A stretch of 64,000 nucleotides of DNA, taken from a virus. Under the pieces are notes generated by a model. It did not search any database. It saw only the letters and a list, made by a program, of their open reading frames with translations, and was not told the DNA's origin. The stretch is taken from positions 82,825-146,824 of the IMG/VR virus record IMGVR_UViG_3300006086_000006. One strand, written 5' to 3'. Shown here piece after piece: positions 1 to 64,000 of the stretch. Made by a program: the position numbers and the translations under genes. The stretch's first letter is position 1. Every line of letters begins with the position of its first letter.

Positions 1-56
1 ATATCAAATTTGATTCATTTAATAATGCAAAACAATTTAATTAGTGGAGTAGTTTA

Positions 57-1238
57 ATGAAAACTTGTGTATTAACAGAGTCAAAATCCTCATTTGAATT
101 CACATGCGATAGTGCATTGTTATCTAAGGCAATTACAAAAATCGTTACTGTAGCGGATTTTTCAAAAGGCAGCGAAGATAAGTCTGTGTGTATACTAGCA
201 TCGTATAAAGGCGCTTTATTTGTAATTGGTTATTCTACAGAAACATTTTCAGCATTCCAAGTTTCTGATGTTAAAACAAATACAGACGGTTCATTCCAGT
301 TCACACCAAAAACATTACTTGGTCTTATAAAGAATCGTAGTGAATTGAAATTTAAGTACGACAAAGGTCGCCTACATTTTAGTGCAGTTAAAGGTAAATA
401 CTCTGGAGATATTGCAACTTCTGCTACGCCTGCAGAGGGCATTCACGTTGTTAATAGTAAGTTGAAGAATGAAAAGCATAAGAGTACTACAGTTACCGGT
501 GCTTTGTTAAACACACTACGTGACGCAATGAAGGCATGCAATCTGAGCAATTTCTATAATAGTGACCCTATTAATTGTTTGATTCGTGCCAAAGATGGTA
601 AATTAGATGTTAGCTCATTCGATAACTTTCACATGAGTTATTATCGTGCAACTGTACCGTCAGAATCCCATTTTAAAATGGCTATTCCAATCAACATGTT
701 TAACTTGATTGATAGGTTTACGGCTACTGAAGGTGAGGATGTTGAATTCGTAATTGGTCAGAAGCAATTCATAGCATTCGGTAAGACGTATATCATTTCA
801 TTACCTCCTATTCAAATGGACGACAATTTATACAGTCAAGTTCCTGGTTATATCAAAAACTTAACTAAACCTGCTGCCACATTAATATTTAAAGAAGCTG
901 GAATTAAAACTGTTGGTAATATGTTTACTATTTCTGATGAGAATAGTAAACTTATGATGAAGATAGGTAGCGGTCGTGTTGATATTTCCCTATCTAACGA
1001 AAATGGTACTGTTCAAGATGCGTTTAAAACAGAAGCAAAATTAGATACTAAGTCAGGATCACTGCTAGCCTTGATTGATCCTAGAGTATTTAGTGATTTG
1101 TTCAATAAGTGCAGTAGCTCAGAAGTTCCTATGAGTTTCTTTCAACGTACTAATAAAGGTAAGTCAAGTGCCTTTCTAGTTACTAACCATACAAAGACTG
1201 CAAAGTCATATCTTGTAGGTACTTATAGTGAAGAATAA
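57..1238 (+). CDS. Sliding clamp-like protein (putative DNA polymerase processivity factor)
   Basis: The 393-residue product has the spacing of a beta-clamp/PCNA-type ring protein. Residues 13-30 (FEFTCDSALLSKAITKI) resemble the first strand and helix of a clamp domain. A second unit follows with the pattern FQFTPKTLLGLIKNRSELKFKY, then strands ending in KGKYSGDI. A clamp would encircle DNA and tether the phage polymerase. The length is close to bacterial DnaN (about 366 residues). The start at 57 has GGAG 9 bases upstream. A helicase gene follows 1.3 kb downstream, which fits a replication cluster. The assignment is inference from fold-like sequence pattern; no catalytic motif can confirm it, and other three-domain DNA-binding folds are possible. 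Confidence 0.5.
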   Translation: MKTCVLTESKSSFEFTCDSALLSKAITKIVTVADFSKGSEDKSVCILASYKGALFVIGYSTETFSAFQVSDVKTNTDGSFQFTPKTLLGLIKNRSELKFKYDKGRLHFSAVKGKYSGDIATSATPAEGIHVVNSKLKNEKHKSTTVTGALLNTLRDAMKACNLSNFYNSDPINCLIRAKDGKLDVSSFDNFHMSYYRATVPSESHFKMAIPINMFNLIDRFTATEGEDVEFVIGQKQFIAFGKTYIISLPPIQMDDNLYSQVPGYIKNLTKPAATLIFKEAGIKTVGNMFTISDENSKLMMKIGSGRVDISLSNENGTVQDAFKTEAKLDTKSGSLLALIDPRVFSDLFNKCSSSEVPMSFFQRTNKGKSSAFLVTNHTKTAKSYLVGTYSEE

Positions 1239-1668
1239 ATCCAGCCCATTGTATTCTTTAGCGGATTCGTTTGAGTACCGTCCCAGCAAATTGAATTCGT
1301 TTGAAACATTGGGCTGTGCTCCGCTCGGCGATTACCACATCGCCGTTTTCTTTCGCAACATCGTGTCTTCTGCGTTGACAGTAGATCACACTACACCTAT
1401 ACGTGCAACTAAATACTGTACCATATACAATATCCAGAACAATAGAGGTAGTGTATATGGTATTTTATTCACTGTACCTCAGGATAAGTTCCGTATTAAT
1501 AATGGTATCCTTATAGTTGGTGGTAGTGAGTCTTGTGGTGCATTTGCAGTTTATCCGTTCGCAGATGCAAAACGAAATCTAACTATATACATAGATGACA
1601 AAGACAATTTATTGGCAAACTTGGGTACTGTTGATTACAACCCATTGGTGGTGTTCGATGCAGTTTAA
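1228..1668 (+). CDS. Hypothetical protein
   Basis: 146-residue soluble protein that I do not recognise. It overlaps the clamp-like gene by 11 bases and the next gene by 11 bases, so it is probably translated from the same message. The sequence is mixed alpha/beta with several hydrophobic strands (CTIYNIQ, GILFTVPQDKF, GILIVGG) and no signal peptide. The tight overlap suggests a product needed together with the replication proteins, but nothing in the sequence defines its role. Confidence 0.7.
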   Translation: MKNKSSPLYSLADSFEYRPSKLNSFETLGCAPLGDYHIAVFFRNIVSSALTVDHTTPIRATKYCTIYNIQNNRGSVYGILFTVPQDKFRINNGILIVGGSESCGAFAVYPFADAKRNLTIYIDDKDNLLANLGTVDYNPLVVFDAV

Positions 1669-1996
1669 AGTTGATGATGAGGTTACGCTCAAGTATGCTT
1701 ATAAAAAGTTGGAAGAGACTGCAAAACTACTAAATTTTAACTTTGGACTTTTTAAGTGCGAAGATAAATCTATTTCAAATTTATACTGCGACATGGTTTA
1801 TGTTGATTGTTTCCAATTAAATGATAGAAATAGGCTAGACAACAACATTACGGCTATCATAAAATCAGCCAAAGACATTGGTGCCAATATTTTAGAAGAA
1901 GTCTCTATACGATACGTCCGTAAGTTATTTCTCTTTAAAGTAAAGGTACTGCGCATTCGTTTTATAAAAATTGAAGGAGTTGAGTACAGTGGATAA
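1658..1996 (+). CDS. Hypothetical protein
   Basis: 112-residue product when started at the ATG at 1658 (MQFKVDDEVTLKYAY), which overlaps the end of the preceding gene by 11 bases; a longer in-frame extension upstream lies wholly inside that gene and is unlikely. The protein is rich in Lys, Asp and Asn with one hydrophobic strand (KLFLFKVKVLRIRFIKI) near the C-terminus. No family recognised. It overlaps the next gene by 8 bases. Confidence 0.7.
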   Translation: MQFKVDDEVTLKYAYKKLEETAKLLNFNFGLFKCEDKSISNLYCDMVYVDCFQLNDRNRLDNNITAIIKSAKDIGANILEEVSIRYVRKLFLFKVKVLRIRFIKIEGVEYSG

Positions 1997-2528
1997 ACCA
2001 GAACTAGTCTCGCTCAAACGTGCGTTATTGAAAGACAAACGTATGCTAAAATTGCACGATGCTTTCACCACACTTCCACAGTATCAGCTAAACATTGCTG
2101 AACTGTATGATGAAGTGAAAACAATCCATGCACTTAGAAAGACTCGCCAGCTTAACACTAAGAATAAAAACTTCATTCGTGATTTAATTGATGGTATGAT
2201 TGATGATGGTGCTAAGCGTTCCCGGCTTGTTGAGATACTTATGGTATGTGTAAAGACTATAAGAACACTCGAAGATACCTTAGAATCCTTGGAAGGTTAT
2301 CTGTTGATGGAGTATAGTACCAAACTATACCAACTCAAAACAAAAGGTGAACGTGCTGATTTTATTAAGCATCATGTATTCCAACCTTATTTGAAGTATT
2401 CAAAGCGTCTATCTACTTTAAAAGACGCAGTTGAGTTGGTATGTGTTGATATTGATAAATTTGCCTATTCATATCGTAACCTAGTAGAGGCTGCTAAACT
2501 TAGCAGCACTAAAGTGGATCAATTGTAA
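1989..2528 (+). CDS. Hypothetical helical protein
   Basis: 179 residues from a GTG start at 1989. GTG is preferred because GAAGGAG (1973-1979) lies 9 bases upstream, whereas the in-frame TTG at 1971 would put the initiation codon on the Shine-Dalgarno itself. The protein is almost entirely alpha-helical and charged (for example RLVEILMVCVKTIRTLEDTLESLEGYLL). No motif recognised. The stop codon TAA overlaps the ATG of the helicase gene by one base, so the two are probably translationally coupled. Confidence 0.7.
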   Translation: MDKPELVSLKRALLKDKRMLKLHDAFTTLPQYQLNIAELYDEVKTIHALRKTRQLNTKNKNFIRDLIDGMIDDGAKRSRLVEILMVCVKTIRTLEDTLESLEGYLLMEYSTKLYQLKTKGERADFIKHHVFQPYLKYSKRLSTLKDAVELVCVDIDKFAYSYRNLVEAAKLSSTKVDQL

Positions 2529-4180
2529 TGGCCAAGTATGACGATGAAACAATTGTGCTTTACGACAAGATGTACATACCTGCTACTCAGGTGCAAGAAC
2601 ATTTAGTTGATAAGCATTATACACATAGTATGTATGAGGAGCAGGCATGCCGACGCTGTCCAAACAAAGTAAATCGTCATAACTACGAATGTGATAATTG
2701 TGAAGCTTTCAAAGGTATTGTTCAAACGTATAAGTTTACTTCGAAGAAGGGTGTTGATTATTATGCGGTTCCACTTGGCGATAGAGAAAACGTCGAAAAG
2801 CGTTTGAAGATAGATTTCGATGACTTCAAATTCGTTGATTTGCGTGTTAAGCCTAAGTTTGATTACAACGTCAAACTGATTGGCCTTACCATGCGTGATT
2901 ACCAAGACGAAGCTGCTAATGCTTGGCGCAAAAAGAAGTTTGGAATGATAGTAGCACCTCCACGTAGCGGTAAGACACCTCTTGCACTTTATTTGTCAGT
3001 GAAGCAAGGCGTCCGCACCATGATGCTTGCTAATCAGCATGAATTTCTAACCCAATTCATTGACCATGTTGAACGCTATACAAATTTACCTAGACTACAA
3101 GATAAGTATGGGGTTAAGCTGTACGGCTTTGCTAAAACTTTGGATGATTATGACACATTGCAAATAGGTGTTAGTACTTATCAGCAGTTCTTCGATACGG
3201 ATCGTGGTAAAGAACGCTTTGCTAGAATGCGACCTAATTTTGGCAATCTGTTGATAGATGAAGCGGATAAAGGTGCGGCTAACGGCTTCGCCAAAGTAAT
3301 AAATGGAATTCCTGCACGTTATCGCACAGGTTTCACCGGGACTGATAAGAGAAAGGACCAGAAGGACAAAATTACCGAACAAATTATTGGTAGTGTTATA
3401 TGCCGTATTACTATTCCTCAATTAAAAGCTAAGATCATCATACACCGTTGTGACTATGTTAAGTCTCGAAGTGCCTATACAGGCAAAGCCGGCTTTACCA
3501 ATTGCTGCAAGATGCTTTCTAATCATAAGAAACGTATGGATGAGATAATCGAATACGTTGGTAAAGATTTAAAGAACGGACACAGTATTGTTATTCCAGT
3601 TTATTTCAGAGACCATGTTAGCGAATTAGTTAAACGTATCAATACTGAATATGGTGCTAAGATAGCTGAAGGTTTTACCGGCGGTGCTGGTAAGAAGCAC
3701 AAAGACTTACGTGAAGAAATACTGCAACGCGCAAAAGACGGTAAGACCCGTGTAATTGTAGGTATTCGTAGTATCTTACAACGTGGTTTGAACGTACCTA
3801 GATGGAGTTGCTTGTATTACATTCAACCTATGAATAACGAACCGAATTGGAAACAAGAAAGTTCGCGTGTGCTTACTCCACTAGATGGCAAGCGCGATCC
3901 TATCATTCGTATGTTTGTTGATCCAAACATTGGCCTATCATTAGGTTGTTTCGTATCTACTTACAAGCAGGCGCTTGGTTTCAATCACGAGCCAACAGAT
4001 AAAGCCAGAGAATTGGCTAAAGAGTTGATGCGTGACCACGGTGCTAAACGTGGCAGCAAAGATATGGATTCAGATGAAGCTATTTATCTTGACAGTAAAC
4101 CAAGACGCACACTTAAGAAAGAAAAAACCATGCCACAAGGTTTATTCGGCAGTTTGAAACGCTTGAAGCCAAAGAAGTAG
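2528..4180 (+). CDS. SF2 DNA/RNA helicase (UvsW/RecG-like), N-terminal Cys4
   Basis: 550-residue superfamily 2 helicase. An N-terminal CxxC...CxxC pair (C41, C44, C55, C58) could bind zinc. The helicase core shows Walker A APPRSGKT (143-150), motif II DEAD (244-247), motif III-like TGT (270-272) and a motif VI-like QESSRV near the C-terminus of domain 2. In T4-like phages a helicase of this kind (UvsW) resolves recombination intermediates and R-loops and helps switch from origin- to recombination-dependent replication; here that role is inferred. The start ATG overlaps the preceding TAA. The C-terminal 50 residues are Lys-rich. It ends in TAG, one of only eight amber stops in the window. SNF2-like or type III restriction-like SF2 enzymes are alternatives, but no nuclease domain is visible. 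Confidence 0.85.
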   Translation: MAKYDDETIVLYDKMYIPATQVQEHLVDKHYTHSMYEEQACRRCPNKVNRHNYECDNCEAFKGIVQTYKFTSKKGVDYYAVPLGDRENVEKRLKIDFDDFKFVDLRVKPKFDYNVKLIGLTMRDYQDEAANAWRKKKFGMIVAPPRSGKTPLALYLSVKQGVRTMMLANQHEFLTQFIDHVERYTNLPRLQDKYGVKLYGFAKTLDDYDTLQIGVSTYQQFFDTDRGKERFARMRPNFGNLLIDEADKGAANGFAKVINGIPARYRTGFTGTDKRKDQKDKITEQIIGSVICRITIPQLKAKIIIHRCDYVKSRSAYTGKAGFTNCCKMLSNHKKRMDEIIEYVGKDLKNGHSIVIPVYFRDHVSELVKRINTEYGAKIAEGFTGGAGKKHKDLREEILQRAKDGKTRVIVGIRSILQRGLNVPRWSCLYYIQPMNNEPNWKQESSRVLTPLDGKRDPIIRMFVDPNIGLSLGCFVSTYKQALGFNHEPTDKARELAKELMRDHGAKRGSKDMDSDEAIYLDSKPRRTLKKEKTMPQGLFGSLKRLKPKK

Positions 4181-4195
4181 TGTAAATAAGTTGTA
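4179..4195 (+). promoter_or_regulatory. Candidate phage promoter element AGTGTAAATA
   Basis: AGTGTAAATA directly at the helicase stop codon, 28 bases before the next gene. The same ten bases occur in the gaps at 55030 and 61233. It resembles the T4-type late element TATAAATA, but function is inference from recurrence only. Confidence 0.25.
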
Positions 4196-4215
4196 ATACT
4201 TTCAATGGATATGTT

Positions 4216-4881
4216 ATGAAATCTCTCAAAATAAAAACACCTAAGTTAAAGTTTAAATTCGATCCACAGCGACAACGTGTAATGCGTTCTCGAGGTGTGG
4301 ACGGTATGTGCTTTGCTGGTAGTAGAAACGCTTTTGAATTTGATGTTGCTGCTGTCCGTATGAAGCCTGATATTCCAAACATTGTAACTAAAAGCGTTAG
4401 TGTTAAACGCCAAATCGCTATGCTGCACAGTTTGTTTGAATCCCCACTACGGGGTAGCCCTATCATCAGTATAGGTAGTTTCCCAACAGATTTACGTGCT
4501 AAGATGTTAGCTGTTAATATCATGGACCATGCAATATCATTCCAAGATAAAGCCAGGTCTGTTCGTATTGCTAAGAAAGATTACCCACTTTGGCATAAAG
4601 TGTATGGTGGTTTCAAAGATACTATACGTGATGATGGTATGACTGATAATCCTAGCATGTTGATATTGTCAAATGTTGATGTACACAGTACCAATGCGAA
4701 GATAGAGAAGGTTAGAGATATTCTCGAAATGTACCCGAACATACCTAGAGTTGTCATTGTAAGTGGTTGTGATCCGCTTGAATTCTTTGCCACACGTCTG
4801 CATTTGCCCGTAGATATAGCTTTTTATATGGGCGCAGACAATCGTGAGAAAACCATTAATAATGTGTTGGATCATCTATGA
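4216..4881 (+). CDS. Hypothetical protein, possible degenerate helicase-loader-like ATPase
   Basis: 221 residues. The first 30 residues are very basic (KSLKIKTPKLKFKF). The centre has a hydrophobic strand followed by a loop where an AAA+ protein would carry Walker A (IISIGSFPTDLRAKML), but the GKT is missing. Later MLILSNVDV followed by a helix and VVIVSGCDPLEFF resembles the Walker B/sensor I segment of DnaC/IstB-type loaders with the acidic residues lost. If real, this would be a non-hydrolysing relative that could help load a replicative helicase. This is a weak pattern match; the safe call is unknown. The stop TGA overlaps the next start (ATGA). Confidence 0.6.
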   Translation: MKSLKIKTPKLKFKFDPQRQRVMRSRGVDGMCFAGSRNAFEFDVAAVRMKPDIPNIVTKSVSVKRQIAMLHSLFESPLRGSPIISIGSFPTDLRAKMLAVNIMDHAISFQDKARSVRIAKKDYPLWHKVYGGFKDTIRDDGMTDNPSMLILSNVDVHSTNAKIEKVRDILEMYPNIPRVVIVSGCDPLEFFATRLHLPVDIAFYMGADNREKTINNVLDHL

Positions 4882-5246
4882 GATTATTTTCTAAACGCCA
4901 TAAGAGCAATGAATGGCATAAAACATTTGTTATTTTTCCAAAAAGAGTGTTCACAGTATTGAATGACGGTAAAACGCGCTGGTTAGACGAATCGTATCAC
5001 TGCTTATGTTTTATGGAACGTAGATTTTCTATTGTTAAGGGTGTATTTAGTGGTGTTGAGTATCGTGCTATAGCTGGTGTTAAGGTAGATCACACATTAT
5101 GCGTTACCCACTGCGGAACAGATGGTTGTCCTGCCCCTTTAGGGGATCTTAGTATAGCTGCAATAAAGATTGGTAATATACGCACAATTAAACCTGCTGT
5201 TTCCATATCCAGCAATACTGTAACTCTATCGGAATTAATGCAATGA
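4878..5246 (+). CDS. Hypothetical protein
   Basis: 122 residues, overlapping its neighbours on both sides by ATGA junctions and therefore part of the same translational chain. Basic N-terminus (RLFSKRHKSNEWHK), four cysteines in the middle (HCLCF and CVTHCGTDGC) and no membrane segment. No family recognised. Confidence 0.7.
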   Translation: MRLFSKRHKSNEWHKTFVIFPKRVFTVLNDGKTRWLDESYHCLCFMERRFSIVKGVFSGVEYRAIAGVKVDHTLCVTHCGTDGCPAPLGDLSIAAIKIGNIRTIKPAVSISSNTVTLSELMQ

Positions 5247-5920
5247 CTACATTGGTTCGTTTCGACCCGTTCGGTGTTGAAATACTAGAAGTAACTAATC
5301 ACATTGCTGGGATGCGTAAAATAATACAGGATACAACTACTAGATATGATTATTTAGATAGCAAGTATCGTAGAATGTGTCCAGAAATGGTGCAACAATA
5401 TAACTCTGCTTTCGAGAAGCACCAACAAAAGCAGAATGCAGTTGATAAGAAACAAAAACGTAGCACGAAGAAAGATATTAAAGAGAAGTTCCGTAGATTG
5501 AGTGCGTTAACCCATCCAGATAAAACCGCGTCTTTCAGACCTGCTATCCGCAAGATACTAACGGACTACTTCATTGAAGGTAAGGCCGCGTATGCTATTG
5601 ATGACTTAGGTGCGTTGGAATCTTTAATTGCTTTAGCTGCAATGGTTCGACTTAAAAACGAATCTAATGACTATGATGCACCTAGTGCTAATTCCATATA
5701 CGAGAAGTTCAAAGATACTGATGTGGATTTAGTTGCAGAAGCCGAACTTAAGTTAAAGAATCTTAGACAGACTGCAAAGCAGTTATCTGAAAATATAGAA
5801 GGCTTTAAATTCAGTGTGTTCAACGTAATAGAACAATTGGATGCAGATGGTCAAATAGATACTGCATTAGCAATATATCGTAAGCTAACTGGGTTTAATA
5901 TAAACATGATGGAGAAATGA
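5243..5920 (+). CDS. J-domain (DnaJ-like) protein
   Basis: 225 residues with the diagnostic HPD tripeptide at residues 91-93, preceded by the basic helix EKFRRLSALT typical of J-domain helix II and followed by a helix III-like segment. J domains stimulate the ATPase of DnaK/Hsp70, so this protein may recruit the host chaperone to phage replication or assembly complexes. The J domain is central rather than N-terminal, with about 70 helical residues before it (DKKQKRSTKKD linker) and a long helical C-terminus. It lacks the Gly/Phe and Cys-repeat regions of full DnaJ. The start overlaps the previous stop (ATGA). Confidence 0.7.
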   Translation: MTTLVRFDPFGVEILEVTNHIAGMRKIIQDTTTRYDYLDSKYRRMCPEMVQQYNSAFEKHQQKQNAVDKKQKRSTKKDIKEKFRRLSALTHPDKTASFRPAIRKILTDYFIEGKAAYAIDDLGALESLIALAAMVRLKNESNDYDAPSANSIYEKFKDTDVDLVAEAELKLKNLRQTAKQLSENIEGFKFSVFNVIEQLDADGQIDTALAIYRKLTGFNINMMEK

Positions 5921-5921
5921 T

Positions 5922-6113
5922 ATGGCTGCCGCCACATTTTATTTAGGTGCTGTTTTAGTATTCTACACTGTAGGTATTTCTCTAGCAATTCTTTGGTTAA
6001 CATTCCTGTTCTTTTTCAGAAAACGTAAAGGTTTCCTAGAGTTCTTGAAGATAATAACTGCTATGTATGGTGTAGGTATACTTTCTTTTACGCTAAACTC
6101 TTGGAACCACTAG
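5922..6113 (+). CDS. Small membrane protein
   Basis: 63 residues with two predicted transmembrane segments: a long hydrophobic stretch at residues 4-32 (YLGAVLVFYTVGISLAILWL) and a second at about 42-58, separated by the basic loop RKRKG. It starts two bases after the J-domain gene stop. Function is unknown; small phage inner-membrane proteins are often lysis, superinfection-exclusion or host-takeover factors. It ends in TAG. Confidence 0.6.
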   Translation: MAAATFYLGAVLVFYTVGISLAILWLTFLFFFRKRKGFLEFLKIITAMYGVGILSFTLNSWNH

Positions 6114-6115
6114 AT

Positions 6116-6451
6116 ATGTCAATGGTCCGTATTCCAAATGACTTCATACCACAACTAAAAACTATCTGTAACGATGTTGCTAACGTAGTGTGTGAAGAAA
6201 ATAAAAATGGGTTAATAGATATTAAACTGTATGATGCTGCTGCCAATTCTCTAGGTTTCAACGATTATAATGCGTTGTTGCAAGACTCTCAGCAATATGG
6301 TAATGGTCCAATGTACTTCTCTACCATGCAGTACATGTTAATTCAAAATCTATCAACATTACTCGGAACTGACCGCGCTTTAACGGAATCTATTTTACGA
6401 GATTCGATAACATTGGTAAAAGCATCATGGAAATCCTCAAGCTGTGTTTAA
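6116..6451 (+). CDS. Hypothetical protein
   Basis: 111 residues from the ATG at 6116 (MSMVRIPNDFI). The in-frame TTG at 6101 lies inside the previous gene and is less likely. Helical and soluble, with no motif recognised. The following small membrane gene overlaps its 3' end by 25 bases. Confidence 0.6.
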   Translation: MSMVRIPNDFIPQLKTICNDVANVVCEENKNGLIDIKLYDAAANSLGFNDYNALLQDSQQYGNGPMYFSTMQYMLIQNLSTLLGTDRALTESILRDSITLVKASWKSSSCV

Positions 6452-6615
6452 TACTTATATTTTCTTGCCCTGCTATGTATTTTGAACGTAAGGCAGAAGA
6501 ACTGAAAATAACACAAGACTTAGAATCTGCTATTTTTCACTATAAAATATCCCGCTTCTTCCTATATATGTCGATAGTAGCTATGCTATCCGTCGGAATT
6601 TCCTACCTACTATAA
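6427..6615 (+). CDS. Small membrane protein
   Basis: 62 residues with a hydrophobic N-terminal segment (ILKLCLILIFSCPAMYF) and a second hydrophobic segment near the C-terminus (FFLYMSIVAMLSVGISYLL). The cysteine after the first segment does not form a clear lipobox. Unknown function. It is the last gene before the tail block; about 100 bases of non-coding DNA follow. Confidence 0.55.
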   Translation: MEILKLCLILIFSCPAMYFERKAEELKITQDLESAIFHYKISRFFLYMSIVAMLSVGISYLL

Positions 6616-6714
6616 AACGTATTCCAACATCCTATTCGCTAATTTACTGTGTGTTGAATTAGAACTTTGTGTTTCTATACCAACTAAACCAGAAACGTGA
6701 ATAGGACATTTTCT

Positions 6715-8343
6715 ATGAATACAGTTTTCCCCAGTGCTGGTGTTTACACCAACGAAATTGATCTTTCTCAGCGTGTTGCCTCAGTCGCGTCTTCGATTGG
6801 TGCCTTTGTTGGTGCAGCAGGACGTGGACCTGTAGGTGAACGTACTCTCATCACAGACACTACGGAACTTGATAACACATTTGGTAAACCTAACGCCGGT
6901 AAGTACGGATTTATGCTGCTTTGTGCTAAACAATTCAGTAAAGTCAGTTCCCGTATGTATATTACCCGTGTTGTTAACGGAGCACTTACAGCAGGTGCTT
7001 ATCTTACTGTAGATGATCCAACTGCACAAACTCCAAGACTGGCTTTAAATAACTTCGATAATGGTTCAAACGTACCATTAGGTAAAGATGATCCGTTTAC
7101 AAATTTAGGCTTTAATCCAGGTGATGCTGATATAAACAATGACTTAATGTTCATTTGCGCAGCGAATCCGGGTGCTTGGAATAACAACATTGCTATTGGT
7201 ATACGTCCAAGTAATCCAAAAGGTCGTAATGTAGGTTCTGACCACAACGTAAACCATTTCTATATTGACGTATTCTACAACTACACAGGGCCGAATAACG
7301 TACCTGTAGAATCATTCTTAGTATCACGTACCGTTGGTGAAGTTAATACTGATGGTAGTGGCTTGTTTGTAGAAGACGTTATCAATACACGTTCTAAATA
7401 TATTCGTGTACGTAATAACCCTTATTGCAAAATCGTGCCCGTACTCACAGCACCATTCCAATTCTTATCAGGTGCTACAGATGGTTTGCCTGTAACTACA
7501 GATCAAATAGCTAATGCGTGGCAGTTATATGATGACGCAGAACACATCGACGTTAACCTATTAGTTAATGGTGGTTATGCGAACCCTGTTGTACAACGTG
7601 TTATGGTTGATGTTGCTCGTAATCGTTTTGATGCCTTCGCTATCTTAGATATGCCTGATGCTGCGGCAGAAGTTTCAGATGCAGTAAACTACCGTAGAAA
7701 CGATTTAAACATCAATGATAGTTACGGTGGTATTTATGGACCTTGGGTTCAAATTGATGACACAGACAATGACAAAAAAGTTTGGATGCCACCATCTGGT
7801 CTTGTTTCCGCAGCTTTCGCGCGTACAGATTCAGAGCGCGCTCTTTGGTTTGCACCAGCTGGTTTGAATCGCGGACAATTACAAATTCGTGATATTCGTA
7901 AGAAGTATAATCAAGGTGCCCGTGATGCTTTGGATCAAGCACAGATCAACTGTATCAGATTTATTCCAGGTCGTGGTTATGTTATTTGGGGACAAGCTAC
8001 TCTACAAACACAACCAAGTGCTACACAACATGTGAACGTGCGCCGTTTGTTTAACTATATCAAGAAATCTATTTCTACTTCTGTAGCGTTTGGTGTGTTC
8101 GATCCTAATGATGAGTTCTTGCGCAAACAGCTTCGCGGTATCACTTCATCTTTCCTAGAACCTATTAAACAAGGTCGAGGTTTGAATGCGTATGATGTTG
8201 TGTGTGACGATAGAAACAACTTACCTGATACTATAGCTTCAGGTGACTTGATACTAGATGTGTACGCCGATCCTGTAATTGCAGTTAAACGCATCCACTT
8301 GACTGCGTTTATTCAACCAACTGGCACTAAATTCTCTGAATAA
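6715..8343 (+). CDS. Contractile tail sheath protein 1
   Basis: 542 residues from the ATG at 6715 (MNTVFPSAGVYTNEIDLS); AGGA at 6703-6706 is correctly spaced, while the in-frame GTG at 6697 has no such signal. The N-terminal PSAGVYTNEIDLS and GAFVGAAGRGPVG segments and the C-terminal GDLILDVYADP...KRIHLTAFI segment are the conserved ends of myophage tail sheaths, which polymerise around the tail tube and contract on infection. A paralogue lies at 41882 with the same architecture. About 100 bases upstream are gene-free and probably hold the promoter of the tail block. Confidence 0.9.
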   Translation: MNTVFPSAGVYTNEIDLSQRVASVASSIGAFVGAAGRGPVGERTLITDTTELDNTFGKPNAGKYGFMLLCAKQFSKVSSRMYITRVVNGALTAGAYLTVDDPTAQTPRLALNNFDNGSNVPLGKDDPFTNLGFNPGDADINNDLMFICAANPGAWNNNIAIGIRPSNPKGRNVGSDHNVNHFYIDVFYNYTGPNNVPVESFLVSRTVGEVNTDGSGLFVEDVINTRSKYIRVRNNPYCKIVPVLTAPFQFLSGATDGLPVTTDQIANAWQLYDDAEHIDVNLLVNGGYANPVVQRVMVDVARNRFDAFAILDMPDAAAEVSDAVNYRRNDLNINDSYGGIYGPWVQIDDTDNDKKVWMPPSGLVSAAFARTDSERALWFAPAGLNRGQLQIRDIRKKYNQGARDALDQAQINCIRFIPGRGYVIWGQATLQTQPSATQHVNVRRLFNYIKKSISTSVAFGVFDPNDEFLRKQLRGITSSFLEPIKQGRGLNAYDVVCDDRNNLPDTIASGDLILDVYADPVIAVKRIHLTAFIQPTGTKFSE

Positions 8344-8359
8344 TTGAAGGTATTTTATT

Positions 8360-8995
8360 ATGGAAAAACGTCTTGAAGATTTGATTGGTGATTTAGAGCA
8401 GATCAGTAATGTGCGCAACCTAGATGCCAACAACCCCATCGTATTACGCATTAGTAACCCAACGAATAGTACTGTACACGCAATCGTATGCGCTATTAAT
8501 GAACCTACAACCTTAGTATTACCAATTAACGTAACGTGGGTAGTTCTTGACCCACTTAGTACGTTCTACAGAATGGCATTACAACGTGTTAGTAAAGACA
8601 CTACTGCACCTTGGCACCAGACATGGCAAGTATTAGATACGTTTGATTCTGTTTGGGTACCTCAAACGTATGATTCTGCTGATCAGGCTCAATTAGGTGT
8701 TAGTAATGCAGGGCCATCACCAGCGCAAGTAACTGTAGCAGGTATTGCTCGACTATCCACACCAGCTGCTGTAGCTTCTAATCCAGTTGTTGTTTCTGAT
8801 ACTGATCCAAGATTGACCGACGCACGTACTCCACTGCCTCATACGCATCCTGAGGTACCTGCAACACAACTACGTACAAGTTCAGGGATTGTGACAATAA
8901 GTGGTTCAGATGCGCCTATTAATGGTGCTACACTTGTTGCGACTTCTGCAACAACGGCTGTTTGGCGCAAACTGCAAACTACTGATTTGGTTTAA
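8360..8995 (+). CDS. Virion fibre/adaptor protein with DPRLTDARTPLPHTHP motif
   Basis: 211 residues. The first ~90 residues are homologous to the N-terminus of the giant Ig-repeat fibre that follows (shared NVTW.V.DP and HTHPE/HSHPQ patterns), so the pair probably arose by duplication and may dock on the same baseplate site. The segment DTDPRLTDARTPLPHTHPE is a common signature of phage tail fibres. It lacks the Ig repeats and so may be a short cap, adaptor or the docking partner of the long fibre. AAGG lies upstream of the start. Confidence 0.65.
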   Translation: MEKRLEDLIGDLEQISNVRNLDANNPIVLRISNPTNSTVHAIVCAINEPTTLVLPINVTWVVLDPLSTFYRMALQRVSKDTTAPWHQTWQVLDTFDSVWVPQTYDSADQAQLGVSNAGPSPAQVTVAGIARLSTPAAVASNPVVVSDTDPRLTDARTPLPHTHPEVPATQLRTSSGIVTISGSDAPINGATLVATSATTAVWRKLQTTDLV

Positions 8996-9006
8996 GAGGG
9001 TTACTT

Positions 9007-12000
9007 ATGTTAGCCGATACTATTCAACTGTGGTTGAGTGTTGCAGACAAGCGTAATATCGCGGTCGAAAACCCTATCACATTAATAACGCAATACAATA
9101 ATCAAGATTTCTTTATATGTATTGCTTACATGGAACCAAACCACGTTACGTTACCCCTTAACGTAACGTGGATTGTAGCCGATCCTGCATCACCTCGTTA
9201 TGCTCAAGCACTACGCCGTGTGTCTGCTTTACCTAGTATGGGGTATCGCAACACATGGGCTCAGTTGATGTTTGAAGAAGATATTGCAGCAGAGCCCCAA
9301 TTCTGGGATTTAACCAGTACATTCCAATTGGGTGAAATTGAACTCAGTGCACCAGCATTGGCAACTGTTGATGTTCGTGGATTGTTCGAGTTGAACTTGT
9401 TACCTACTACACCACTTGACCCTGTTGTGGTATCTAACGAAGATCCTAGAATGTCTGATGCGCGTCAACCTACACCACATTCGCATCCGCAATATCCAGC
9501 AACTATGTTGGCTGGAAGTACAGGCATCAATGATTTCTTTGTACATATTGATGGTAATGTTTCACCAGTTGCGGGTCAGATTTTAAAGATCACCAGCATT
9601 AATAACACTACTGGTGCCGTTTATGGTTCTTGGGCAACACCTGCTAAATCGGAAGTCATTTATAATGGACCCGTGTATCAAACTCTAACCATTAGTAGCA
9701 GTTCTGGTACGTCTGTCAATGAACAAGTGCCTGTTGTATTCAGCGCAGTAGCTTCATTCTCAGATGGTACACAACAAGGCAGCATCCCAGCATCTTGGAG
9801 CATTATTAGTGGACAGTCGGTTGGTACCATTAACTCTACAACTGGTGTACTTACTACAAACAACATAAGTGGTAATCAAGTTGTTCGTGTACGTGCAGAG
9901 TGGACACATCCAGCTAGTGGTGTTACGCAGTTTAATACATTTGACCTGACTGTTGTTGATATTACTGTTACTGCTGTAGTAACAGGTATTCAAATTCAAG
10001 GTATAGGTAATATTAATGAAGGTAGCAATACTACTTCATTCGTTGTTGTCGCCAGTTATAATGACGGTACAACTAAGCCCGTAGTACCTGCAACATTCAC
10101 ATCTAGTAATGCAGGTGCTGGTACATTAAATGCAGCTACCGGTGTGTTTACGTCAGCGTTGAATGTGACCTCTAACCAGTTGACTACATTAAGTGCATCG
10201 TACACAGAAGGTGGTGTTACTGTTTCCACAACTCACGATATTACAGTTGTTGATACCACTGTATATCCACAATCAGCTACTATAGTTGGTAGTGCGAATG
10301 TAAATGAAAATACAACATCTACTTACACTTTATCTGTTACTTATACAGATGGTAGTAGCACTACTGTTCCAGTAACTAACTGGGCATTGGATAATGCTTC
10401 TGCAGGTGCGATTGATGCTGTATCTGGTGTATTGACTGCACCTGTGAATGTTAATAGTGCGGTTGCTGCAATTGTTAGTGCTTCTTATACTAATAATGGT
10501 CGTACCGTATCTGCTACCAAGAACATTACTATCGTAGATACAACCATATATCCATTGAGTGCTGTTGTACAAGGTGCGGCAACTGTTAATGAAGGTCTTA
10601 CTTCTACTTACCAGTTATCTGTAACTTTCTCAGATGGAACAACTTCTGTAGTGCCTGTAACTAACTGGACAAGCAGTACCCCTACTTCAGGGGTTATAAA
10701 TGCTACAACCGGTTTATTCACAGCGAATCAAGTAACATCTAATCAGACTACGGATATTTCAGCATCGTTCACGCAATCTGGACTAACTGTAGGCAATACG
10801 TTGCATGTTACTGTTGTTGATACAACCAATTATCCATCTACACTTACCATTCTTGGTAATGCTACAATGGGTGAAAATACTACGCAGACATTTACTGCTA
10901 GTGTGAAATATCAAAACAACGCTACCAACATTGTACCTATCACCAACTGGGCTAGCTCTAATGCGGCTGCAGGTGCGATTGATCCAGTGACCGGAGTGTT
11001 TACGGCTAACACCAATGTGCTCGCATCTACGCCAACTGTTATTAGCTGTAGTTATACTGAAAGTGGTGTTACAAAAAGTGCTACGTTGAATTTGACTGTG
11101 CAAGATACTACCGTTTATCCAGTAAGTGCTACTATTTTAGGTACTGCTGCATTAATGGAAAATGCTACACAGACTTATCAACTACGTGTTACATTTGCAG
11201 ATAATAGCAATGTGATTAAAACTGTTACGAACTGGGCAGTAGATAATGCTGCCGCTGGTAGTATCACGTCATTGGGTGTGTTTACTGCTAACTCCGTGAC
11301 TGGTGTTCCGCTTACAGCTAATATCACAGCATCGTATACACTAGATGGTCACACTGTTAATGCAACATTACCAATCACTGTGGCAGACTCTACTGTTTAC
11401 CCCGTTAGTGCAACAATTGTTGGTCCTAACTCTGTGAATGAAAGTACGTCACAAGTGTATACGTTACATGTTACGTTCTCCGATGCCACCTCTAGTGATG
11501 TTGCAGTTTCTAACTGGGCAAGTGATACACCATCAGTTGGTACTATAGGTAGTAGTTCTGGTTCGTTCTCTGCTTTGCCTACTACAGGTAATGCCACTGC
11601 GACCATTTCTGCCTCGTATACCAATAATGGTCAAACTGCTAGTGCAACCAAATTGTTGACAGTCGTTGACACTACTGTTTACCCAGTAAGTGCTATAATT
11701 AATGGTCCATCTAACGTGAATGAAAACACAACAGGTCAATACTTGTTCCATGTTACTTTCACAGATGGTACTTCAAGTGATGTTACTATAGCAAACTGGG
11801 CAACGTCTAACGGTGCTGCAGGTGTTATAAATTCTGCAACAGGTTTATTCGCAGCAACTACTAACGTGTTGTCTGATCAGCCTACTACATTGACTGGTAG
11901 TTATACAGCCAATGGTGTTACAGTTAACGGTACTAAAAACATCACAGTTAAAGACGTTACTAAGTATCCAGTAAGTGCTGTTATTGTTGGACCGTCTTCA

Positions 12001-13857
12001 ATCAATGAGAACAGTTCTGGTACATATTCTTTGAGTGTTACATTCTCTGATGCCAGTACATCTACCATACCTGTTACTAATTGGGCGAGTTCAAATTCAT
12101 TAGCAGGCACGATTGATTCAACAGGTGCTTTTACTGCTGTATCTAACGTAACAGGTAATGCTTTGGTAACTAATATCACAGCATCTTACACAGTAGATGG
12201 ACAAACAGCTAATGGTACTAAAACTATCAGTGTTGTAGATACAACGGTATATCCAGCTACTGCTACGATTACAGGTAGCGCTACAATATCCGAAGGTGGT
12301 ACTTCTAACTATACGTTCACGGTTCATTACACCGATAACAGCAACGTAGTTAAGAGTCCCACTAATTGGAGCAGTACAAATCCAACAGCGGGTTCTATTA
12401 ATGCGACAACTGGTGTATTCACAGCATCTGATACCATAATAGGTAATCAGAATACTGTTATTAGTGCTTCATGGACAGAGAATGGTCAAACTGTTTCCAA
12501 CACATTCAACGTGACTGTGAACGATACTAAAATACGTCCAGTAAGTGCGGTTATTGTTGGTGCGTCTACGTTACTTGAAACTGCTGCCAATACTTCTTAT
12601 GTGTTGAGTGTAACATTCGATAACGGTAGTACAACTAGTGTTCCTGTTACCAACTGGGCAAGCTCTAATGCCTCTGCTGGTAGTATTGTTGCTAATACAG
12701 GTGTATTTACTCCAGCTAACGTGTTGGCAGATCAACCTACCAATATTACAGCATCTTACACCGCGTACGGTATTACAGTTTCAGATACAAAAACACTGAC
12801 AGTTACTTATGTACGTAAACCAGTAAGTGCAACAATCTCTGGTTTGTCTACAATGGGCGAAGGTTCTGCTGCGACTACTTACCAATTGAATGTGACATTC
12901 GATGATGGTAGCGTTGTGAACAACGTAGCTACAAATACGTGGACAAACTCGAATGCTTCTGCTGGTAGTATAGTTGCAGCATCTGGTTTGTTTACTCCTG
13001 CTGTAAACGTGACCTCTGCGCAAACAACTAACATCGGTGCCGCGTACACAGAAGCTGGCGCAACAGTTAATGGCATTAAAACTATTAACGTGACTAACAC
13101 TGTGAACTTCTTGACTAGTGCGAGCGTTGTCGGTGTTTCTACATTAGCCGGCGGAAGTACAACTACGTTCCAATTCAGGGCTACTTATGAAGACGGAACA
13201 AATGCTATAGTGCCGATTACTAACTGGAGTAGTTCAATTGGTTCAGCGGGAAGTATTGTTGCAACTACTGGGGTGTTCACTGCAGCCACTGTAGCAAGTA
13301 ACACTAACACAACCATTTCAGGTAGTTATACGGAGAATGGTGTGACTAAATCCGCATCCTTGATATTAAGTGTAACGGCTTCTGCACATGTTAATGTGGC
13401 TAAAGCGTACTACGGTCTTGGTCAGTTCTCTGATACAGACTTCACCGGCGGTAAGACAAATCTTGTCAACGGTGTACCAACTAACCAGGGTGGCACTCCA
13501 TATCAACATTGGACAGGCCCTCAACAGTTTATAGATCAACAGTTAACTACGCACTTAACAGGTGCTGGCCCTTTCCCAACTGTTAATATGAACGTCACTT
13601 GGGGTACCAATGGTGATACGCCGCAATACGGTTACTTCGCACACCCTGCTTATATGGGCAGCGCAGTATTCACGGATAACAGTACAGGGTTCCCAGGCAG
13701 TTGGGATGGTATGCAGTGGGCAGATGGTGATGTAGGAACTACTACAGGTCCATTGACTGTTACTTACGATGATGGTACAGGTGCTTCTCTTTGGAAAGTA
13801 TACCGTACTGACTTCTCAGGTATCGGTGTAATATCTTTCACTGTGACTATATCGTAA
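9007..13857 (+). CDS. Giant tail fibre/adhesin with 13 tandem Ig-like repeats
   Basis: 1616 residues. Residues 1-215 form a docking domain homologous to the preceding protein (SNEDPRMSDARQPTPHSHP). Residues ~221-1459 are 13 tandem repeats of about 95 residues, each with a YPVSATI start, NWASSN...AGxI, TGVFTA and ASYT..G.TV elements and a VVDTT linker, characteristic of bacterial Ig-like (Big_2 type) beta-sandwich modules. Residues ~1460-1616 form a unique C-terminus rich in Gly, Trp and Tyr that may be the receptor-binding tip. Ig-like modules on phage virions bind carbohydrates weakly and extend fibres. Asn/Thr/Ser content is extreme, with almost no Cys. A hairpin terminator follows. It is one of the longest genes here and an obvious host-range candidate. 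Confidence 0.85.
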   Translation: MLADTIQLWLSVADKRNIAVENPITLITQYNNQDFFICIAYMEPNHVTLPLNVTWIVADPASPRYAQALRRVSALPSMGYRNTWAQLMFEEDIAAEPQFWDLTSTFQLGEIELSAPALATVDVRGLFELNLLPTTPLDPVVVSNEDPRMSDARQPTPHSHPQYPATMLAGSTGINDFFVHIDGNVSPVAGQILKITSINNTTGAVYGSWATPAKSEVIYNGPVYQTLTISSSSGTSVNEQVPVVFSAVASFSDGTQQGSIPASWSIISGQSVGTINSTTGVLTTNNISGNQVVRVRAEWTHPASGVTQFNTFDLTVVDITVTAVVTGIQIQGIGNINEGSNTTSFVVVASYNDGTTKPVVPATFTSSNAGAGTLNAATGVFTSALNVTSNQLTTLSASYTEGGVTVSTTHDITVVDTTVYPQSATIVGSANVNENTTSTYTLSVTYTDGSSTTVPVTNWALDNASAGAIDAVSGVLTAPVNVNSAVAAIVSASYTNNGRTVSATKNITIVDTTIYPLSAVVQGAATVNEGLTSTYQLSVTFSDGTTSVVPVTNWTSSTPTSGVINATTGLFTANQVTSNQTTDISASFTQSGLTVGNTLHVTVVDTTNYPSTLTILGNATMGENTTQTFTASVKYQNNATNIVPITNWASSNAAAGAIDPVTGVFTANTNVLASTPTVISCSYTESGVTKSATLNLTVQDTTVYPVSATILGTAALMENATQTYQLRVTFADNSNVIKTVTNWAVDNAAAGSITSLGVFTANSVTGVPLTANITASYTLDGHTVNATLPITVADSTVYPVSATIVGPNSVNESTSQVYTLHVTFSDATSSDVAVSNWASDTPSVGTIGSSSGSFSALPTTGNATATISASYTNNGQTASATKLLTVVDTTVYPVSAIINGPSNVNENTTGQYLFHVTFTDGTSSDVTIANWATSNGAAGVINSATGLFAATTNVLSDQPTTLTGSYTANGVTVNGTKNITVKDVTKYPVSAVIVGPSSINENSSGTYSLSVTFSDASTSTIPVTNWASSNSLAGTIDSTGAFTAVSNVTGNALVTNITASYTVDGQTANGTKTISVVDTTVYPATATITGSATISEGGTSNYTFTVHYTDNSNVVKSPTNWSSTNPTAGSINATTGVFTASDTIIGNQNTVISASWTENGQTVSNTFNVTVNDTKIRPVSAVIVGASTLLETAANTSYVLSVTFDNGSTTSVPVTNWASSNASAGSIVANTGVFTPANVLADQPTNITASYTAYGITVSDTKTLTVTYVRKPVSATISGLSTMGEGSAATTYQLNVTFDDGSVVNNVATNTWTNSNASAGSIVAASGLFTPAVNVTSAQTTNIGAAYTEAGATVNGIKTINVTNTVNFLTSASVVGVSTLAGGSTTTFQFRATYEDGTNAIVPITNWSSSIGSAGSIVATTGVFTAATVASNTNTTISGSYTENGVTKSASLILSVTASAHVNVAKAYYGLGQFSDTDFTGGKTNLVNGVPTNQGGTPYQHWTGPQQFIDQQLTTHLTGAGPFPTVNMNVTWGTNGDTPQYGYFAHPAYMGSAVFTDNSTGFPGSWDGMQWADGDVGTTTGPLTVTYDDGTGASLWKVYRTDFSGIGVISFTVTIS
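9667..13383 (+). repeat. 13 tandem ~285-bp coding repeats (Ig-like modules)
   Basis: About 13 direct repeats of roughly 285 bp encode the Ig-like modules of the giant fibre. The protein consensus is well kept (NW.S.N..AG.I...TG.FTA, then ASYT..G) while the DNA copies have diverged. They look old rather than recently amplified, though unequal recombination could still change copy number. Confidence 0.85.
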
Positions 13858-13863
13858 CATCTT

Positions 13864-13896
13864 TGGGTCCGCTAGTATAGGGACCCATTATCTTTT
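13864..13896 (+). terminator. Rho-independent terminator after giant fibre gene
   Basis: Perfect 7-bp stem TGGGTCC / GGACCCA with a 10-base loop followed by TTATCTTTT. It lies between the stop of the giant fibre and the start of the next fibre. Confidence 0.7.
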
Positions 13897-13910
13897 CTCG
13901 GAGACATTTT

Positions 13911-16900
13911 ATGTCTGTTAAGTTGACGAGTTATATTGAACCAACATCCACTGCCATTCCATTTATTTTGGAAGATAAGTATGTTAAGGGTGGACATAGA
14001 ACAGTTGCAGATTATGCTTCGCGTGATGCTATCTCAACAGGTTCTCGTAAAGTTGGTATGATGGTGTATGTTTCTACTACTGACGAGTATTTTGCCTTAC
14101 GTCCTACCATAACAACATGGGAACTTGTACCTAGAACGATTGTCCAGCAAACTGTTATAGACACGAATCAAAATGCTTCTATGGTTGTTGGTGCATTTGG
14201 CTTAGGTGCTACTGCTGTACCTATACAAGATGATCTGAATAACTATACACATTATACGGGTTTTCTACGAGGTTCTGGTCTACCTAATTCACCATTTCCA
14301 GGTTTAGTTTTAGTCCATGTCCTAGCCGGTGCCGAGCAAGTATATCAAACCGTGTATGATGCAACTACAGGTGTAGCGAAAGAACGATTCTACGCTAGTA
14401 ATACTTGGTCATCTTGGTACACGAAATATAGTGAAGCCAATTTGCTAAACATAGGTGCTACTGCATCTACTGCAAAAACAGCATTACAGTTGACCTCAAC
14501 TGATGTGGGTCTGGGTAATGTTAGTAATACTTCTGACGCTACTAAGCCTGTCAGTGTAGCCCAACAAACGGCATTGGATTTAAAAGCAGATAAGACCTAC
14601 GTTGATACATCACTTACGGCAAAAGCAAACGTAAATGATATGAATACCGCCTTAGTGTTAAAGGCAGACAAGACTTATGTGGACACTAGTATAGCTGGTA
14701 AAGCAGATACTTCTACTGTGGCAGCTAAAGCTGATACCACTTATGTTGATTCTCAATTGGCTACAAAAGCCAGTACTGCATTTGTAACATCCAGTTTACT
14801 TTTAAAGGCTGACGTTACTTATGTAGATACACAATTAGGTAATAAAGTAGATTCGACTGCATATAACGCAGCATTAGCCACTAAATTGGATGCTTCAGTA
14901 TATAACACTGGCATTGTACTAAAAGCAGATAAGACCTACGTTGATACAGCGCTCTCGAATAAAGTTGATACAACCACTTACACAACTGGACTTGCATTAA
15001 AAGCGGATGCCTCATCTTTGTCAACAAAACTAGACAAAAGTGGAGGTACACTTACAGGTAAAGTGAATTTATCCGCGTCTTCCACTTCAAGTGCTGGATT
15101 GAATCTAGGTGTAGGTACTGCACCAACAGCACCCTCTGATGGTGATATGTGGGCAACATCTAGCGCTGCGTATGTTCAAATAAATGGTTCTACAGTACAG
15201 CTTGGTGGTAGTGGTAATATCACACTATCAGGTGATGTATTAGGTAGTGGTAGTGGAGCATTCGCTACAGCATTATCTCCAACCGGTGTAACAGCGGGTA
15301 CTTATAAATCGGTTACAGTTGATGTTAAAGGTCGTGTTACCTCAGGTACTAATCCAACTACGTTATCAGGCTACGGCATTACCGATGCTCAACCGTTATT
15401 ATCTGGTACTGGTCTAGTTAAGAGCACTGCTGGTGCAATCACATACGACTCATCTAACTATCTTACTGCGAACCAATCTATCACAGTATCTGGTGATGCT
15501 ACAGGCTCTGGTACCAACGCTATAGCACTTACTCTTGCGAATAGTGGAGTATCAGCTGGTACGTACACAAAAACAACAGTTGATGCTAAAGGTCGTGTTA
15601 CCTCAGGTACAAATTTAGCGGCTACTGATATACCAAATTTAGATTGGTCTAAGATTACTACAGGTAAGCCTACAACATTATCCGGTTTCGGTATTGTGGA
15701 TGCTCAATCACTTAATGCTAACTTAACTAGCGTATCTGGATTAAGTACAAGCACTACGGGTCTTGTGAAAATGACTAATGGTGTTGCTTCTATAGACACG
15801 TCAAGTTATTTAACTTCATTATCTAATAGTGCGGTTCTGACTGCAATAGGATTTACGCCAGTTAATAAAGCTGGTGATACTATGTCTGGCGCACTAACTA
15901 TCAACTCTGGAGCGGCTGGAACACCCCTCACACTTAACACAACTAACGCTTCAGGTACAGTACAAGGTCTTACTAATGGTTCCAACTCAGGATTCATTAA
16001 GTGGGACGGCAGTTCTATGGGTCTAGTCTCTCCAGATGCAACTAAGTCATTGGCTGTAAGCAACACTGGTGTAACTGTTACAGGTAATATAAATGCTGGT
16101 GGTAATAACGTATCTGCTGCCAATTTATATGCAACTAATGCCGTATATTCAGGCATAGGTGGTACAACTTCATCAGTTGTGGATAACGGTGCAGTAGCTT
16201 ATGATTTTCTTAGCACACCTTCATACACTGGAGCACTTGCTAGATTTTATGGAACAGCAGTAACTGGTAATTATTCTACTAATGTACCTAAAGCTGGACT
16301 TGGGCAATTTTTGTTTCAAAACGTAGTTAAAGGTAGTGTCAATAGTAATGGTGCACCTGTAATTATTGGTGCAAATAATTCAGAAAGTTTGAACATAGCT
16401 ACTACAGGTAAAGTAACTGTAGCGGCTTCTACAGTAACTAATGCGTATTTAAACTTAGCTCCTGGTAGTGCGCCTACAACACCTGTAAATGGTGATATGT
16501 GGTCAACGTCTTCTGGTATATTCGCACAAGTAAATGGATCAACTGCACAGTTGAATGGTAGTGGATCAGTTACGCTAACAGGTGATGTTACCGGTAGTGG
16601 TAGTGGATCGTTCGCGACTACTCTTGCTAATTCTGGAGTTACGTCAGGCACGTATGGTAGTAACAACACCGTATTAACATTAGCTATTGACGCTAAAGGA
16701 AGAGTCACCTCTGTTGGTCAGAATGCAGTTGCACCTGTCTGGAGCAATATCACAAGTAAGCCAACATCAATTGCTGGTTATGGTATTGTAGATGCTCAAA
16801 CTCTAAACTCTAACTTAACTAGTATGTCTGCATTATCTACAGCAGCCACTGGACTCGTTAAGATGACCAATGGTGTAGCGTCATTAGATGTGACTAGTTA

Positions 16901-17762
16901 TTTGTCTTCTGTGTCCAGCAGTAACGTGACTACAGCATTGGGTTACACACCTGCAAATAGAGATGGTGATACGTTTACTGGGAAAGTTATCACACTTACA
17001 CCTACAACGTCTGCAGCCAGTCTTAATTTGCCTCATGGTGTAGCCCCGACAACACCTGTGAATGGTGATGTATGGTCCACCACATCTGGTGTATTTGCTC
17101 AGATAAATGGAGCAACAACACAGTTGGCTGGATCTGGTGGTTCTTATTTACCACTATCAGGTGGTACGTTAACAGGTGCATTAACAGTACAAGGAAACGT
17201 AAATATAACAGCTACAGGTTTCTTAACAGCTACAGGTACATCAGTAAATCTTAAATCTGGTGCGACTGGTGCAGCTCGTATTGGAATGTATGATAGTTCC
17301 GGTGCGTTGCAAGGCGGTTTATACTCAGATAGTACATCTGTAGGCTTGTGGAACGCATCTAACCAAATACCTCTTCAGATAACTGGTATCAATACAGCGC
17401 TAACAGGCAACTTAACTGTAGCCGGCAATAGCCAATTTAATGCTGCAACTCGTGGTAATAAAACTACATTGACGTATGCTACTACTATTACTCCAGACTT
17501 TAGTGTAGCTAACCACTTTACTGTAACTCTAACAGGCAACGCCACTTTAGCTACACCTACAAATATTGTAGTAGGTCAAAGTGGATGTATTACTATAGCA
17601 CAAGACAGTACAGGTAGCCGTACTTTAGCGTACTCTACTGCTTGGAGATTTGCTGGTGGTACTGCACCTGCTTTAACCACTACTGCGAGCGCTATTGATA
17701 TGCTAGTGTATCAAGTTGATACTACTGGTCGTATTGTATGCAATTTGTTGAAAGGTACTTAA
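13911..17762 (+). CDS. Long tail fibre protein with coiled-coil and Gly/Ser-rich repeats
   Basis: 1283 residues. The N-terminus (~residues 1-75) is homologous to the N-terminus of the 201-residue protein at 19006 (S.AIPF..ED.Y..GG.R...), so both probably dock at the same virion site. Residues ~220-370 contain repeated LKADKTYVDT units typical of trimeric fibre coiled coils, two of them encoded by an almost identical 28-base stretch at about 14583 and 14924. Residues ~400-1130 hold at least three copies of a module with GDMW.TSSG.FAQ(V/I)NG, GDVTGSGSG, DAKGRVTSGTN and GYGI.DAQ elements, common in phage side-tail fibres. The C-terminus ends in beta-rich sequence and may be the receptor-binding knob. 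SD GGAG lies upstream. No chaperone gene is obvious immediately downstream. Confidence 0.85.
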   Translation: MSVKLTSYIEPTSTAIPFILEDKYVKGGHRTVADYASRDAISTGSRKVGMMVYVSTTDEYFALRPTITTWELVPRTIVQQTVIDTNQNASMVVGAFGLGATAVPIQDDLNNYTHYTGFLRGSGLPNSPFPGLVLVHVLAGAEQVYQTVYDATTGVAKERFYASNTWSSWYTKYSEANLLNIGATASTAKTALQLTSTDVGLGNVSNTSDATKPVSVAQQTALDLKADKTYVDTSLTAKANVNDMNTALVLKADKTYVDTSIAGKADTSTVAAKADTTYVDSQLATKASTAFVTSSLLLKADVTYVDTQLGNKVDSTAYNAALATKLDASVYNTGIVLKADKTYVDTALSNKVDTTTYTTGLALKADASSLSTKLDKSGGTLTGKVNLSASSTSSAGLNLGVGTAPTAPSDGDMWATSSAAYVQINGSTVQLGGSGNITLSGDVLGSGSGAFATALSPTGVTAGTYKSVTVDVKGRVTSGTNPTTLSGYGITDAQPLLSGTGLVKSTAGAITYDSSNYLTANQSITVSGDATGSGTNAIALTLANSGVSAGTYTKTTVDAKGRVTSGTNLAATDIPNLDWSKITTGKPTTLSGFGIVDAQSLNANLTSVSGLSTSTTGLVKMTNGVASIDTSSYLTSLSNSAVLTAIGFTPVNKAGDTMSGALTINSGAAGTPLTLNTTNASGTVQGLTNGSNSGFIKWDGSSMGLVSPDATKSLAVSNTGVTVTGNINAGGNNVSAANLYATNAVYSGIGGTTSSVVDNGAVAYDFLSTPSYTGALARFYGTAVTGNYSTNVPKAGLGQFLFQNVVKGSVNSNGAPVIIGANNSESLNIATTGKVTVAASTVTNAYLNLAPGSAPTTPVNGDMWSTSSGIFAQVNGSTAQLNGSGSVTLTGDVTGSGSGSFATTLANSGVTSGTYGSNNTVLTLAIDAKGRVTSVGQNAVAPVWSNITSKPTSIAGYGIVDAQTLNSNLTSMSALSTAATGLVKMTNGVASLDVTSYLSSVSSSNVTTALGYTPANRDGDTFTGKVITLTPTTSAASLNLPHGVAPTTPVNGDVWSTTSGVFAQINGATTQLAGSGGSYLPLSGGTLTGALTVQGNVNITATGFLTATGTSVNLKSGATGAARIGMYDSSGALQGGLYSDSTSVGLWNASNQIPLQITGINTALTGNLTVAGNSQFNAATRGNKTTLTYATTITPDFSVANHFTVTLTGNATLATPTNIVVGQSGCITIAQDSTGSRTLAYSTAWRFAGGTAPALTTTASAIDMLVYQVDTTGRIVCNLLKGT

Positions 17763-17763
17763 T

Positions 17764-18381
17764 ATGAATCCAGGTGGTGCAAACTCATTACTATTAGCCC
17801 CTCAACCTGTTGTAGCTAGTCTTGGTGCTTGGGATACAACATCGCAATTTGGAATGACTTACTCTAATGGGAATAGAACTATATCAGAAAACGCTACTGG
17901 TTCTTATGCCGGTGCATTTTCTGTAACAAAACATAGTACAGGTAAATGGTATTTCGAGATAACGATAAACTACTCTAATGGTAATGACATATTTTGGGGT
18001 GTAGCCATAACAACCTCTAATATGTCAACATCGTATTTGAATGTTGGGCAGTATCTAATGAGATCTGCTGGTGATTATTACGGAGATGGTAGCTCTACAC
18101 ATTTTTCAATAGCTCACGCCTCTAATACACGTTATGGTGTAGCCGTTGACTTAGATAATAAGAAAATTTGGTTCATGGATCCATTTAATGTGCCTAATTA
18201 TATAAACAGCGGTAATCCTGCTACAGGTACCACACCTACCGGTGCAATGACCGCTGGTGGTTCTTACGGTATTTGCGCACGGTCTGATAGTGCAGTCCAA
18301 TCTAACAATGTTTGGAATGCATTTTTCGATGTAAGTCAATTGTTATATACACCACCATCAGGTTTCTCTGCGTGGGGTTAA
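17764..18381 (+). CDS. SPRY/lectin-like virion protein
   Basis: 205 residues starting one base after the long-fibre stop. The sequence GKWYFEITIN ... GVAI ... YGVAVDLDNKKIWF ... FFDVSQLLYTPPSGFSAWG follows the SPRY/B30.2-like lectin pattern seen in many phage tail proteins, including the usual terminal PSGFSAW. Such domains bind proteins or glycans. Being coupled to the fibre gene suggests a tip or accessory adhesin. No enzymatic residues visible. Confidence 0.65.
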   Translation: MNPGGANSLLLAPQPVVASLGAWDTTSQFGMTYSNGNRTISENATGSYAGAFSVTKHSTGKWYFEITINYSNGNDIFWGVAITTSNMSTSYLNVGQYLMRSAGDYYGDGSSTHFSIAHASNTRYGVAVDLDNKKIWFMDPFNVPNYINSGNPATGTTPTGAMTAGGSYGICARSDSAVQSNNVWNAFFDVSQLLYTPPSGFSAWG

Positions 18382-18416
18382 ATATATCTTGCGATCCTAT
18401 TTCTCATGGTGATTAT

Positions 18417-18980
18417 ATGTTTTTACGCAATGGTGAGTTGTTCGATATAAATGTTTCACATGTTTTCGATGATATTCAATTTCCAGCCAACTTCTTTTTA
18501 GATGCTGATTCTCGAACACAATACGGTATTACAGAAGTACCTGATCCTGTAATACCCGATCTAAACTTCTTTACATACACACAACGCATAGATGGTTCTC
18601 TCGAAATAACAAATAGAAGTGTACCTGATGTGCAAGCTATTTTAAAAAATACTGTAGCAAATCGCCGTTATGATATAGAAGTCGGTGGAGTTACTTTCAA
18701 CAATACTGTATTACCCTCTGATCGCACTACACGTAAATCAATTGCGGCTGAATTGAATGGTATGCAATCTTCTGGAGCAGCTACTTTAAATTGGAAATTT
18801 AATTCAAATTTGTGGGTGACCTTCACATTGACTGAATTGACTGCATTAAACGTACTCTACTCTACACATGTTCAAAAATGTTTCGACATGGAGTTTAATG
18901 CAAAAACTATAATTGATAATACAACTACCTTCACAGCGTTACAGCAACTGGACTTAGATGTGCTTTGCCAAATAATTTAA
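18417..18980 (+). CDS. Tail fibre assembly-type protein (DUF4376-like)
   Basis: 187 residues from the ATG at 18417 (MFLRNGELFDIN), with GGTGAT just upstream; an in-frame ATG at 18312 lies inside the SPRY-like gene. The C-terminal half (ANRRYDIEVGG.TF ... PSDRTTRKSIAAELNGM ... W.F...WVTFTL.EL ... VQKCFDMEFNAKTIID) matches the DUF4376 pattern common in phage tail proteins near fibres. DUF4376 proteins are thought to be fibre-associated or assembly proteins; the role here is inferred from neighbourhood. Confidence 0.65.
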   Translation: MFLRNGELFDINVSHVFDDIQFPANFFLDADSRTQYGITEVPDPVIPDLNFFTYTQRIDGSLEITNRSVPDVQAILKNTVANRRYDIEVGGVTFNNTVLPSDRTTRKSIAAELNGMQSSGAATLNWKFNSNLWVTFTLTELTALNVLYSTHVQKCFDMEFNAKTIIDNTTTFTALQQLDLDVLCQII

Positions 18981-19005
18981 CATACATTCCTTCGGAGTCC
19001 TTAAA

Positions 19006-19611
19006 ATGCCTCTCATCTTTACTTCGTTTGTTGTACCGTCATCCTCAGCTATTCCATTTCTAATGGAAGATATTTATTTACGTGGTGGTTATCGTTGTGT
19101 TGCTACAACCGCAGCGCGTGACGCTATTCCAGTATCTGCACGTAAAGCCGGCATGCTGGTGTATTGTCAAGATACAGGACTCACGTTCACTGTCAACGTA
19201 GGTGCTTTGACTACGTGGGTACCTGTTATAACAACTCCTGTGCGTAATAGCATTACATATACGGCTGCTTCTGCAATTGCAGCTAATGGTACGTTAGATT
19301 TCACTATAGATACTGGCTTAACTAGCATTATTCAAACTTTAACTGTTAGTGATCCTAGTTTGAAGATCGAAGCATTTAGTACAGTTGCACGTAACGATGC
19401 GAATCCATACACCTTTATTTCCTACACTGGTCATTTGACTGATGATGGTAGCAGTAAGTTACAAGATAACTCAATTAGTTTTGGTAGACGTTATGGTATT
19501 CTGTGTAATCTGGAAGCTACACCTATCGTTACCACATATTGGCGTATAACAAATACTGGTGCTAGTTCTGTAACACCTTCTGTTTCGGTATCGTGGTTAC
19601 CATTAGAATAA
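19006..19611 (+). CDS. Short fibre protein sharing docking domain with the long fibre
   Basis: 201 residues. The first ~75 residues align with the N-terminus of the 1283-residue fibre (SSSAIPFLMEDIYLRGGYR... versus STAIPFILEDKYVKGGHR...). The rest is a beta-rich domain of about 120 residues ending in VSVSWLPLE, with no coiled coil. It may occupy the same attachment site as the long fibre, giving two alternative fibres, or form a minor fibre. GGAG lies upstream of the ATG. Confidence 0.65.
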   Translation: MPLIFTSFVVPSSSAIPFLMEDIYLRGGYRCVATTAARDAIPVSARKAGMLVYCQDTGLTFTVNVGALTTWVPVITTPVRNSITYTAASAIAANGTLDFTIDTGLTSIIQTLTVSDPSLKIEAFSTVARNDANPYTFISYTGHLTDDGSSKLQDNSISFGRRYGILCNLEATPIVTTYWRITNTGASSVTPSVSVSWLPLE

Positions 19612-19621
19612 GGGATAACGT

Positions 19622-21280
19622 ATGAGCATTCCTCAAATACAGCCCAAATACAATGTGGCTAAAGGTACAGTAGTAACGTCTGACGCCATTACGTTATTAA
19701 GCATACCTCCTAACACCGCAGTATCGTTTACAGGTACAGTTACATTATCCGGTGCAACCTTTTTAAAGAATGGTTCTACAGTAGGTACAACTACCACAGT
19801 TAGTAGTGGTGATACATTAGCTGTTACTGGTACTATGCCGAACGCATACAGTACGCCTGTGTTCGCACCTGTTCTATTTGCAAATCTTGCGATGACTGTG
19901 TTTGGTGCTATAACTGTACAAGATCCTACACTAGCATTATACACAGCGGCAACTACAGATAATCCTTTTTCAAACTTTGCTGGGTATACAGAAGTGTCTC
20001 CCAACAATAGATTAAAAGCGACAACACTGTCTACCAATGGTACCGTGACTACAAATATTACACCAACTACAGGTGGACCTACTAATGATGGTTTACCTTA
20101 CTTGTTTTTAGCTGACTATGTTGATAATAAAGTGCATCGTATCAGTCCAGCTACTGGACTAGCTGTTGATTACTGGACTATTAATCATCCATATTGCGTC
20201 AGCTATACACCAACAGCCTCTCCAGCAAACAATACATTTGCGAACACATTGGTATCATCACCTGTAGATAATGCTGTTTATGTTTATGATGGGGCTACTC
20301 ACTCTTTACTAGCGACTGCACATACGGGTGCAGGTCCTTATGGTGTATGTGGTACTTCTACACCTACTGCTGGTGACTATGGTTTCTGGGTAGCATGTCA
20401 CGATGCTGACAGAGTTGAATATTGGAAGTACGTTAACGGTACAACTCTATCAAGACTATTCTATTTCGATTTGCCTGCAGGCACTAAGCCACACCAAATA
20501 GCTGTAGACAGTGGCAACAATGCTTGGGTAACTTGTTTAGGAACTAATCAAGTAGCTAAAGTGTTTTACGATAGTGTGACAGCTCCTGTGTACATAACTG
20601 TCGGTACTGATCCTTGGGCTATCTGCATGTCTAACACCAATGTGTACGTTGCCAATGCAGGTTCAGATAACGTAAGCATAATTGATTTGATTACTAACGC
20701 TGTCGTAAATCAAACAGTATTACAAAACCCTACACATGTGGTAGTCACACCTAGTTATTTGTGTGTTGGTAGTATTAACAACGGTACATTCGGTAAGTAT
20801 GCTTTGACAAGTCCTACAGTTCTTGGTGCATATACAGCAAGTGATACTGCTAGACTTCTTGTTGGTATGACAAAAGATAGTAGCAGTTCTATTGTATACA
20901 CGAGCCGTTTTTATGAAGATGCTCCTAGTATGCTTAGCGTAAAAGATAATGCTCCAGATAACGTAACGTATAGTAGTTCTGTACCTGCAATAAACACGGT
21001 CACTACTACAACTTCTGTAACTGTTGCGGGTATTGCGGATGGTCCTGCTACTATCACAATACCAAATATATACAGTTCTACGTTGTTGAAAAATGGCAGT
21101 GTGTCTGCACAAACAGCATCATTAGTAAATGGTAATACACTAGCATTTAGATTTACTTCTCCGAGTACAAAATTGAATATTTCAATTCCTATTCTTTGGG
21201 AAGGTGGCGGCTTTGTATACACAGCTAACATGCTTGGCGGTGCTAATCCGATTGTTGCTGGTTATATAAAAGGTGGTTAA
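19622..21280 (+). CDS. YVTN/NHL-type beta-propeller virion protein
   Basis: 552 residues. Residues ~160-420 contain repeats such as DYVDNKVHRISPATG, VYVYDGATHSLL, ACHDADRVEYWK, GTDPWAICMS and NVYVANAGSDNVSIIDL, the signature of YVTN/NHL beta-propeller blades. The N-terminal ~100 residues and the C-terminal ~100 residues are both all-beta and share FLKNGS / LLKNGS and VSSGDTLA / LVNGNTLA patterns, suggesting two copies of one small domain flanking the propeller. A propeller on the virion would bind a surface protein or glycan. The gene follows the short fibre by 10 bases with AGGGATAA upstream. Confidence 0.7.
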   Translation: MSIPQIQPKYNVAKGTVVTSDAITLLSIPPNTAVSFTGTVTLSGATFLKNGSTVGTTTTVSSGDTLAVTGTMPNAYSTPVFAPVLFANLAMTVFGAITVQDPTLALYTAATTDNPFSNFAGYTEVSPNNRLKATTLSTNGTVTTNITPTTGGPTNDGLPYLFLADYVDNKVHRISPATGLAVDYWTINHPYCVSYTPTASPANNTFANTLVSSPVDNAVYVYDGATHSLLATAHTGAGPYGVCGTSTPTAGDYGFWVACHDADRVEYWKYVNGTTLSRLFYFDLPAGTKPHQIAVDSGNNAWVTCLGTNQVAKVFYDSVTAPVYITVGTDPWAICMSNTNVYVANAGSDNVSIIDLITNAVVNQTVLQNPTHVVVTPSYLCVGSINNGTFGKYALTSPTVLGAYTASDTARLLVGMTKDSSSSIVYTSRFYEDAPSMLSVKDNAPDNVTYSSSVPAINTVTTTTSVTVAGIADGPATITIPNIYSSTLLKNGSVSAQTASLVNGNTLAFRFTSPSTKLNISIPILWEGGGFVYTANMLGGANPIVAGYIKGG

Positions 21281-21281
21281 T

Positions 21282-22670
21282 ATGTTTTTAGCAGAAGCTG
21301 GACTGCTCGATCTTGATACGTCTTCATTTTCGTGGCTCGTTTTTACACGCCAAGTCCCATTTAAACCCAACAATATGTACAATGCTAAACACAAGCTGAT
21401 TCTTAATAAGGGTGACTTGTTCGGCATTAAAGGTAATAGAAAAGGTTTTCAATTAATCAAAGCAGATGCACTTCATATCACGTTTCGATTTCCTGAAAAA
21501 GTACATAATGCTATCATGGAACACGCTAAACCCTATCGTGGTGCCATACCACAGGTGGAACTAGATGCTGGTTATGTTCGCGCGCGTAAAGTAGATACTG
21601 CTCCTAAACTAAAAGCCACAAGACTACGCACTGACGATTATTTTAAACCAGAACACAAAGTTATTGAAGCAAGTGAATTGGATTATGAGAATTATCAGTG
21701 GCGTAAAGTAAATAAACCTACTATACACGTTGAATCTAAACGTGCAGGTAAGACGAAAACTGTTTTACATACTGGTGATATTGTAGGTTTACGTTACGTG
21801 AATCCATCCATAGGTGGTTATGTCATTCACGATGACGATAAGCGTGTAATGATTTCGCATGAAATGTACGACCACATTAAAAATAATTCACGTTGCCTAC
21901 CTCTAACCCAACAACGTAAAGGTATTGTAGATTTGCCTACAGGTAAAGTATTGAAAAAACAAGATCGTGCGAGTAAAAATAGTATCATTGTACGCAGACC
22001 TCGTGATACTAGTGCTACGCCTATAATACCACGAGCATTAGAAGATGTTATTGTACCTAAATACGACATTAAAGAGGTGTCCGATGTAGCTAAACTGCAT
22101 GGAGATCGCCGACGTTTAAATACAGCGAACAGAATCAAAAATGTTGTAAATAACGTAATAACGAAGATTCCCGACTTGGAAGACTGGGATGAGAATATAG
22201 GCTATGATGATACAGAAAATCATAGTGACGGTAGACCCGCAGACATCCAAAAGGAAATGGATACACCTATTGACCTTGAACAAGATGCTAAGCAACATGA
22301 GAAACCTGTTAAGTTTAAACAGGACGATGACGAAGACGAAAATTTACCTAAACACGCTGTCGAAGATTTGGAGAACGAAGTTGCAGATCAATTGCAGCCC
22401 GGTACCATATTTAAAGCAGGTAAGCGTGAATTCGTTGTAGTCGATGCGCACGAGTTTGAACGCAATGATAATCTCATGGAGTATTTCTTATATGAAGTGG
22501 ACTCAGAAGATGATGAGTTCTATCGTATACGTTTACCTGTTGCTTTCACTATGCGTGAGTTTGAAAAGGTTGCAGAAATAATGGATAAGACGTACCCTAC
22601 CGATAAATTGGCGAAGCTGCAAACACAGGCAGAATTCGCTACATTCAAATCAATATCATTGGTGAAATAA
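21282..22670 (+). CDS. Hypothetical protein with internal duplication
   Basis: 462 residues from the ATG at 21282, directly after the previous stop (TAATATG). Two similar segments, LNKGDLFGIKG...GFQLIKAD (about residue 45) and LHTGDIVGLRY...GGYVIHDD (about residue 165), point to duplicated SH3-like or beta-barrel domains. A third segment (PGTIFKAG...FVVVDAHEFE) near the C-terminus may be another copy. An acidic linker (KQDDDEDEN) separates them. Not recognised. It overlaps the ligase gene by one base and so may be a ligase partner rather than a virion protein. Confidence 0.65.
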   Translation: MFLAEAGLLDLDTSSFSWLVFTRQVPFKPNNMYNAKHKLILNKGDLFGIKGNRKGFQLIKADALHITFRFPEKVHNAIMEHAKPYRGAIPQVELDAGYVRARKVDTAPKLKATRLRTDDYFKPEHKVIEASELDYENYQWRKVNKPTIHVESKRAGKTKTVLHTGDIVGLRYVNPSIGGYVIHDDDKRVMISHEMYDHIKNNSRCLPLTQQRKGIVDLPTGKVLKKQDRASKNSIIVRRPRDTSATPIIPRALEDVIVPKYDIKEVSDVAKLHGDRRRLNTANRIKNVVNNVITKIPDLEDWDENIGYDDTENHSDGRPADIQKEMDTPIDLEQDAKQHEKPVKFKQDDDEDENLPKHAVEDLENEVADQLQPGTIFKAGKREFVVVDAHEFERNDNLMEYFLYEVDSEDDEFYRIRLPVAFTMREFEKVAEIMDKTYPTDKLAKLQTQAEFATFKSISLVK

Positions 22671-24688
22671 TGTTACAGTTTATGGCTACAGCAAGCGTGG
22701 AAGAAGATGTTAAGATCATTTCACGGTATATCAAGAAATATGGTTCAAAGTTTATTGAACATTTGCACATTACAAAGCGGGATGCTATTGCTGTAGCCAA
22801 GAAACTGGATATTCAGTACCACACTAAAAATAAGTCACCTGTTTCTAATGATGTGTACGATATTTTCAAAGATTGGATTCTTGAAACATTTCCTGATAGT
22901 GTTTATGCGAGTAAAATAGGTGCACCTGCTAGCAAGAAGCCTAGAAATGGTGTAGTAGAAGTTAAGTTACCTATTCCAATGGCAAGTCAAGATAAAATAA
23001 AGCCAGGTCAAGATATGTCAAAATTCTTGACAGCCGGTTCTTATGTAATCAGTGATAAGCTAGATGGTATATCCCTAGAAGTGGTGTATCAAAACGGTGT
23101 ACCTAGTAAGTGCTATACTCGTGGTGATGGTACTAAAGGCAATGATGTGAGTGGTGTAATTCCAGCTTTAAACATTCCTAAAAACATACCTATAAATAAT
23201 GAATTTATCTTACGCGCAGAATTTCTAATTAAAAAGAAATCGTTTCATGCAAAACACTCGAAGGCAAATGGAACTGGTAAGTACAAGACTGCTCGCAACA
23301 TGGGTGGTGGATTGCTTACACGTAATGCTCCAAGTAAAGCTGTAGCAGACTTCGATGTTACCTGTTATGAGATTCTTCGGGGTAAGGGTGCTGGACAGAG
23401 TAAATCAAAACAACTGTCTATTCTAAAGCGATTGGGATTTACTGTTGTTCGTCACTCTATTGTGTCGAAAGTTAATGAAGCCTCATTGCTTCAGTTGTTG
23501 GATAAGTACAAAGCCACTTCTTATTATGAGATTGATGGTATTATCGTAGAACATGACACCCCATATAAAGCAGCAGCATCTAATCCTAAACACTCCAGAG
23601 CATTCAAAGTCAATTCATTGGATGCTGCAAAAGATGTAGTTGTTAAAGCAATTGAGTGGAACGAATCTCGACACAATCGTTTAATTCCACGTATCATAGT
23701 AGATCCAGTTGACTTAGGTGGTGTTGAAGTTAAACACTTTGCAGGTCACAATTATTTTTATATGCAACACGGATACACCACTAAAGATGAAGCAGCAGCC
23801 GCTAAAAGGAAAATCAAGTTGCCTGTACTACCTATTAATGTGGGTAGTGTTATACGTGTTGTTCGTAGCGGTGATGTAATACCATATATTCTGCAAGTAA
23901 TTAAGCCTGCTAGAAAAGCATCTACACCTAGTGTTCCATTCGTAATAGGTGAAGGTGGTGTACATGCCATGGTATCTAAGGATTCAAAAGATATTAAAAA
24001 GAAACGTATTGTGCATTTCTTCAACGTATTAGACGTGGATGGTCTGCGTGAAGGTACTGTAGCTAAGTTATACGATAATGGCTTCAATACTATCCGTAAA
24101 ATACTGCGTGTAACAATGTCCGATCTTATAGCGTTAGATGGCTTTCAACAAACTAGTGCCAAGAACGTAGTCGATAATCTTAAAGTAGTTAAGACCAATG
24201 CTAGGTTCGCTACGCTAGGCTATGCTAGTAATATATTTGGCGATAAAGTTGGCAGCAGTAAACTACAAGATGTTATCACAGCAATACCCAACATTATGAC
24301 TTTGGCTACAATTGAAGATGCACACTCATTGGAAGATCGTATTCGCAAAGTACACGGCATTGCAGATACAGCTAAAACAATTGCAGAGCGTTTGCCTAAG
24401 TTTGTCGAGTTCGTTGCGCATTTAGGGATTGTTATAGTACCTGAACCTAAGAAAGAGAAACCCATCAGTACAAAACTCAGCGGAGTTAAAATATTACTGA
24501 CTGGGGTTCGTGACGCGCAGTTAGTAGAGGACGTTAAGAAAAATGGCGGTGCAGAAGCTAGTAGTGTTAAAACAGCTACGCACGTAATCACAAAACTTGG
24601 CAATAGTAACAACAAAACAGAAGCAGCTGAGGCTGCAAATATCCCTGTAATGACTATTGAGAGTTTCCGTAAGAAATTCAAGATATAA
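22670..24688 (+). CDS. NAD-dependent DNA ligase (LigA-like) with BRCT domain
   Basis: 672-residue LigA-type ligase that seals nicks using NAD+. An Ia-like NMN-binding segment is near residues 58-70 (VSNDVYDIFKDWI). The adenylated lysine is in KLDGIS (K130), followed by TRGDGTKGNDV, the downstream adenylation-domain signature, and EIDGIIVEHD. An OB-like region, helix-hairpin-helix repeats (MSDLIALDGFQQTSAKNV) and a C-terminal BRCT domain (last ~80 residues) follow. The Cys4 zinc finger normally between the OB and HhH domains is absent: that stretch has no cysteines. The gene lies in the middle of adhesin genes and overlaps the upstream gene by one base (TAATG). The Met at codon 5 is an alternative start. 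Confidence 0.9.
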   Translation: MLQFMATASVEEDVKIISRYIKKYGSKFIEHLHITKRDAIAVAKKLDIQYHTKNKSPVSNDVYDIFKDWILETFPDSVYASKIGAPASKKPRNGVVEVKLPIPMASQDKIKPGQDMSKFLTAGSYVISDKLDGISLEVVYQNGVPSKCYTRGDGTKGNDVSGVIPALNIPKNIPINNEFILRAEFLIKKKSFHAKHSKANGTGKYKTARNMGGGLLTRNAPSKAVADFDVTCYEILRGKGAGQSKSKQLSILKRLGFTVVRHSIVSKVNEASLLQLLDKYKATSYYEIDGIIVEHDTPYKAAASNPKHSRAFKVNSLDAAKDVVVKAIEWNESRHNRLIPRIIVDPVDLGGVEVKHFAGHNYFYMQHGYTTKDEAAAAKRKIKLPVLPINVGSVIRVVRSGDVIPYILQVIKPARKASTPSVPFVIGEGGVHAMVSKDSKDIKKKRIVHFFNVLDVDGLREGTVAKLYDNGFNTIRKILRVTMSDLIALDGFQQTSAKNVVDNLKVVKTNARFATLGYASNIFGDKVGSSKLQDVITAIPNIMTLATIEDAHSLEDRIRKVHGIADTAKTIAERLPKFVEFVAHLGIVIVPEPKKEKPISTKLSGVKILLTGVRDAQLVEDVKKNGGAEASSVKTATHVITKLGNSNNKTEAAEAANIPVMTIESFRKKFKI

Positions 24689-24708
24689 AACTTTTCGGAG
24701 TATAGCGA

Positions 24709-26136
24709 ATGTTGTTATTTAAAACTGGATATTCTGGATTTATCCCACAGGGTGTCACATACGGTGTAGAATTTGCCTTACCTACTGATCCAACTCTATC
24801 TTCGTACGGGTTAAGTTCTCCAGGATCATTCGGTAGTGCGTATGCGATTTCAGAGCAACGTAACACCCTTGCAATACAATCATATACTACAAATGGTAAT
24901 GGTGCTATAGTTGTATACACCAATACAGATATGAATCCAGTGGGATTCACTACATTAAATGACAATAACGGTGTGCATCATGTTATCAATGGTAATAACA
25001 CGTGGACAGTTAGTCAAGTTATTTTACCTCCTGTAGAAGCAACACCGTACAGATTTATAAACTCTGCGGACGCTTCTGGATTTAATATGAATCCACTGTC
25101 TCTGTCTAGTGATGGTAACACTCTTACTATCTTAGCAGCAAGAACGGGTTCTAATAAATCTTATGTTCTTGTGTATTTACGGGTAAATAACGTATTCACA
25201 TTCAGTGTAGCTATAACCACATCTGCGGGCACTAGAAACAGTATTAATTTTTGCCGTCTAAACACTTATGGTAATATAATTGTTTTCAACAATGCTTTCG
25301 ATGAGAGTACAGGCACAGCATCAAACACCACATCTACTACAATGGGTGCCGTATATGTTTACATGCGAGGTGCTGGTGATGTTTGGAACTTAGCGCAAAA
25401 GATAGTACCTGTAGCAAATGGGGAATCTCCAGCTATTAATGGAGGTCGTGCAATATTTAACGTAGCAACTACTCCAGACTGTTACACGATTGCTATAACA
25501 CTGCAATGGCAACAGGTACTACAATCCACTAACTGGAAATCACAGGTATCTATTTGGAAGTACAACGGTCTAGTTAACTGGACGCAACAAACCTATTCAA
25601 CCACATCTGGCAGTTTTACTGTTTCGGGCTCGTATGCGAACCCCACTAGAGTACATTCATTATCAGAAAATGGATTACGTGTAGCAGCTACTATAGGCCA
25701 ACCAGGTACCGGGTTGTATACGAAAATAAACTGGGATAGAACATCAAATGGAAGTTTAAACTTCCCATCGTTTCCATCGTATGACGGTAGTCCTTATTTA
25801 GCATACATTGAAGCTGTTGGTTTAAACAAAGATGGTTCAAAAAGTTATAGAACATTATCTACTACAACATACACGGATACTGGCGGTTATGCTTGGCCAG
25901 CAGCTTATTATTCTGGTGTGATTAAAGAATACGTGTGGGATACAACTGCGTCTCCTCCTAATTTCCCAATTACTGTAAATAAGATAATAGCGGCACCTAC
26001 AATATTATCAGCAACGCACGGTACTTTCTATGCTAAATACTTTGGCTCTACTAACAGTATTTCGGCATCTGGTAAGACCTTAATATCAGGTACTTCACAA
26101 GGTTCTGCAAACAAGGTGTTTTTAACCGCTTTATAA
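24709..26136 (+). CDS. Putative beta-propeller/adhesin virion protein
   Basis: 475 residues, all-beta, rich in Ser, Thr, Asn and Tyr. Repeated segments of the type LSSDGNTLTILAAR, NTYGNIIVFNNAF, GAVYVYMR..GDVWNLAQKI and LSENGLRVAA resemble FG-GAP/WD-like propeller blades. The composition matches the fibre genes upstream, so it is probably a virion adhesin. The start has CGGAG upstream. It is the last gene of the adhesin block; the tRNA-like gene follows after 4 bases. Confidence 0.6.
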   Translation: MLLFKTGYSGFIPQGVTYGVEFALPTDPTLSSYGLSSPGSFGSAYAISEQRNTLAIQSYTTNGNGAIVVYTNTDMNPVGFTTLNDNNGVHHVINGNNTWTVSQVILPPVEATPYRFINSADASGFNMNPLSLSSDGNTLTILAARTGSNKSYVLVYLRVNNVFTFSVAITTSAGTRNSINFCRLNTYGNIIVFNNAFDESTGTASNTTSTTMGAVYVYMRGAGDVWNLAQKIVPVANGESPAINGGRAIFNVATTPDCYTIAITLQWQQVLQSTNWKSQVSIWKYNGLVNWTQQTYSTTSGSFTVSGSYANPTRVHSLSENGLRVAATIGQPGTGLYTKINWDRTSNGSLNFPSFPSYDGSPYLAYIEAVGLNKDGSKSYRTLSTTTYTDTGGYAWPAAYYSGVIKEYVWDTTASPPNFPITVNKIIAAPTILSATHGTFYAKYFGSTNSISASGKTLISGTSQGSANKVFLTAL

Positions 26137-26140
26137 TTAT

Positions 26141-26210
26141 TCTATGCGCAGGTAGCCTGACCGGCCTCTAAAACCGACTCAGCAGGGTTCGATTCCCTGG
26201 CGTAGAGCCA
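26141..26210 (+). tRNA. Atypical tRNA with CUA anticodon (amber-reading candidate)
   Basis: A 7-bp acceptor stem TCTATGC / GCGTAGA (one G-T pair), a perfect 5-bp T stem CAGGG/CCCTG with loop TTCGATT, a 5-base variable loop, discriminator G and encoded CCA are all present. The anticodon loop is CTCTAAA (26166-26172), with U33, anticodon CTA at 26168-26170 and A37. Two features are unusual: the anticodon stem has only three Watson-Crick pairs flanked by C-A mismatches, and only 13 bases separate the acceptor and anticodon stems, leaving a minimal D arm (AGG-TAG-CCT). It could be a suppressor of UAG codons, a decoy, or a decayed tRNA. The charged amino acid cannot be told. Confidence 0.65.
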
Positions 26211-26239
26211 AACTTATTAAAACAATTCGGTGAATAGTA

Positions 26240-26878
26240 ATGAGTGCAATTGTAGAACACAACCTAGACTTCGCGCTAGGTATTTTGTTGAAAGCTAAGA
26301 ATATTAGATTCTGTCTTATGGAAGAAGGTGAAGAATTAGCAGAGCCTATCGAATATATTCCGTACATTCGCACTTGTAAAGATTTGGATAGTGCTGATCG
26401 TGTTCTATCCGCGATTGTTGATGACCTTGTACAGAAAGAAGTGCGCACCATAGCTGCTAAGAGCATTCAATTAGTTAAACGTGACGATGGTATGCTTGAG
26501 ATTTCTTTTAATCCAGCTGTACTTAAAAAAGGTTATGCTGGTAATGGTACTTGGGATATTAGACATACTATAGAACCTACTGTATCTGTTACTATGGAAG
26601 ACAACGGTCCATCGTTGTCTGGCGATGTTGCTGATAAGCTAAAGTTTGCAAAACGTACCATATTGCATGTTATCGTAGGTGATGATACATATTTACCCAC
26701 TAAAGCAGATATTGAACACTTACAAGAAGCCTTCTCCAACGTACACATTACGGGTGGTGTAGTTGTCACACAAACTGGTGTTACGTGCAAGTTAGTTGAT
26801 TTACAAGAATCAGAGGGCGTAAAAGTCTTATCTGTTAAAACACACCAAGATGACGAGAACTGCCATGACATAGATTAA
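26240..26878 (+). CDS. Hypothetical protein
   Basis: 212 residues, soluble, acidic. The N-terminus is helical (VEHNLDFALGILLKA) and the C-terminal half alternates strands (TILHVIVGDD, HITGGVVVTQTGVTCKLVDL). No family recognised. It is the first protein gene after the tRNA. Its end overlaps an ATG at 26865 in the frame of the next gene. Confidence 0.65.
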   Translation: MSAIVEHNLDFALGILLKAKNIRFCLMEEGEELAEPIEYIPYIRTCKDLDSADRVLSAIVDDLVQKEVRTIAAKSIQLVKRDDGMLEISFNPAVLKKGYAGNGTWDIRHTIEPTVSVTMEDNGPSLSGDVADKLKFAKRTILHVIVGDDTYLPTKADIEHLQEAFSNVHITGGVVVTQTGVTCKLVDLQESEGVKVLSVKTHQDDENCHDID

Positions 26879-26888
26879 TAAACGCCGA

Positions 26889-27239
26889 TTGATTAAACCT
26901 ACCCTAAAACTATTTAGATGGGGTAATGATGTTCACGATACTGGTTATCGTATATTCACACTAGCCTTTTCTAAACGATTTGGATTCGACTGCTATTTGT
27001 TTTACTACAAAGAAGGTAGTTATATACCAAAGCATAAAGACCCTTCAAATGGTCAGGCTATGTATAGATTCAATATCGAATTGTGGAAAGCCTATGTTGG
27101 CGGTAAGTTTGTGTGTCCTAAGATGCTTTGGCAATGGCGAGAGCGATTCTATTTCTTTCGCGCAGACACTAGTTATCACCATGTTACACCTATCGAAAAA
27201 GGTTGTAGGATAGTATTAAGTTTCGGCAAATTAATTTGA
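26889..27239 (+). CDS. 2OG-Fe(II) oxygenase-like protein
   Basis: 116 residues from a TTG at 26889. The iron-binding HxD is in PKHKDP, the distal histidine in YHHVTPIEKG and the 2-oxoglutarate-binding arginine in CRIVLSFG, in the order of the double-stranded beta-helix family. Such enzymes hydroxylate or oxidise proteins, nucleic acids or small molecules. The LKLFRWG N-terminus is typical of small phage members. No Shine-Dalgarno precedes the TTG. In the same frame, an ATG at 26865 is followed by ACA, then TAG at 26871, then an open run into this ORF, so initiation at 26865 with amber suppression is an alternative N-terminus. Confidence 0.65.
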   Translation: MIKPTLKLFRWGNDVHDTGYRIFTLAFSKRFGFDCYLFYYKEGSYIPKHKDPSNGQAMYRFNIELWKAYVGGKFVCPKMLWQWRERFYFFRADTSYHHVTPIEKGCRIVLSFGKLI

Positions 27240-27246
27240 GGTTATT

Positions 27247-27582
27247 ATGTTTTGGAAGCAATTTGATTTACAAGCAGAAACTGCCGTGGAATTGCTCCCA
27301 ATCATTTCTGCATTGCGTAAGTTACACCGCACACAACAATTTGATGAATTACAACAGGCGTTGGTTGATATGCCCATGTCAGAGTGTTCGATAACAGCTA
27401 TAGCGTCTGTGTTGCGTACAACGTATCAAAGTTCTATGCACATGCCGCGCTATTTAGAATTAGTTGAGTTAGGTAAGACAGAAATATATTCTCGTGGTGA
27501 GGACGGCAGTCAAATATTACGTGGATTGTTTGTACCTTACCATAATCCATTCGCACATTTATTCCCACAAATCTTCAATTAG
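27247..27582 (+). CDS. Hypothetical protein ending in tandem TAG TAG
   Basis: 111 residues, mostly helical. GAGG lies upstream of the ATG. No motif recognised. It terminates with two consecutive amber codons (27580-27585) and then stays open in frame into the HAD phosphatase ORF that follows. With the amber-type tRNA 1.4 kb upstream, a low-level read-through fusion is possible but unproven; tandem stops more often mean strict termination. Confidence 0.65.
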   Translation: MFWKQFDLQAETAVELLPIISALRKLHRTQQFDELQQALVDMPMSECSITAIASVLRTTYQSSMHMPRYLELVELGKTEIYSRGEDGSQILRGLFVPYHNPFAHLFPQIFN

Positions 27583-27591
27583 TAGATTATT

Positions 27592-28032
27592 ATGGAAATA
27601 CAAATTGATCTTTCATCTTCCAGTGTTGCTAGAGCACTAAGGGACATTTATATGTTGGTTGCAGTTGATTTCGATGGTACTATTGTCACTCACCGTTATC
27701 CGAATCTCGGTGAACCTGTACCCGGCGCTTTAGATAAACTTCGTAGTTTCATGTCAAAAGGCTACAAGATTATTCTTTGGACTATGCGCAGTGATGGTGG
27801 GCCAGATGGTGATATGCTTTCACAAGCTGTCAACTATTTACGAGATAATGGTATCGAGTTATATGGTATCAATCAGAACCCCACACAAGCTGGATGGACA
27901 GAATCACCTAAAGCGTATGCTCAAGTGTATATTGATGATGCCGCTTATGGTTGCCCTCTAATATACCCTGCAGGTACTGCGTTAGAGCCTAAACCAAGAC
28001 CGTATGTTGATTGGGATAAAGTGGTGCTATAA
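27592..28032 (+). CDS. HAD-superfamily phosphatase (BT0820-like)
   Basis: 146 residues from 27592. The catalytic VDFDGT (nucleophile D26, acid D28) is followed by motif II in ILWTMRS and a late IDDAAYG motif IV/III region, as in the short phage HAD hydrolases with no cap. These remove phosphate from nucleotides or other small phosphoesters; substrate unknown. An internal ATG at 27652 (MLVAVDFDGT) has AAGGGA eight bases upstream and gives a typical 126-residue family member, so it may be the real start. The stop overlaps the next ATG (TAATG). Confidence 0.75.
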   Translation: MEIQIDLSSSSVARALRDIYMLVAVDFDGTIVTHRYPNLGEPVPGALDKLRSFMSKGYKIILWTMRSDGGPDGDMLSQAVNYLRDNGIELYGINQNPTQAGWTESPKAYAQVYIDDAAYGCPLIYPAGTALEPKPRPYVDWDKVVL

Positions 28033-28268
28033 TGGACAAACACTATAACCGTAATTCTTTTGAGATACTACGGCAGTCATTACAAATCAACGAAGACTTT
28101 GCCTATGATTGGTATATTGCACATGCGCGATCTTGTTATGATGCAATGACTGTTAGCGGTTATATTGATTCTAATGGTAAACAAGTTGCTTCGGAGCGAT
28201 CTGCGGCTACCTTTATGCTACAACACTTCAAAATAGATATAACTACTAATAAACATTTCGAACGGTGA
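28032..28268 (+). CDS. Hypothetical protein
   Basis: 78 residues, soluble and helical (NSFEILRQSLQINEDFAYDWY). Its start overlaps the HAD stop by one base, so the two are coupled. Resembles small phage proteins of unknown function; no motif identified. Confidence 0.6.
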   Translation: MDKHYNRNSFEILRQSLQINEDFAYDWYIAHARSCYDAMTVSGYIDSNGKQVASERSAATFMLQHFKIDITTNKHFER

Positions 28269-28272
28269 TAAA

Positions 28273-28446
28273 ATGTGGTTTCACATATTCAGCTTCGCAT
28301 TTCTAATATTCTTTTTCTTAAAAGTCTTATACACTGTGTTATGTTTATTGGCAGACTTGTTTCCTGTTAGTACAAGTTTAGATCAAGGTGTTAGGTACGT
28401 CAGTTACAAAAATGGTAAAATACGTGTAAGTAATCGTCCAAATTAA
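28273..28446 (+). CDS. Small membrane protein (57 aa)
   Basis: A 57-codon reading frame fills the gap between neighbouring genes and starts 4 bases after the previous stop, with GGTGAT upstream. The first 33 residues are a strongly hydrophobic segment (WFHIFSFAFLIFFFLKVLY and on), followed by a short basic tail ending VSNRPN. One transmembrane helix is predicted, tail inside. Function unknown. Confidence 0.55.
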   Translation: MWFHIFSFAFLIFFFLKVLYTVLCLLADLFPVSTSLDQGVRYVSYKNGKIRVSNRPN

Positions 28447-28462
28447 ATATTAGGAGAAAATC

Positions 28463-28852
28463 ATGCTATACAAACGTCTTAGAGAATTAAACCTTACAGA
28501 AGATCAAATTTCTGGTGTTATATCTGTATTGCTCGAAGGTACACCTATACAGGTAACGGCTACTGCATTTACGTTAGATTCTGAGGCAGTTAAGATCACA
28601 CAAGTGCCTAATAGTCCAAGTGCATTATGTAACTTTGAAATAGATGTTGCTGGTTTGAATGCTATGCAGATAAAGTCAATTCAACTGCCAGCATTTGATT
28701 ACAGTTCTACCGCAGTTCTTACAATGAAAGTAGAAATACTGCCATTGGCTGTAGCTCAAGATATGGTGGTGTCACACAAACTAAGTTCTACGGAAGAACC
28801 GTGTGATAGTACTATTGATTTTAATTCATCATCTGAAACTGGTGAATCGTAA
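28463..28852 (+). CDS. Hypothetical protein
   Basis: 129 residues with AGGAG upstream of the ATG. The N-terminal helix (LYKRLRELNLTEDQISGVISVLLEG) is followed by beta strands (TAFTLDSEAVKITQV) and an acidic Ser-rich tail. Not recognised. TAATG overlap with the glycosyltransferase gene. Confidence 0.6.
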   Translation: MLYKRLRELNLTEDQISGVISVLLEGTPIQVTATAFTLDSEAVKITQVPNSPSALCNFEIDVAGLNAMQIKSIQLPAFDYSSTAVLTMKVEILPLAVAQDMVVSHKLSSTEEPCDSTIDFNSSSETGES

Positions 28853-29931
28853 TGCCTAAGATAGTTGTTTATGCAATTGCCAAGAATGAAGCCAAGCATG
28901 TATACCGTTGGTACAATTCTATTAAAGAGGCAGATGCAGTGTATGTTCTCGATACAGGTTCCGATGATAGTACGATAGATAAATTGCTTTCATGTGAGCG
29001 TACATTAGTAGGTGAGGCATCCATTCAACCATTCAGATTCGATGTTGCTAGAAACATTGCATTCAAAAACGCTATGCAAGAAACCGCATGCGATTATGCC
29101 TTGTTTTTAGATTTAGATGAAGTAATGGAAGAAGGTTGGTACGATAAACTGCAAGCTGCTTTGCTGCGCAGACCAGACGGTGTCAACATACGTATGATAT
29201 TTGATACTGTTAACGGTGAGCCTAATATTACTTACGATAGACTTGCAGTACATAATCGTGTGTTTTCGTGGAAATATCCTATACATGAAATATTAACTTC
29301 TGATGTGACTAATCCTTACATCATTAGCACAGATATTAAAGTGTACCACTTGCCAGATTTGGAGAAAGAACGCGATTATCTGCCTATGCTGTATGCTGCT
29401 GTGTCTAACGAAGCTGATGGTAGAGCGCACCGCTATTTGGGTCGTGAACTATTGATAGTTGGTCGCCACTCCGAAGCTATTACCTACCTTACAAAGGCCA
29501 CGGAACTGGAAGAGAGTAACTACCATGTGTCAGAAGCTTATCAGTTCATTGCACAGTGTTATGAGGCGTTAAACAATTATCAAGATGCCTACATAGCTTA
29601 TAAGTATGGTGCATGGTCTGCTCCAGATGTTCGTGAGAGTTGGGCACCATTTGCATCGTTCTTGTTTAGAAATCAACAATACCATGATTGTATATCCTGT
29701 GTACGTCAAATGTTGATGATTACTACAAAGCCTACACACTCTGTTATTTGTAATGAAATGTACTACCGTGGTTGGTGCCAACACATGCTCGCAGTTTGTT
29801 ATCAAGCTACTGGTCAGTATGATTTAGCAGTATTTTTTATTGATTCTGCGTTTCAAATAGAGCCCAGTAACCCTGCAATTGTTAATGATATGTTGATTAT
29901 CCGCAAAATTCCTATCACCACAACTGCTTAG
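28852..29931 (+). CDS. GT2-family glycosyltransferase with C-terminal TPR repeats
   Basis: 359 residues. The N-terminal ~200 residues form a GT-A fold: AIAKNEAKHV, VLDTGSDDST and the metal-binding FLDLDE (residues 85-90), the arrangement of SunS-like family 2 glycosyltransferases. The C-terminal half carries TPR-like helices (HRYLGRELLIVGRHSEAITYL, AYQFIAQCYEAL). Proteins of this architecture glycosylate peptides or proteins; in a phage the target might be virion proteins, host surface components or modified bases. It closes an accessory block with the 2OG oxygenase and HAD genes. It ends in TAG with a TAA two codons later. Confidence 0.8.
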   Translation: MPKIVVYAIAKNEAKHVYRWYNSIKEADAVYVLDTGSDDSTIDKLLSCERTLVGEASIQPFRFDVARNIAFKNAMQETACDYALFLDLDEVMEEGWYDKLQAALLRRPDGVNIRMIFDTVNGEPNITYDRLAVHNRVFSWKYPIHEILTSDVTNPYIISTDIKVYHLPDLEKERDYLPMLYAAVSNEADGRAHRYLGRELLIVGRHSEAITYLTKATELEESNYHVSEAYQFIAQCYEALNNYQDAYIAYKYGAWSAPDVRESWAPFASFLFRNQQYHDCISCVRQMLMITTKPTHSVICNEMYYRGWCQHMLAVCYQATGQYDLAVFFIDSAFQIEPSNPAIVNDMLIIRKIPITTTA

Positions 29932-29971
29932 AAACAATAATTTATGCCAATATCATTATACGGTGATTGGC

Positions 29972-31591
29972 ATGCTTATTTCATTGAGTCTTAGCAAACC
30001 CTCTAATAAACGTCATGCAGAACCCATTCAAAAGAAGAAGTTACCTAGAATGGGTTCTGAGCGTTTTCTACAGCTCAGTCGAGCAAAACAAAAACTTTAT
30101 ATACAACAATACCCTAATTCCAGAAACCGCTTTCTTTTAAAACACAAGCGTCCAGTTTCTAAGGATTCGCACGTTCAAACTAAAGGACCTGTAAAGGTTA
30201 AACAGTCTGGACAGGCTAAAGCTCCTTCTGTTTTTACTCGCAAGATAAGTCGTCAGAGTTACGATAAGCTAGGTAAGCGTGACCAGAAGGTATACGATAA
30301 GCGTTATCCTGATGTGGATAGAAAATTTGTTGGCAAGAAGCATATTCTTGTTAAAAAGATAAACCCTATATTAGCTGCAAAGCGTGAAGCGTCTATCAAT
30401 AGAGTTCCAACATCACCAAAGTTGGAGAAATTGAAAGCCGCAGAACTAGCAATTGTTAATAAAACTCGGGATGAAGCTCACCAAGATTTTAAACATGCCA
30501 TTAATCCAGAATCTGTTAAAGCTTGCAAAGAGCTTACTACTAAAGACGTACAAGCCGCTTCTACAAATATGCAGAAGGAGAAAGCTGCTGTTCTTGCCTC
30601 ATTTGAAGACAAGTTGGAGAATGATCGCCTAGATGCTAAAGATATTACTCCTGATGAGAAGCGTGAAGCTGTCAACAAGAATGCTAAAAATGAAGACCCT
30701 GAAATAGAAGACATTGCTAAGAAATCCAAGCATACTCGGGCTGAAAAGAAGAAGGTTGAAGACCTTTTAGACGAAGATGAAGAGGATGATACCGCGGCAG
30801 CAAAAGAAGATAAGAAGAAACCGAAGAACGGTAAAAAGAAAGACAAAAAGTCTAAGAAGCGTCCTAATTTCTTTGTTCGTGATATGGAAGCAGTTGGTAA
30901 GATATTCAACGGAGAGAAAGTAGAAAAAGGTGGTCGCAGTAATCTTATCGTTGCAATGAGTATTCTTGGAAGATACGCCATGATTGCAGGTGGTGTTGCA
31001 CTAGTGTCTATGGGTGCCGCACCACTAGCATTGCATATAGCTAAAGAAATTTACGACAATTGGGATACCTTCCAAGGTGCAGCTTCTAATGATGACGATG
31101 AAGATTTACATCCAGATGAAGCGTATCGTAAAAATGTGGATAGAGTATATGACGCTTACACAGACTACTTATTTCACTTAGATGTTGATGAATTACATAA
31201 CACTGTAGGTAAGACTAAGTTTGTATCTACAAGTAGTGAAACAAGGTCAAAGATTTCGTATCGTAGTGTTCCAGAAGAACGCGATGTTCCAATAGCTGCA
31301 CGTACACGTTGGAATGTATTTTTAGGTAAGCAGCATGTTGGTGAGATATACGCAGATGAGGATGATTCTGATGCGAGACAAAGTGTCCGGATTTGGAGAG
31401 CCTACGTAATTACAGGCTTTAATCCAATGGAATTTCCACATGCAGATTCTATTGATCCTAAAATCAAAGAACCGTTTGTCTTAACTAACGATAAACCTGA
31501 GGTAGAACATAATCTTGAACTACACTCGCCAACATTAATGACTTTGCCTGAAGCGCGTTCTTGGGTATGCTCTATAATTGAGAGGAATTAA
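29972..31591 (+). CDS. Lys-rich structural/internal head protein candidate
   Basis: 539 residues from the ATG at 29972 (GGTGAT upstream). Residues ~15-130 contain two related basic units, SERFLQLSRAKQKLYIQQYP and the unit beginning RQSYDKLGKRDQ, followed by a long charged helical region (KKPKNGKKKDKKSKKRP) and one hydrophobic segment (LIVAMSILGRYAMIAGGVALVSMG). The C-terminal ~180 residues are globular. It lies just before the prohead protease, where head-core or ejected internal proteins are often encoded. Function inferred from position and charge only. Confidence 0.55.
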   Translation: MLISLSLSKPSNKRHAEPIQKKKLPRMGSERFLQLSRAKQKLYIQQYPNSRNRFLLKHKRPVSKDSHVQTKGPVKVKQSGQAKAPSVFTRKISRQSYDKLGKRDQKVYDKRYPDVDRKFVGKKHILVKKINPILAAKREASINRVPTSPKLEKLKAAELAIVNKTRDEAHQDFKHAINPESVKACKELTTKDVQAASTNMQKEKAAVLASFEDKLENDRLDAKDITPDEKREAVNKNAKNEDPEIEDIAKKSKHTRAEKKKVEDLLDEDEEDDTAAAKEDKKKPKNGKKKDKKSKKRPNFFVRDMEAVGKIFNGEKVEKGGRSNLIVAMSILGRYAMIAGGVALVSMGAAPLALHIAKEIYDNWDTFQGAASNDDDEDLHPDEAYRKNVDRVYDAYTDYLFHLDVDELHNTVGKTKFVSTSSETRSKISYRSVPEERDVPIAARTRWNVFLGKQHVGEIYADEDDSDARQSVRIWRAYVITGFNPMEFPHADSIDPKIKEPFVLTNDKPEVEHNLELHSPTLMTLPEARSWVCSIIERN

Positions 31592-31593
31592 CT

Positions 31594-32379
31594 ATGATGT
31601 TATCAATGAGTTTCAGTATAGGTAGCACCCCAACTGAATTGAACGGTGTAGGTAAAGGTAAAGATATTGCGTTATCAAATAAAGTTACGGGAAGTGGTTC
31701 GCACACTCTAAACGTAGCAGATTGGTTACCACATGCTGCTGAAGTGTACAAAATCAGCCCTAAATTGTCTGATTACATTCTCGTACCTGTACCTAGTATT
31801 ATTTCAGATTTACCTAACACTAATGGTGATTCTGCGAGTGCTGCGGAATTGTTACGCTTTAATCCAGATGCTGGTGTTCAGGCATATCGCACTTGGGTAG
31901 GAAAACCTACGCATGTTGAACACGACAATAAAATTCTTGACCGTGCTAAAGGTGTTATCTTTGACGTTATGTTGAAACCAATGCCTGGATTTGTAGGTAA
32001 TCATTTTAAATGTGTCAAACTATTAGGTTTTGACCGCACTAAAGATCCTATTTTAGTATCAGGTATTTTGAATGGTTCTATCAATACATATTCTATGGGT
32101 ATGTGGTTTAAAACATATACTTGTAGCGTATGCGGAAACAGAGTAGGTCCAGGTGGTGGTCGACAGTGTGACCATACGCAGGTTCGCAGAAAGACTTACA
32201 TGCGTCCAGATGGTCAGTTAGTTTTCCGTCGTTGTGAAGGCATTCTAGGCTTTGAGACAAGCGCTGTAGTCGATCCAGCCTATGTTGTTGCAAACAGCGA
32301 TATTATTATGGATATCAATCAGTTTTCAAGAACAGGTCAACAATTCATTTCAAACAAAAACAATGTGAGGAGAAGATAA
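31594..32379 (+). CDS. Prohead core serine protease (capsid maturation protease)
   Basis: 261 residues. A histidine in VEHDN (H110) and a serine in TYSMG (S167) occur at the spacing expected for the catalytic residues of T4 gp21-like prohead proteases. Directly after the serine a CSVCGN...CDH insertion (C177, C180, C192, H194) could bind zinc, a feature seen in large T4-related phages. The enzyme would cleave scaffold and head proteins during capsid maturation. It sits three genes or so before the scaffold-like protein and the major capsid protein, as expected. No sequence comparison was possible. Confidence 0.6.
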   Translation: MMLSMSFSIGSTPTELNGVGKGKDIALSNKVTGSGSHTLNVADWLPHAAEVYKISPKLSDYILVPVPSIISDLPNTNGDSASAAELLRFNPDAGVQAYRTWVGKPTHVEHDNKILDRAKGVIFDVMLKPMPGFVGNHFKCVKLLGFDRTKDPILVSGILNGSINTYSMGMWFKTYTCSVCGNRVGPGGGRQCDHTQVRRKTYMRPDGQLVFRRCEGILGFETSAVVDPAYVVANSDIIMDINQFSRTGQQFISNKNNVRRR

Positions 32380-32753
32380 TGGAAATTGAACTAACTTCTG
32401 ATGGTGGTTATGCTCGTATTGATGCAATTGCACCTACTATATATCGTGATGAAAATGGTATTTGCGCTATCATGCAAGACGGACCCAAAACGTATGCTAT
32501 ATACGATGAAAAGAACCCTGGAGGCGTTAATACAATTTTAGCTTTCCAGAATGGTCCTGCACATGAAAGTGTTAACGGTATTTCTAATGAAGCCGTAATT
32601 GCAGTACTAAGACATCGTATTGGTATGTTGAATACTATAGTCCCTAGCGAGTTCAACATAACTGCGATTACTCATTTAGGCCTTGCTTTGGAAGCATTAG
32701 AGCAACGTACTGCACAACGTAAACTTATAGGTATTGAGGGTACCATGCTATGA
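32379..32753 (+). CDS. Hypothetical protein
   Basis: 124 residues, soluble, mixed alpha/beta (ICAIMQDGPKTYAIYDEKNPGG). Overlaps the protease by one base and the Acb1-like gene by four (ATGATGA). No family recognised. Confidence 0.6.
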   Translation: MEIELTSDGGYARIDAIAPTIYRDENGICAIMQDGPKTYAIYDEKNPGGVNTILAFQNGPAHESVNGISNEAVIAVLRHRIGMLNTIVPSEFNITAITHLGLALEALEQRTAQRKLIGIEGTML

Positions 32754-33295
32754 TGATTACAATACCTATTAATGCGGATGTACGTGCTCCAGTATCTTAC
32801 ATAGTTAAGACAACGGTTACACCTATGTACACTGGGTCTAATGGTTTGTATGTTAAAGCTGATCTCGACATTATATCTCCAAACACGTTAGAATATGTTA
32901 CTGATATACTTGGAGTTGAACTTGATCGAGAAGATTTACACGTTACTGTTATGTACAGTGAAGTACCTATAGATAAATCTGCCACGTACTATGGTAATAA
33001 GGTACTAAGTGCTACATGTATTGAAGTAACGCACTGGGTTGGACATAATGATAAAACGTATGTTGTAGCTAAACTTCAATCCGAAGACCTAATCGCTGCG
33101 CACTCTTATTATCGTGGTTTAGGTGCAGTTCCTACTTTCGTACCCTATCAACCACATATTACTTTGTTTAAAATCGAAGAATTACCTGAAGATTTCGAGG
33201 ATAAGATTAAAGCTGCCAATAACTGGTTAGCTGACAATCCTATACACTTTGATTTATCTTTGCAGTGGCCTGAGGATTTACGTGATGGAGATTAG
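32750..33295 (+). CDS. acb1: 2H phosphoesterase, Acb1-like anti-CBASS candidate
   Basis: 181 residues with the two HxT/S motifs of the 2H phosphoesterase superfamily: LHVTVMY (H64, T66) and PHITLF (H136, T138). The GLYVKADLD start, the first HxT after about 25 residues and the PYQPHITL context match the phage Acb1 family (T4 gp57B type), which degrades cyclic oligonucleotide signals of CBASS defence. RNA ligase-like (LigT/2'-5') phosphodiesterases share the fold, so the substrate is inferred. The gene is embedded between head-morphogenesis genes, a typical place for a moron. It ends in TAG. Confidence 0.7.
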   Translation: MMITIPINADVRAPVSYIVKTTVTPMYTGSNGLYVKADLDIISPNTLEYVTDILGVELDREDLHVTVMYSEVPIDKSATYYGNKVLSATCIEVTHWVGHNDKTYVVAKLQSEDLIAAHSYYRGLGAVPTFVPYQPHITLFKIEELPEDFEDKIKAANNWLADNPIHFDLSLQWPEDLRDGD

Positions 33296-33671
33296 TGTAT
33301 CCGCCAACGTAGTTACATTGTTACCCAATGTTATGCGAAAGTTGATATACACTATTAAAGGTGATATAAAGAGTGGATATTTCGGTAATCTTTCGCATTG
33401 TCATACAGCATCTGCCACTTATATTAGACAGCACCCCGATAGTTCAGCCTCTTTAGTTGTATGTGGTACTCCAAATACAGATGTTAATTATATAAATGTT
33501 TCACATTCATTTATAGCGGAAGGAAACTCTATAATTAATGATACATTCTCCAATAGCTTTATAGATAATTCAAATATTTATCATTACACGGAACATGGGC
33601 AGCAATACTCGTATCCTGTTGTAGCTAGATTTTCGATTAAAAAGCTAATAGAGGCGGCAAATGACAGATAA
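33285..33671 (+). CDS. Hypothetical protein
   Basis: 128 residues from the ATG at 33285, which overlaps the end of the Acb1-like gene by 11 bases and has GAGG upstream. Sequence is rich in His, Asn and Ser (SHCHTASATYIRQHPDSSAS). The pattern of repeated His/Tyr is unusual but no known motif is present. Overlaps the next gene by 11 bases. Confidence 0.6.
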   Translation: MEISVSANVVTLLPNVMRKLIYTIKGDIKSGYFGNLSHCHTASATYIRQHPDSSASLVVCGTPNTDVNYINVSHSFIAEGNSIINDTFSNSFIDNSNIYHYTEHGQQYSYPVVARFSIKKLIEAANDR

Positions 33672-33969
33672 TGTGATACCAATGTTTCACTACAGAAATA
33701 AAAACATTACACCTACTTTCACTTGTTTAGAGTGTTTGCATGAGTTTGAACTGGAAATCGAAGAAGGTAAGATACAGGATATACCATGTCCTACATGCAA
33801 TACTATGCGAACCGTACCTTTTAAGATAGTACCTCCGCCAGATTCTGCTGATTTTGAAGTTTATGCGTGTGCGTGTGGATGTGAGTTTTTTCGTGCTTTA
33901 GACGAAGACTATACACAATGTATAAAATGCGGTGAAATAACTCAATCTTCTGATGAAGACGATTATTGA
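33661..33969 (+). CDS. Small zinc-ribbon protein
   Basis: 102 residues with CLEC (residues 22-25) and CPTC (43-46), plus a second set CACGC and CIKC, giving two probable zinc ribbons. The C-terminus is acidic (SSDEDDY). Zinc-ribbon proteins of this size often bind nucleic acid or act as transcription cofactors, but none of these roles can be shown. It is the last gene before a 111-base gap. Confidence 0.6.
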   Translation: MTDNVIPMFHYRNKNITPTFTCLECLHEFELEIEEGKIQDIPCPTCNTMRTVPFKIVPPPDSADFEVYACACGCEFFRALDEDYTQCIKCGEITQSSDEDDY

Positions 33970-33975
33970 TTATTT

Positions 33976-34004
33976 TTGAATATTATTCTTGTTTTCTGTA
34001 ATTT
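33976..34004 (+). promoter_or_regulatory. Candidate sigma70-like promoter before scaffold/capsid genes
   Basis: TTGAAT and TAATTT separated by exactly 17 bases lie in the 111-base gap before the acidic protein. A 12-base perfect palindrome GTGGCATGCCAC follows at 34044-34055 and could be an operator. Inferred; AT-rich DNA gives chance matches. Confidence 0.3.
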
Positions 34005-34080
34005 ATTGTATACGCGATTTTGTTACATTATTGCGTTAGTCACGTGGCATGCCACATAATTAACCAACATAGGAAACGCT

Positions 34081-36147
34081 ATGAAACACGTTACTCTCCG
34101 GGGTATCGTAGTGACTGGTGATACTCGCGCAGAAGCCGAGCGTCGTTACCAATCAGTTGCTACTGGCGTATCTGTATCTGCTATGCAAGACGAGGATGCT
34201 AGTTTTATGATCCTAAGCAGTTCAGATTCCGAGATTATTCCAATGAACCCTTTATCGGGTGTGAATAATCTTAAACCAGCAGCAAAAGATGTGGTTGAAA
34301 AGCTGGAGTTTGTTTCTACAGCATCTGGTGAAGTTAAAGTTAACGCTTTCTACACTGTATGTACCAGCTGCGACTCTCACGTAATTGCGGATGATGCGGA
34401 TTTAATGAAGCATTGTACTGCTTGCGCTTCTGAACTTACAAATATGAGCGAAGAACAAATCAACGCACATGTTGCAAGTAAAGCTGTTGCTCACCAAGAT
34501 ACTGCGAAAACCACAGAAATTGTTGCTGTTGCTGCCACTGCTGCTGATGCCGTAGCAGAGTATCGCAAACTACTAGAACAACAAACCGTTACAGCCGCAT
34601 ACGATTGCGGTGACCACGTAGTTGTTGCTAATACTGGTAGTACCTTCAAATTTTCTCCATATACCAGCGAATCTGCCACTGCTGTTGAAGTAGCGCCAGA
34701 ATTCAAGGTAGAAGCAAGTGCTGAAGGCAAGTTTAAAGCTCACATGTATGTGTGTGCATCTAATGCTTGTGGTCACCATGTTGTTTCTAGTTCAGATCGT
34801 CCAGTGTTCTGTCCTTCATGTTCTAGTGGTTTAATGGATCCTGAAGATGATGACGTTGAATACGACGAAGTTGATCTGAATGATGACGATTTAAGCGAAG
34901 ACGATTTAAACGGTGATGAGAATGATACCGATATAAATGCGTCGGCTAAAGTTACAGCCTCTGATGATGACGATGAAGAATCCGAAGAAGACGAGGATGA
35001 AGATTCAGAAGACGATGAAGTAGATGACGAAGAATCGGATGACGAAGACGAGGATGAAGAATCTGAGGAAGATGAAGAATCCGAAGATGATGACGCCGAA
35101 GAAGAGTCGGAAGATGATGCAGAATTGGACGATGATAACTCATTATCAGTTTCAAGTGGAGCAGTTAAATTGAAAGCAGATAAGAAAGTTAAGAAGGCCA
35201 AAAAAGCAGTAGCGTCTTCAGTAGCAACTCCTGATGCCACTGCCGTTGACCCACTTACTGCGCCTGCTGCTGTTGCCTCTACCGAAGTTGCACCTGTCGT
35301 AGTAGAAAAAGTTGTTGAAGTCATTAAAGAAGTTGCCGCACCTCAAACTGCCGTAGCTACTGACCTATTAGCTTTTGCTGCCACTGCTGGTGAATTGAAA
35401 CACACTGACCTATTTATGACATACGCAAGTAATGTTAATGGTCACGCTAAGTGGATTGCATTCCATGGTGATTTGCCAGTTGCAATTGCTAGTAGTGTTG
35501 ATACTGCACACAAAGATATTTTCACTACACCAGCTTTTGGTAATGTAGTGTTAGCATCTGCGCAAACTGATGGTGTTTTAACTGCATTGTCACAGTTTGG
35601 CTTTAAAGGTATAGCCACATCTATTGATGTTGATACTTACGTTCAAACAAATATTGCAGACCAAGTGGAAGCACAAGTTGCCACAGCATCTGCTGATTTG
35701 AATAAACACCGTGAAGATTTGTCTGCGCGCTTTGAAGCTGCCTTAGCTACTGCTGCTCGCGGTATTAACAACGCATTCTTCGCAGATGTTACAAACCCAG
35801 TTAAAGCTACATTGGTTACTACCATGGAGCAAATGGGTGTTAAAAATTCTGACAAGCTGGTTCTATCTGCATTTGCATCTGGTAATGATGATTACATCCG
35901 TAACATGATTGCCAAAGCAAAAGACATTATGAGTTATGATGTTTCTGTGCAGAATCAATTGACAGAAGCCGTATCGAGCGCTTCAGGGCAATCAAGCGGT
36001 ATTATGCCAATCGGCAAGGCAGTACAAACGGAACAAGCTAAACCTGCAATGCAGGCTGTTGCCAGTTCTACATTTGAACCCGTTCCAGTTGCAAAGACCG
36101 TCGATCTGACGGCCGTTCTGTCAACACTCGGAAAAAGAAATCGCTAA
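34081..36147 (+). CDS. Prohead scaffold/core-like protein with acidic domain
   Basis: 688 residues. Two CxxC pairs (CTSCDSH..., HCTACAS, and later CASNACGHH...FCPSC) suggest zinc ribbons in the N-terminal 250 residues. Residues ~250-360 are an almost pure Asp/Glu/Ser tract. After a Lys/Ala linker (KKVKKAKKAV) come Ala/Val-rich sequence and a helical C-terminus. Position after the protease and two genes before the major capsid protein fits a prohead core or scaffold protein, which is usually acidic and cleaved. The C-terminal half could instead be a virion protein. GGAAA lies upstream of the start. Not recognised as a specific family. Confidence 0.55.
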   Translation: MKHVTLRGIVVTGDTRAEAERRYQSVATGVSVSAMQDEDASFMILSSSDSEIIPMNPLSGVNNLKPAAKDVVEKLEFVSTASGEVKVNAFYTVCTSCDSHVIADDADLMKHCTACASELTNMSEEQINAHVASKAVAHQDTAKTTEIVAVAATAADAVAEYRKLLEQQTVTAAYDCGDHVVVANTGSTFKFSPYTSESATAVEVAPEFKVEASAEGKFKAHMYVCASNACGHHVVSSSDRPVFCPSCSSGLMDPEDDDVEYDEVDLNDDDLSEDDLNGDENDTDINASAKVTASDDDDEESEEDEDEDSEDDEVDDEESDDEDEDEESEEDEESEDDDAEEESEDDAELDDDNSLSVSSGAVKLKADKKVKKAKKAVASSVATPDATAVDPLTAPAAVASTEVAPVVVEKVVEVIKEVAAPQTAVATDLLAFAATAGELKHTDLFMTYASNVNGHAKWIAFHGDLPVAIASSVDTAHKDIFTTPAFGNVVLASAQTDGVLTALSQFGFKGIATSIDVDTYVQTNIADQVEAQVATASADLNKHREDLSARFEAALATAARGINNAFFADVTNPVKATLVTTMEQMGVKNSDKLVLSAFASGNDDYIRNMIAKAKDIMSYDVSVQNQLTEAVSSASGQSSGIMPIGKAVQTEQAKPAMQAVASSTFEPVPVAKTVDLTAVLSTLGKRNR

Positions 36148-36166
36148 CCTTTATTGGAGCTAAGCT

Positions 36167-36853
36167 ATGATTGACCAAAAATATTCCCGCGTGTTCCGTA
36201 CAGAACACCGTCCAGTTGAAACCGGTGCTATCTTCGTTGATGAAGGTATCTCTGCTGTATTTGTTAAAGAGGGTGACACTACTGTTGTTGTTCCTTCTAC
36301 AGGTGCAGATGGTGAAATCTTCGCCGGTTTGAGTTTGTCTCGTAATACTCCTCCACAGTTTGCAAATCTTGTGGTAGAAGATGTTGTACCAGTAACTGGT
36401 CCTTACGTTACTGTATTACCGCGTATTCCAGAAACAGGTCAAATCCTCGTTAAGGTTAACGGTGTTAAACTGAATGTTGTTGCGACTCCACCTAACGCGG
36501 GTGAAGTTCAACTTTCTGGATTTAACTTGACGTACCATTCTGACGTTGCTGGTGGTGCAGTTGTTGTTCAATTCCAATACGCGCTGACAGTTGCTGAAGC
36601 AACTATGTTCCGTGGTAATGCTCCTGTAGGTGGTTTGTCTTCATCTGCTGAAGGTGTTATCGGTTTGGTAGTTGAAGGCGATGTTGCTACTTCTTACTAT
36701 GATGCTTCTGCTGATTGGTCTGGTGTATTCAACCCAGTTCTTGGTCCAAATGGTGTTTTGACCACTTCAGGTCCAGGTACTGTTTTGAAGAACGTAATCG
36801 TAGAGTCTGCACCTTCTGCGGCTAACCCATCATTAGTAGTTACGTTGCGCTAA
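36167..36853 (+). CDS. Capsid decoration/head protein candidate
   Basis: 228 residues, beta-rich with many Val and Gly (GDTTVVVPST, GPYVTVLPRI, GQILVKVNGVKL). It lies directly before the major capsid gene with GGAG upstream, the usual place of decoration or stabilising proteins. No family recognised; the role is inferred from composition and position. Confidence 0.55.
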   Translation: MIDQKYSRVFRTEHRPVETGAIFVDEGISAVFVKEGDTTVVVPSTGADGEIFAGLSLSRNTPPQFANLVVEDVVPVTGPYVTVLPRIPETGQILVKVNGVKLNVVATPPNAGEVQLSGFNLTYHSDVAGGAVVVQFQYALTVAEATMFRGNAPVGGLSSSAEGVIGLVVEGDVATSYYDASADWSGVFNPVLGPNGVLTTSGPGTVLKNVIVESAPSAANPSLVVTLR

Positions 36854-36891
36854 TACTATTTGACTAATAATCTTGAAGGAGATTACCTTTT

Positions 36892-37983
36892 ATGAACAAT
36901 CAATATGCTAACGCACAGCTTGTATTAGCGTCCGGTGCACCGCTTGAAGATTTGCGTTTTGGTAAGGGTATGGCTCGTGCTCTTGACGGTCGTACCGGAG
37001 AGTTTAACGCGTCGGATAAAAACGATTTGATTAAACAAATCGGTAACTTGATGCAAGCCTATGCATCTGGTTCAATCGTTGAAGCATCCGCTCAACAACA
37101 ACCAGCTGATATACAAACTGCACGCCGTGAAGTATTGGCAGCAGCTTTGAACGACCCAATGCAATGGGAAGCTCTTGGTAGTGGCTTAGCTCGTCAAATC
37201 AACGAACAAGCAGACCGTGAAGGTTTCTTGCGTCGTATTTGTCAAGGTCAAACATTGAAGACTGGTGAGATGCCTCGTGTTCCGATGCCATCTTATGACA
37301 CACAAGCAGTTGTTGCCACTTCTGCATCTAACGTGGGTTACCAAACTATTCGTCAGAAAGTATTTACTCCTGACGAGTTTGAATTGGTTGCTAACGTGCG
37401 TGTTGAGAACCTTGACCTGCAACAAGTTAACGGTGATTTGCTTGAAAATGCTTACAACCAAGGTTTGGAAAGCATCATGGTTGCAGAAGACCGTTTGTGG
37501 AAGAAAGCCGCTGACCGTACTGTTGGTGTAGTAAACAACCTTGAATATATTTCTGGTGAATTGACTACTAAAAACTTGGGTAACTTGCGTCAAGCTGTTG
37601 CTCGTTGGAACATCCCAGTTACTACTGCGATTATCTCTAACGATTACTGGGCTGATATTATCGGCTCAAACGACTTCGCAACTTTCCTTGATCCAATTAC
37701 CAAGTATGATTTGGTGTTGAGTGGTCAATTGGGTACTCTTGTTGGTATGAGCATTATCACTGATGCTTTCCGTCAAGCTAACCAGAAAGTTCTGAACGCT
37801 GGTGAGATTTATGTTGTTGCTTCTCCTGAGAACCATGCAGCATACTCAACTCGTGGTGGTATTAGTTCTACTCCTACCACTGGTGCAAACCAAGGCAACA
37901 GCACTAAGGGCTGGTATATGACTTCACCGTTTTCGTTCGTCCTCGCAAACGCACGCTCAGTTGCGAAGGGAAAACGCCTATAA
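36892..37983 (+). CDS. Major capsid protein (HK97-fold candidate)
   Basis: 363 residues with a strong GAAGGAG site and the most regular codon use around it. The N-terminal ~85 residues are helical and could be a delta-domain removed by the prohead protease. Then come DREGFLRRICQGQTLKTGE and a beta-rich body including ELVANVRVENLDLQQVNGD, AEDRLWKKA and a long helix region (TTKNLGNLRQAVARWNIP), and the C-terminal IYVVASPENHAAY segment. This order is typical of HK97-fold capsid proteins of large myophages. A homing endonuclease follows, as is common near highly conserved capsid genes. Confidence 0.75.
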   Translation: MNNQYANAQLVLASGAPLEDLRFGKGMARALDGRTGEFNASDKNDLIKQIGNLMQAYASGSIVEASAQQQPADIQTARREVLAAALNDPMQWEALGSGLARQINEQADREGFLRRICQGQTLKTGEMPRVPMPSYDTQAVVATSASNVGYQTIRQKVFTPDEFELVANVRVENLDLQQVNGDLLENAYNQGLESIMVAEDRLWKKAADRTVGVVNNLEYISGELTTKNLGNLRQAVARWNIPVTTAIISNDYWADIIGSNDFATFLDPITKYDLVLSGQLGTLVGMSIITDAFRQANQKVLNAGEIYVVASPENHAAYSTRGGISSTPTTGANQGNSTKGWYMTSPFSFVLANARSVAKGKRL

Positions 37984-38015
37984 CATCAGGCGAAGTAAAG
38001 TTCCATTGAAAAATT

Positions 38016-38078
38016 TAGAAACTCTGTGTGACAAGGCTGGCCCGCCGTGTTACCCTAGACACTAGCACAGAGTTTCTA
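38016..38078 (+). terminator. Long hairpin after the capsid gene (terminator/processing)
   Basis: A perfect 13-bp inverted repeat TAGAAACTCTGTG / CACAGAGTTTCTA with a 37-base loop lies 33 bases after the capsid stop. The loop itself can form short GC-rich stems (GGCTGGCCCGCC). Only a weak T-tract follows, so it may be a transcript-stabilising or processing hairpin rather than a strict terminator. Confidence 0.5.
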
Positions 38079-38079
38079 T

Positions 38080-38102
38080 CTAATTGTTGTAGGGACAATT
38101 AG
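38080..38102 (+). promoter_or_regulatory. RBS-containing hairpin before GIY-YIG endonuclease gene
   Basis: CTAATTGT / ACAATTAG form an 8-bp stem around the 7-base loop TGTAGGG, with AGGG as the Shine-Dalgarno. The ATG lies two bases after the stem. Folding could limit ribosome access and keep endonuclease synthesis low, as known for T4 homing endonucleases. Confidence 0.5.
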
Positions 38103-38103
38103 T

Positions 38104-39117
38104 ATGCGAAACGATTTCTATGTTTATGTTTTATTAGATACAAGAAAACCAGGTAAGTTTGTTTACGGTAAAAGCGGTAAGCTTAATTTTGACTATGAAC
38201 CATTTTATGTTGGCAAAGGTCGTGGCAGTAGATGCTTCAATCATGATGCAACTAACACCTCCGCACGATACAATAAATGGAAGTCTAACAAAATAAAGCG
38301 AATCTTAAAAGAGACAGGCGAAAGACATTTAATTGTTAAAGTAGCTGAAAATCTAACAGAAGATCGTGCATTCAAGTTAGAGTCTCAAGCTGTTCGTATC
38401 ATAGGTAGAAAAGGTGAAGGTCCTCTTACTAATCTAACAGATGGTGGTGAAGGTACAGTAGGTAGAAAGGATTCAAAAGCAGTGGTCGATAAACGTGCTA
38501 AGGCTATTCGTAAAGCTATAGCAGAAATGCCAGAAGAAATAAAATCTGTATGGTATAAACGAATCTCTCAAGCTGCTGCCGCTAGAACCGACGAAGAACG
38601 TGAAGCCTTGCGTATAAAGTTTAGTGCTGCCCAAAAGAATGCTACTAAAGCTGAATTGCGTAGACGTTCCAAAAGATTGTCGAAAGCTAAACTCAACCAC
38701 CTCGCTACAATGACCGACAGTGACCGTAAACGAATTAGTAAGAAGTTATCCAAATCGAGTAAGGCTTATTGGGACTCCGCAAGTACAGAAGATCGTGCTG
38801 TTCGTGGAGAACTAATATCTAAAGCAATATGTTCTAATCCTAAAGCATTGAAAGCGCGTAATAGTAAGATATCGGACAGTATTAAGAAACAACATGAGGC
38901 TTTATCGTTATATGATAAGCGCATTCGTAGTTTCATGGTAATGTGTGGTGTTATTATTCGTAACTATGTGGATAATGGTGACCTCGATACTTATAATGTA
39001 CCTAGTTTAAAAAGTAGACTTAGACAAAAGGCAGAGAGATTCTACGGTAAAGATAAAAACTTAATTGTAGAAGCTCGACAGTTACAGCCTAATGTTAAAA
39101 GTTTATTAGCTGCGTAA
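38104..39117 (+). CDS. GIY-YIG homing endonuclease (free-standing)
   Basis: 337 residues. The GIY-YIG catalytic domain occupies the N-terminal ~100 residues: YVYVLLD (GIY position), PFYVGKG (YIG position), the catalytic arginine region GRGSR and the metal-binding glutamate in KLESQAVRI. The rest is Lys/Arg-rich and helical, consistent with NUMOD-like DNA-binding repeats (RISKKLSKSSKAYW). Such enzymes cut a specific site in a related phage lacking the gene and spread by repair. It is inserted right after the major capsid gene, flanked by hairpins at both ends, with no intron core visible. Confidence 0.85.
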   Translation: MRNDFYVYVLLDTRKPGKFVYGKSGKLNFDYEPFYVGKGRGSRCFNHDATNTSARYNKWKSNKIKRILKETGERHLIVKVAENLTEDRAFKLESQAVRIIGRKGEGPLTNLTDGGEGTVGRKDSKAVVDKRAKAIRKAIAEMPEEIKSVWYKRISQAAAARTDEEREALRIKFSAAQKNATKAELRRRSKRLSKAKLNHLATMTDSDRKRISKKLSKSSKAYWDSASTEDRAVRGELISKAICSNPKALKARNSKISDSIKKQHEALSLYDKRIRSFMVMCGVIIRNYVDNGDLDTYNVPSLKSRLRQKAERFYGKDKNLIVEARQLQPNVKSLLAA

Positions 39118-39197
39118 ACATAGAAATCGTTTCGTGTGTTAATTGTCTTAAAAGATCAACGGTACGGTTAAGCCCGGTAACTGTATTGCATGATTAT

Positions 39198-39223
39198 AAA
39201 AATGGGGCTTCGGCCCCATTTTT
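39198..39223 (+). terminator. Strong bidirectional rho-independent terminator
   Basis: AAAAATGGGGC TTCG GCCCCATTTTT: an 11-bp perfect stem with a UUCG tetraloop and T5 tail. It separates the homing endonuclease from the next gene. Confidence 0.9.
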
Positions 39224-39240
39224 CATTTAAGGTACATTTT

Positions 39241-39684
39241 ATGAATGCTAAAGATTTAATACTCCTGTCTATCATGGCATATAAAGAAAAACAATTTGAT
39301 GGTGCTGCTAAGTTGTTTACTACTGCTATGGAAACTGAAGGTCTGGATAGTCTAGTCGATTACGTTAATCGCATGCCTATTAAGAATGCTGCACATAAAA
39401 ATGCAGGTGAAAGTGATAACACGTTAGCCCCATCTTTAGCCTCAGCCGATTACATTGAGAGTCTTTGCAGTAATGCTGAATTATCTGCTATTGTGGATGA
39501 AGTAGAAGCTGTATTTAGATCCGAGAGCAGTTTGCTCGATGATGGTGATGTTGTAGTTGAAGCATTGGCAGAAAACGAAGAAGCATTTGGTGTACAAGAA
39601 CCCTATGCACCTACACCTTCCTTTGACGAACAAGAAGATTCCCACTTGATAATCGCATCTGCAGGCCCTATACGAGTTAAATAA
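39241..39684 (+). CDS. Hypothetical acidic protein
   Basis: 147 residues from the ATG at 39241, just after a strong terminator; an in-frame ATG upstream overlaps the terminator hairpin and is unlikely. Helical N-terminus (AKDLILLSIMAYKEKQFDGAAKLF) and a long acidic C-terminal half. No motif recognised. It lies between the capsid and tail genes, flanked by terminators on both sides, so it has its own message. Confidence 0.6.
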   Translation: MNAKDLILLSIMAYKEKQFDGAAKLFTTAMETEGLDSLVDYVNRMPIKNAAHKNAGESDNTLAPSLASADYIESLCSNAELSAIVDEVEAVFRSESSLLDDGDVVVEALAENEEAFGVQEPYAPTPSFDEQEDSHLIIASAGPIRVK

Positions 39685-39687
39685 TAC

Positions 39688-39725
39688 AATCCCTCTTTGG
39701 TCAAACAAATGAGGGTTTTATTTTT
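39688..39725 (+). terminator. Rho-independent terminator
   Basis: AATCCCTC and GAGGGTTT form a 7-8 bp stem (one mismatch) with a 15-base loop and a T-rich tail (TTTTATTTTT). Confidence 0.65.
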
Positions 39726-39735
39726 GGATGTCATT

Positions 39736-40389
39736 ATGACACTAGATACTACACACAAATTTGATATGCTTGGTAAAGTTCAAGATAAATCCTCAGCGTT
39801 ATATTTAACGATTGAAGGATTCAAGCGTACCATGATGAAGCATTTGGGCTTATCTAACATGTATCTTGTGATGCACGATGCTCCAGAAATCACAAGACGT
39901 AATGGGCAAGATGTTGAAAACTTCCCATATAGTTGGTTCAAGCTGAATAGTTTTCAAATAATTCCAGACCAGAGTAACTTAAAGGCTATTGGTCGCCATA
40001 GCAGCAGCATGAGTATTGACGAATTCACTAATGCTTATCTTGCAAAGAATTATATGTTTCCTGTAAACCTATCAATTGAATTCCATTACCTGACAAATGA
40101 TATTCAAGATATGTTTGTACTGATACCGAAAATAGGTATCATAAGTGCATTGGGTAAGTTCTCATTTATGTGTTCTACTGAGAACTGTGAACCTTGGCAA
40201 GTATTCGTATATCTCGATTCACCCGACATATCCTTCCCTACTGCGGCATTGGAAGCTACAGATAAACCTGCTGCTTATGATATTACATTTACGTTTAAAA
40301 TTCAAACTAAAGCAGGTGTTTCTAAAATGGTACCGAAGATTAATAATGCCGGTACTGTTACATCTTCCGTACAAACGAAAACGGAGTAA
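39736..40389 (+). CDS. Putative head-tail connector/tail protein
   Basis: 217 residues from the ATG at 39736; the in-frame TTG at 39697 lies within the terminator and is unlikely. Alternating strands (NMYLVMHDAPEI, FPVNLSIEFHYL, DMFVLIPKIGII) with no enzymatic motif. Position before the sheath and tube suggests a neck, tail-terminator or completion protein. Not recognised. Confidence 0.55.
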   Translation: MTLDTTHKFDMLGKVQDKSSALYLTIEGFKRTMMKHLGLSNMYLVMHDAPEITRRNGQDVENFPYSWFKLNSFQIIPDQSNLKAIGRHSSSMSIDEFTNAYLAKNYMFPVNLSIEFHYLTNDIQDMFVLIPKIGIISALGKFSFMCSTENCEPWQVFVYLDSPDISFPTAALEATDKPAAYDITFTFKIQTKAGVSKMVPKINNAGTVTSSVQTKTE

Positions 40390-40391
40390 GT

Positions 40392-41843
40392 ATGGGCACA
40401 ACATTATTGAGTGAGATTCGCTCGTACCAAGTAGATGAAATAGGAAAACAAAGCGTTTTCAGGCAAACTTGTAGTGCGAAGCTGCAAGATTCTGATACGC
40501 TAGATAGCGGTGATTTCATCGTAACGTCAACTCAGAACAAAACAATTGACCTCGTTAATAAAGCATTTTGTTTACGTTCAATGTTTCCAGTTGAAGTGAC
40601 ATTAACACAAGTTGGTCCTGTCAATGCGACACCCCAACCTGTAGTTATACCTACTGATTACACTGGTGTATTAACTGTATTCAATATAACGGCTGGACAC
40701 GGTCTTGTTATTGGATTAGAAGATAAAGATTTACCTTTGCTTACACCTACAGTGCGTGTAGTTATTTTCAACACACGCACGGGTGAGACAGAACAGTTAG
40801 AATTAATTAAACAATTCGATGGTACGTTCAGTGCTACTTTGCCTACAGTTTACGACACAGCAAAGGGTACAGATTTTGATGGTACTATGAATTGTTCGCA
40901 CCTGGATGTATTGCGCATCATATATCATGACAACGTAAACATATCAGGACAACAAGAAGATGTTAGTGTAGAAATAACTACGTTTAGTCCTTTCGTTGAT
41001 ACTGATCTGCAGGTCAATCAGTTTATTTATGTAGGTAAACCAATTGCTATTTTAGCTAAAGATGTAGACCTTGCCGGTTCCGGTACGTATCCTTGTACCA
41101 TAATTAATAACACTACAGGTGAAGTGGAAAGTGTTTCTCTAGTAGAAACGTCACCTGGCATATTTGCACTTTCTTTTCCAACTGCTGCTAACACTAGTAC
41201 GTATGCGGATAATGATGGTGTTCTTAGTGTGTCAGTAGATGATATTATATCTGTTATAGTTACAGATACTAAAGCTGCGACTACACCTACTGTATCTGGT
41301 TCAATTACAGTGCGCAGTGACGCAAATACGAATGGTTTAATTACATTACCTTCTACTGTAGTTCCAGATACATCAATACCTGTGATTCTTTTCGATTACG
41401 ATTTAACTGGTAGTATTTATATTGATATTGCCGTATCGAATATGCGCACAGGTGAGTTTGAATATGTCCGCTGTACCGAGAAAGTTATAGGTACAGGTGT
41501 ATTCGAAGGTACCTTGGACCTAGTGTCAGCTGCCAGTGTAAGCGGAGATAACAAGTTAAATGTAGCGTATGCTGATACTATTCAAGCATCTTATCTTGAT
41601 ATAACAACAGATAGTGGTTCTAGTCTGCTTGTTAAGGGTGTAGCTACAGTTGTACCACCTACAGGCTCAAGTCCATCTTCTCCACCTATAGTACCGCCTG
41701 TACCGCCCGCACCTGCATTTCAACAACAGACTATCACTATATTGTGTACTGGATTGTTTGTATTTCATGGTAGTTTTAATGGGTCTATTGTAATAAGTGG
41801 CCTGAGTTCGGAAGCTGTGCGTTGCAGTCTAACACACATTTAA
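40392..41843 (+). CDS. Structural protein with three repeated beta domains
   Basis: 483 residues. Three related domains contain NTRTGETEQLEL, NTTGEVESVSLVE and NMRTGEFEYVRC, each followed by a F.G.L..., DG.L.V...D.I...Y.D pattern, like tandem beta-sandwich domains. The C-terminus has a Pro-rich linker (VPPTGSSPSSPPIVPPVPPA) and a final beta domain. Probably a virion protein of the neck or tail; the exact role is unknown. Confidence 0.6.
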   Translation: MGTTLLSEIRSYQVDEIGKQSVFRQTCSAKLQDSDTLDSGDFIVTSTQNKTIDLVNKAFCLRSMFPVEVTLTQVGPVNATPQPVVIPTDYTGVLTVFNITAGHGLVIGLEDKDLPLLTPTVRVVIFNTRTGETEQLELIKQFDGTFSATLPTVYDTAKGTDFDGTMNCSHLDVLRIIYHDNVNISGQQEDVSVEITTFSPFVDTDLQVNQFIYVGKPIAILAKDVDLAGSGTYPCTIINNTTGEVESVSLVETSPGIFALSFPTAANTSTYADNDGVLSVSVDDIISVIVTDTKAATTPTVSGSITVRSDANTNGLITLPSTVVPDTSIPVILFDYDLTGSIYIDIAVSNMRTGEFEYVRCTEKVIGTGVFEGTLDLVSAASVSGDNKLNVAYADTIQASYLDITTDSGSSLLVKGVATVVPPTGSSPSSPPIVPPVPPAPAFQQQTITILCTGLFVFHGSFNGSIVISGLSSEAVRCSLTHI

Positions 41844-41881
41844 TACGATAATTTAAACCAGTCACTAACAGGAGACTTTAA

Positions 41882-43471
41882 ATGTCTATAAATTCAGGCT
41901 CCAGTACAAGCGCCGGCGTGTACACCGGAGAAGTCGATGATACGGTAAGAACTACAGCAGCTCCGACCAGTATTGGTGCTATCGTTGGACCTTCTCACAA
42001 GGGTCCCGTAGGTGTAGCGAGTTTAGTTGTAGATAAAACAGATTTGAACGCACAATATGGTGTATCAGATCCCACACTCACTTACATGCACTATTGTGCC
42101 ACTGCATTCTTAGAAGACAGTAGCCAATTGTATGTTGTACGGATTGCAAACAACGCTAAATTGGGTGGCATTAAAGTAGCTACTGTCAACAATTTCAGCA
42201 CAACTGTTCCGTTCACAGTAGGACTTAATAGTGCCGCTGATATTGTTTTTGATACAAACGATATTATGTGGATTTACGCAGATAATCCGGGCGATTGGAA
42301 CAACAATTTGCGTGTACTTATTTATCCTGATACAAACGACGCAAGCAATCAAGGCTTTGTGTTGAACGTATTTGAAGGTAGTAGTTCCGTTGCAGTTGAA
42401 AGTTATCGTGCTACGCTATTTGATAAATTGGATGGATTCGGTAAGCAACTGAATATCGAAAATCTGACAGAAACGTCGAAGCGTATTCATGTCCTTGTTA
42501 ATCGTCAACACCCAAGTTTCTTAGTAAATGAACAAGCGGTGTTAATAAATGCGTTGACAAGTGGTGGTATAACACAAGGTGATAACGGAACTGCGGTTAC
42601 CACTTCGGATATTGCTAATGCGTGGGAAGTGTTCCGTGACGTTGAAGACCTTACAGTTAACCTGTTAATAAATGCCGGTTATACTGATGTTACCGTCCAA
42701 CAACGTATGTTAGAAATTGCTGCGGAACGTGATGATTGTTTTGCAATCTTAGACGTACCTTCAGATCAACAAGATGCACAAGCCGCTGTTAATTGGCGTA
42801 GAGATACTTTGAATGTAAGCACTTCTTATGGTGCTTTATATGCTCCAGATATCCTTATACGTGATACTGATCGTGCAAACAATTTGTATATACCGTGTTC
42901 TGGTCATGTTGCTGGTGTGTTTGCCCGTACTGATCGTGTAGCCGCTGCTTGGTTCGCACCTGCCGGTATTACACGTAGTCAGTTGAGTGTCCAAGGTCTT
43001 CGTGTTGCATACAAACAAGGTCATCGTGATTTATTTGCAGACAATCAAATCAACCCATTGATTTCTATGCCTGGACAAGGTTATGTTGTTTGGGGCGCTG
43101 ATACGTTACAATCGTTCGCGTCAGCATTATCAAACATCAACGTCCGTCGCTTGATTTCTTTGTTGAAGACCAGCATCGCAAACAGTTCACTAGTTGGTGT
43201 GTATGAACCTAACGATACTTTCTTGCGCATTAGTATGAAAGCATTGTGTGATAGTATTCTAGCACCTATTAAACGTGGCCGTGGTCTGTACGGTTACGAA
43301 ATTATTTGTGATGATCGCAACAATTCTAATGAGAATATTGCTAATGGTGATTTGATATTAGATGTGTATGTTGACCCTGTACTACCAGCTAAACGTATCC
43401 ATTTGAATGCAATCATACCTAAAACTGGTCAGATCACATTCGCTCAAAGTCTTGTTAATGCTACTAACTAA
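41882..43471 (+). CDS. Contractile tail sheath protein 2
   Basis: 529 residues with AGGAG upstream. TSAGVYTGEVDDT, GAIVGPSHKGPVG and the C-terminal CDDRNN...GDLILDVYVDP..PAKRIHL segment are colinear with sheath 1 at 6715. This copy directly precedes the tail tube, the usual sheath-tube order, so it may be the main sheath. Both copies are intact. Confidence 0.9.
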   Translation: MSINSGSSTSAGVYTGEVDDTVRTTAAPTSIGAIVGPSHKGPVGVASLVVDKTDLNAQYGVSDPTLTYMHYCATAFLEDSSQLYVVRIANNAKLGGIKVATVNNFSTTVPFTVGLNSAADIVFDTNDIMWIYADNPGDWNNNLRVLIYPDTNDASNQGFVLNVFEGSSSVAVESYRATLFDKLDGFGKQLNIENLTETSKRIHVLVNRQHPSFLVNEQAVLINALTSGGITQGDNGTAVTTSDIANAWEVFRDVEDLTVNLLINAGYTDVTVQQRMLEIAAERDDCFAILDVPSDQQDAQAAVNWRRDTLNVSTSYGALYAPDILIRDTDRANNLYIPCSGHVAGVFARTDRVAAAWFAPAGITRSQLSVQGLRVAYKQGHRDLFADNQINPLISMPGQGYVVWGADTLQSFASALSNINVRRLISLLKTSIANSSLVGVYEPNDTFLRISMKALCDSILAPIKRGRGLYGYEIICDDRNNSNENIANGDLILDVYVDPVLPAKRIHLNAIIPKTGQITFAQSLVNATN

Positions 43472-43488
43472 TATTTTCGGAGTTGATT

Positions 43489-43998
43489 ATGCCTAAGCCA
43501 ACGCTTGATGACGTGCTTAACGTCAAAGATCCAATGTTAAATGACAACTTCGATTTTACCTTTGCCTCGATTCCTGGTGGTGGTAGTGTTCGTCAGATGA
43601 CCGTACAATGTAAGACTGCGGTTAAGCCTGGTGTTACATTAGCGGAAGTTGAAGTGGAATTGTTTGGTCATAAGACCATGCATGCCGCACGTAAAACTTT
43701 CTCAAACTCTTTCACCTTAGAAATCATTGAGAACTCTAAAGGTGAAATGGCGAAGATGCTTGAAGATTGGGCTGAGAAGATTCGTGCTACAGATACACAG
43801 CACGGTTCATTCAAAGCAGATTACGCAGTTACTGGTACCATGACTATGTATCAACAAGATGGTTCTGTTGCTGCACAGTATGAGATTAAAAACTGCTGGG
43901 TGTCTGAAGTTCCTGAAGAATCATTTGATGGTGCTGGTGGTGGTATTATCACACTATCCACTACTTTCAAATTTGACGTGTACAAACGTATCCGTTAA
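43489..43998 (+). CDS. Tail tube protein
   Basis: 169 residues from the ATG at 43489 with CGGAG upstream. Contains VKPGVTLAEVEVELFGHKTMHAARK and a C-terminal STTFKFDVYKRI, the beta-rich pattern of T4 gp19-like tail tubes. Follows the sheath gene directly and is followed by a strong terminator, matching the classic sheath-tube pair. The tube is the DNA conduit inside the sheath. Confidence 0.75.
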   Translation: MPKPTLDDVLNVKDPMLNDNFDFTFASIPGGGSVRQMTVQCKTAVKPGVTLAEVEVELFGHKTMHAARKTFSNSFTLEIIENSKGEMAKMLEDWAEKIRATDTQHGSFKADYAVTGTMTMYQQDGSVAAQYEIKNCWVSEVPEESFDGAGGGIITLSTTFKFDVYKRIR

Positions 43999-44022
43999 TA
44001 TCATCGGCAATAAGCCGCGCGC

Positions 44023-44060
44023 AAAAGGTTACGTGGCTTAGCGGTTACGTAACCTTTTTT
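44023..44060 (+). terminator. Strong rho-independent terminator after tail tube
   Basis: AAAAGGTTACGT and ACGTAACCTTTT form a perfect 12-bp stem with a 12-base loop and a T6 tail. Confidence 0.9.
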
Positions 44061-44073
44061 ATTGGTGTGTGCT

Positions 44074-44577
44074 ATGGATGAATTAGTTAGCTTTGATTTA
44101 GTTAATAAAATGCCTGACCCGCTATTGTCATTCAAATGGGTAGTTCTGGCGTTACCATCTTTTGGCGGTATAACTTTGCCACGAGAGTATGTAGAAGCTG
44201 TCAACTTACCGTTCTACAATACAAACATAGAACAAGAAGTATTCATAGCAGGTAGTTATCTTTATTTTCCAGGATTTCAAAATATTACTGCTACAGATAT
44301 TACTTTCTATGAAGATAAAAATCTAACTACTACACTATGGTTAGAAGCTTGGAGAAAAGCAATTCGCAATCCTGATACAGGACTGTACTATCTTCCAGCC
44401 AGTTACAAACGTGATGTACCAGTAGCGCTGTTAGATCAAGGCAACAACACGATACTTACAGCTACGTTAAAAGGTATATGGCCAGCAGCTAGAGGTCAAT
44501 TCGATTTGACATACACAGATAACAGTCGTATACGGATACAACAAAACTTTTCCGTAGACGATCAAGACATTAAATAA
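44074..44577 (+). CDS. Second tail tube-like/tail protein
   Basis: 167 residues from the ATG at 44074 (MDELVSFDLVNKMPDPLL). LSFKWVVLALP, VEAVNLPFYN and a C-terminal GQFDLTYTDNSRIRIQQNFSVDD give a tube-like beta pattern, similar in length to the tube before it. It may be a tube paralogue, tail terminator or baseplate-tube initiator; the sheath is duplicated too. Confidence 0.6.
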   Translation: MDELVSFDLVNKMPDPLLSFKWVVLALPSFGGITLPREYVEAVNLPFYNTNIEQEVFIAGSYLYFPGFQNITATDITFYEDKNLTTTLWLEAWRKAIRNPDTGLYYLPASYKRDVPVALLDQGNNTILTATLKGIWPAARGQFDLTYTDNSRIRIQQNFSVDDQDIK

Positions 44578-44593
44578 CACAAACGGTGATTTT

Positions 44594-45376
44594 ATGAAAT
44601 TTGGATCAGATGTTCTACCAAGTCGTATGGTACCCTATAACATGCGTCATATAGAAATGGACATGTTTGGGGTAAAACAGCTAAAAAAGCTATCTAAAGC
44701 GGTTGCTCTAGCTTCTATGGAACCCACGTTGGATGCGCTATCGGAAGTGCTCTCCATAGACTCCAGACAGCTCACAGATGGCGACTTCCATTATCTACTA
44801 GCTTATCAGCGAATAGTGGGTTATTCAAAAGATAACTTGGTTGCTCAATGGATTTGTGATAATATACTTTGGAAAGAAACAACTGGTTTGAATAGAATTT
44901 TCACCTCAGAAGATCTTAAAGAATTAACTGAAAAATATATTGCAGCCACAGATGCAGAAAAATCAGATTTACAAAATCCGGACTTTCTAGTAGTTGAAGC
45001 AATATATTGCGAGACAGATAACTCTATTGGCATTGCATTACCTGATTTGGATTTAAAGATCCTAACAGAAGACGTATTAGATGCGCGTTTAGATTTTCCT
45101 AGAATGCTAACTAGTTCTGATGCTAATAGAATGCGTAAAGACCCTGAGCGTTTGAACCTAGTTGAAGCGGCTCGCTGGATACGTGAAGGTACTACCTTAG
45201 AAGAGAAGTTTGCGATACTCGAAAATAGTCCTATGGACTTAGCCGAAGCCGCATTAAAAGCAAACTTAACTCATTCTCATGGTGTGAAACGCTATGTTGC
45301 TAAAAACTGTACTCGCTGCAATCAAAAACACATTTCAAAGTTCGAAATCACAGCCGACCTGTTCTTCCGAGTGTAA
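44594..45376 (+). CDS. T4_baseplate-family protein (gp26/gp51-like) copy 1
   Basis: 260 residues. Shares with the next gene a block around LTDGDFHYLLAYQRIVGYSK...VAQWICDN and a C-terminal NCTRCNQKH...FF zinc-knuckle-like end. This combination resembles T4 baseplate hub assembly proteins (T4_baseplate family). It would act in hub assembly. GGTGAT precedes the start. The paralogue follows immediately. Family assignment is from motif pattern only. Confidence 0.5.
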   Translation: MKFGSDVLPSRMVPYNMRHIEMDMFGVKQLKKLSKAVALASMEPTLDALSEVLSIDSRQLTDGDFHYLLAYQRIVGYSKDNLVAQWICDNILWKETTGLNRIFTSEDLKELTEKYIAATDAEKSDLQNPDFLVVEAIYCETDNSIGIALPDLDLKILTEDVLDARLDFPRMLTSSDANRMRKDPERLNLVEAARWIREGTTLEEKFAILENSPMDLAEAALKANLTHSHGVKRYVAKNCTRCNQKHISKFEITADLFFRV

Positions 45377-45398
45377 TGCACCTATACAACAACCTGTA

Positions 45399-46367
45399 AT
45401 GGTAACTGATAAAAGATTTACAACCGATCCTAATTATCAAAACATAGGTGATTTGCCTACAGGTTATTTTGCATATCGTGATATAGATCTTAGAGAGATC
45501 TATTTAAGACCTTTTCGTCTAACTGAATTACCTCTTATACACCTTACAGCTAATTCCCCTCGTGGTATATTCCATCTAACCCGCGCGGTTAATGCTTGCT
45601 CTAGCGTGGATGTTAATGTTCTTACAGATGGTGACTTCACGTTTCTACTTGCATGGCTTAGACGTAGTAGTTATCCTGAAAGTCCTACATTTGTACGCTG
45701 GACTTGTGCGAACACTGTTATGCGAAAGATAGGCGGTGATGATGGTGTTGTTACAGGAGTTTCACATGAAGACATGGCTTATCAGGGACTGGAATACGGA
45801 ACCTGTGGTTGGGAAACAAACGAACTTATCAACAATGCTGCAATGCGTATCACTTCGTTAGAGGATGACTTCGATTCTCTACCTAGCTTCATGGACTTTC
45901 CTCGTGTTGGGACATTGCAAGAGCTAAATGATATACGCAAAGAATGTCCTGAAGACGCACAAATGGCCGAGTATGCAAGATGGGTAAAAGCTGGCAATAC
46001 ATTGGAAGAAAAGTTAGTGGCGTTAGATGTGTTATCTACAGAACAGTTTGTTGAGTTAATGCGTGTATCGAAAGAGCACTATCATGGTGTTTATGAAATG
46101 CTCCCACTACGGTGTCGTAACTGTGGCTATAAAACTACGTACAGACAGAATGTGAATTTCACCACATTCTTTGCAGATAATTCGGATAAAAACATTCTTG
46201 ACATTCAATACTCCTTACTTGCTGAATTTGGTTTACAGCCAAATGAAAACATGTTGGTTAAACAATTACTTTATCATAATAGTTGTTTAGTCAAAGATCG
46301 CAAAGAAGATGAGGAAAAACGCAGACTCGACAAAGCAGTGCGGGGTAATAAGTATGGCAGAAGGTAA
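45399..46367 (+). CDS. T4_baseplate-family protein copy 2
   Basis: 322 residues from the ATG at 45399 (MVTDKRFTTDPNY). An in-frame ATG at 45294 lies inside the previous gene; neither start has a clear Shine-Dalgarno, so the start is uncertain. The block LTDGDFTFLLAWLRRSSYPESPTFVRWTCAN and the CRNCGYKTTY...FF end parallel the previous protein, so the two are diverged tandem duplicates. Extended Lys-rich C-terminus (KEDEEKRRLDKAVRG). The tape-measure candidate overlaps by 14 bases. Confidence 0.5.
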   Translation: MVTDKRFTTDPNYQNIGDLPTGYFAYRDIDLREIYLRPFRLTELPLIHLTANSPRGIFHLTRAVNACSSVDVNVLTDGDFTFLLAWLRRSSYPESPTFVRWTCANTVMRKIGGDDGVVTGVSHEDMAYQGLEYGTCGWETNELINNAAMRITSLEDDFDSLPSFMDFPRVGTLQELNDIRKECPEDAQMAEYARWVKAGNTLEEKLVALDVLSTEQFVELMRVSKEHYHGVYEMLPLRCRNCGYKTTYRQNVNFTTFFADNSDKNILDIQYSLLAEFGLQPNENMLVKQLLYHNSCLVKDRKEDEEKRRLDKAVRGNKYGRR

Positions 46368-49224
46368 AGCATTACAGCTATTAGCAAACAAATATAAGCC
46401 TGATGTAGAGAATGAACTTGTTGAAACTAAACCTGTATCATCTTCCGCAAATGACGATGAAGGCTTTGGTGGTAAACTTCCTAGTAAGGTAAAAGCTAAG
46501 GGTGAAGTATCTACAGCCAAAGAAGTGGCAGTCGATGCCAAAAAAGCAGAAGTAAAATCTAGTAGTGTTTCGCAAACTACTCCTGTGAAAGCGATCACTG
46601 ATAAGTTATCTGTAATAGCCCATGATGCTAACATAGATAATCATGCAGTTGTTCAATCGTTGTCTACACAGAAAGACCAAGATAAAAAGTTTAATGCTGT
46701 TCAAGTAAGTCAGCTTCACTCACTAGATCAGAAAATGGTTAAGTTGAATGAGAGCGCTTCTGAAATTTATAAACTTCTTAAGGATGAGAAAACTGCACCT
46801 AAATCTATTACACAAGCAAGAACTCCATACGGTTTAGATACACATTCAGTTGATGGCAATCCTAAAGATCCTAAACATGATGTGTTTGGCAGCATTGGTA
46901 GTTTAGTCGATTCTTTGTTAGGTGCAGCACTAATGGCGAAAGCTAAAGGTGTGTATGACAAGATACGAGGTAAAGGCAAGTTTAAATCAGGTTCTTTAGA
47001 GGAAGAAGAACACTTAAGAGAAAAAGCTAGACCCGGTGCTTTGGAGGAAGAAGGTCATGGCGGTCGTCCTAAAACACCACCATTGGAAGAAGAAAAAGGT
47101 ATTTTTGGTAAGATTGGTGGTAAGTTGTCTGGTGCCAAAGATGCAATAACAGAGAAAGCTTCCGGTTTAAAAACTGTTGTTACTGATGCTCTGCATGGTG
47201 AACATGGTGCCAAAGGTAAACTAGGTACTGTTCTTGCATTAGGCACAGCAGCGGCTGCAGGTACATCGTATTTAATGGGTAAAGGTGAAGAAGCCGTAGA
47301 TAATGCTGATACTAACTCAAAAATATCTACAGATGAGCGTGAGTACCAAAATCAACGTATACAATCAGGTCTTCCACCATTAGCTGGTGAAGATTTACGA
47401 AAACTCCGTACACAGATTTCTGAATCACAAGGCTTTATTGCACATCCAGAAACAGGCTTTCCTTTAAATGCTATACAACAAGAAGCTGTTCGTTCTGGTG
47501 TAATGACAGCGGAGTCTGCTGTTAAGACAGACAACAAAGATATTTATGATGCCATGAAAGCTAAAGGTGTTCCTATATCTACAGATGCTATGCAGAGTGT
47601 AACATCAAATGGTACAAATGTATCTAGTTCAGAACACGGTGTAAGAAATGGTCTAGTCGCTGCTACAGCATTCGGTGCCGCTGCTTATTATGGCGATAAG
47701 ATGACAGATCATTTAATGGGTAAGAAGCCCACTGTTTCATCTTTAGGTTCTGCACCTCCTGAAATTATATCTGCTTCTGATATAGGTAAATCCACTTCAC
47801 CATTAACATCTGAATCTGTACGCGCACCTATTACCCCAGCAGCTCCTAGAACTTCAAACATACCTGAACGCATGGGTCTACCTTCACCTACGGTAGCCGC
47901 TAATTCCCCATTCGGTGCTGCTGTAGATGCGGAATTCACAGAAGTGAAACCCCAAGCCGAAGCTAGAGCAACTGCGGTAGAGTCTGCACCCCGTGCTACT
48001 GTAGAAACATCTGCTACGCCTATGGCGGCTGAAGGTGCAGCTAAAACAGGTGCAATACGTAGTGGTGTTAAATCGGTAGGTAGGGGTTTCGGAAAAGCAT
48101 TACCATTTGTTGGTGCTGCGATGACTGCGTATGATGCGTATAATATTGTCAACGATGATAAAGCCACTACAGCACAGAAGACTGGTAGTTTAGTCGATCT
48201 AGGTGGTGGTACAGCTGGCGCAGCAGCTGGTGCAGCTACAGGTGCCGCAATAGGTTCAGTTGTGCCTGTTGTCGGTACTGCTATAGGTGGTTTAGTCGGT
48301 GGTGCCGTTGGTTATTATGGTGGAGAAAAACTCACACATGGTGCTAGAACATGGGCATTCGGTGATGAGAATGATCCTAAGAGTGATGGGGGTGCATGGG
48401 GTCGCGCTAAGAATAATAGTATAGGTACAAATGCTAAGAATGTTGCAATGGGTGCGTTACCATTTATACCTGGCGGTGCACTTGCTGCATCTGCCTTAGA
48501 TTATTTTGGTTCAGATAAAAAGACAGACACTGAAAAGAAAGCAGAGCCTATTGTAAATGGTACTACTTCTGCTTTAGCCGCTAAGTCTACAGAGACAATG
48601 AGAACATCTGGTGATGTGCCTCGTGATGTTGAAGTGCTTGCTACTGCTATTCAAACAGCTTTTGAGGCTGCATTTAAAAACATTCTGAAAGATAACAATC
48701 CAGAGACTCAAAGTTTTCTACAGTCCTTGTTTGGTGGTGGTGCTAGTAATGTTACTACAAATACTCCAGGTGCAACACCAGCTGGTGGCAGTTTTAATCC
48801 TAGCATGTTATTAGTACAACCGCAATCGACAAATGCACCACAAAGCTCCACAGCACCTGCGAGCCCGACAGTATCTGGCACACCACCTATGATGCTTGCT
48901 AGGCCACAAGTGACGCAAGGTAGTTCAGTACCTGCACCTATGGGTAGTATATCACAACCAGGCCCTGTTGTATCTAGCGCTAAAGCTGTTAATGAAACAC
49001 CACCTGTTCGTGCTACGTATTCACCAACGAAACAAGTTATTACAAACAACGCACCAGATACATCTATTGAACGTGTACGCTCTACAGATAAAGCCAAAGC
49101 TGATCTTGGCATTAAAGTAGGCACTGTGCCTGTACCAGTAGCAAACAACACTACTCGTATTGATGACGTACCGCATGCTGCACACGATAATGGCTTAGGT
49201 CTGCTTAATATGGGGATTATATAA
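46354..49224 (+). CDS. Tape-measure/hub protein candidate with glycine zipper
   Basis: 956 residues from the ATG at 46354 (MAEGKALQLLANKY), overlapping the previous gene by 14 bases. A Gly/Ala-rich hydrophobic stretch at about residues 615-655 (GGGTAGAAAGAATGAAIG and on) is a glycine zipper, as in tape-measure or ejected pore-forming proteins. Two other Ala-rich hydrophobic segments lie near residues 288 and 432. The rest is charged and Ser/Pro/Thr-rich with a disordered C-terminus. It lies between baseplate genes, where T4 places gp29-like tape measures. A peptidoglycan hydrolase motif is not visible. Confidence 0.55.
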   Translation: MAEGKALQLLANKYKPDVENELVETKPVSSSANDDEGFGGKLPSKVKAKGEVSTAKEVAVDAKKAEVKSSSVSQTTPVKAITDKLSVIAHDANIDNHAVVQSLSTQKDQDKKFNAVQVSQLHSLDQKMVKLNESASEIYKLLKDEKTAPKSITQARTPYGLDTHSVDGNPKDPKHDVFGSIGSLVDSLLGAALMAKAKGVYDKIRGKGKFKSGSLEEEEHLREKARPGALEEEGHGGRPKTPPLEEEKGIFGKIGGKLSGAKDAITEKASGLKTVVTDALHGEHGAKGKLGTVLALGTAAAAGTSYLMGKGEEAVDNADTNSKISTDEREYQNQRIQSGLPPLAGEDLRKLRTQISESQGFIAHPETGFPLNAIQQEAVRSGVMTAESAVKTDNKDIYDAMKAKGVPISTDAMQSVTSNGTNVSSSEHGVRNGLVAATAFGAAAYYGDKMTDHLMGKKPTVSSLGSAPPEIISASDIGKSTSPLTSESVRAPITPAAPRTSNIPERMGLPSPTVAANSPFGAAVDAEFTEVKPQAEARATAVESAPRATVETSATPMAAEGAAKTGAIRSGVKSVGRGFGKALPFVGAAMTAYDAYNIVNDDKATTAQKTGSLVDLGGGTAGAAAGAATGAAIGSVVPVVGTAIGGLVGGAVGYYGGEKLTHGARTWAFGDENDPKSDGGAWGRAKNNSIGTNAKNVAMGALPFIPGGALAASALDYFGSDKKTDTEKKAEPIVNGTTSALAAKSTETMRTSGDVPRDVEVLATAIQTAFEAAFKNILKDNNPETQSFLQSLFGGGASNVTTNTPGATPAGGSFNPSMLLVQPQSTNAPQSSTAPASPTVSGTPPMMLARPQVTQGSSVPAPMGSISQPGPVVSSAKAVNETPPVRATYSPTKQVITNNAPDTSIERVRSTDKAKADLGIKVGTVPVPVANNTTRIDDVPHAAHDNGLGLLNMGII

Positions 49225-49916
49225 TGGCTTCGACTAATCAAGGTACTGCGACACCACCAAAGGCGTCAAAGAATGCTGTTACAGCTGGTGTACATCGAGC
49301 CTATACCGCACAGTTGACAGCTACTACTGGCGGCAATCGTATTATAGATATCACTACACCACTTCCCAAGAATTATCAGTTTCAGTTATCTTCAAATTGG
49401 GATAATCCATTTGCAGCACCCTTGCAAGATATGGCTGGTCGTGTTGGTAGTGCAGCTGGTCAGTTCGCTACCGCTGCAACAGGTGTCACATCGCGTAACA
49501 AGTATTTAAGTAGCGCGGTATGGGAAGGTGGCTCTATGTTAAAAATAGCCATTCCATTTGTACTGTTCGCACAAGAAGACGAAGTGAATGATGTTTTGAA
49601 AAACATGCGTGATATGATGAAGTTGGTAGCTCCTACAGAAGATGCTGCTGGATTCTTACACGCACCTGGACCAACACTCAACACTGCATATACTGCATGG
49701 GATCAAAGTAGTGGTGATTTAATCACAATTCGCATCGGTGATTTCTTTACCATGACCCCTTGTGTTATTGATGATGTATCTTGTGATTTTGATACACAGA
49801 TGGGTCAGAAAGGTGCTCCTATGAATGCTACAATCACAGTGAGTGCCACTTCATTCTGGACAGTATCACGTAAAGATATTGACGGTTTCTTCCGATCTAA
49901 ACTAGCGAGTGCATAA
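49224..49916 (+). CDS. Baseplate/tail tube initiator-like protein
   Basis: 230 residues, starting one base inside the previous stop. Strands such as NYQFQLSSNWDNPF, LKIAIPFVLFA and VIDDVSCDFDTQMGQKGAPMNATITVSATSFW resemble tail tube-like baseplate proteins (T4 gp48/gp54 type). Position among hub genes supports baseplate membership. No enzymatic motif. Confidence 0.5.
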   Translation: MASTNQGTATPPKASKNAVTAGVHRAYTAQLTATTGGNRIIDITTPLPKNYQFQLSSNWDNPFAAPLQDMAGRVGSAAGQFATAATGVTSRNKYLSSAVWEGGSMLKIAIPFVLFAQEDEVNDVLKNMRDMMKLVAPTEDAAGFLHAPGPTLNTAYTAWDQSSGDLITIRIGDFFTMTPCVIDDVSCDFDTQMGQKGAPMNATITVSATSFWTVSRKDIDGFFRSKLASA

Positions 49917-49917
49917 T

Positions 49918-50238
49918 ATGAGTGCGACCCAGAGAATTGATTACGTTGTAGTAGATGAGTTGGGAATGGATCCATTGCGTGACCGTAGTTTCGATGCTGT
50001 CTACAGTGTAAATAATTACCAGTATTACACTGTAGATTCTATGACTGAAGCCAATGCAGCGCTAATCTCTGATATTTGTTACAACACTACCGATTTATGG
50101 TGGGCAATACTGGCTTACAATAAGATCGCCGACAACTTCCAATTAAAAACTGGTATGCGTATTATGATACCTAATGTTAATGAATTAACCTCAGCTCTAG
50201 CTAAGTTAAATAACGTGCAGAAAACGACTAGGATTTAA
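49918..50238 (+). CDS. Baseplate wedge LysM-like protein (gp53-like)
   Basis: 106 residues from the ATG at 49918, one base after the previous stop. The C-terminal part DLWWAILAYNKIADNFQLKTGMRIMIPN is a LysM-like module as found in T4 gp53 wedge proteins, preceded by a short N-terminal region. LysM folds bind peptidoglycan or act as structural clamps in baseplates. Confidence 0.65.
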   Translation: MSATQRIDYVVVDELGMDPLRDRSFDAVYSVNNYQYYTVDSMTEANAALISDICYNTTDLWWAILAYNKIADNFQLKTGMRIMIPNVNELTSALAKLNNVQKTTRI

Positions 50239-50239
50239 T

Positions 50240-52993
50240 ATGTCTCTTAATGTTATTCACGTTTCTAAGATTGTCTATTGTGAAATAGAAATTGACGATC
50301 AAAAATCACAACCGAGCCCAAACTTGATTATACAGGTACTGATTCACAGTGGCTTGGGTATTGTCGTGCCTACTCTGACTATGTTTTTGCAGGATCAGGG
50401 TGGGCACTTACAACGTGATATGAACCTTGTTGAAGGTACTAAAATCACTATAACTGTAGTACGTGATGGCATTTTAGATAAAAAGGTACCCAAATCGTTT
50501 CGTGTGTGGAGCGTAAAGCGCGAAATACACTCTGATGGTCCTCAAATCAAAGTTGTTTGTATATTTGATGCGCCTAAATGGTGTACTAGTGTTTACTGTG
50601 AAAGTTATCGTGCAACGTCTGACCAAGCATTGGCTAATATGGTTGCTAAGAGTGATTTGAAGTTTGATGGTCCAGAAGGTGGTACGGATGACAACATGAA
50701 TTGGTTGAACGTGAATACCACACGTTGTAGTTTTGCAGAAGATATTGTTATGCGCGGCTACGCCAGTGAAACTAGTTGTATGTCTAAAGTGTTGACTACT
50801 GACGGTGTATTTAAGTATAAGGATTTATTCGCGTTAATGAAGAAAGATCCTGTTGCTACATTTGCACTAAATACAGATGCTAGCGGCAAAACAGCTCCAA
50901 TTTACCAATTACGTGAAATGAAAGAGAATAGCACTGGTGGTCTGATGACACATTGGGTCAACTACGGTCAAGTGCAACATGGTCATACATTAGAAGATGC
51001 TTCACCTCCTGTAATTGATGGTATGGATGCGCCTACATTTGGTCCAGCATTACCAGTAAACGCTAAAGTTAAAGATCAATTAGAAGGTCCAGCTCGTGTA
51101 AACTATGTAGGATTCGATCATGGTACAGAACCGCATCCGCATAGCAATATACATAAAGACTATGAGCAAGCAATTTATCAAAACATTCGAGGATTAGGTT
51201 TATTCTCCGAACGTCTTCGTGTATTGACTAACCAATTCACTACTTTAACTGAATTTGATACTATAGAATATGTGCAGAAAGATGCCGTAGGTATTTTGGA
51301 TGTGGACAGTGTATCTAACAATGGTAAGTATATCATTGCAGGCAAAACTATCAGCATTAAAAATGGTATTAATTACAGTGAAGTATTTGATATTTACCGC
51401 AGCTATGTGTATACTGGCGCGGCTGCGAAGACAGGTACAGACGCTAGTGGCGCAGCAAAGGGTAAAGCGAATGCGGGCGATGATTTAACTGCGGACCGCG
51501 TAGCTCAGTTGCAAGGCAATACACAAGCTACAACATTACCAACTAATCAATCCATTGTTAGAAAGAAAGAAGATGTATTACCAGAAGCGGATCAGTTAAA
51601 CAATCTTATGGATGGTTTAGGTAATTTCGATGCTACGAATCCTGCTATACCTAGTACACCATTAGGTGGACCAGGTTCATTGACACCTACTAGTCCAGCT
51701 ATAGTCGCACAAAACGATTTAGCTAAGGCAGTAGCTGATGTGAACAAAGGTGATAGTGGATTGAAAGACGCTATGACAATATCGCCAGATGCTTTCAATC
51801 CAGATCGCTCTTTTACTGTTAAGAAGATACCAGCGTCTGTTGTAGAATTGAGTGCAAATAATTCAATTGACGCTGTTTTACAGAATCAAGGTGAAGCTAG
51901 AGATAGTGCGTTCAACGGTGTTGGGTTAAACGGTCTAAGTCAAGACACTTTAAATTCTTTAAATACCCCTATTGAAAAACCCGTGTTAGATAGATTTACT
52001 TTAGATTCAGGTAAAGATCCATTATCTGAACTTAAAACAACACCGTACACTAGTATTGTTTCCCCAGCAACTAGCAGTAATATAAATATAGGTAGTTTTG
52101 TAACAGACCCATTGAAAGGTGGTGTGTTCTTAAAAGATTTTTCTGATCCTTCTAAGATTCCAAGTTCACTTGCAAATGCGGAGAAAATATCCGCAGCAGA
52201 CCACCTATCTAAATTTGGTACAAACTTTTTGTTTCCAGCGGCCACGTTTGGATTATCTCCTAAAGATGTGTTGTTACATCCTAAATCCGTAGTAGATTAT
52301 GCTAAGAAATTTGTAGATACATATAAAGATCCTAAGAAAGTGTTGTTGAATGGTGGTGGTAATATTTATCAGAAAACTTTTGGTACACGTATGCCTACAG
52401 ATGCTAGTAGTCTCGTAGAAACTATTGCGAGTAAGATTCCAAAGTTATCTGCGGCTTTTGGTAATCACGAAGTTATTGCGGGTGACCCTAATTCTACGGC
52501 AACACAGAGTGGTTTTCAACAAGCGCTCGGTGGTGTGTTAAAGATAGGTAAATCTGTAGGTCTATCACCATCTATTAATGTAAGTCAGTGGGCAGTAAAA
52601 GGTAAGGTAGTAGATGGTATTACAGGTGCTAAAAACGATACTGGATTCTCGAAGATATTTAATTTTAGCTTCGGTCGCTCTGGTGTAGCACCATTGTTAG
52701 AAAAAGCTGTGAGTAAGCAACGTATCACACCAACTAATGCTGTAGAATCTGTCTCTGATGCTATTACTATGAATAGAGGTCCTATATCTTGGGGCACTTT
52801 AGCTAAAATGGGAAGTAGCAATAGTCAAAAGCAAGCAGCCGCAGACCCTACTTCACCACAACCACGGAGCCTAGATACTTTTCCAGATGTTGATTATAAG
52901 CAGTGGACTTACCCTACTACTGATACTATATCAGAATTTAATTCAGATGGCGGTAGCGCATTCTCGTTCAGCGGCACTTCAAAAATAACATAA
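50240..52993 (+). CDS. Baseplate hub protein (gp27/gpD-like)
   Basis: 917 residues. The first ~390 residues are beta-rich with HVSKIVYCEIEI, GIVVPTLTMFLQDQ, PKSFRVWSVKREI and FDTIEYVQKDAVGILD, consistent with a tube-like hub domain. The C-terminal ~500 residues are low complexity, Ser/Asn/Lys-rich and largely unstructured, unusual for T4 gp27, and may interact with the tape measure. No lysozyme or spike motif is visible. Followed by a short gap with TATACGGAG before the deaminase. Confidence 0.55.
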   Translation: MSLNVIHVSKIVYCEIEIDDQKSQPSPNLIIQVLIHSGLGIVVPTLTMFLQDQGGHLQRDMNLVEGTKITITVVRDGILDKKVPKSFRVWSVKREIHSDGPQIKVVCIFDAPKWCTSVYCESYRATSDQALANMVAKSDLKFDGPEGGTDDNMNWLNVNTTRCSFAEDIVMRGYASETSCMSKVLTTDGVFKYKDLFALMKKDPVATFALNTDASGKTAPIYQLREMKENSTGGLMTHWVNYGQVQHGHTLEDASPPVIDGMDAPTFGPALPVNAKVKDQLEGPARVNYVGFDHGTEPHPHSNIHKDYEQAIYQNIRGLGLFSERLRVLTNQFTTLTEFDTIEYVQKDAVGILDVDSVSNNGKYIIAGKTISIKNGINYSEVFDIYRSYVYTGAAAKTGTDASGAAKGKANAGDDLTADRVAQLQGNTQATTLPTNQSIVRKKEDVLPEADQLNNLMDGLGNFDATNPAIPSTPLGGPGSLTPTSPAIVAQNDLAKAVADVNKGDSGLKDAMTISPDAFNPDRSFTVKKIPASVVELSANNSIDAVLQNQGEARDSAFNGVGLNGLSQDTLNSLNTPIEKPVLDRFTLDSGKDPLSELKTTPYTSIVSPATSSNINIGSFVTDPLKGGVFLKDFSDPSKIPSSLANAEKISAADHLSKFGTNFLFPAATFGLSPKDVLLHPKSVVDYAKKFVDTYKDPKKVLLNGGGNIYQKTFGTRMPTDASSLVETIASKIPKLSAAFGNHEVIAGDPNSTATQSGFQQALGGVLKIGKSVGLSPSINVSQWAVKGKVVDGITGAKNDTGFSKIFNFSFGRSGVAPLLEKAVSKQRITPTNAVESVSDAITMNRGPISWGTLAKMGSSNSQKQAAADPTSPQPRSLDTFPDVDYKQWTYPTTDTISEFNSDGGSAFSFSGTSKIT

Positions 52994-53038
52994 CTGTAAA
53001 AGAATAATATCTTATCTTAAAGTGTATACGGAGTTACT

Positions 53039-53824
53039 ATGTCAAGGTTAGCGCAAGACCCTACACCGTCAGATGTTATCAATAGCGGTTTGAAGCAAAT
53101 GAAGCAGTTTCAGCCTTTTATTGATAAGCATAATGCCAGTGTTATACGTAACGTGTTAGAACAACTTTATCCAATAACTTGTTCGGATGAAACTTTCTTT
53201 GAAATGGCAAAAGTCTTTTTAAATATGGCTTATGATATTTCTGAGAATGAACGTAAGCAATTTAAGATAATTAAATATCGTGATACACTATCCATTTATT
53301 TTGATAGTGATGACTTGTTTGAACAACAACCTGTAATTACGTTCCACTATGGGTTTGTGTTTGAACGGCCTAGAGAAAGTTGGCATCGTCATTTTATGCG
53401 TGGCGCTTTCTGGGCAGCTGGTCGTACAACGTGTCGAGCTGGTCGCGCAGTTGGTGTGCAGGTAGTTCAAAACAAAGTGCCTGTTATGAGTGCCTATAAT
53501 GGGGTTGCTGCGGGTTCACCTCATCCAAAAACTTGTTTACGTGTAGAACGTGGTTGCAAAACAGGTGAAGGTCTCCACTTATGTCCTTGTAATCACGCTG
53601 AACAAAACGCGATTGGTATGGCGGCAAAGTTAGGTATTAGACTAGAAGGTAGCACAATGTATGTTACGTCAAGACCCTGCGCAACATGTATGAGCCTTTT
53701 ATCAATAGCACAACCTGAACGTATTATTTATGATGATACCTATGATAGCAATGGTGAGGTAGAAGATATTGCCCGCCACGCAAGCATAGAGCTTATCAGT
53801 ATCCGAGAACTTGAAGACAACTAA
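53039..53824 (+). CDS. Deoxycytidylate (dCMP) deaminase-like protein
   Basis: 261 residues. The C-terminal domain has the zinc-binding NHAEQNAI (His and catalytic Glu) and PCATC (two Cys), plus the preceding CLRVERGCKTGEG...LCPC region typical of dCMP deaminases. These convert dCMP to dUMP for thymidylate synthesis. The N-terminal ~120 residues are an extra domain I do not recognise, so the protein is longer than the usual 150-190 residues. The next-but-one gene encodes dUTPase, supporting a dUMP-producing pathway. Confidence 0.75.
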   Translation: MSRLAQDPTPSDVINSGLKQMKQFQPFIDKHNASVIRNVLEQLYPITCSDETFFEMAKVFLNMAYDISENERKQFKIIKYRDTLSIYFDSDDLFEQQPVITFHYGFVFERPRESWHRHFMRGAFWAAGRTTCRAGRAVGVQVVQNKVPVMSAYNGVAAGSPHPKTCLRVERGCKTGEGLHLCPCNHAEQNAIGMAAKLGIRLEGSTMYVTSRPCATCMSLLSIAQPERIIYDDTYDSNGEVEDIARHASIELISIRELEDN

Positions 53825-53836
53825 TAGGTATATTTT

Positions 53837-54136
53837 ATGCAAGTAGTATTTGACACAACTATTGTTGGACAAGTCCGTAATGCTATTCTTACGGCAGTAG
53901 CAAACAATCAATCTATCGAAAAGATTACATTGTCAGCGGACGAAATGAAAGCTTTTATTAATTCTCCTTTCCACAAAGATGTTGTAAACTCTGATAAGTA
54001 TTATGCAGATCGTACAGCACCTGCACCTCGTGGTCTTACTCGCGTTCCTGAATTGGGTGATGTTCCAGCTTCCTGTTATTACATGGGTGTTCGTATTGTA
54101 GTAGCAAATCAACCAATAGATGCAAGTCTCCGTTAA
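53837..54136 (+). CDS. Hypothetical protein
   Basis: 99 residues between the deaminase and dUTPase genes. Starts VFDTTIVGQVRNAIL, helical, no motif recognised. Likely part of the same nucleotide-metabolism message. Confidence 0.6.
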   Translation: MQVVFDTTIVGQVRNAILTAVANNQSIEKITLSADEMKAFINSPFHKDVVNSDKYYADRTAPAPRGLTRVPELGDVPASCYYMGVRIVVANQPIDASLR

Positions 54137-54165
54137 TTAAATCACAAAAATAGTAGGGTATTTTT

Positions 54166-55029
54166 ATGTCATTAGCTTTTTATACACCAAAGATTCGTTT
54201 TACCTATCAACAAATGCGCGATATGCTGTTGCTACAAGGTAAAGCAAACGATGTAATGTCTGAGGCCTGGCGCACAAGTTGTAATTGTGATATTCAGTAT
54301 TATCGCGCTGGTTGGAAAGAAGCTGCCGAAGCTATCGACCATATTGGTTATAAATGGTGGAAAAAGACTCCAACTAATGTTCCACAAGCTGTGTTAGAAT
54401 TAATTGATATTCACCATTTTGCATTGTCGCACTCTTTACGGGCTGGTTATGTAGCATTAGCATTCGGTGATGAAGATGTACCTCCAGGTGTTGGTTACGA
54501 ATTTACCGAAGCGGAAACAGAAGACGTATTACACGATGTTGCAGAAGAACTATCAACAATGGACAATACTATCACTATTGAGCCTATTGGTAAGTATGCG
54601 TCAAACGATGCGTATGAGAAGATTCAATTCAGCCCTTCTGAAACTGTTAACGGTGTTCATGCAGAAGTTGATATTACTAAATTCCCGGTAGTAGATTTAT
54701 TGGAACAGTTCTGTCACACTACTTTGAATAACGCGGAACCTAACTGGGCGTTATTACATGCGTTGTACGATGCTTTTGGCGTAACTGCTAATGACGTTTA
54801 TGAAATTTACGTTTCTAAAAACTTGTTGAACATCTTCCGTACTTCAAACGGACAGCGTTCAAACGATTACTTCAAAATCTGGAGTGGACGTGAAGATAAT
54901 GAATTCCTTACAGATTACTGTGACTCACAAAAAGCAGCAGGTACAGGTTTGAATGTGGACGATTTATTGACATATTTAACCACAGAATATGAAGCGCAAA
55001 AAGCATCAGGTACAGTAGCAAAAGCATAA
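54166..55029 (+). CDS. Dimeric all-alpha dUTPase (MazG-like dUTPase_2)
   Basis: 287 residues. AWRTSCNCDIQYYRAGWKEAAEAIDH (residues ~34-59) carries the Glu-rich metal site, YKWWKKTP and LELIDIHHFALS (Glu/Asp second site) follow, and KNLLNIFRTSNGQR...YFKIW.G.EDNEFL is the conserved late block. This is the pattern of dimeric dUTPases that hydrolyse dUTP to dUMP and pyrophosphate, keeping uracil out of phage DNA and feeding thymidylate synthesis. The middle acidic insert (VPPGVGYEFTEAETEDV) is longer than usual. A copy of AGTGTAAATA follows. Confidence 0.85.
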   Translation: MSLAFYTPKIRFTYQQMRDMLLLQGKANDVMSEAWRTSCNCDIQYYRAGWKEAAEAIDHIGYKWWKKTPTNVPQAVLELIDIHHFALSHSLRAGYVALAFGDEDVPPGVGYEFTEAETEDVLHDVAEELSTMDNTITIEPIGKYASNDAYEKIQFSPSETVNGVHAEVDITKFPVVDLLEQFCHTTLNNAEPNWALLHALYDAFGVTANDVYEIYVSKNLLNIFRTSNGQRSNDYFKIWSGREDNEFLTDYCDSQKAAGTGLNVDDLLTYLTTEYEAQKASGTVAKA

Positions 55030-55046
55030 AGTGTAAATACTATATG
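55030..55046 (+). promoter_or_regulatory. Candidate phage promoter element AGTGTAAATA
   Basis: AGTGTAAATA followed by CTATATG, in the 64-base gap after the dUTPase stop. Same ten bases as at 4179 and 61233. Inferred. Confidence 0.3.
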
Positions 55047-55093
55047 TAGCAAAGACTACTCACTTTCACACATAATTTCACAGGAATTTAAAA

Positions 55094-55435
55094 ATGCCAC
55101 CAAAAGCTACTAAATCGTCACGAGGTGCTTCGACAACTATTACTGCACCCGAAGTTATTCCAGTCGTGCAACCGATTAATGTATTCCGCTTGTCATTCAA
55201 GATTACGACTACGGAAGAATTTAAAACACTGAAAGGTTTTACAACCGAGAAACTTGTACAGGAAGAAGATCAATTGGTTTCAACGTCTTTGACAATCGAA
55301 CAGTTGCACACCAAGTACGAGGATTTAATCGAAGCAGTTTTAGATTCTCAACCGAATCCTGGCATTGTACAAGTTGAGTTAATTCAAGTTACAGCTTTAG
55401 CACCACACAGTGTTTTGAAGCCAGTAACAGTATAA
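55094..55435 (+). CDS. Hypothetical protein
   Basis: 113 residues, basic Ser-rich N-terminus (PPKATKSSRGAS) and a globular part (FRLSFKITTTEEFKTLKGF). AGGAA upstream. No family recognised. A strong terminator follows, so the message from the element at 55030 may carry only this gene. Confidence 0.6.
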   Translation: MPPKATKSSRGASTTITAPEVIPVVQPINVFRLSFKITTTEEFKTLKGFTTEKLVQEEDQLVSTSLTIEQLHTKYEDLIEAVLDSQPNPGIVQVELIQVTALAPHSVLKPVTV

Positions 55436-55458
55436 AAAAGCGGCGAAAGCCGCTTTTT
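55435..55458 (+). terminator. Strong rho-independent terminator
   Basis: AAAAAGCGGC GAAA GCCGCTTTTT: a 10-bp perfect stem with a GNRA tetraloop, starting at the stop codon of the preceding gene. Confidence 0.9.
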
Positions 55459-55491
55459 CTCTATATGCTACATGATAAGAGGTTTAATAAT

Positions 55492-55923
55492 ATGCCCATT
55501 CAAATATACACTGATGGTGCGTGTAAAGGTAATCCCGGCCCAGGTGGTTGGGGTGTTGTTATAACAGATGGTAAGAAGCAAAAGCATTTATCGGGATATG
55601 TTGCAAATACCACAAATAATCAGATGGAATTACAAGCAGCTATTGAAGCCGTTAAATTTGCAAATCGTGTTTTTCGTGCAGGTACTTCTATTAGCATTTA
55701 TACTGATAGCCAATACGTGTATAATGGTATCACAAAATGGCTAACTGGCTGGAAACGTAATGGTTGGCGTACAGTCGATAGAAAACCTGTAAAGAACAAA
55801 GAATTTTGGGAACAACTTGATGTGAGCCTACACGATATACAATGGTTTTGGGTTCGCGCGCATAATGGTAATGTTTTTAATGAACTAGCGGACAAGTTAG
55901 CCACAACTGCATGTAACACATGA
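55492..55923 (+). CDS. rnhA: Ribonuclease HI
   Basis: 143 residues from the ATG at 55492 (MPIQIYTDGACKGNPGPGGWG). The four catalytic acids are present: D8 (YTDGAC), E46 (NQMELQAA), D72 (YTDSQYV) and D134 (ELADKLA), with the assisting H124 in RAHNG. It degrades RNA in RNA-DNA hybrids, removing primers in phage replication. Length is close to E. coli RNase HI (155). The basic protrusion region (KWLTGWKRNGWRT) is present. Confidence 0.9.
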   Translation: MPIQIYTDGACKGNPGPGGWGVVITDGKKQKHLSGYVANTTNNQMELQAAIEAVKFANRVFRAGTSISIYTDSQYVYNGITKWLTGWKRNGWRTVDRKPVKNKEFWEQLDVSLHDIQWFWVRAHNGNVFNELADKLATTACNT

Positions 55924-55936
55924 GGTGCTTAGTATC

Positions 55937-56146
55937 ATGCCGTGCTTTGAAATAGGTAAAGCGTATCGCCATACAGGTGGACGCGAAATTAAAATTGTAG
56001 GTGAAGTGAATTCTACAATGTACAATAACTGTTTAGTTGCCGAAGAAAATTGTAGTATCGGTTTTATACCTATAGGTCGTGATGAAGGTGCTGCTGTAAA
56101 TTGGGTAGAAATATCAGAAGAAGAATGGCTTAAAAATTTTAGTTGA
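55937..56146 (+). CDS. Hypothetical protein
   Basis: 69 residues from the ATG at 55937, GAGGTG upstream. Beta-strand-rich (YRHTGGREIKIVGEV). Six-stranded small barrel possible; no family recognised. Starts 14 bases after the RNase HI stop. Confidence 0.55.
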   Translation: MPCFEIGKAYRHTGGREIKIVGEVNSTMYNNCLVAEENCSIGFIPIGRDEGAAVNWVEISEEEWLKNFS

Positions 56147-56155
56147 GATATTTTA

Positions 56156-56383
56156 ATGGAAGCAGACGTTGTAGAAAGATTAAAAGGACGCAGACGCCGC
56201 ACGTTCAGTGATATTCGACAAGAAGTTGAAATAGTGAATGCAAATCACATAGCTGTAAATAAGATGGTATGCGCTAGAACACATAGAGTATTAGGATATT
56301 CTGATAACAGAACTTCCTTGCAATTTGATAGTTCTGGAAATTCATTGGAGCTTGCTCGCAGAATCGAGGTTAAGGAAGTATGA
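56156..56383 (+). CDS. Hypothetical protein
   Basis: 75 residues, basic N-terminal part (RLKGRRRRTFSDIRQE). Overlaps the next gene by ATGA. Unrecognised. Confidence 0.55.
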   Translation: MEADVVERLKGRRRRTFSDIRQEVEIVNANHIAVNKMVCARTHRVLGYSDNRTSLQFDSSGNSLELARRIEVKEV

Positions 56384-57288
56384 TTACCGCATTGGAATTA
56401 CAAGAAAAGTTATTACAAGCGTGTTCAGAATTACATAACGTATCTGTATCTACGCTTACAGATAAAGTGGTTGTATGTGACACATTAAATGAAGACATAT
56501 CATTTACTGTAGAGATTGTGAATAAACGTGCATTCCACATTGTTGATAGTGGCGACAGTGTGAACTACAATCACATAGCACAAGTCCAAGCCTACACTTA
56601 TTACCGTTTCGCATTGGTAAAACATTATGGTTATGGTATTGCGCCAGAAGATGCCTTCGGCACTACACTATCGCGAGCGCTTTTACGTAATTGGGACTTC
56701 GCGTATAAACGCACACCAATTGCAGATCATGACCACACTGCTGCCGAAATGTTTCTGTATGATACACCACGACCTGTGTTAGGTCCTAAGACTACAACTG
56801 GTTATGCATTATTTGATACCCTTACTATTAATGGTATTATGGATACATTAAAAACAAATGCGGCTAAAGCCTTGTATGAATTCGATAATGATTTTGACAC
56901 CCACAAGGCAATACAACAACATTTAGATGGTTGTGTAGATAAAAAACAAATTCAAAAAGCCTCAGTGTCAAACATTTACACAAAAACAATAACGTGGAAA
57001 GAATTGTATCCAAACCATATTAAGCGACTGTATGCAATAGCATTATACCATTTGTTGAAATTGTTTAAAGTACCCTTCAATAACGTATCTGGTAAAGCCT
57101 CAGTATTAAAGCAACTGGCTCTATTTGTTACAGAACATGAAATTGTTTATGGTGAAGATTCTCAGGAAGACGTGGTTAAATTTTATCATTATTTTCCAAC
57201 ACAGCATAAAACTAGGTCAGCTATGGTTTCAATAACCCCTATAGCGGCAGTTGAAACTATTAATGTATCATTTAACATCGTTGAGTAA
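56380..57288 (+). CDS. Hypothetical protein
   Basis: 302 residues, mixed. N-terminal strands (VVVCDTLNEDISFTVEIV) then helical regions with many aromatic residues (ARVKHYGYG-like segment, RLYAIALYHLLKLFKV). No nucleotide-binding or membrane motif seen. Overlaps the previous stop by ATGA. It is one of the larger unknown genes in this block. Confidence 0.6.
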   Translation: MITALELQEKLLQACSELHNVSVSTLTDKVVVCDTLNEDISFTVEIVNKRAFHIVDSGDSVNYNHIAQVQAYTYYRFALVKHYGYGIAPEDAFGTTLSRALLRNWDFAYKRTPIADHDHTAAEMFLYDTPRPVLGPKTTTGYALFDTLTINGIMDTLKTNAAKALYEFDNDFDTHKAIQQHLDGCVDKKQIQKASVSNIYTKTITWKELYPNHIKRLYAIALYHLLKLFKVPFNNVSGKASVLKQLALFVTEHEIVYGEDSQEDVVKFYHYFPTQHKTRSAMVSITPIAAVETINVSFNIVE

Positions 57289-57295
57289 CGCCACC

Positions 57296-57718
57296 ATGAC
57301 CACAATATTTGAGCACAAATTTGATCGAATTACTCTGCCTGAGCATGTTGTACTAGAGTCCTCGCACACACTGCTTCCAGACCCTACCAAAGCATCAAAC
57401 TTCGCGTGGAACCATGTCGAATACGTGGGTATTCCATCAGATATAAAAGTGTTTGATGTCCTATTTAAACAAGATGATGAGTCTATTCCACAGTTTCAGT
57501 ACGACAAACTGCTGCAAGATTTTGTAAGTTTGTTATCTACGAAAGGTTTGCATGTGCACGCCAGACGCATGTCCTCAAAGGTTATTCTAATTCGAGTTTT
57601 CAAGAACTCCGACTTTAGCTGTACAGAACATCCTGAAATGCTAATATTCGAACCTCTTGGTCAGTATCATTGTCCTGCGTGTGGTGAAATGGTAGTAGCG
57701 GGTTTTACTCACATTTAA
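57296..57718 (+). CDS. Hypothetical protein with C-terminal CPAC
   Basis: 140 residues from the ATG at 57296; an earlier in-frame ATG at 57251 lies inside the preceding gene. The C-terminus has a single YHCPACGEM, half of a zinc ribbon. No family recognised. Confidence 0.55.
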   Translation: MTTIFEHKFDRITLPEHVVLESSHTLLPDPTKASNFAWNHVEYVGIPSDIKVFDVLFKQDDESIPQFQYDKLLQDFVSLLSTKGLHVHARRMSSKVILIRVFKNSDFSCTEHPEMLIFEPLGQYHCPACGEMVVAGFTHI

Positions 57719-57726
57719 GGTGTATT

Positions 57727-58029
57727 ATGACAACTACAACATTCTTACATGAGCACGAGCAAAACATTCCACTAGAGAATCAAGAACTGCAAGGGTATTT
57801 AGAGGAAATCCGTCTCGCTACTAAAAAGAATTGGCAACTACTTGAACGTAAACATACGACACGTGGCGGATTGTTCAGTCGTGCTGTTAGTACAAAGTCG
57901 TATGAACTGTATGTTGAGGTAGGCGGTGTTGCACCATTCCAACAATTAACGTGTGTACAAACTGAACGTGAGGTGTACGCATATTTCTTTGGTATGTTAT
58001 CTGGACTTACACGTACCAGACAGCGATAG
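57727..58029 (+). CDS. Hypothetical protein
   Basis: 100 residues, helical and charged (LEEIRLATKKNWQLLERKH). No motif. It ends in TAG. Confidence 0.55.
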   Translation: MTTTTFLHEHEQNIPLENQELQGYLEEIRLATKKNWQLLERKHTTRGGLFSRAVSTKSYELYVEVGGVAPFQQLTCVQTEREVYAYFFGMLSGLTRTRQR

Positions 58030-58037
58030 GTAGCATT

Positions 58038-58502
58038 ATGTTAGTACCTGAATACAGAGTCACAGTAGGTGACCCAATTTTAAATACAATAGCACGTATA
58101 AACGGCAATTCTCAAAACGTACATGAAGTTATAACTGGCGTATATGAAATAGGTCATTTCGGTTCAAGTGATTTTCTACGTGGATATTATGAACGGTATC
58201 CTGAAAACCTAGTTAATCGTGACGGTTGTTATGTTGAAGCCTATGGTGTTTGTGATAGTGCTCAAAATTTGCTAGACTTTTGTCCCATGTTAGTAAATGA
58301 TCCTGATCGCAAATTCGTTGTCACAATAACACCTGTACATAAAAGCGAGCAATCTAGCAGTGGTGGTTGGCGCTGGCATAAGTGGGGAGATTATATTGGC
58401 AATCATACACCGCAACATGAGTACCTGTATGATGAAGATGATTCAATTCAGTTTGTGTACTGCTACTATATTTATGAAAGACTTGATGAGGAGAAGGTAT
58501 AG
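58038..58502 (+). CDS. Hypothetical protein
   Basis: 154 residues, acidic and aromatic (FGSSDFLRGYYERYPENL; WRWHKWGDYIGN). No motif recognised. Ends in TAG, overlapping a GTG start by one base. Confidence 0.55.
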   Translation: MLVPEYRVTVGDPILNTIARINGNSQNVHEVITGVYEIGHFGSSDFLRGYYERYPENLVNRDGCYVEAYGVCDSAQNLLDFCPMLVNDPDRKFVVTITPVHKSEQSSSGGWRWHKWGDYIGNHTPQHEYLYDEDDSIQFVYCYYIYERLDEEKV

Positions 58503-58738
58503 TGTCAATAACTATCAACATAGAATTAAAACCATTTGAAGTACCTAAGCGTGTAGAAATTGTTAAAGCACCTGTTGTACGTCCTAGACAAGAGGGTATT
58601 ACAGTGCATAACTTACAATTAGGTACCTCATTTGATTTGAAAGATTTGGATGCAAAAACATTGAACGCGCTGTGTGATGAGTTTCGCGCAAATGTATTCG
58701 CAGCCGCAGGTAAAGAAATTCCTAAAACAGAGGTGTAA
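58502..58738 (+). CDS. Hypothetical protein
   Basis: 78 residues from a GTG at 58502 overlapping the previous stop (TAGTG), with GGAGAAGG upstream. Strand-rich start (ITINIELKPFEV) and a helical end. Unrecognised. Confidence 0.5.
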   Translation: MSITINIELKPFEVPKRVEIVKAPVVRPRQEGITVHNLQLGTSFDLKDLDAKTLNALCDEFRANVFAAAGKEIPKTEV

Positions 58739-58739
58739 C

Positions 58740-59021
58740 ATGAGTACAGAAGTATTTGTAGAATCAAAAGAAGTAGTACCTCAAGGCCATTTCACCTCTA
58801 AGTATGCTTTGGAAGAGATTGTCGAACTAAAGCAGAAAGGTGCGGAACATTTCATGGCTAAAGTCATGGGTGTTGTGTTTGAAGTAAATCAAAAATCTCC
58901 ACTTTATGTTCTGCGCAGGCCTGACGGTATTATCGTACATACAAATGAAGAAGAGCTTTGTATTCGAGGTGTTGATTACGAAGTGGATGAGAGTCTTTCT
59001 GACGAAGCGTCAGGAGACTAA
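58740..59021 (+). CDS. Hypothetical protein
   Basis: 93 residues from the ATG at 58740, two bases after the previous stop and with AGGTG upstream; an ATG at 58674 in the same frame lies inside that gene. Helix then strands with an acidic tail (ESLSDEASGD). Unrecognised. Confidence 0.55.
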   Translation: MSTEVFVESKEVVPQGHFTSKYALEEIVELKQKGAEHFMAKVMGVVFEVNQKSPLYVLRRPDGIIVHTNEEELCIRGVDYEVDESLSDEASGD

Positions 59022-59023
59022 TT

Positions 59024-59434
59024 ATGTTTACTACCCAACTAATTCTCAATACTGCCAACTCTTTACGTGCCATGCAATTAGTTGTAGAGGCGCAGGCAGA
59101 GTTGTTAAAAGTTGGCTATGTTGATCGTCATTACGGATTAGAATTTCGCACAGAAACTATGGCTTACTTGTTGTTGCATAAAGATACGCCTGTTGGTATT
59201 GTGCAGTTTTATGAATTGAATGCTGACGCTATTTATATAGCATTATCCTACGTTAAACCAAGATACAGAAATCGTGGCGGTTGGAAACTGTTGCGGGATT
59301 CTGTAGCGGATTATGGTCGTGATAATCAGAAGTGTTCCGTGTTCAGTGGTGTTTGCATCACGAACGCCGTGAGTATGAATGCAAATAAGACTCGTGGTAA
59401 GGCAGTCTTCGCCACATTTAAAGAGGTCTTGTGA
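59024..59434 (+). CDS. GNAT-family N-acetyltransferase-like protein
   Basis: 136 residues, GGAG upstream. The central strand pair GIVQFYELNADAIYIAL followed by VKPRYRNRGGWKLLRDSV is the acetyl-CoA binding motif A pattern (R/Q-x-x-G-x-G/A) of GNAT enzymes. It could acetylate a host or phage protein, tRNA or small molecule; substrate unknown. The C-terminal part is short. Confidence 0.6.
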   Translation: MFTTQLILNTANSLRAMQLVVEAQAELLKVGYVDRHYGLEFRTETMAYLLLHKDTPVGIVQFYELNADAIYIALSYVKPRYRNRGGWKLLRDSVADYGRDNQKCSVFSGVCITNAVSMNANKTRGKAVFATFKEVL

Positions 59435-59435
59435 C

Positions 59436-60371
59436 ATGTTATATGTTTTAGTTCCAACCAATTACAACGTGTGGTTTCCAGATAGTTTTGTTGATGATAA
59501 AATACCACCATTTACTTTAAACTATTTTGTGAACACGTCAAGTGACAAAGAAAACCAAATTGTTGTGCGTAAATATATTGATAGTGTTATGGAGAATTCT
59601 CTAGCTAGTCAATTTTCAACCTATACGGCGAATCAAAGATTTCGATGCGGTCCAGTAACTCAGGCGTATCGAGATATTTTAATGCAGAATCAGGTTAATT
59701 GTATTGCACCATACAACGGTACATCACCTGTAGTATTTGGTAATAGTGTTGCTGGAACAGATTTTTCTGTAGGTACGATTATAGCAATAGCTACATTAAT
59801 TGCAGAATTAAACGATTATAGATTGCAGGATAACATAGGTTGCACTATTAGTGTTGCCAAATCTCGTATTAACCATTATCTTCATAATAGAATGCAGGAT
59901 TTTATTACACATCGTATTATAAAGAAATTTTCATTAGAAGAAACTATTTCTGATTATAAGTTGGTTCTGACCATATCGCCTAATGATTATGGTCCTGGTA
60001 TAAGTATCGAATTAACCTATGTTAATTATACCAGGACAAACATAAACATAAGTTTAGAAATTTCTGTTCCTGTAATTGTTCGACTAACTATAGAAAACAT
60101 GTACAAAGACAGTAATCCATTTATTCCAATCCCTAGGGAAGAAGATAGAGAGTTACCTGTGCCTGGACGTATGTATATATTACAAAATGTACAACATCCC
60201 GTACTTGTCACTTCTGTAAGTGTAGTAAAAGGACATAGAGATAAGTTTTGTGTTCAGTATATGTTGGAAAATGGCACTGAATTGATTTTACCTAGTACCA
60301 ATTTTATTCGTGAATCTCATATAGGAGTTGGTTGGAATGAATTTAAAAATCACACTGTTTCTATTGCTTGA
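59436..60371 (+). CDS. Hypothetical protein
   Basis: 311 residues from the ATG at 59436 (MLYVLVPTNYNVW). An in-frame ATG at 59379 lies inside the GNAT gene. Rich in Asn, Ile and Tyr; no membrane segment. The C-terminal part (GRMYILQNVQHPVLVTSV...GHRDKFCVQYMLENG) looks like a small beta domain of the kind seen in phage DNA-interacting or structural proteins. Unrecognised. Confidence 0.55.
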   Translation: MLYVLVPTNYNVWFPDSFVDDKIPPFTLNYFVNTSSDKENQIVVRKYIDSVMENSLASQFSTYTANQRFRCGPVTQAYRDILMQNQVNCIAPYNGTSPVVFGNSVAGTDFSVGTIIAIATLIAELNDYRLQDNIGCTISVAKSRINHYLHNRMQDFITHRIIKKFSLEETISDYKLVLTISPNDYGPGISIELTYVNYTRTNINISLEISVPVIVRLTIENMYKDSNPFIPIPREEDRELPVPGRMYILQNVQHPVLVTSVSVVKGHRDKFCVQYMLENGTELILPSTNFIRESHIGVGWNEFKNHTVSIA

Positions 60372-60885
60372 TATTCTTTGGAAAATACCAGCTATTGTTC
60401 TTACACCATTCTTCATCGCATTTGCATCTAATGAAACTATTTCTGATAAACGACCTAGCGATTTGCTAGGAATAAAACGTGCTAAGTATGTTGATTGGTT
60501 AGCATGGGCAGAAACTAAAGACGAATTGATGTGCGGTGATTTAACTTTACCATTTGTACGTTCTATATACGATAAGTTCGGTTGGTTTTGTACAGCATGG
60601 TATTGGCTAGGTGTTAGAAACACTGGTAGTATTCTATGGTACGTAGGTAAACCTGCACCTACTTATCTTGCAATAATAACAGATGCGCAGAAAGAAGAAT
60701 ACGGTATATGGTATAAAGAAATTCCACTATTGTTGTTAGAATTACATGTTGGTTGGAATATTTATCAAGATGCTTACAGTAAGTTTACTGATAACAGCTT
60801 TTGGGCAACACCGTATGTAAGTATACGAATCAATGCTGTGTTTGTTGCTAAAATAAAATCAATCTTTTCAAGAAAGAGTGCATAA
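60337..60885 (+). CDS. Membrane-associated hypothetical protein
   Basis: 182 residues from the ATG at 60337 with AGGAG upstream. A hydrophobic N-terminal segment (LKITLFLLLDILWKIPAIVLTPFFIAF, more than one stretch) anchors a soluble domain containing WYWLGVRNTG, a motif I have seen in unknown phage proteins. Overlaps the previous gene by 35 bases. Function unknown. Confidence 0.6.
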   Translation: MNLKITLFLLLDILWKIPAIVLTPFFIAFASNETISDKRPSDLLGIKRAKYVDWLAWAETKDELMCGDLTLPFVRSIYDKFGWFCTAWYWLGVRNTGSILWYVGKPAPTYLAIITDAQKEEYGIWYKEIPLLLLELHVGWNIYQDAYSKFTDNSFWATPYVSIRINAVFVAKIKSIFSRKSA

Positions 60886-60886
60886 T

Positions 60887-61231
60887 ATGGATCATAATAA
60901 GTTTTATACAAAAATCACAAAAGCACTTACTACAAGAAATCAACAAGCCCATGTTCTTGTAACTCACCAGAATGTTATTGAATTAATCCTAACGTACAGA
61001 TCGGGTGGATTTAAAGCAGTAAGTGTTTATCATTTTGAATCAATAAAACACGATTTGAATGATTCTAAGTTTAAAGGTTTGCGCGAGCGTGTAGGTGATA
61101 AAGTTATTGATATATTGAAAGAAAAGTTACTCGAATTAGAGAGTGAAATTCCGGCTCGTGTCAAATTCACAGGAGATCGTGCTTCCAGGCTCCTAGACAA
61201 TATAGTTGATGGTAATATTGCTCTTTCTTAA
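60887..61231 (+). CDS. Hypothetical protein
   Basis: 114 residues from the ATG at 60887, one base after the preceding stop. Helical and charged (HNKFYTKITKAL; KVIDILKEKLLELES). Unrecognised. Confidence 0.55.
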   Translation: MDHNKFYTKITKALTTRNQQAHVLVTHQNVIELILTYRSGGFKAVSVYHFESIKHDLNDSKFKGLRERVGDKVIDILKEKLLELESEIPARVKFTGDRASRLLDNIVDGNIALS

Positions 61232-61232
61232 A

Positions 61233-61249
61233 AGTGTAAATATAGGATG
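61233..61249 (+). promoter_or_regulatory. Candidate phage promoter element AGTGTAAATA
   Basis: AGTGTAAATATAGGAT directly after the stop of the preceding gene and before a 250-base structured gap. Shares AGTGTAAATA with 4179 and 55030. Inferred. Confidence 0.3.
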
Positions 61250-61480
61250 CGCGTGAGATAAGTTATTGTGTACCTGCCGCAGTAATGTAGACTCACAATC
61301 TGTTTGTTCCATTGTGTCAAACAGATATAGATTAAATCCTTGCAGGTTCATGTTTTCTCGGAGGCTTTATTTATATTGTCGTAGATGAGTTGAAAGGTCG
61401 ATGTAGCGCGTAAGCTAACTGTGTTGTGGCAGAATTAGAGAAAATTGAATTGCGTACCAACCTCTGCGCAATTCTCCTAC
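61250..61480 (+). ncRNA. Candidate structured RNA or 5' leader
   Basis: No gene in 61232-61492. The DNA can fold as follows: ACCTGC (61272-61277) with GCAGGT (61342-61347) encloses the perfect 9-bp stem ATCTGTTTG / CAAACAGAT (loop 61307-61317). A second perfect 8-bp stem GAATTGCG / CGCAATTC (61447-61454 / 61467-61474, loop 12) lies 18 bases before the next ATG. The region could be a separate RNA or a regulatory leader of the C39-like peptidase gene. Type is inference. Confidence 0.35.
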
Positions 61481-61492
61481 AAGGTATTCGTT

Positions 61493-61909
61493 ATGGATTT
61501 CGTTCAACAAGTTTGTAGCCATAGTTGCGGACATGCTTGCATTTCTATGGTAACAAAAGTACCAATTGATATATTGCTAGAAGAAGCTCCTACATTTGGT
61601 GTAGGTATATCAGAAGACATTATGTTGGCGCTGTTCGCAAAACATGGATTTATTTGTCGTCCTATACTGTATCCTCATTTGGTACAATATAGTGGAGTAT
61701 ATATCTGCACAGTACCCTCTTTAAATGTTATGGCAGGTACACACTATATTTTAATGTGTGTTGATAATACAGGTATCACTACGTTATATGATCCGAACGA
61801 AGGTCGAGTCGAGAAGAAATCGTACACAAATCATTTAAGTGTGCCTGTACTTGTTATGCACAAAGTGGAAAATGTTTCAAACATTCTAGGAGAATATCGT
61901 GGCAGTTGA
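61493..61909 (+). CDS. C39-like papain-fold cysteine peptidase
   Basis: 138 residues from the ATG at 61493 (AAGG upstream). QQVCSHSCGHACISM places a catalytic Cys (C12) after an oxyanion Gln, GTHYILMCVDN gives the His (H84) and LYDPNEG the Asp (D100), in the C39 order C-H-D. C39 enzymes cleave double-glycine leaders of bacteriocins; as a free-standing phage protein it could cut a host or phage peptide or act as a deubiquitinase-like/papain-like enzyme. There is no transporter domain. The next gene overlaps by 11 bases. Confidence 0.65.
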   Translation: MDFVQQVCSHSCGHACISMVTKVPIDILLEEAPTFGVGISEDIMLALFAKHGFICRPILYPHLVQYSGVYICTVPSLNVMAGTHYILMCVDNTGITTLYDPNEGRVEKKSYTNHLSVPVLVMHKVENVSNILGEYRGS

Positions 61910-62192
61910 GCATGTAAATAACAGAATCAAAGAATACTCAATTCGAGTCTCGCGGACAATTGGTTACAAACTGCTATACAAACTCATTCCAACCGCTTTC
62001 CACAAATTGCGTTTCAATATTGTACAAACGTATGATGTTACCGAGTATGATAGCGACAAAAGTGGATTGCGTGGCACTACAATCATTAACCACAATATCG
62101 AAAAGGTCGTTGACTACTACGATACTTTGGAAGAGGCACAACAAAATTTAGAATACTGGAAGATGAATATTGGTACGGAGGATTCAAATTGA
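61899..62192 (+). CDS. Hypothetical protein
   Basis: 97 residues from a GTG at 61899 with AGGAG upstream, overlapping the C39-like gene. Basic N-terminal part (RIKEYSIRVSRTIGYKLLYKL) and an acidic C-terminus (LEEAQQNLEYWK). Unrecognised. Confidence 0.5.
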   Translation: MAVEHVNNRIKEYSIRVSRTIGYKLLYKLIPTAFHKLRFNIVQTYDVTEYDSDKSGLRGTTIINHNIEKVVDYYDTLEEAQQNLEYWKMNIGTEDSN

Positions 62193-62341
62193 TTAAATGG
62201 TTGCTTGAACTTGCCTATATAGTGCAAACTAGAGTGACGTATCTGTGCCAATATTTCAGTAACACTGTGGCACCTTCTATTAAAGGTCCACTACATTCAA
62301 CAATTGCCGATATTGCCTACAGATATGCTCGTTCTAGTTAG
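62189..62341 (+). CDS. Small hypothetical protein (50 aa)
   Basis: A 50-codon frame starts with TTG at 62189 that overlaps the previous stop (TTGA) and has a near-perfect GGAGGA six bases upstream. Sequence begins IKWLLELAYIVQTRVTYLCQYF, partly amphipathic. It ends in TAG. The excellent SD is the main support. Confidence 0.5.
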   Translation: MIKWLLELAYIVQTRVTYLCQYFSNTVAPSIKGPLHSTIADIAYRYARSS

Positions 62342-62390
62342 GGTGTTGTTTATAGGATACAATAAATCTATCCGAAGTTATACAACACCC
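62341..62390 (+). terminator. Long imperfect hairpin (terminator or processing site)
   Basis: GGGTGTTGT / ACAACACCC (9 bp) continues through TATA/TATA to an inner GGATA/TATCC stem, giving about 18 pairs, directly at the stop of the 50-codon ORF. No T-tract follows, so processing rather than termination is possible. Confidence 0.45.
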
Positions 62391-62423
62391 GAAAAACATT
62401 ATCAAACTAATCGAAAACCCTTT

Positions 62424-62564
62424 AAGTAGGGCACTTTGCTAAAAAGAATTGTTCTGCCTATTAGGCTAATAGAACTCATCAAGGGTCTGACTTCAATCAG
62501 AAGCTCGCAAATTGTAGTGTGCACACTACGTTTGGAGAATGACGGTTTAGTTGGGCCCTTTTTG
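62424..62564 (+). ncRNA. Candidate small structured RNA
   Basis: The gap 62342-62580 has no ORF but several hairpins: GTTCT/AGAAC around a GCCTATTAGGC fold, TCTGA/TCAGA with a 6-base loop, and the perfect 16-base palindrome GTAGTGTGCACACTAC. AAGTAGGGC near 62423-62431 could pair with GCCCTTTTT near 62558-62566, closing the set with a U-rich 3' end. It is not a tRNA. Inference from base pairing by eye. Confidence 0.35.
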
Positions 62565-62580
62565 TTTAATAGGACTTATT

Positions 62581-62910
62581 ATGGATCATGCTGCTTCGGA
62601 ATTATCTGACTTTGCTAAACGAATGGTTGCAATGTCTTCGCTTGGAATACATATCACACAAGATAGTGGACACCGTTATATTACCGTAGATTTACGGGAA
62701 ACTATTTGCTTTGTTCCAAACATAATGTCACACGAAGAATTCAAAAATATTGTGTCTGACGATGAACCATTGATAATTTTAAAAGAGTATGGGTCATTCG
62801 CATCTTGTTTGAACCGTATTGATACATTCATCTTTCCAGAAACATTGTTGACTATCTACCAGCAGTTGGATTATGGAAATACGATAATCGGTACAGCCAA
62901 AGTAGAGTAA
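62581..62910 (+). CDS. Hypothetical protein
   Basis: 109 residues from the ATG at 62581 (AGGAC upstream). Helical start (MDHAASELSDFAKRMVAM) then strands. Unrecognised. It follows the structured non-coding region and precedes the ACP-like genes. Confidence 0.55.
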   Translation: MDHAASELSDFAKRMVAMSSLGIHITQDSGHRYITVDLRETICFVPNIMSHEEFKNIVSDDEPLIILKEYGSFASCLNRIDTFIFPETLLTIYQQLDYGNTIIGTAKVE

Positions 62911-62913
62911 GAT

Positions 62914-63198
62914 ATGTCTTCTATCATAATGCCACAATCTTCAACATTGGATCCAACAACAGGAGTAGTAACAAATAGTTACAATTTTTATAGCACCTCA
63001 CTACAAGCCTTTTTAGCAGTTTGTTCAGATGTTACAGAAATTGTTTCTGTGCGTAAATCAATTCCAGGAAATAATAGTTCAAAGAATGTAAATTTAGATT
63101 GCATAGAAGTTATACGTGATAGACAAAATAATCTGGTTTATGTCGCACTATCAACATTATCAGATTTAGAATACGATATAGAAATTGTTGAAAGGTAA
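62914..63198 (+). CDS. Hypothetical protein
   Basis: 94 residues, Ser-rich N-terminus and a beta-rich C-terminus (CIEVIRDRQNNLVYVALSTLSDLEYDIEIV). Starts 3 bases after the previous stop. Unrecognised. Confidence 0.5.
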   Translation: MSSIIMPQSSTLDPTTGVVTNSYNFYSTSLQAFLAVCSDVTEIVSVRKSIPGNNSSKNVNLDCIEVIRDRQNNLVYVALSTLSDLEYDIEIVER

Positions 63199-63204
63199 TT
63201 ACAA

Positions 63205-63453
63205 ATGTCGTGCGTAGTTCCTTTATACGATATACTTGTTAAGCATGATTACGTTGAAAGTATTTCACCTGAAGCTAGGTTACATCTTAATAAATTGGGC
63301 GACCCAGAAGAAGTGTTTGAAGTGCTGATGACAATTGAGCAGAGATTTGATGTTACGGTCGCTGAGGACGTAGTATTGAATTGTAACAAGTTTGAAGAAT
63401 TAACCATTTACATTGACCAACTAATAAGCGAGAGTGAATTAAAATGCAGGTGA
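63205..63453 (+). CDS. Acyl carrier protein-like protein lacking the carrier serine
   Basis: 82 residues aligning with the ACP that follows: LNKLGDPEEVFEVLMTIEQRFDVTV parallels ALGVDSLDVVEVVMELEDAFDIEI. At the DSL phosphopantetheine site it has DPEEV, so no serine is available. It may be a structural or regulatory ACP homologue rather than a carrier. Overlaps the next gene by 10 bases. Confidence 0.55.
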   Translation: MSCVVPLYDILVKHDYVESISPEARLHLNKLGDPEEVFEVLMTIEQRFDVTVAEDVVLNCNKFEELTIYIDQLISESELKCR

Positions 63454-63731
63454 TACAAACTAACACTATTTGTCCTGAATTCGGAGATGATGTAGCAACT
63501 TTAAAAATTCTGGAAATTCTGATTGATAATATCGGACTTAGACACGAAGAACTAAAACCAGGCACCGAATTAGCTGCACTAGGTGTAGATAGTTTAGACG
63601 TTGTTGAAGTGGTTATGGAATTGGAAGATGCGTTTGACATTGAAATTCAAGATGAAGAACTCCATGATGTTAATACTATTCAAGACCTGATCCATGTTGT
63701 TAATGAGCATATCAGTTTGAAGACAGCCTAA
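63444..63731 (+). CDS. Acyl carrier protein
   Basis: 95 residues with the canonical four-helix ACP pattern and the phosphopantetheine attachment site GVDSLDVVEVVMELED. The host ACP synthase could attach the prosthetic group. ACP carries acyl chains in fatty-acid or polyketide synthesis; why a phage would make one is unclear. It begins within the previous gene and is followed by a third ACP-like gene. Confidence 0.75.
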   Translation: MQVIQTNTICPEFGDDVATLKILEILIDNIGLRHEELKPGTELAALGVDSLDVVEVVMELEDAFDIEIQDEELHDVNTIQDLIHVVNEHISLKTA

Positions 63732-63760
63732 CATAGTTTTTCATACAACAGGAGTTTGTT

Positions 63761-64000
63761 ATGGATATTCGTGCCACAGTATATAGCGAATTAAGTAAGT
63801 TTGTAGGCAACCGTAGATTCGATGATAGTACGCAGATAAAATCACTGTGTGGTACAATAGATTCTCTTGCCTCTTTTTCAGTATTGCTGGAACACGAATT
63901 AAAAATAACAATACCTGCAAAGGCTATAATGGATTGGCAAGTAGTCCAAGATGCTGTAGTGTCTTGTAAGCTAATAAGTTTATCCAATGCAAATAAAAAA
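63761..64000 (+). CDS. ACP-like protein, truncated by window end
   Basis: At least 80 codons, open to the end of the window, with AGGAG upstream of the ATG at 63761. GTIDSLASFSVLLEHELKITIPAK keeps the DSL carrier site and matches ACP helix II. The C-terminal part is out of the window. This is the third ACP-like gene in a row. Confidence 0.55.
   Translation, partial: MDIRATVYSELSKFVGNRRFDDSTQIKSLCGTIDSLASFSVLLEHELKITIPAKAIMDWQVVQDAVVSCKLISLSNANKK

Follow-up and report, generated by a model that had tools for sequence, protein, structure and literature searches.

Three consecutive acyl-carrier-protein-like genes, at least one of them without the cofactor serine, at the end of a partial jumbo phage genome

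Why a bacteriophage should carry several acyl carrier proteins (ACPs) in a row is the question raised by one end of the DNA stretch analyzed here, hereafter called the window, which comprises positions 82825-146824, the final 64 kb, of a linear IMG/VR virus record of 146,824 bases. Phages often have genes annotated as ACPs, which have been reported before and are said to be rarely found (PMC7760394), their function being called unclear (PMC5463345, PMC7760394). An earlier note on this DNA had recognized three consecutive ACP-like genes, with a peptidase-like and an acetyltransferase-like gene upstream, and had proposed that they form a fatty-acid, polyketide-like or acyl-modification module or else act as decoys for host acyl-ACP pathways. 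The genes concerned are as follows (window coordinates):

59024-59434, plus strand: GNAT acetyltransferase-like protein (PF00583, 27.5 bits)
61445-61909, plus strand: protein with C39-like cysteine peptidase fold (PF03412, 22.4 bits; phrog_4049, of unknown function)
63205-63453, plus strand: ORF1, a serine-less ACP-like protein of 82 aa, pI 4.4
63444-63731, plus strand: ORF2, a canonical ACP of 95 aa with an in-register DSL site (Ser50), pI 4.05
63761-64000, plus strand: ORF3, an ACP-like domain, divergent and of the same type as Lu11 gp378, 80 aa readable and open at the contig end, pI 7.8

The three ORFs follow one another on the same strand, ORF1 and ORF2 overlapping by 10 bp, and codon usage prefers the frame given above over the other five for each of them. 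To compare them with other viral proteins we used a hidden Markov model (HMM) built from 99 ACP-like frames of viral loci and named phages, from which the window's own ACP was left out. When this phage-ACP model was run over the 182 called genes of the contig, the first, second and third ranks went to ORF2, ORF1 and ORF3, respectively, the next gene scoring E=0.38; it is very unlikely that ranks two and three would fall by chance on exactly the two genes flanking ORF2. Among 8618 reading frames, no non-seed sequence matched better than ORF1 and ORF3. From ORF1 to ORF3 the proteins are divergent (19-24% identity in alignment). The note's run of ACP-like genes is real, the three being contiguous and holding the top three places in the contig.

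The middle gene is the canonical ACP that the earlier note had placed at 63444. It scores 53.6 bits with PF00550 (PP-binding) against a gathering score of 20.8, which makes it the only member of the cluster to exceed the Pfam cut-off, and 67.7 bits with phrog_5934; 101 PDB sequences match it at E<=1e-3, the matches listed all being ACPs, and comparison with NCBIfam also returns a canonical ACP. Ser50, in the DSL motif at the start of helix II, lies 14 residues before Phe64 and is therefore in register with the cofactor serine, whose distance to the landmark aromatic of helix II is exactly 14 residues in 96 of the 99 phage ACPs (the other three have Asp or Glu at this position).

ORF1 departs from this rule, as the earlier note had said in describing it as a homologue that had lost the serine: Pro34 occupies the position of Ser36 (D-P-E for D-S-L), exactly 14 residues before the equivalent of Phe50. 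Its PF00550 score of 15.8 bits is below the gathering score, but it obtains 21.5 bits with the phage-ACP HMM, a value reached by none of 20000 shuffled sequences (best shuffle 13.1), and the homology spans helices II-IV. An hhalign comparison with seven ACPs gives 69% (E 4e-5), ACPs head its PDB matches (E 0.03) and every one of its weak NCBIfam matches is an ACP model. Structure was predicted with AF2 from single sequences for ORF1 and ORF3, a choice that avoids any fold bias from an ACP alignment. The ORF1 model has helices at 7-13, 22-28, 34-48, 54-58 and 63-81, which is the ACP order, at low confidence (mean pLDDT 52); its top Foldseek matches are mostly ACPs, all of them weak (E>1). Around the missing serine, ORF1 keeps Asp33, Glu36, Glu39, Met42, Glu45, Phe48, Asp49 and Glu54, corresponding to D35, D38, E41, M44, E47, F50, D51 and D56 of Escherichia coli ACP, respectively. 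At the equivalents of V43, M44, F50 and I54, where mutations in E. coli ACP influence its interaction with SpoT, MukB and lipid enzymes (PMC3340395), it has Leu, Met, Phe and Val, which are hydrophobic or identical. ORF1 would accordingly present at most an ACP surface and would not be a carrier, and fold constraints alone could account for the conservation of its helix II.

The earlier note had described ORF3 as a second DSL-bearing ACP-like protein, of which the ACP likeness is probable and the cofactor site is not supported. Its score with the phage-ACP HMM is 11.6 bits (reached by one of 20000 shuffles), and it aligns with the N-terminal ACP-like domain of Lu11 gp378 over 48 residues without gaps (E=4e-6; none of 20000 shuffles), gp378 being a better match for it than ORF2 is. 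There is no Pfam or PHROG match; the two NCBIfam matches, both weak, are carrier proteins (AcpM and DltC), and hhalign gives 13%, which is weak by sequence. Structure prediction does not return an ACP-like fold for ORF3 (pLDDT 66; weak evidence), in contrast to the helix order of ORF1. The DSL of ORF3, at residues 34-36, is two residues out of register: the spacing from its Ser to the landmark between helices II and III is 12 residues instead of 14, and Ile33 stands in the serine column. ORF3 is thus probably serine-less too, as far as the alignments can tell. An alternative hhalign solution would restore DSL as the cofactor site through a two-residue deletion in helix II, but it needs a helix break found in none of the other phage ACPs of the set. 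With Pro or Ile at the serine position, ORF1 and, on this alignment, ORF3 have no canonical site to which an acyl chain could be attached. The acidic docking residues are missing from ORF3 as well, and without that acidic face it probably has another partner than ORF1. It may be longer than its visible part, because it is open at the contig end and Lu11 gp378 has 241 aa.

Where this phage belongs can be told from its head and tail genes. The tail protein and head ATPase of the record are closest to those of Pseudomonas phages PaBG (43% and 39%) and Lu11, and its head-tail block is homologous to that of PaBG with the same gene order; judged from these genes, the record is roughly half of a PaBG/Lu11-like jumbo myovirus. 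Genomes of this group measure about 250-314 kb, and roughly half of the genome is therefore missing from the record; the contig ends where the window ends, so the string of ACP genes cannot be extended within it. A search with the major head protein found relatives closer than PaBG and Lu11. The last stretch clearly syntenic with the 220-kb relatives G002 and G003 is window 53039-57288; none of the window genes between about 57.3 kb and the ACP cluster is matched by a homologue in the stretches of the relatives that were compared. No close relatives were found for ORF2 by direct tblastn of 50,697 phage records, for any of the three ORFs by pattern scans of IMG/VR, or for the neighbours at 59379 and 61445, the C39-like protein at 61445 having no viral relatives found; the three-gene cluster has consequently not been seen in a close relative.

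(Other genes of the record include an anti-CBASS nuclease Acb1-like gene at window 32750-33295 [PF23474, 61.9 bits] and a RecA-like protein on the minus strand [L002:37-2955], which is interrupted by an intein that has a LAGLIDADG endonuclease domain; the intein splicing domain is matched by a second protein encoded in this part of the contig.)

Other members of the group carry ACP-like genes, as was found with a profile that includes serine-less sequences. Lu11 has two, gp353 (DDL, with Asp) and gp378 (DET, with Glu), both serine-less. HRDY3 has two overlapping genes (XDJ15383 and XDJ15384) that both keep Ser; in this locus (L030:15917-16886) an ACP domain stands behind an N-terminal segment of about 150 aa and the second ACP gene overlaps it. 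The same N-terminal segment is conserved in G007, a 314-kb IMG/VR record, in which the single ACP-like gene is fused behind it (L028:1039-1758). NCTB has two genes 1.4 kb apart: an unannotated one in which Ser is changed to Asn (DNL; LT598654.1 118328-118594, or L174:6329-6595) and, downstream, BN7874_152, a DSL-bearing protein annotated as hypothetical. No ACP-like gene was detected in PaBG, in five Enterobacterales phages of the group or in the partial sequences of closer relatives. The function is not core to the clade, because no ACP can be detected in many of its members, namely PaBG and phages of Erwinia, Dickeya and Yersinia. As read from these sequences, ACP multiplicity with loss of serine is a recurrent trait of the jumbo group and not of the window phage alone.

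Serine loss extends to Ackermannviridae. Their so-called acyl carrier proteins have the motif GGD[DE]L, with Asp or Glu in place of serine, in 10 of the 10 members sampled, which represent four genera (Agtrevirus, Limestonevirus, Kuttervirus and Taipeivirus) and include PhaxI and IME250 (loci L033:4414-4746, L166-L173 and L147:2734-3153). A homologue of the protein is present in 272 phage records; on the Ackermannviridae proteins the label of acyl carrier protein is functionally misleading. The support in trees of the ACP domain is too weak for ordering these losses. Elsewhere, exactly one copy of PF00550 per record is found in all 50 other ACP-bearing viral records and likewise in the window record, a count that misses degenerate copies and is not used here for claims of rarity. 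No convincing second ACP-like ORF was found within 3 kb of 98 viral ACPs with a sensitive HMM.

A fatty-acid or polyketide module, as proposed in the earlier note, would need ketosynthase, acyltransferase or phosphopantetheinyl transferase partners in the genome. An AcpS-type phosphopantetheinyl transferase (PF01648) is absent from the 146.8-kb record, which is an incomplete genome, and from Lu11, PaBG, HRDY3, NCTB and several other ACP-bearing phages. Ketosynthase (PF00109) is absent from the record, HRDY3, Lu11, NCTB and G007. In Pfam scans of called genes, the matches listed (25 of 26 families in one scan) belong to families of replication, structural, glycosyltransferase and nuclease proteins, and none is an enzyme of fatty-acid or polyketide synthesis. 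Around the ACPs of 78 distinct viral loci the matches listed are mostly DNA-metabolism and phage genes, with exonucleases, ligases, ParB, phosphoesterases and similar proteins, and include no fatty-acid genes. Phage ACPs would thus be mostly orphan carriers, judging by gene content, and those that work most likely rely on a host transferase. The C39-like and GNAT genes, both real as the earlier note had indicated, are taken here simply as neighbours of the ACPs.

Two other connections were considered and rejected. A patatin-like phospholipase gene lies outside the window (G000:C1:42711-43202, locus L149); as a lipid link to the ACPs it fails, being more than 100 kb away and having no counterpart in the eight relatives searched. 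Within the 39-88 kb stretch of the contig (loci L004-L006), two TET-associated glycosyltransferase-like (TAGT) proteins are encoded, which suggest glycosylation of DNA bases. That ACPs take part in base hypermodification was also considered and discarded, because what the SP-15 paper lists is an 'acyl carrier protein reductase' and no ACP.

Taken together, our best reading, to which we give a probability of about 0.45, is that the cluster combines one host-modified ACP with non-acylatable ACP mimics that would dock on host partners of ACP. The jumbo phage would then carry a small array of orphan carrier proteins, in which ORF2 would be turned into holo-ACP by the AcpS of the host, as no transferase was found in the phage. 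Through its kept acidic helix-II surface, ORF1 would occupy ACP-binding proteins of the host without delivering a chain, serving as an adaptor or competitor by molecular mimicry; candidate targets are SpoT, MukB, IscS, glycerol-3-phosphate acyltransferases and AcpS. This is close to the decoys of the earlier note, which fit better than a module because two of the three proteins lack the cofactor site, the acidic recognition helix is preserved in ORF1, and the serine has been lost also in related phages and in all Ackermannviridae sampled.

The module itself, in which ORF2 would be the carrier used by enzymes encoded beyond the end of the contig and ORF1 and ORF3 would be accessory carriers, could draw on the completeness of ORF2, on the contig stopping at the cluster, so that a missing partner enzyme could lie in the unread half of the genome, and on the GNAT and glycosyltransferases of the contig. 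It is not borne out by the enzyme searches, in the record or around other phage ACPs, and the complete genomes of Lu11, HRDY3 and NCTB have pairs of ACPs without either transferase or ketosynthase; considering also that two of the three carriers have no serine, we regard it as improbable. Somewhat less so, and the strongest of the alternatives while still unlikely, is that ORF1 and ORF3 represent functionless copies of an ACP gene in decay. Their divergence and the different ways in which serine was lost (Pro and Ile) would be expected of relaxed duplicates, but their frames are intact with coding-like codon usage, ORF1 retains the acidic docking residues, ORF3 is closer to Lu11 gp378 than to ORF2, and serine-less ACPs are maintained across the four Ackermannviridae genera, Lu11 and NCTB.

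Ranking between these two is the possibility that ORF2 alone matters, supplementing the holo-ACP pool of the host or redirecting acyl chains, next to unrelated small helical proteins. Its solitary position above the Pfam cut-off agrees with this, as does the rule of single orphan ACPs in the 50 other viral records; yet the second and third best ACP matches of the contig are precisely its flanking genes, and both of these have serine-less relatives in other phages. The least probable alternative is a role in the virion or its assembly, in which proteins of ACP fold would be packaged or assist assembly independently of acyl chemistry. Mass spectrometry is reported to have found putative ACPs in Eneladusvirus phages (PMC7760394) and in a Vi01-like phage (PMC10892097), but low counts could be contamination, and the cluster lies outside the tail and baseplate block, in a region of small genes some 10 kb beyond it.

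Returning to docking mimics beside a host-modified ACP, a broader and more doubtful version would have at least two unrelated phage groups, the PaBG/Lu11-like jumbo phages and Ackermannviridae, independently turning ACP into non-acylatable mimics (Asp, Glu, Asn, Pro or Ile at the serine), which would bind SpoT or acyltransferases of the host and rewire lipid or stringent-response signalling; the window phage would have a working ACP beside such mimics, and together they would form a competing set. In the literature searched, which covered few subscription journals, we found no mention of serine-less phage ACPs or of ACP clusters, and both appear to be undescribed there. A large and conserved subset without the canonical cofactor site would divide phage ACPs into two classes, and the serine-less class, having no usual cofactor site, must work by protein contacts rather than acyl transfer. 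That serine is lost repeatedly, in relatives as well as across Ackermannviridae, suggests a use of these ACP look-alikes by phages in interfering with host proteins rather than in making lipids. This split makes the role of phage ACPs testable, Lu11 (host P. putida) being a cultured relative suited to the purpose.

Among known systems, the bacterial type II ACP (AcpP, PF00550) shares with ORF2 the full fold signature and DSL site, and with ORF1 the equivalents of D35, E41, M44, E47, F50 and D51 in register; it differs from the cluster in having serine where ORF1 has Pro and ORF3 Ile, and the cluster lies outside any fab operon with no phage transferase found. Of the phage acyl carrier protein families phrog_5934 and phrog_4154, the former is matched by ORF2, whereas ORF1 reaches only E=0.06 and ORF3 has no match. 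Vi01_122c, Ag3 gp126 and PhaxI gp094 of Ackermannviridae resemble ORF1, and probably ORF3, as phage-encoded, serine-less ACP-like proteins, but they occur at one place per record, not clustered, with a longer N-terminal part and Asp or Glu at the serine position. Lu11, of the same jumbo group, also has two ACP-like domains without serine, in genes that are 13 kb apart, carry other segments and are annotated as hypothetical. Neighbouring ACP-like genes also occur as pairs in the related jumbo phages HRDY3 and NCTB: HRDY3 retains serine in both copies, one with an extra N-terminal segment, whereas NCTB pairs a serine-less protein with a DSL protein as the cluster does, with other genes between the two.
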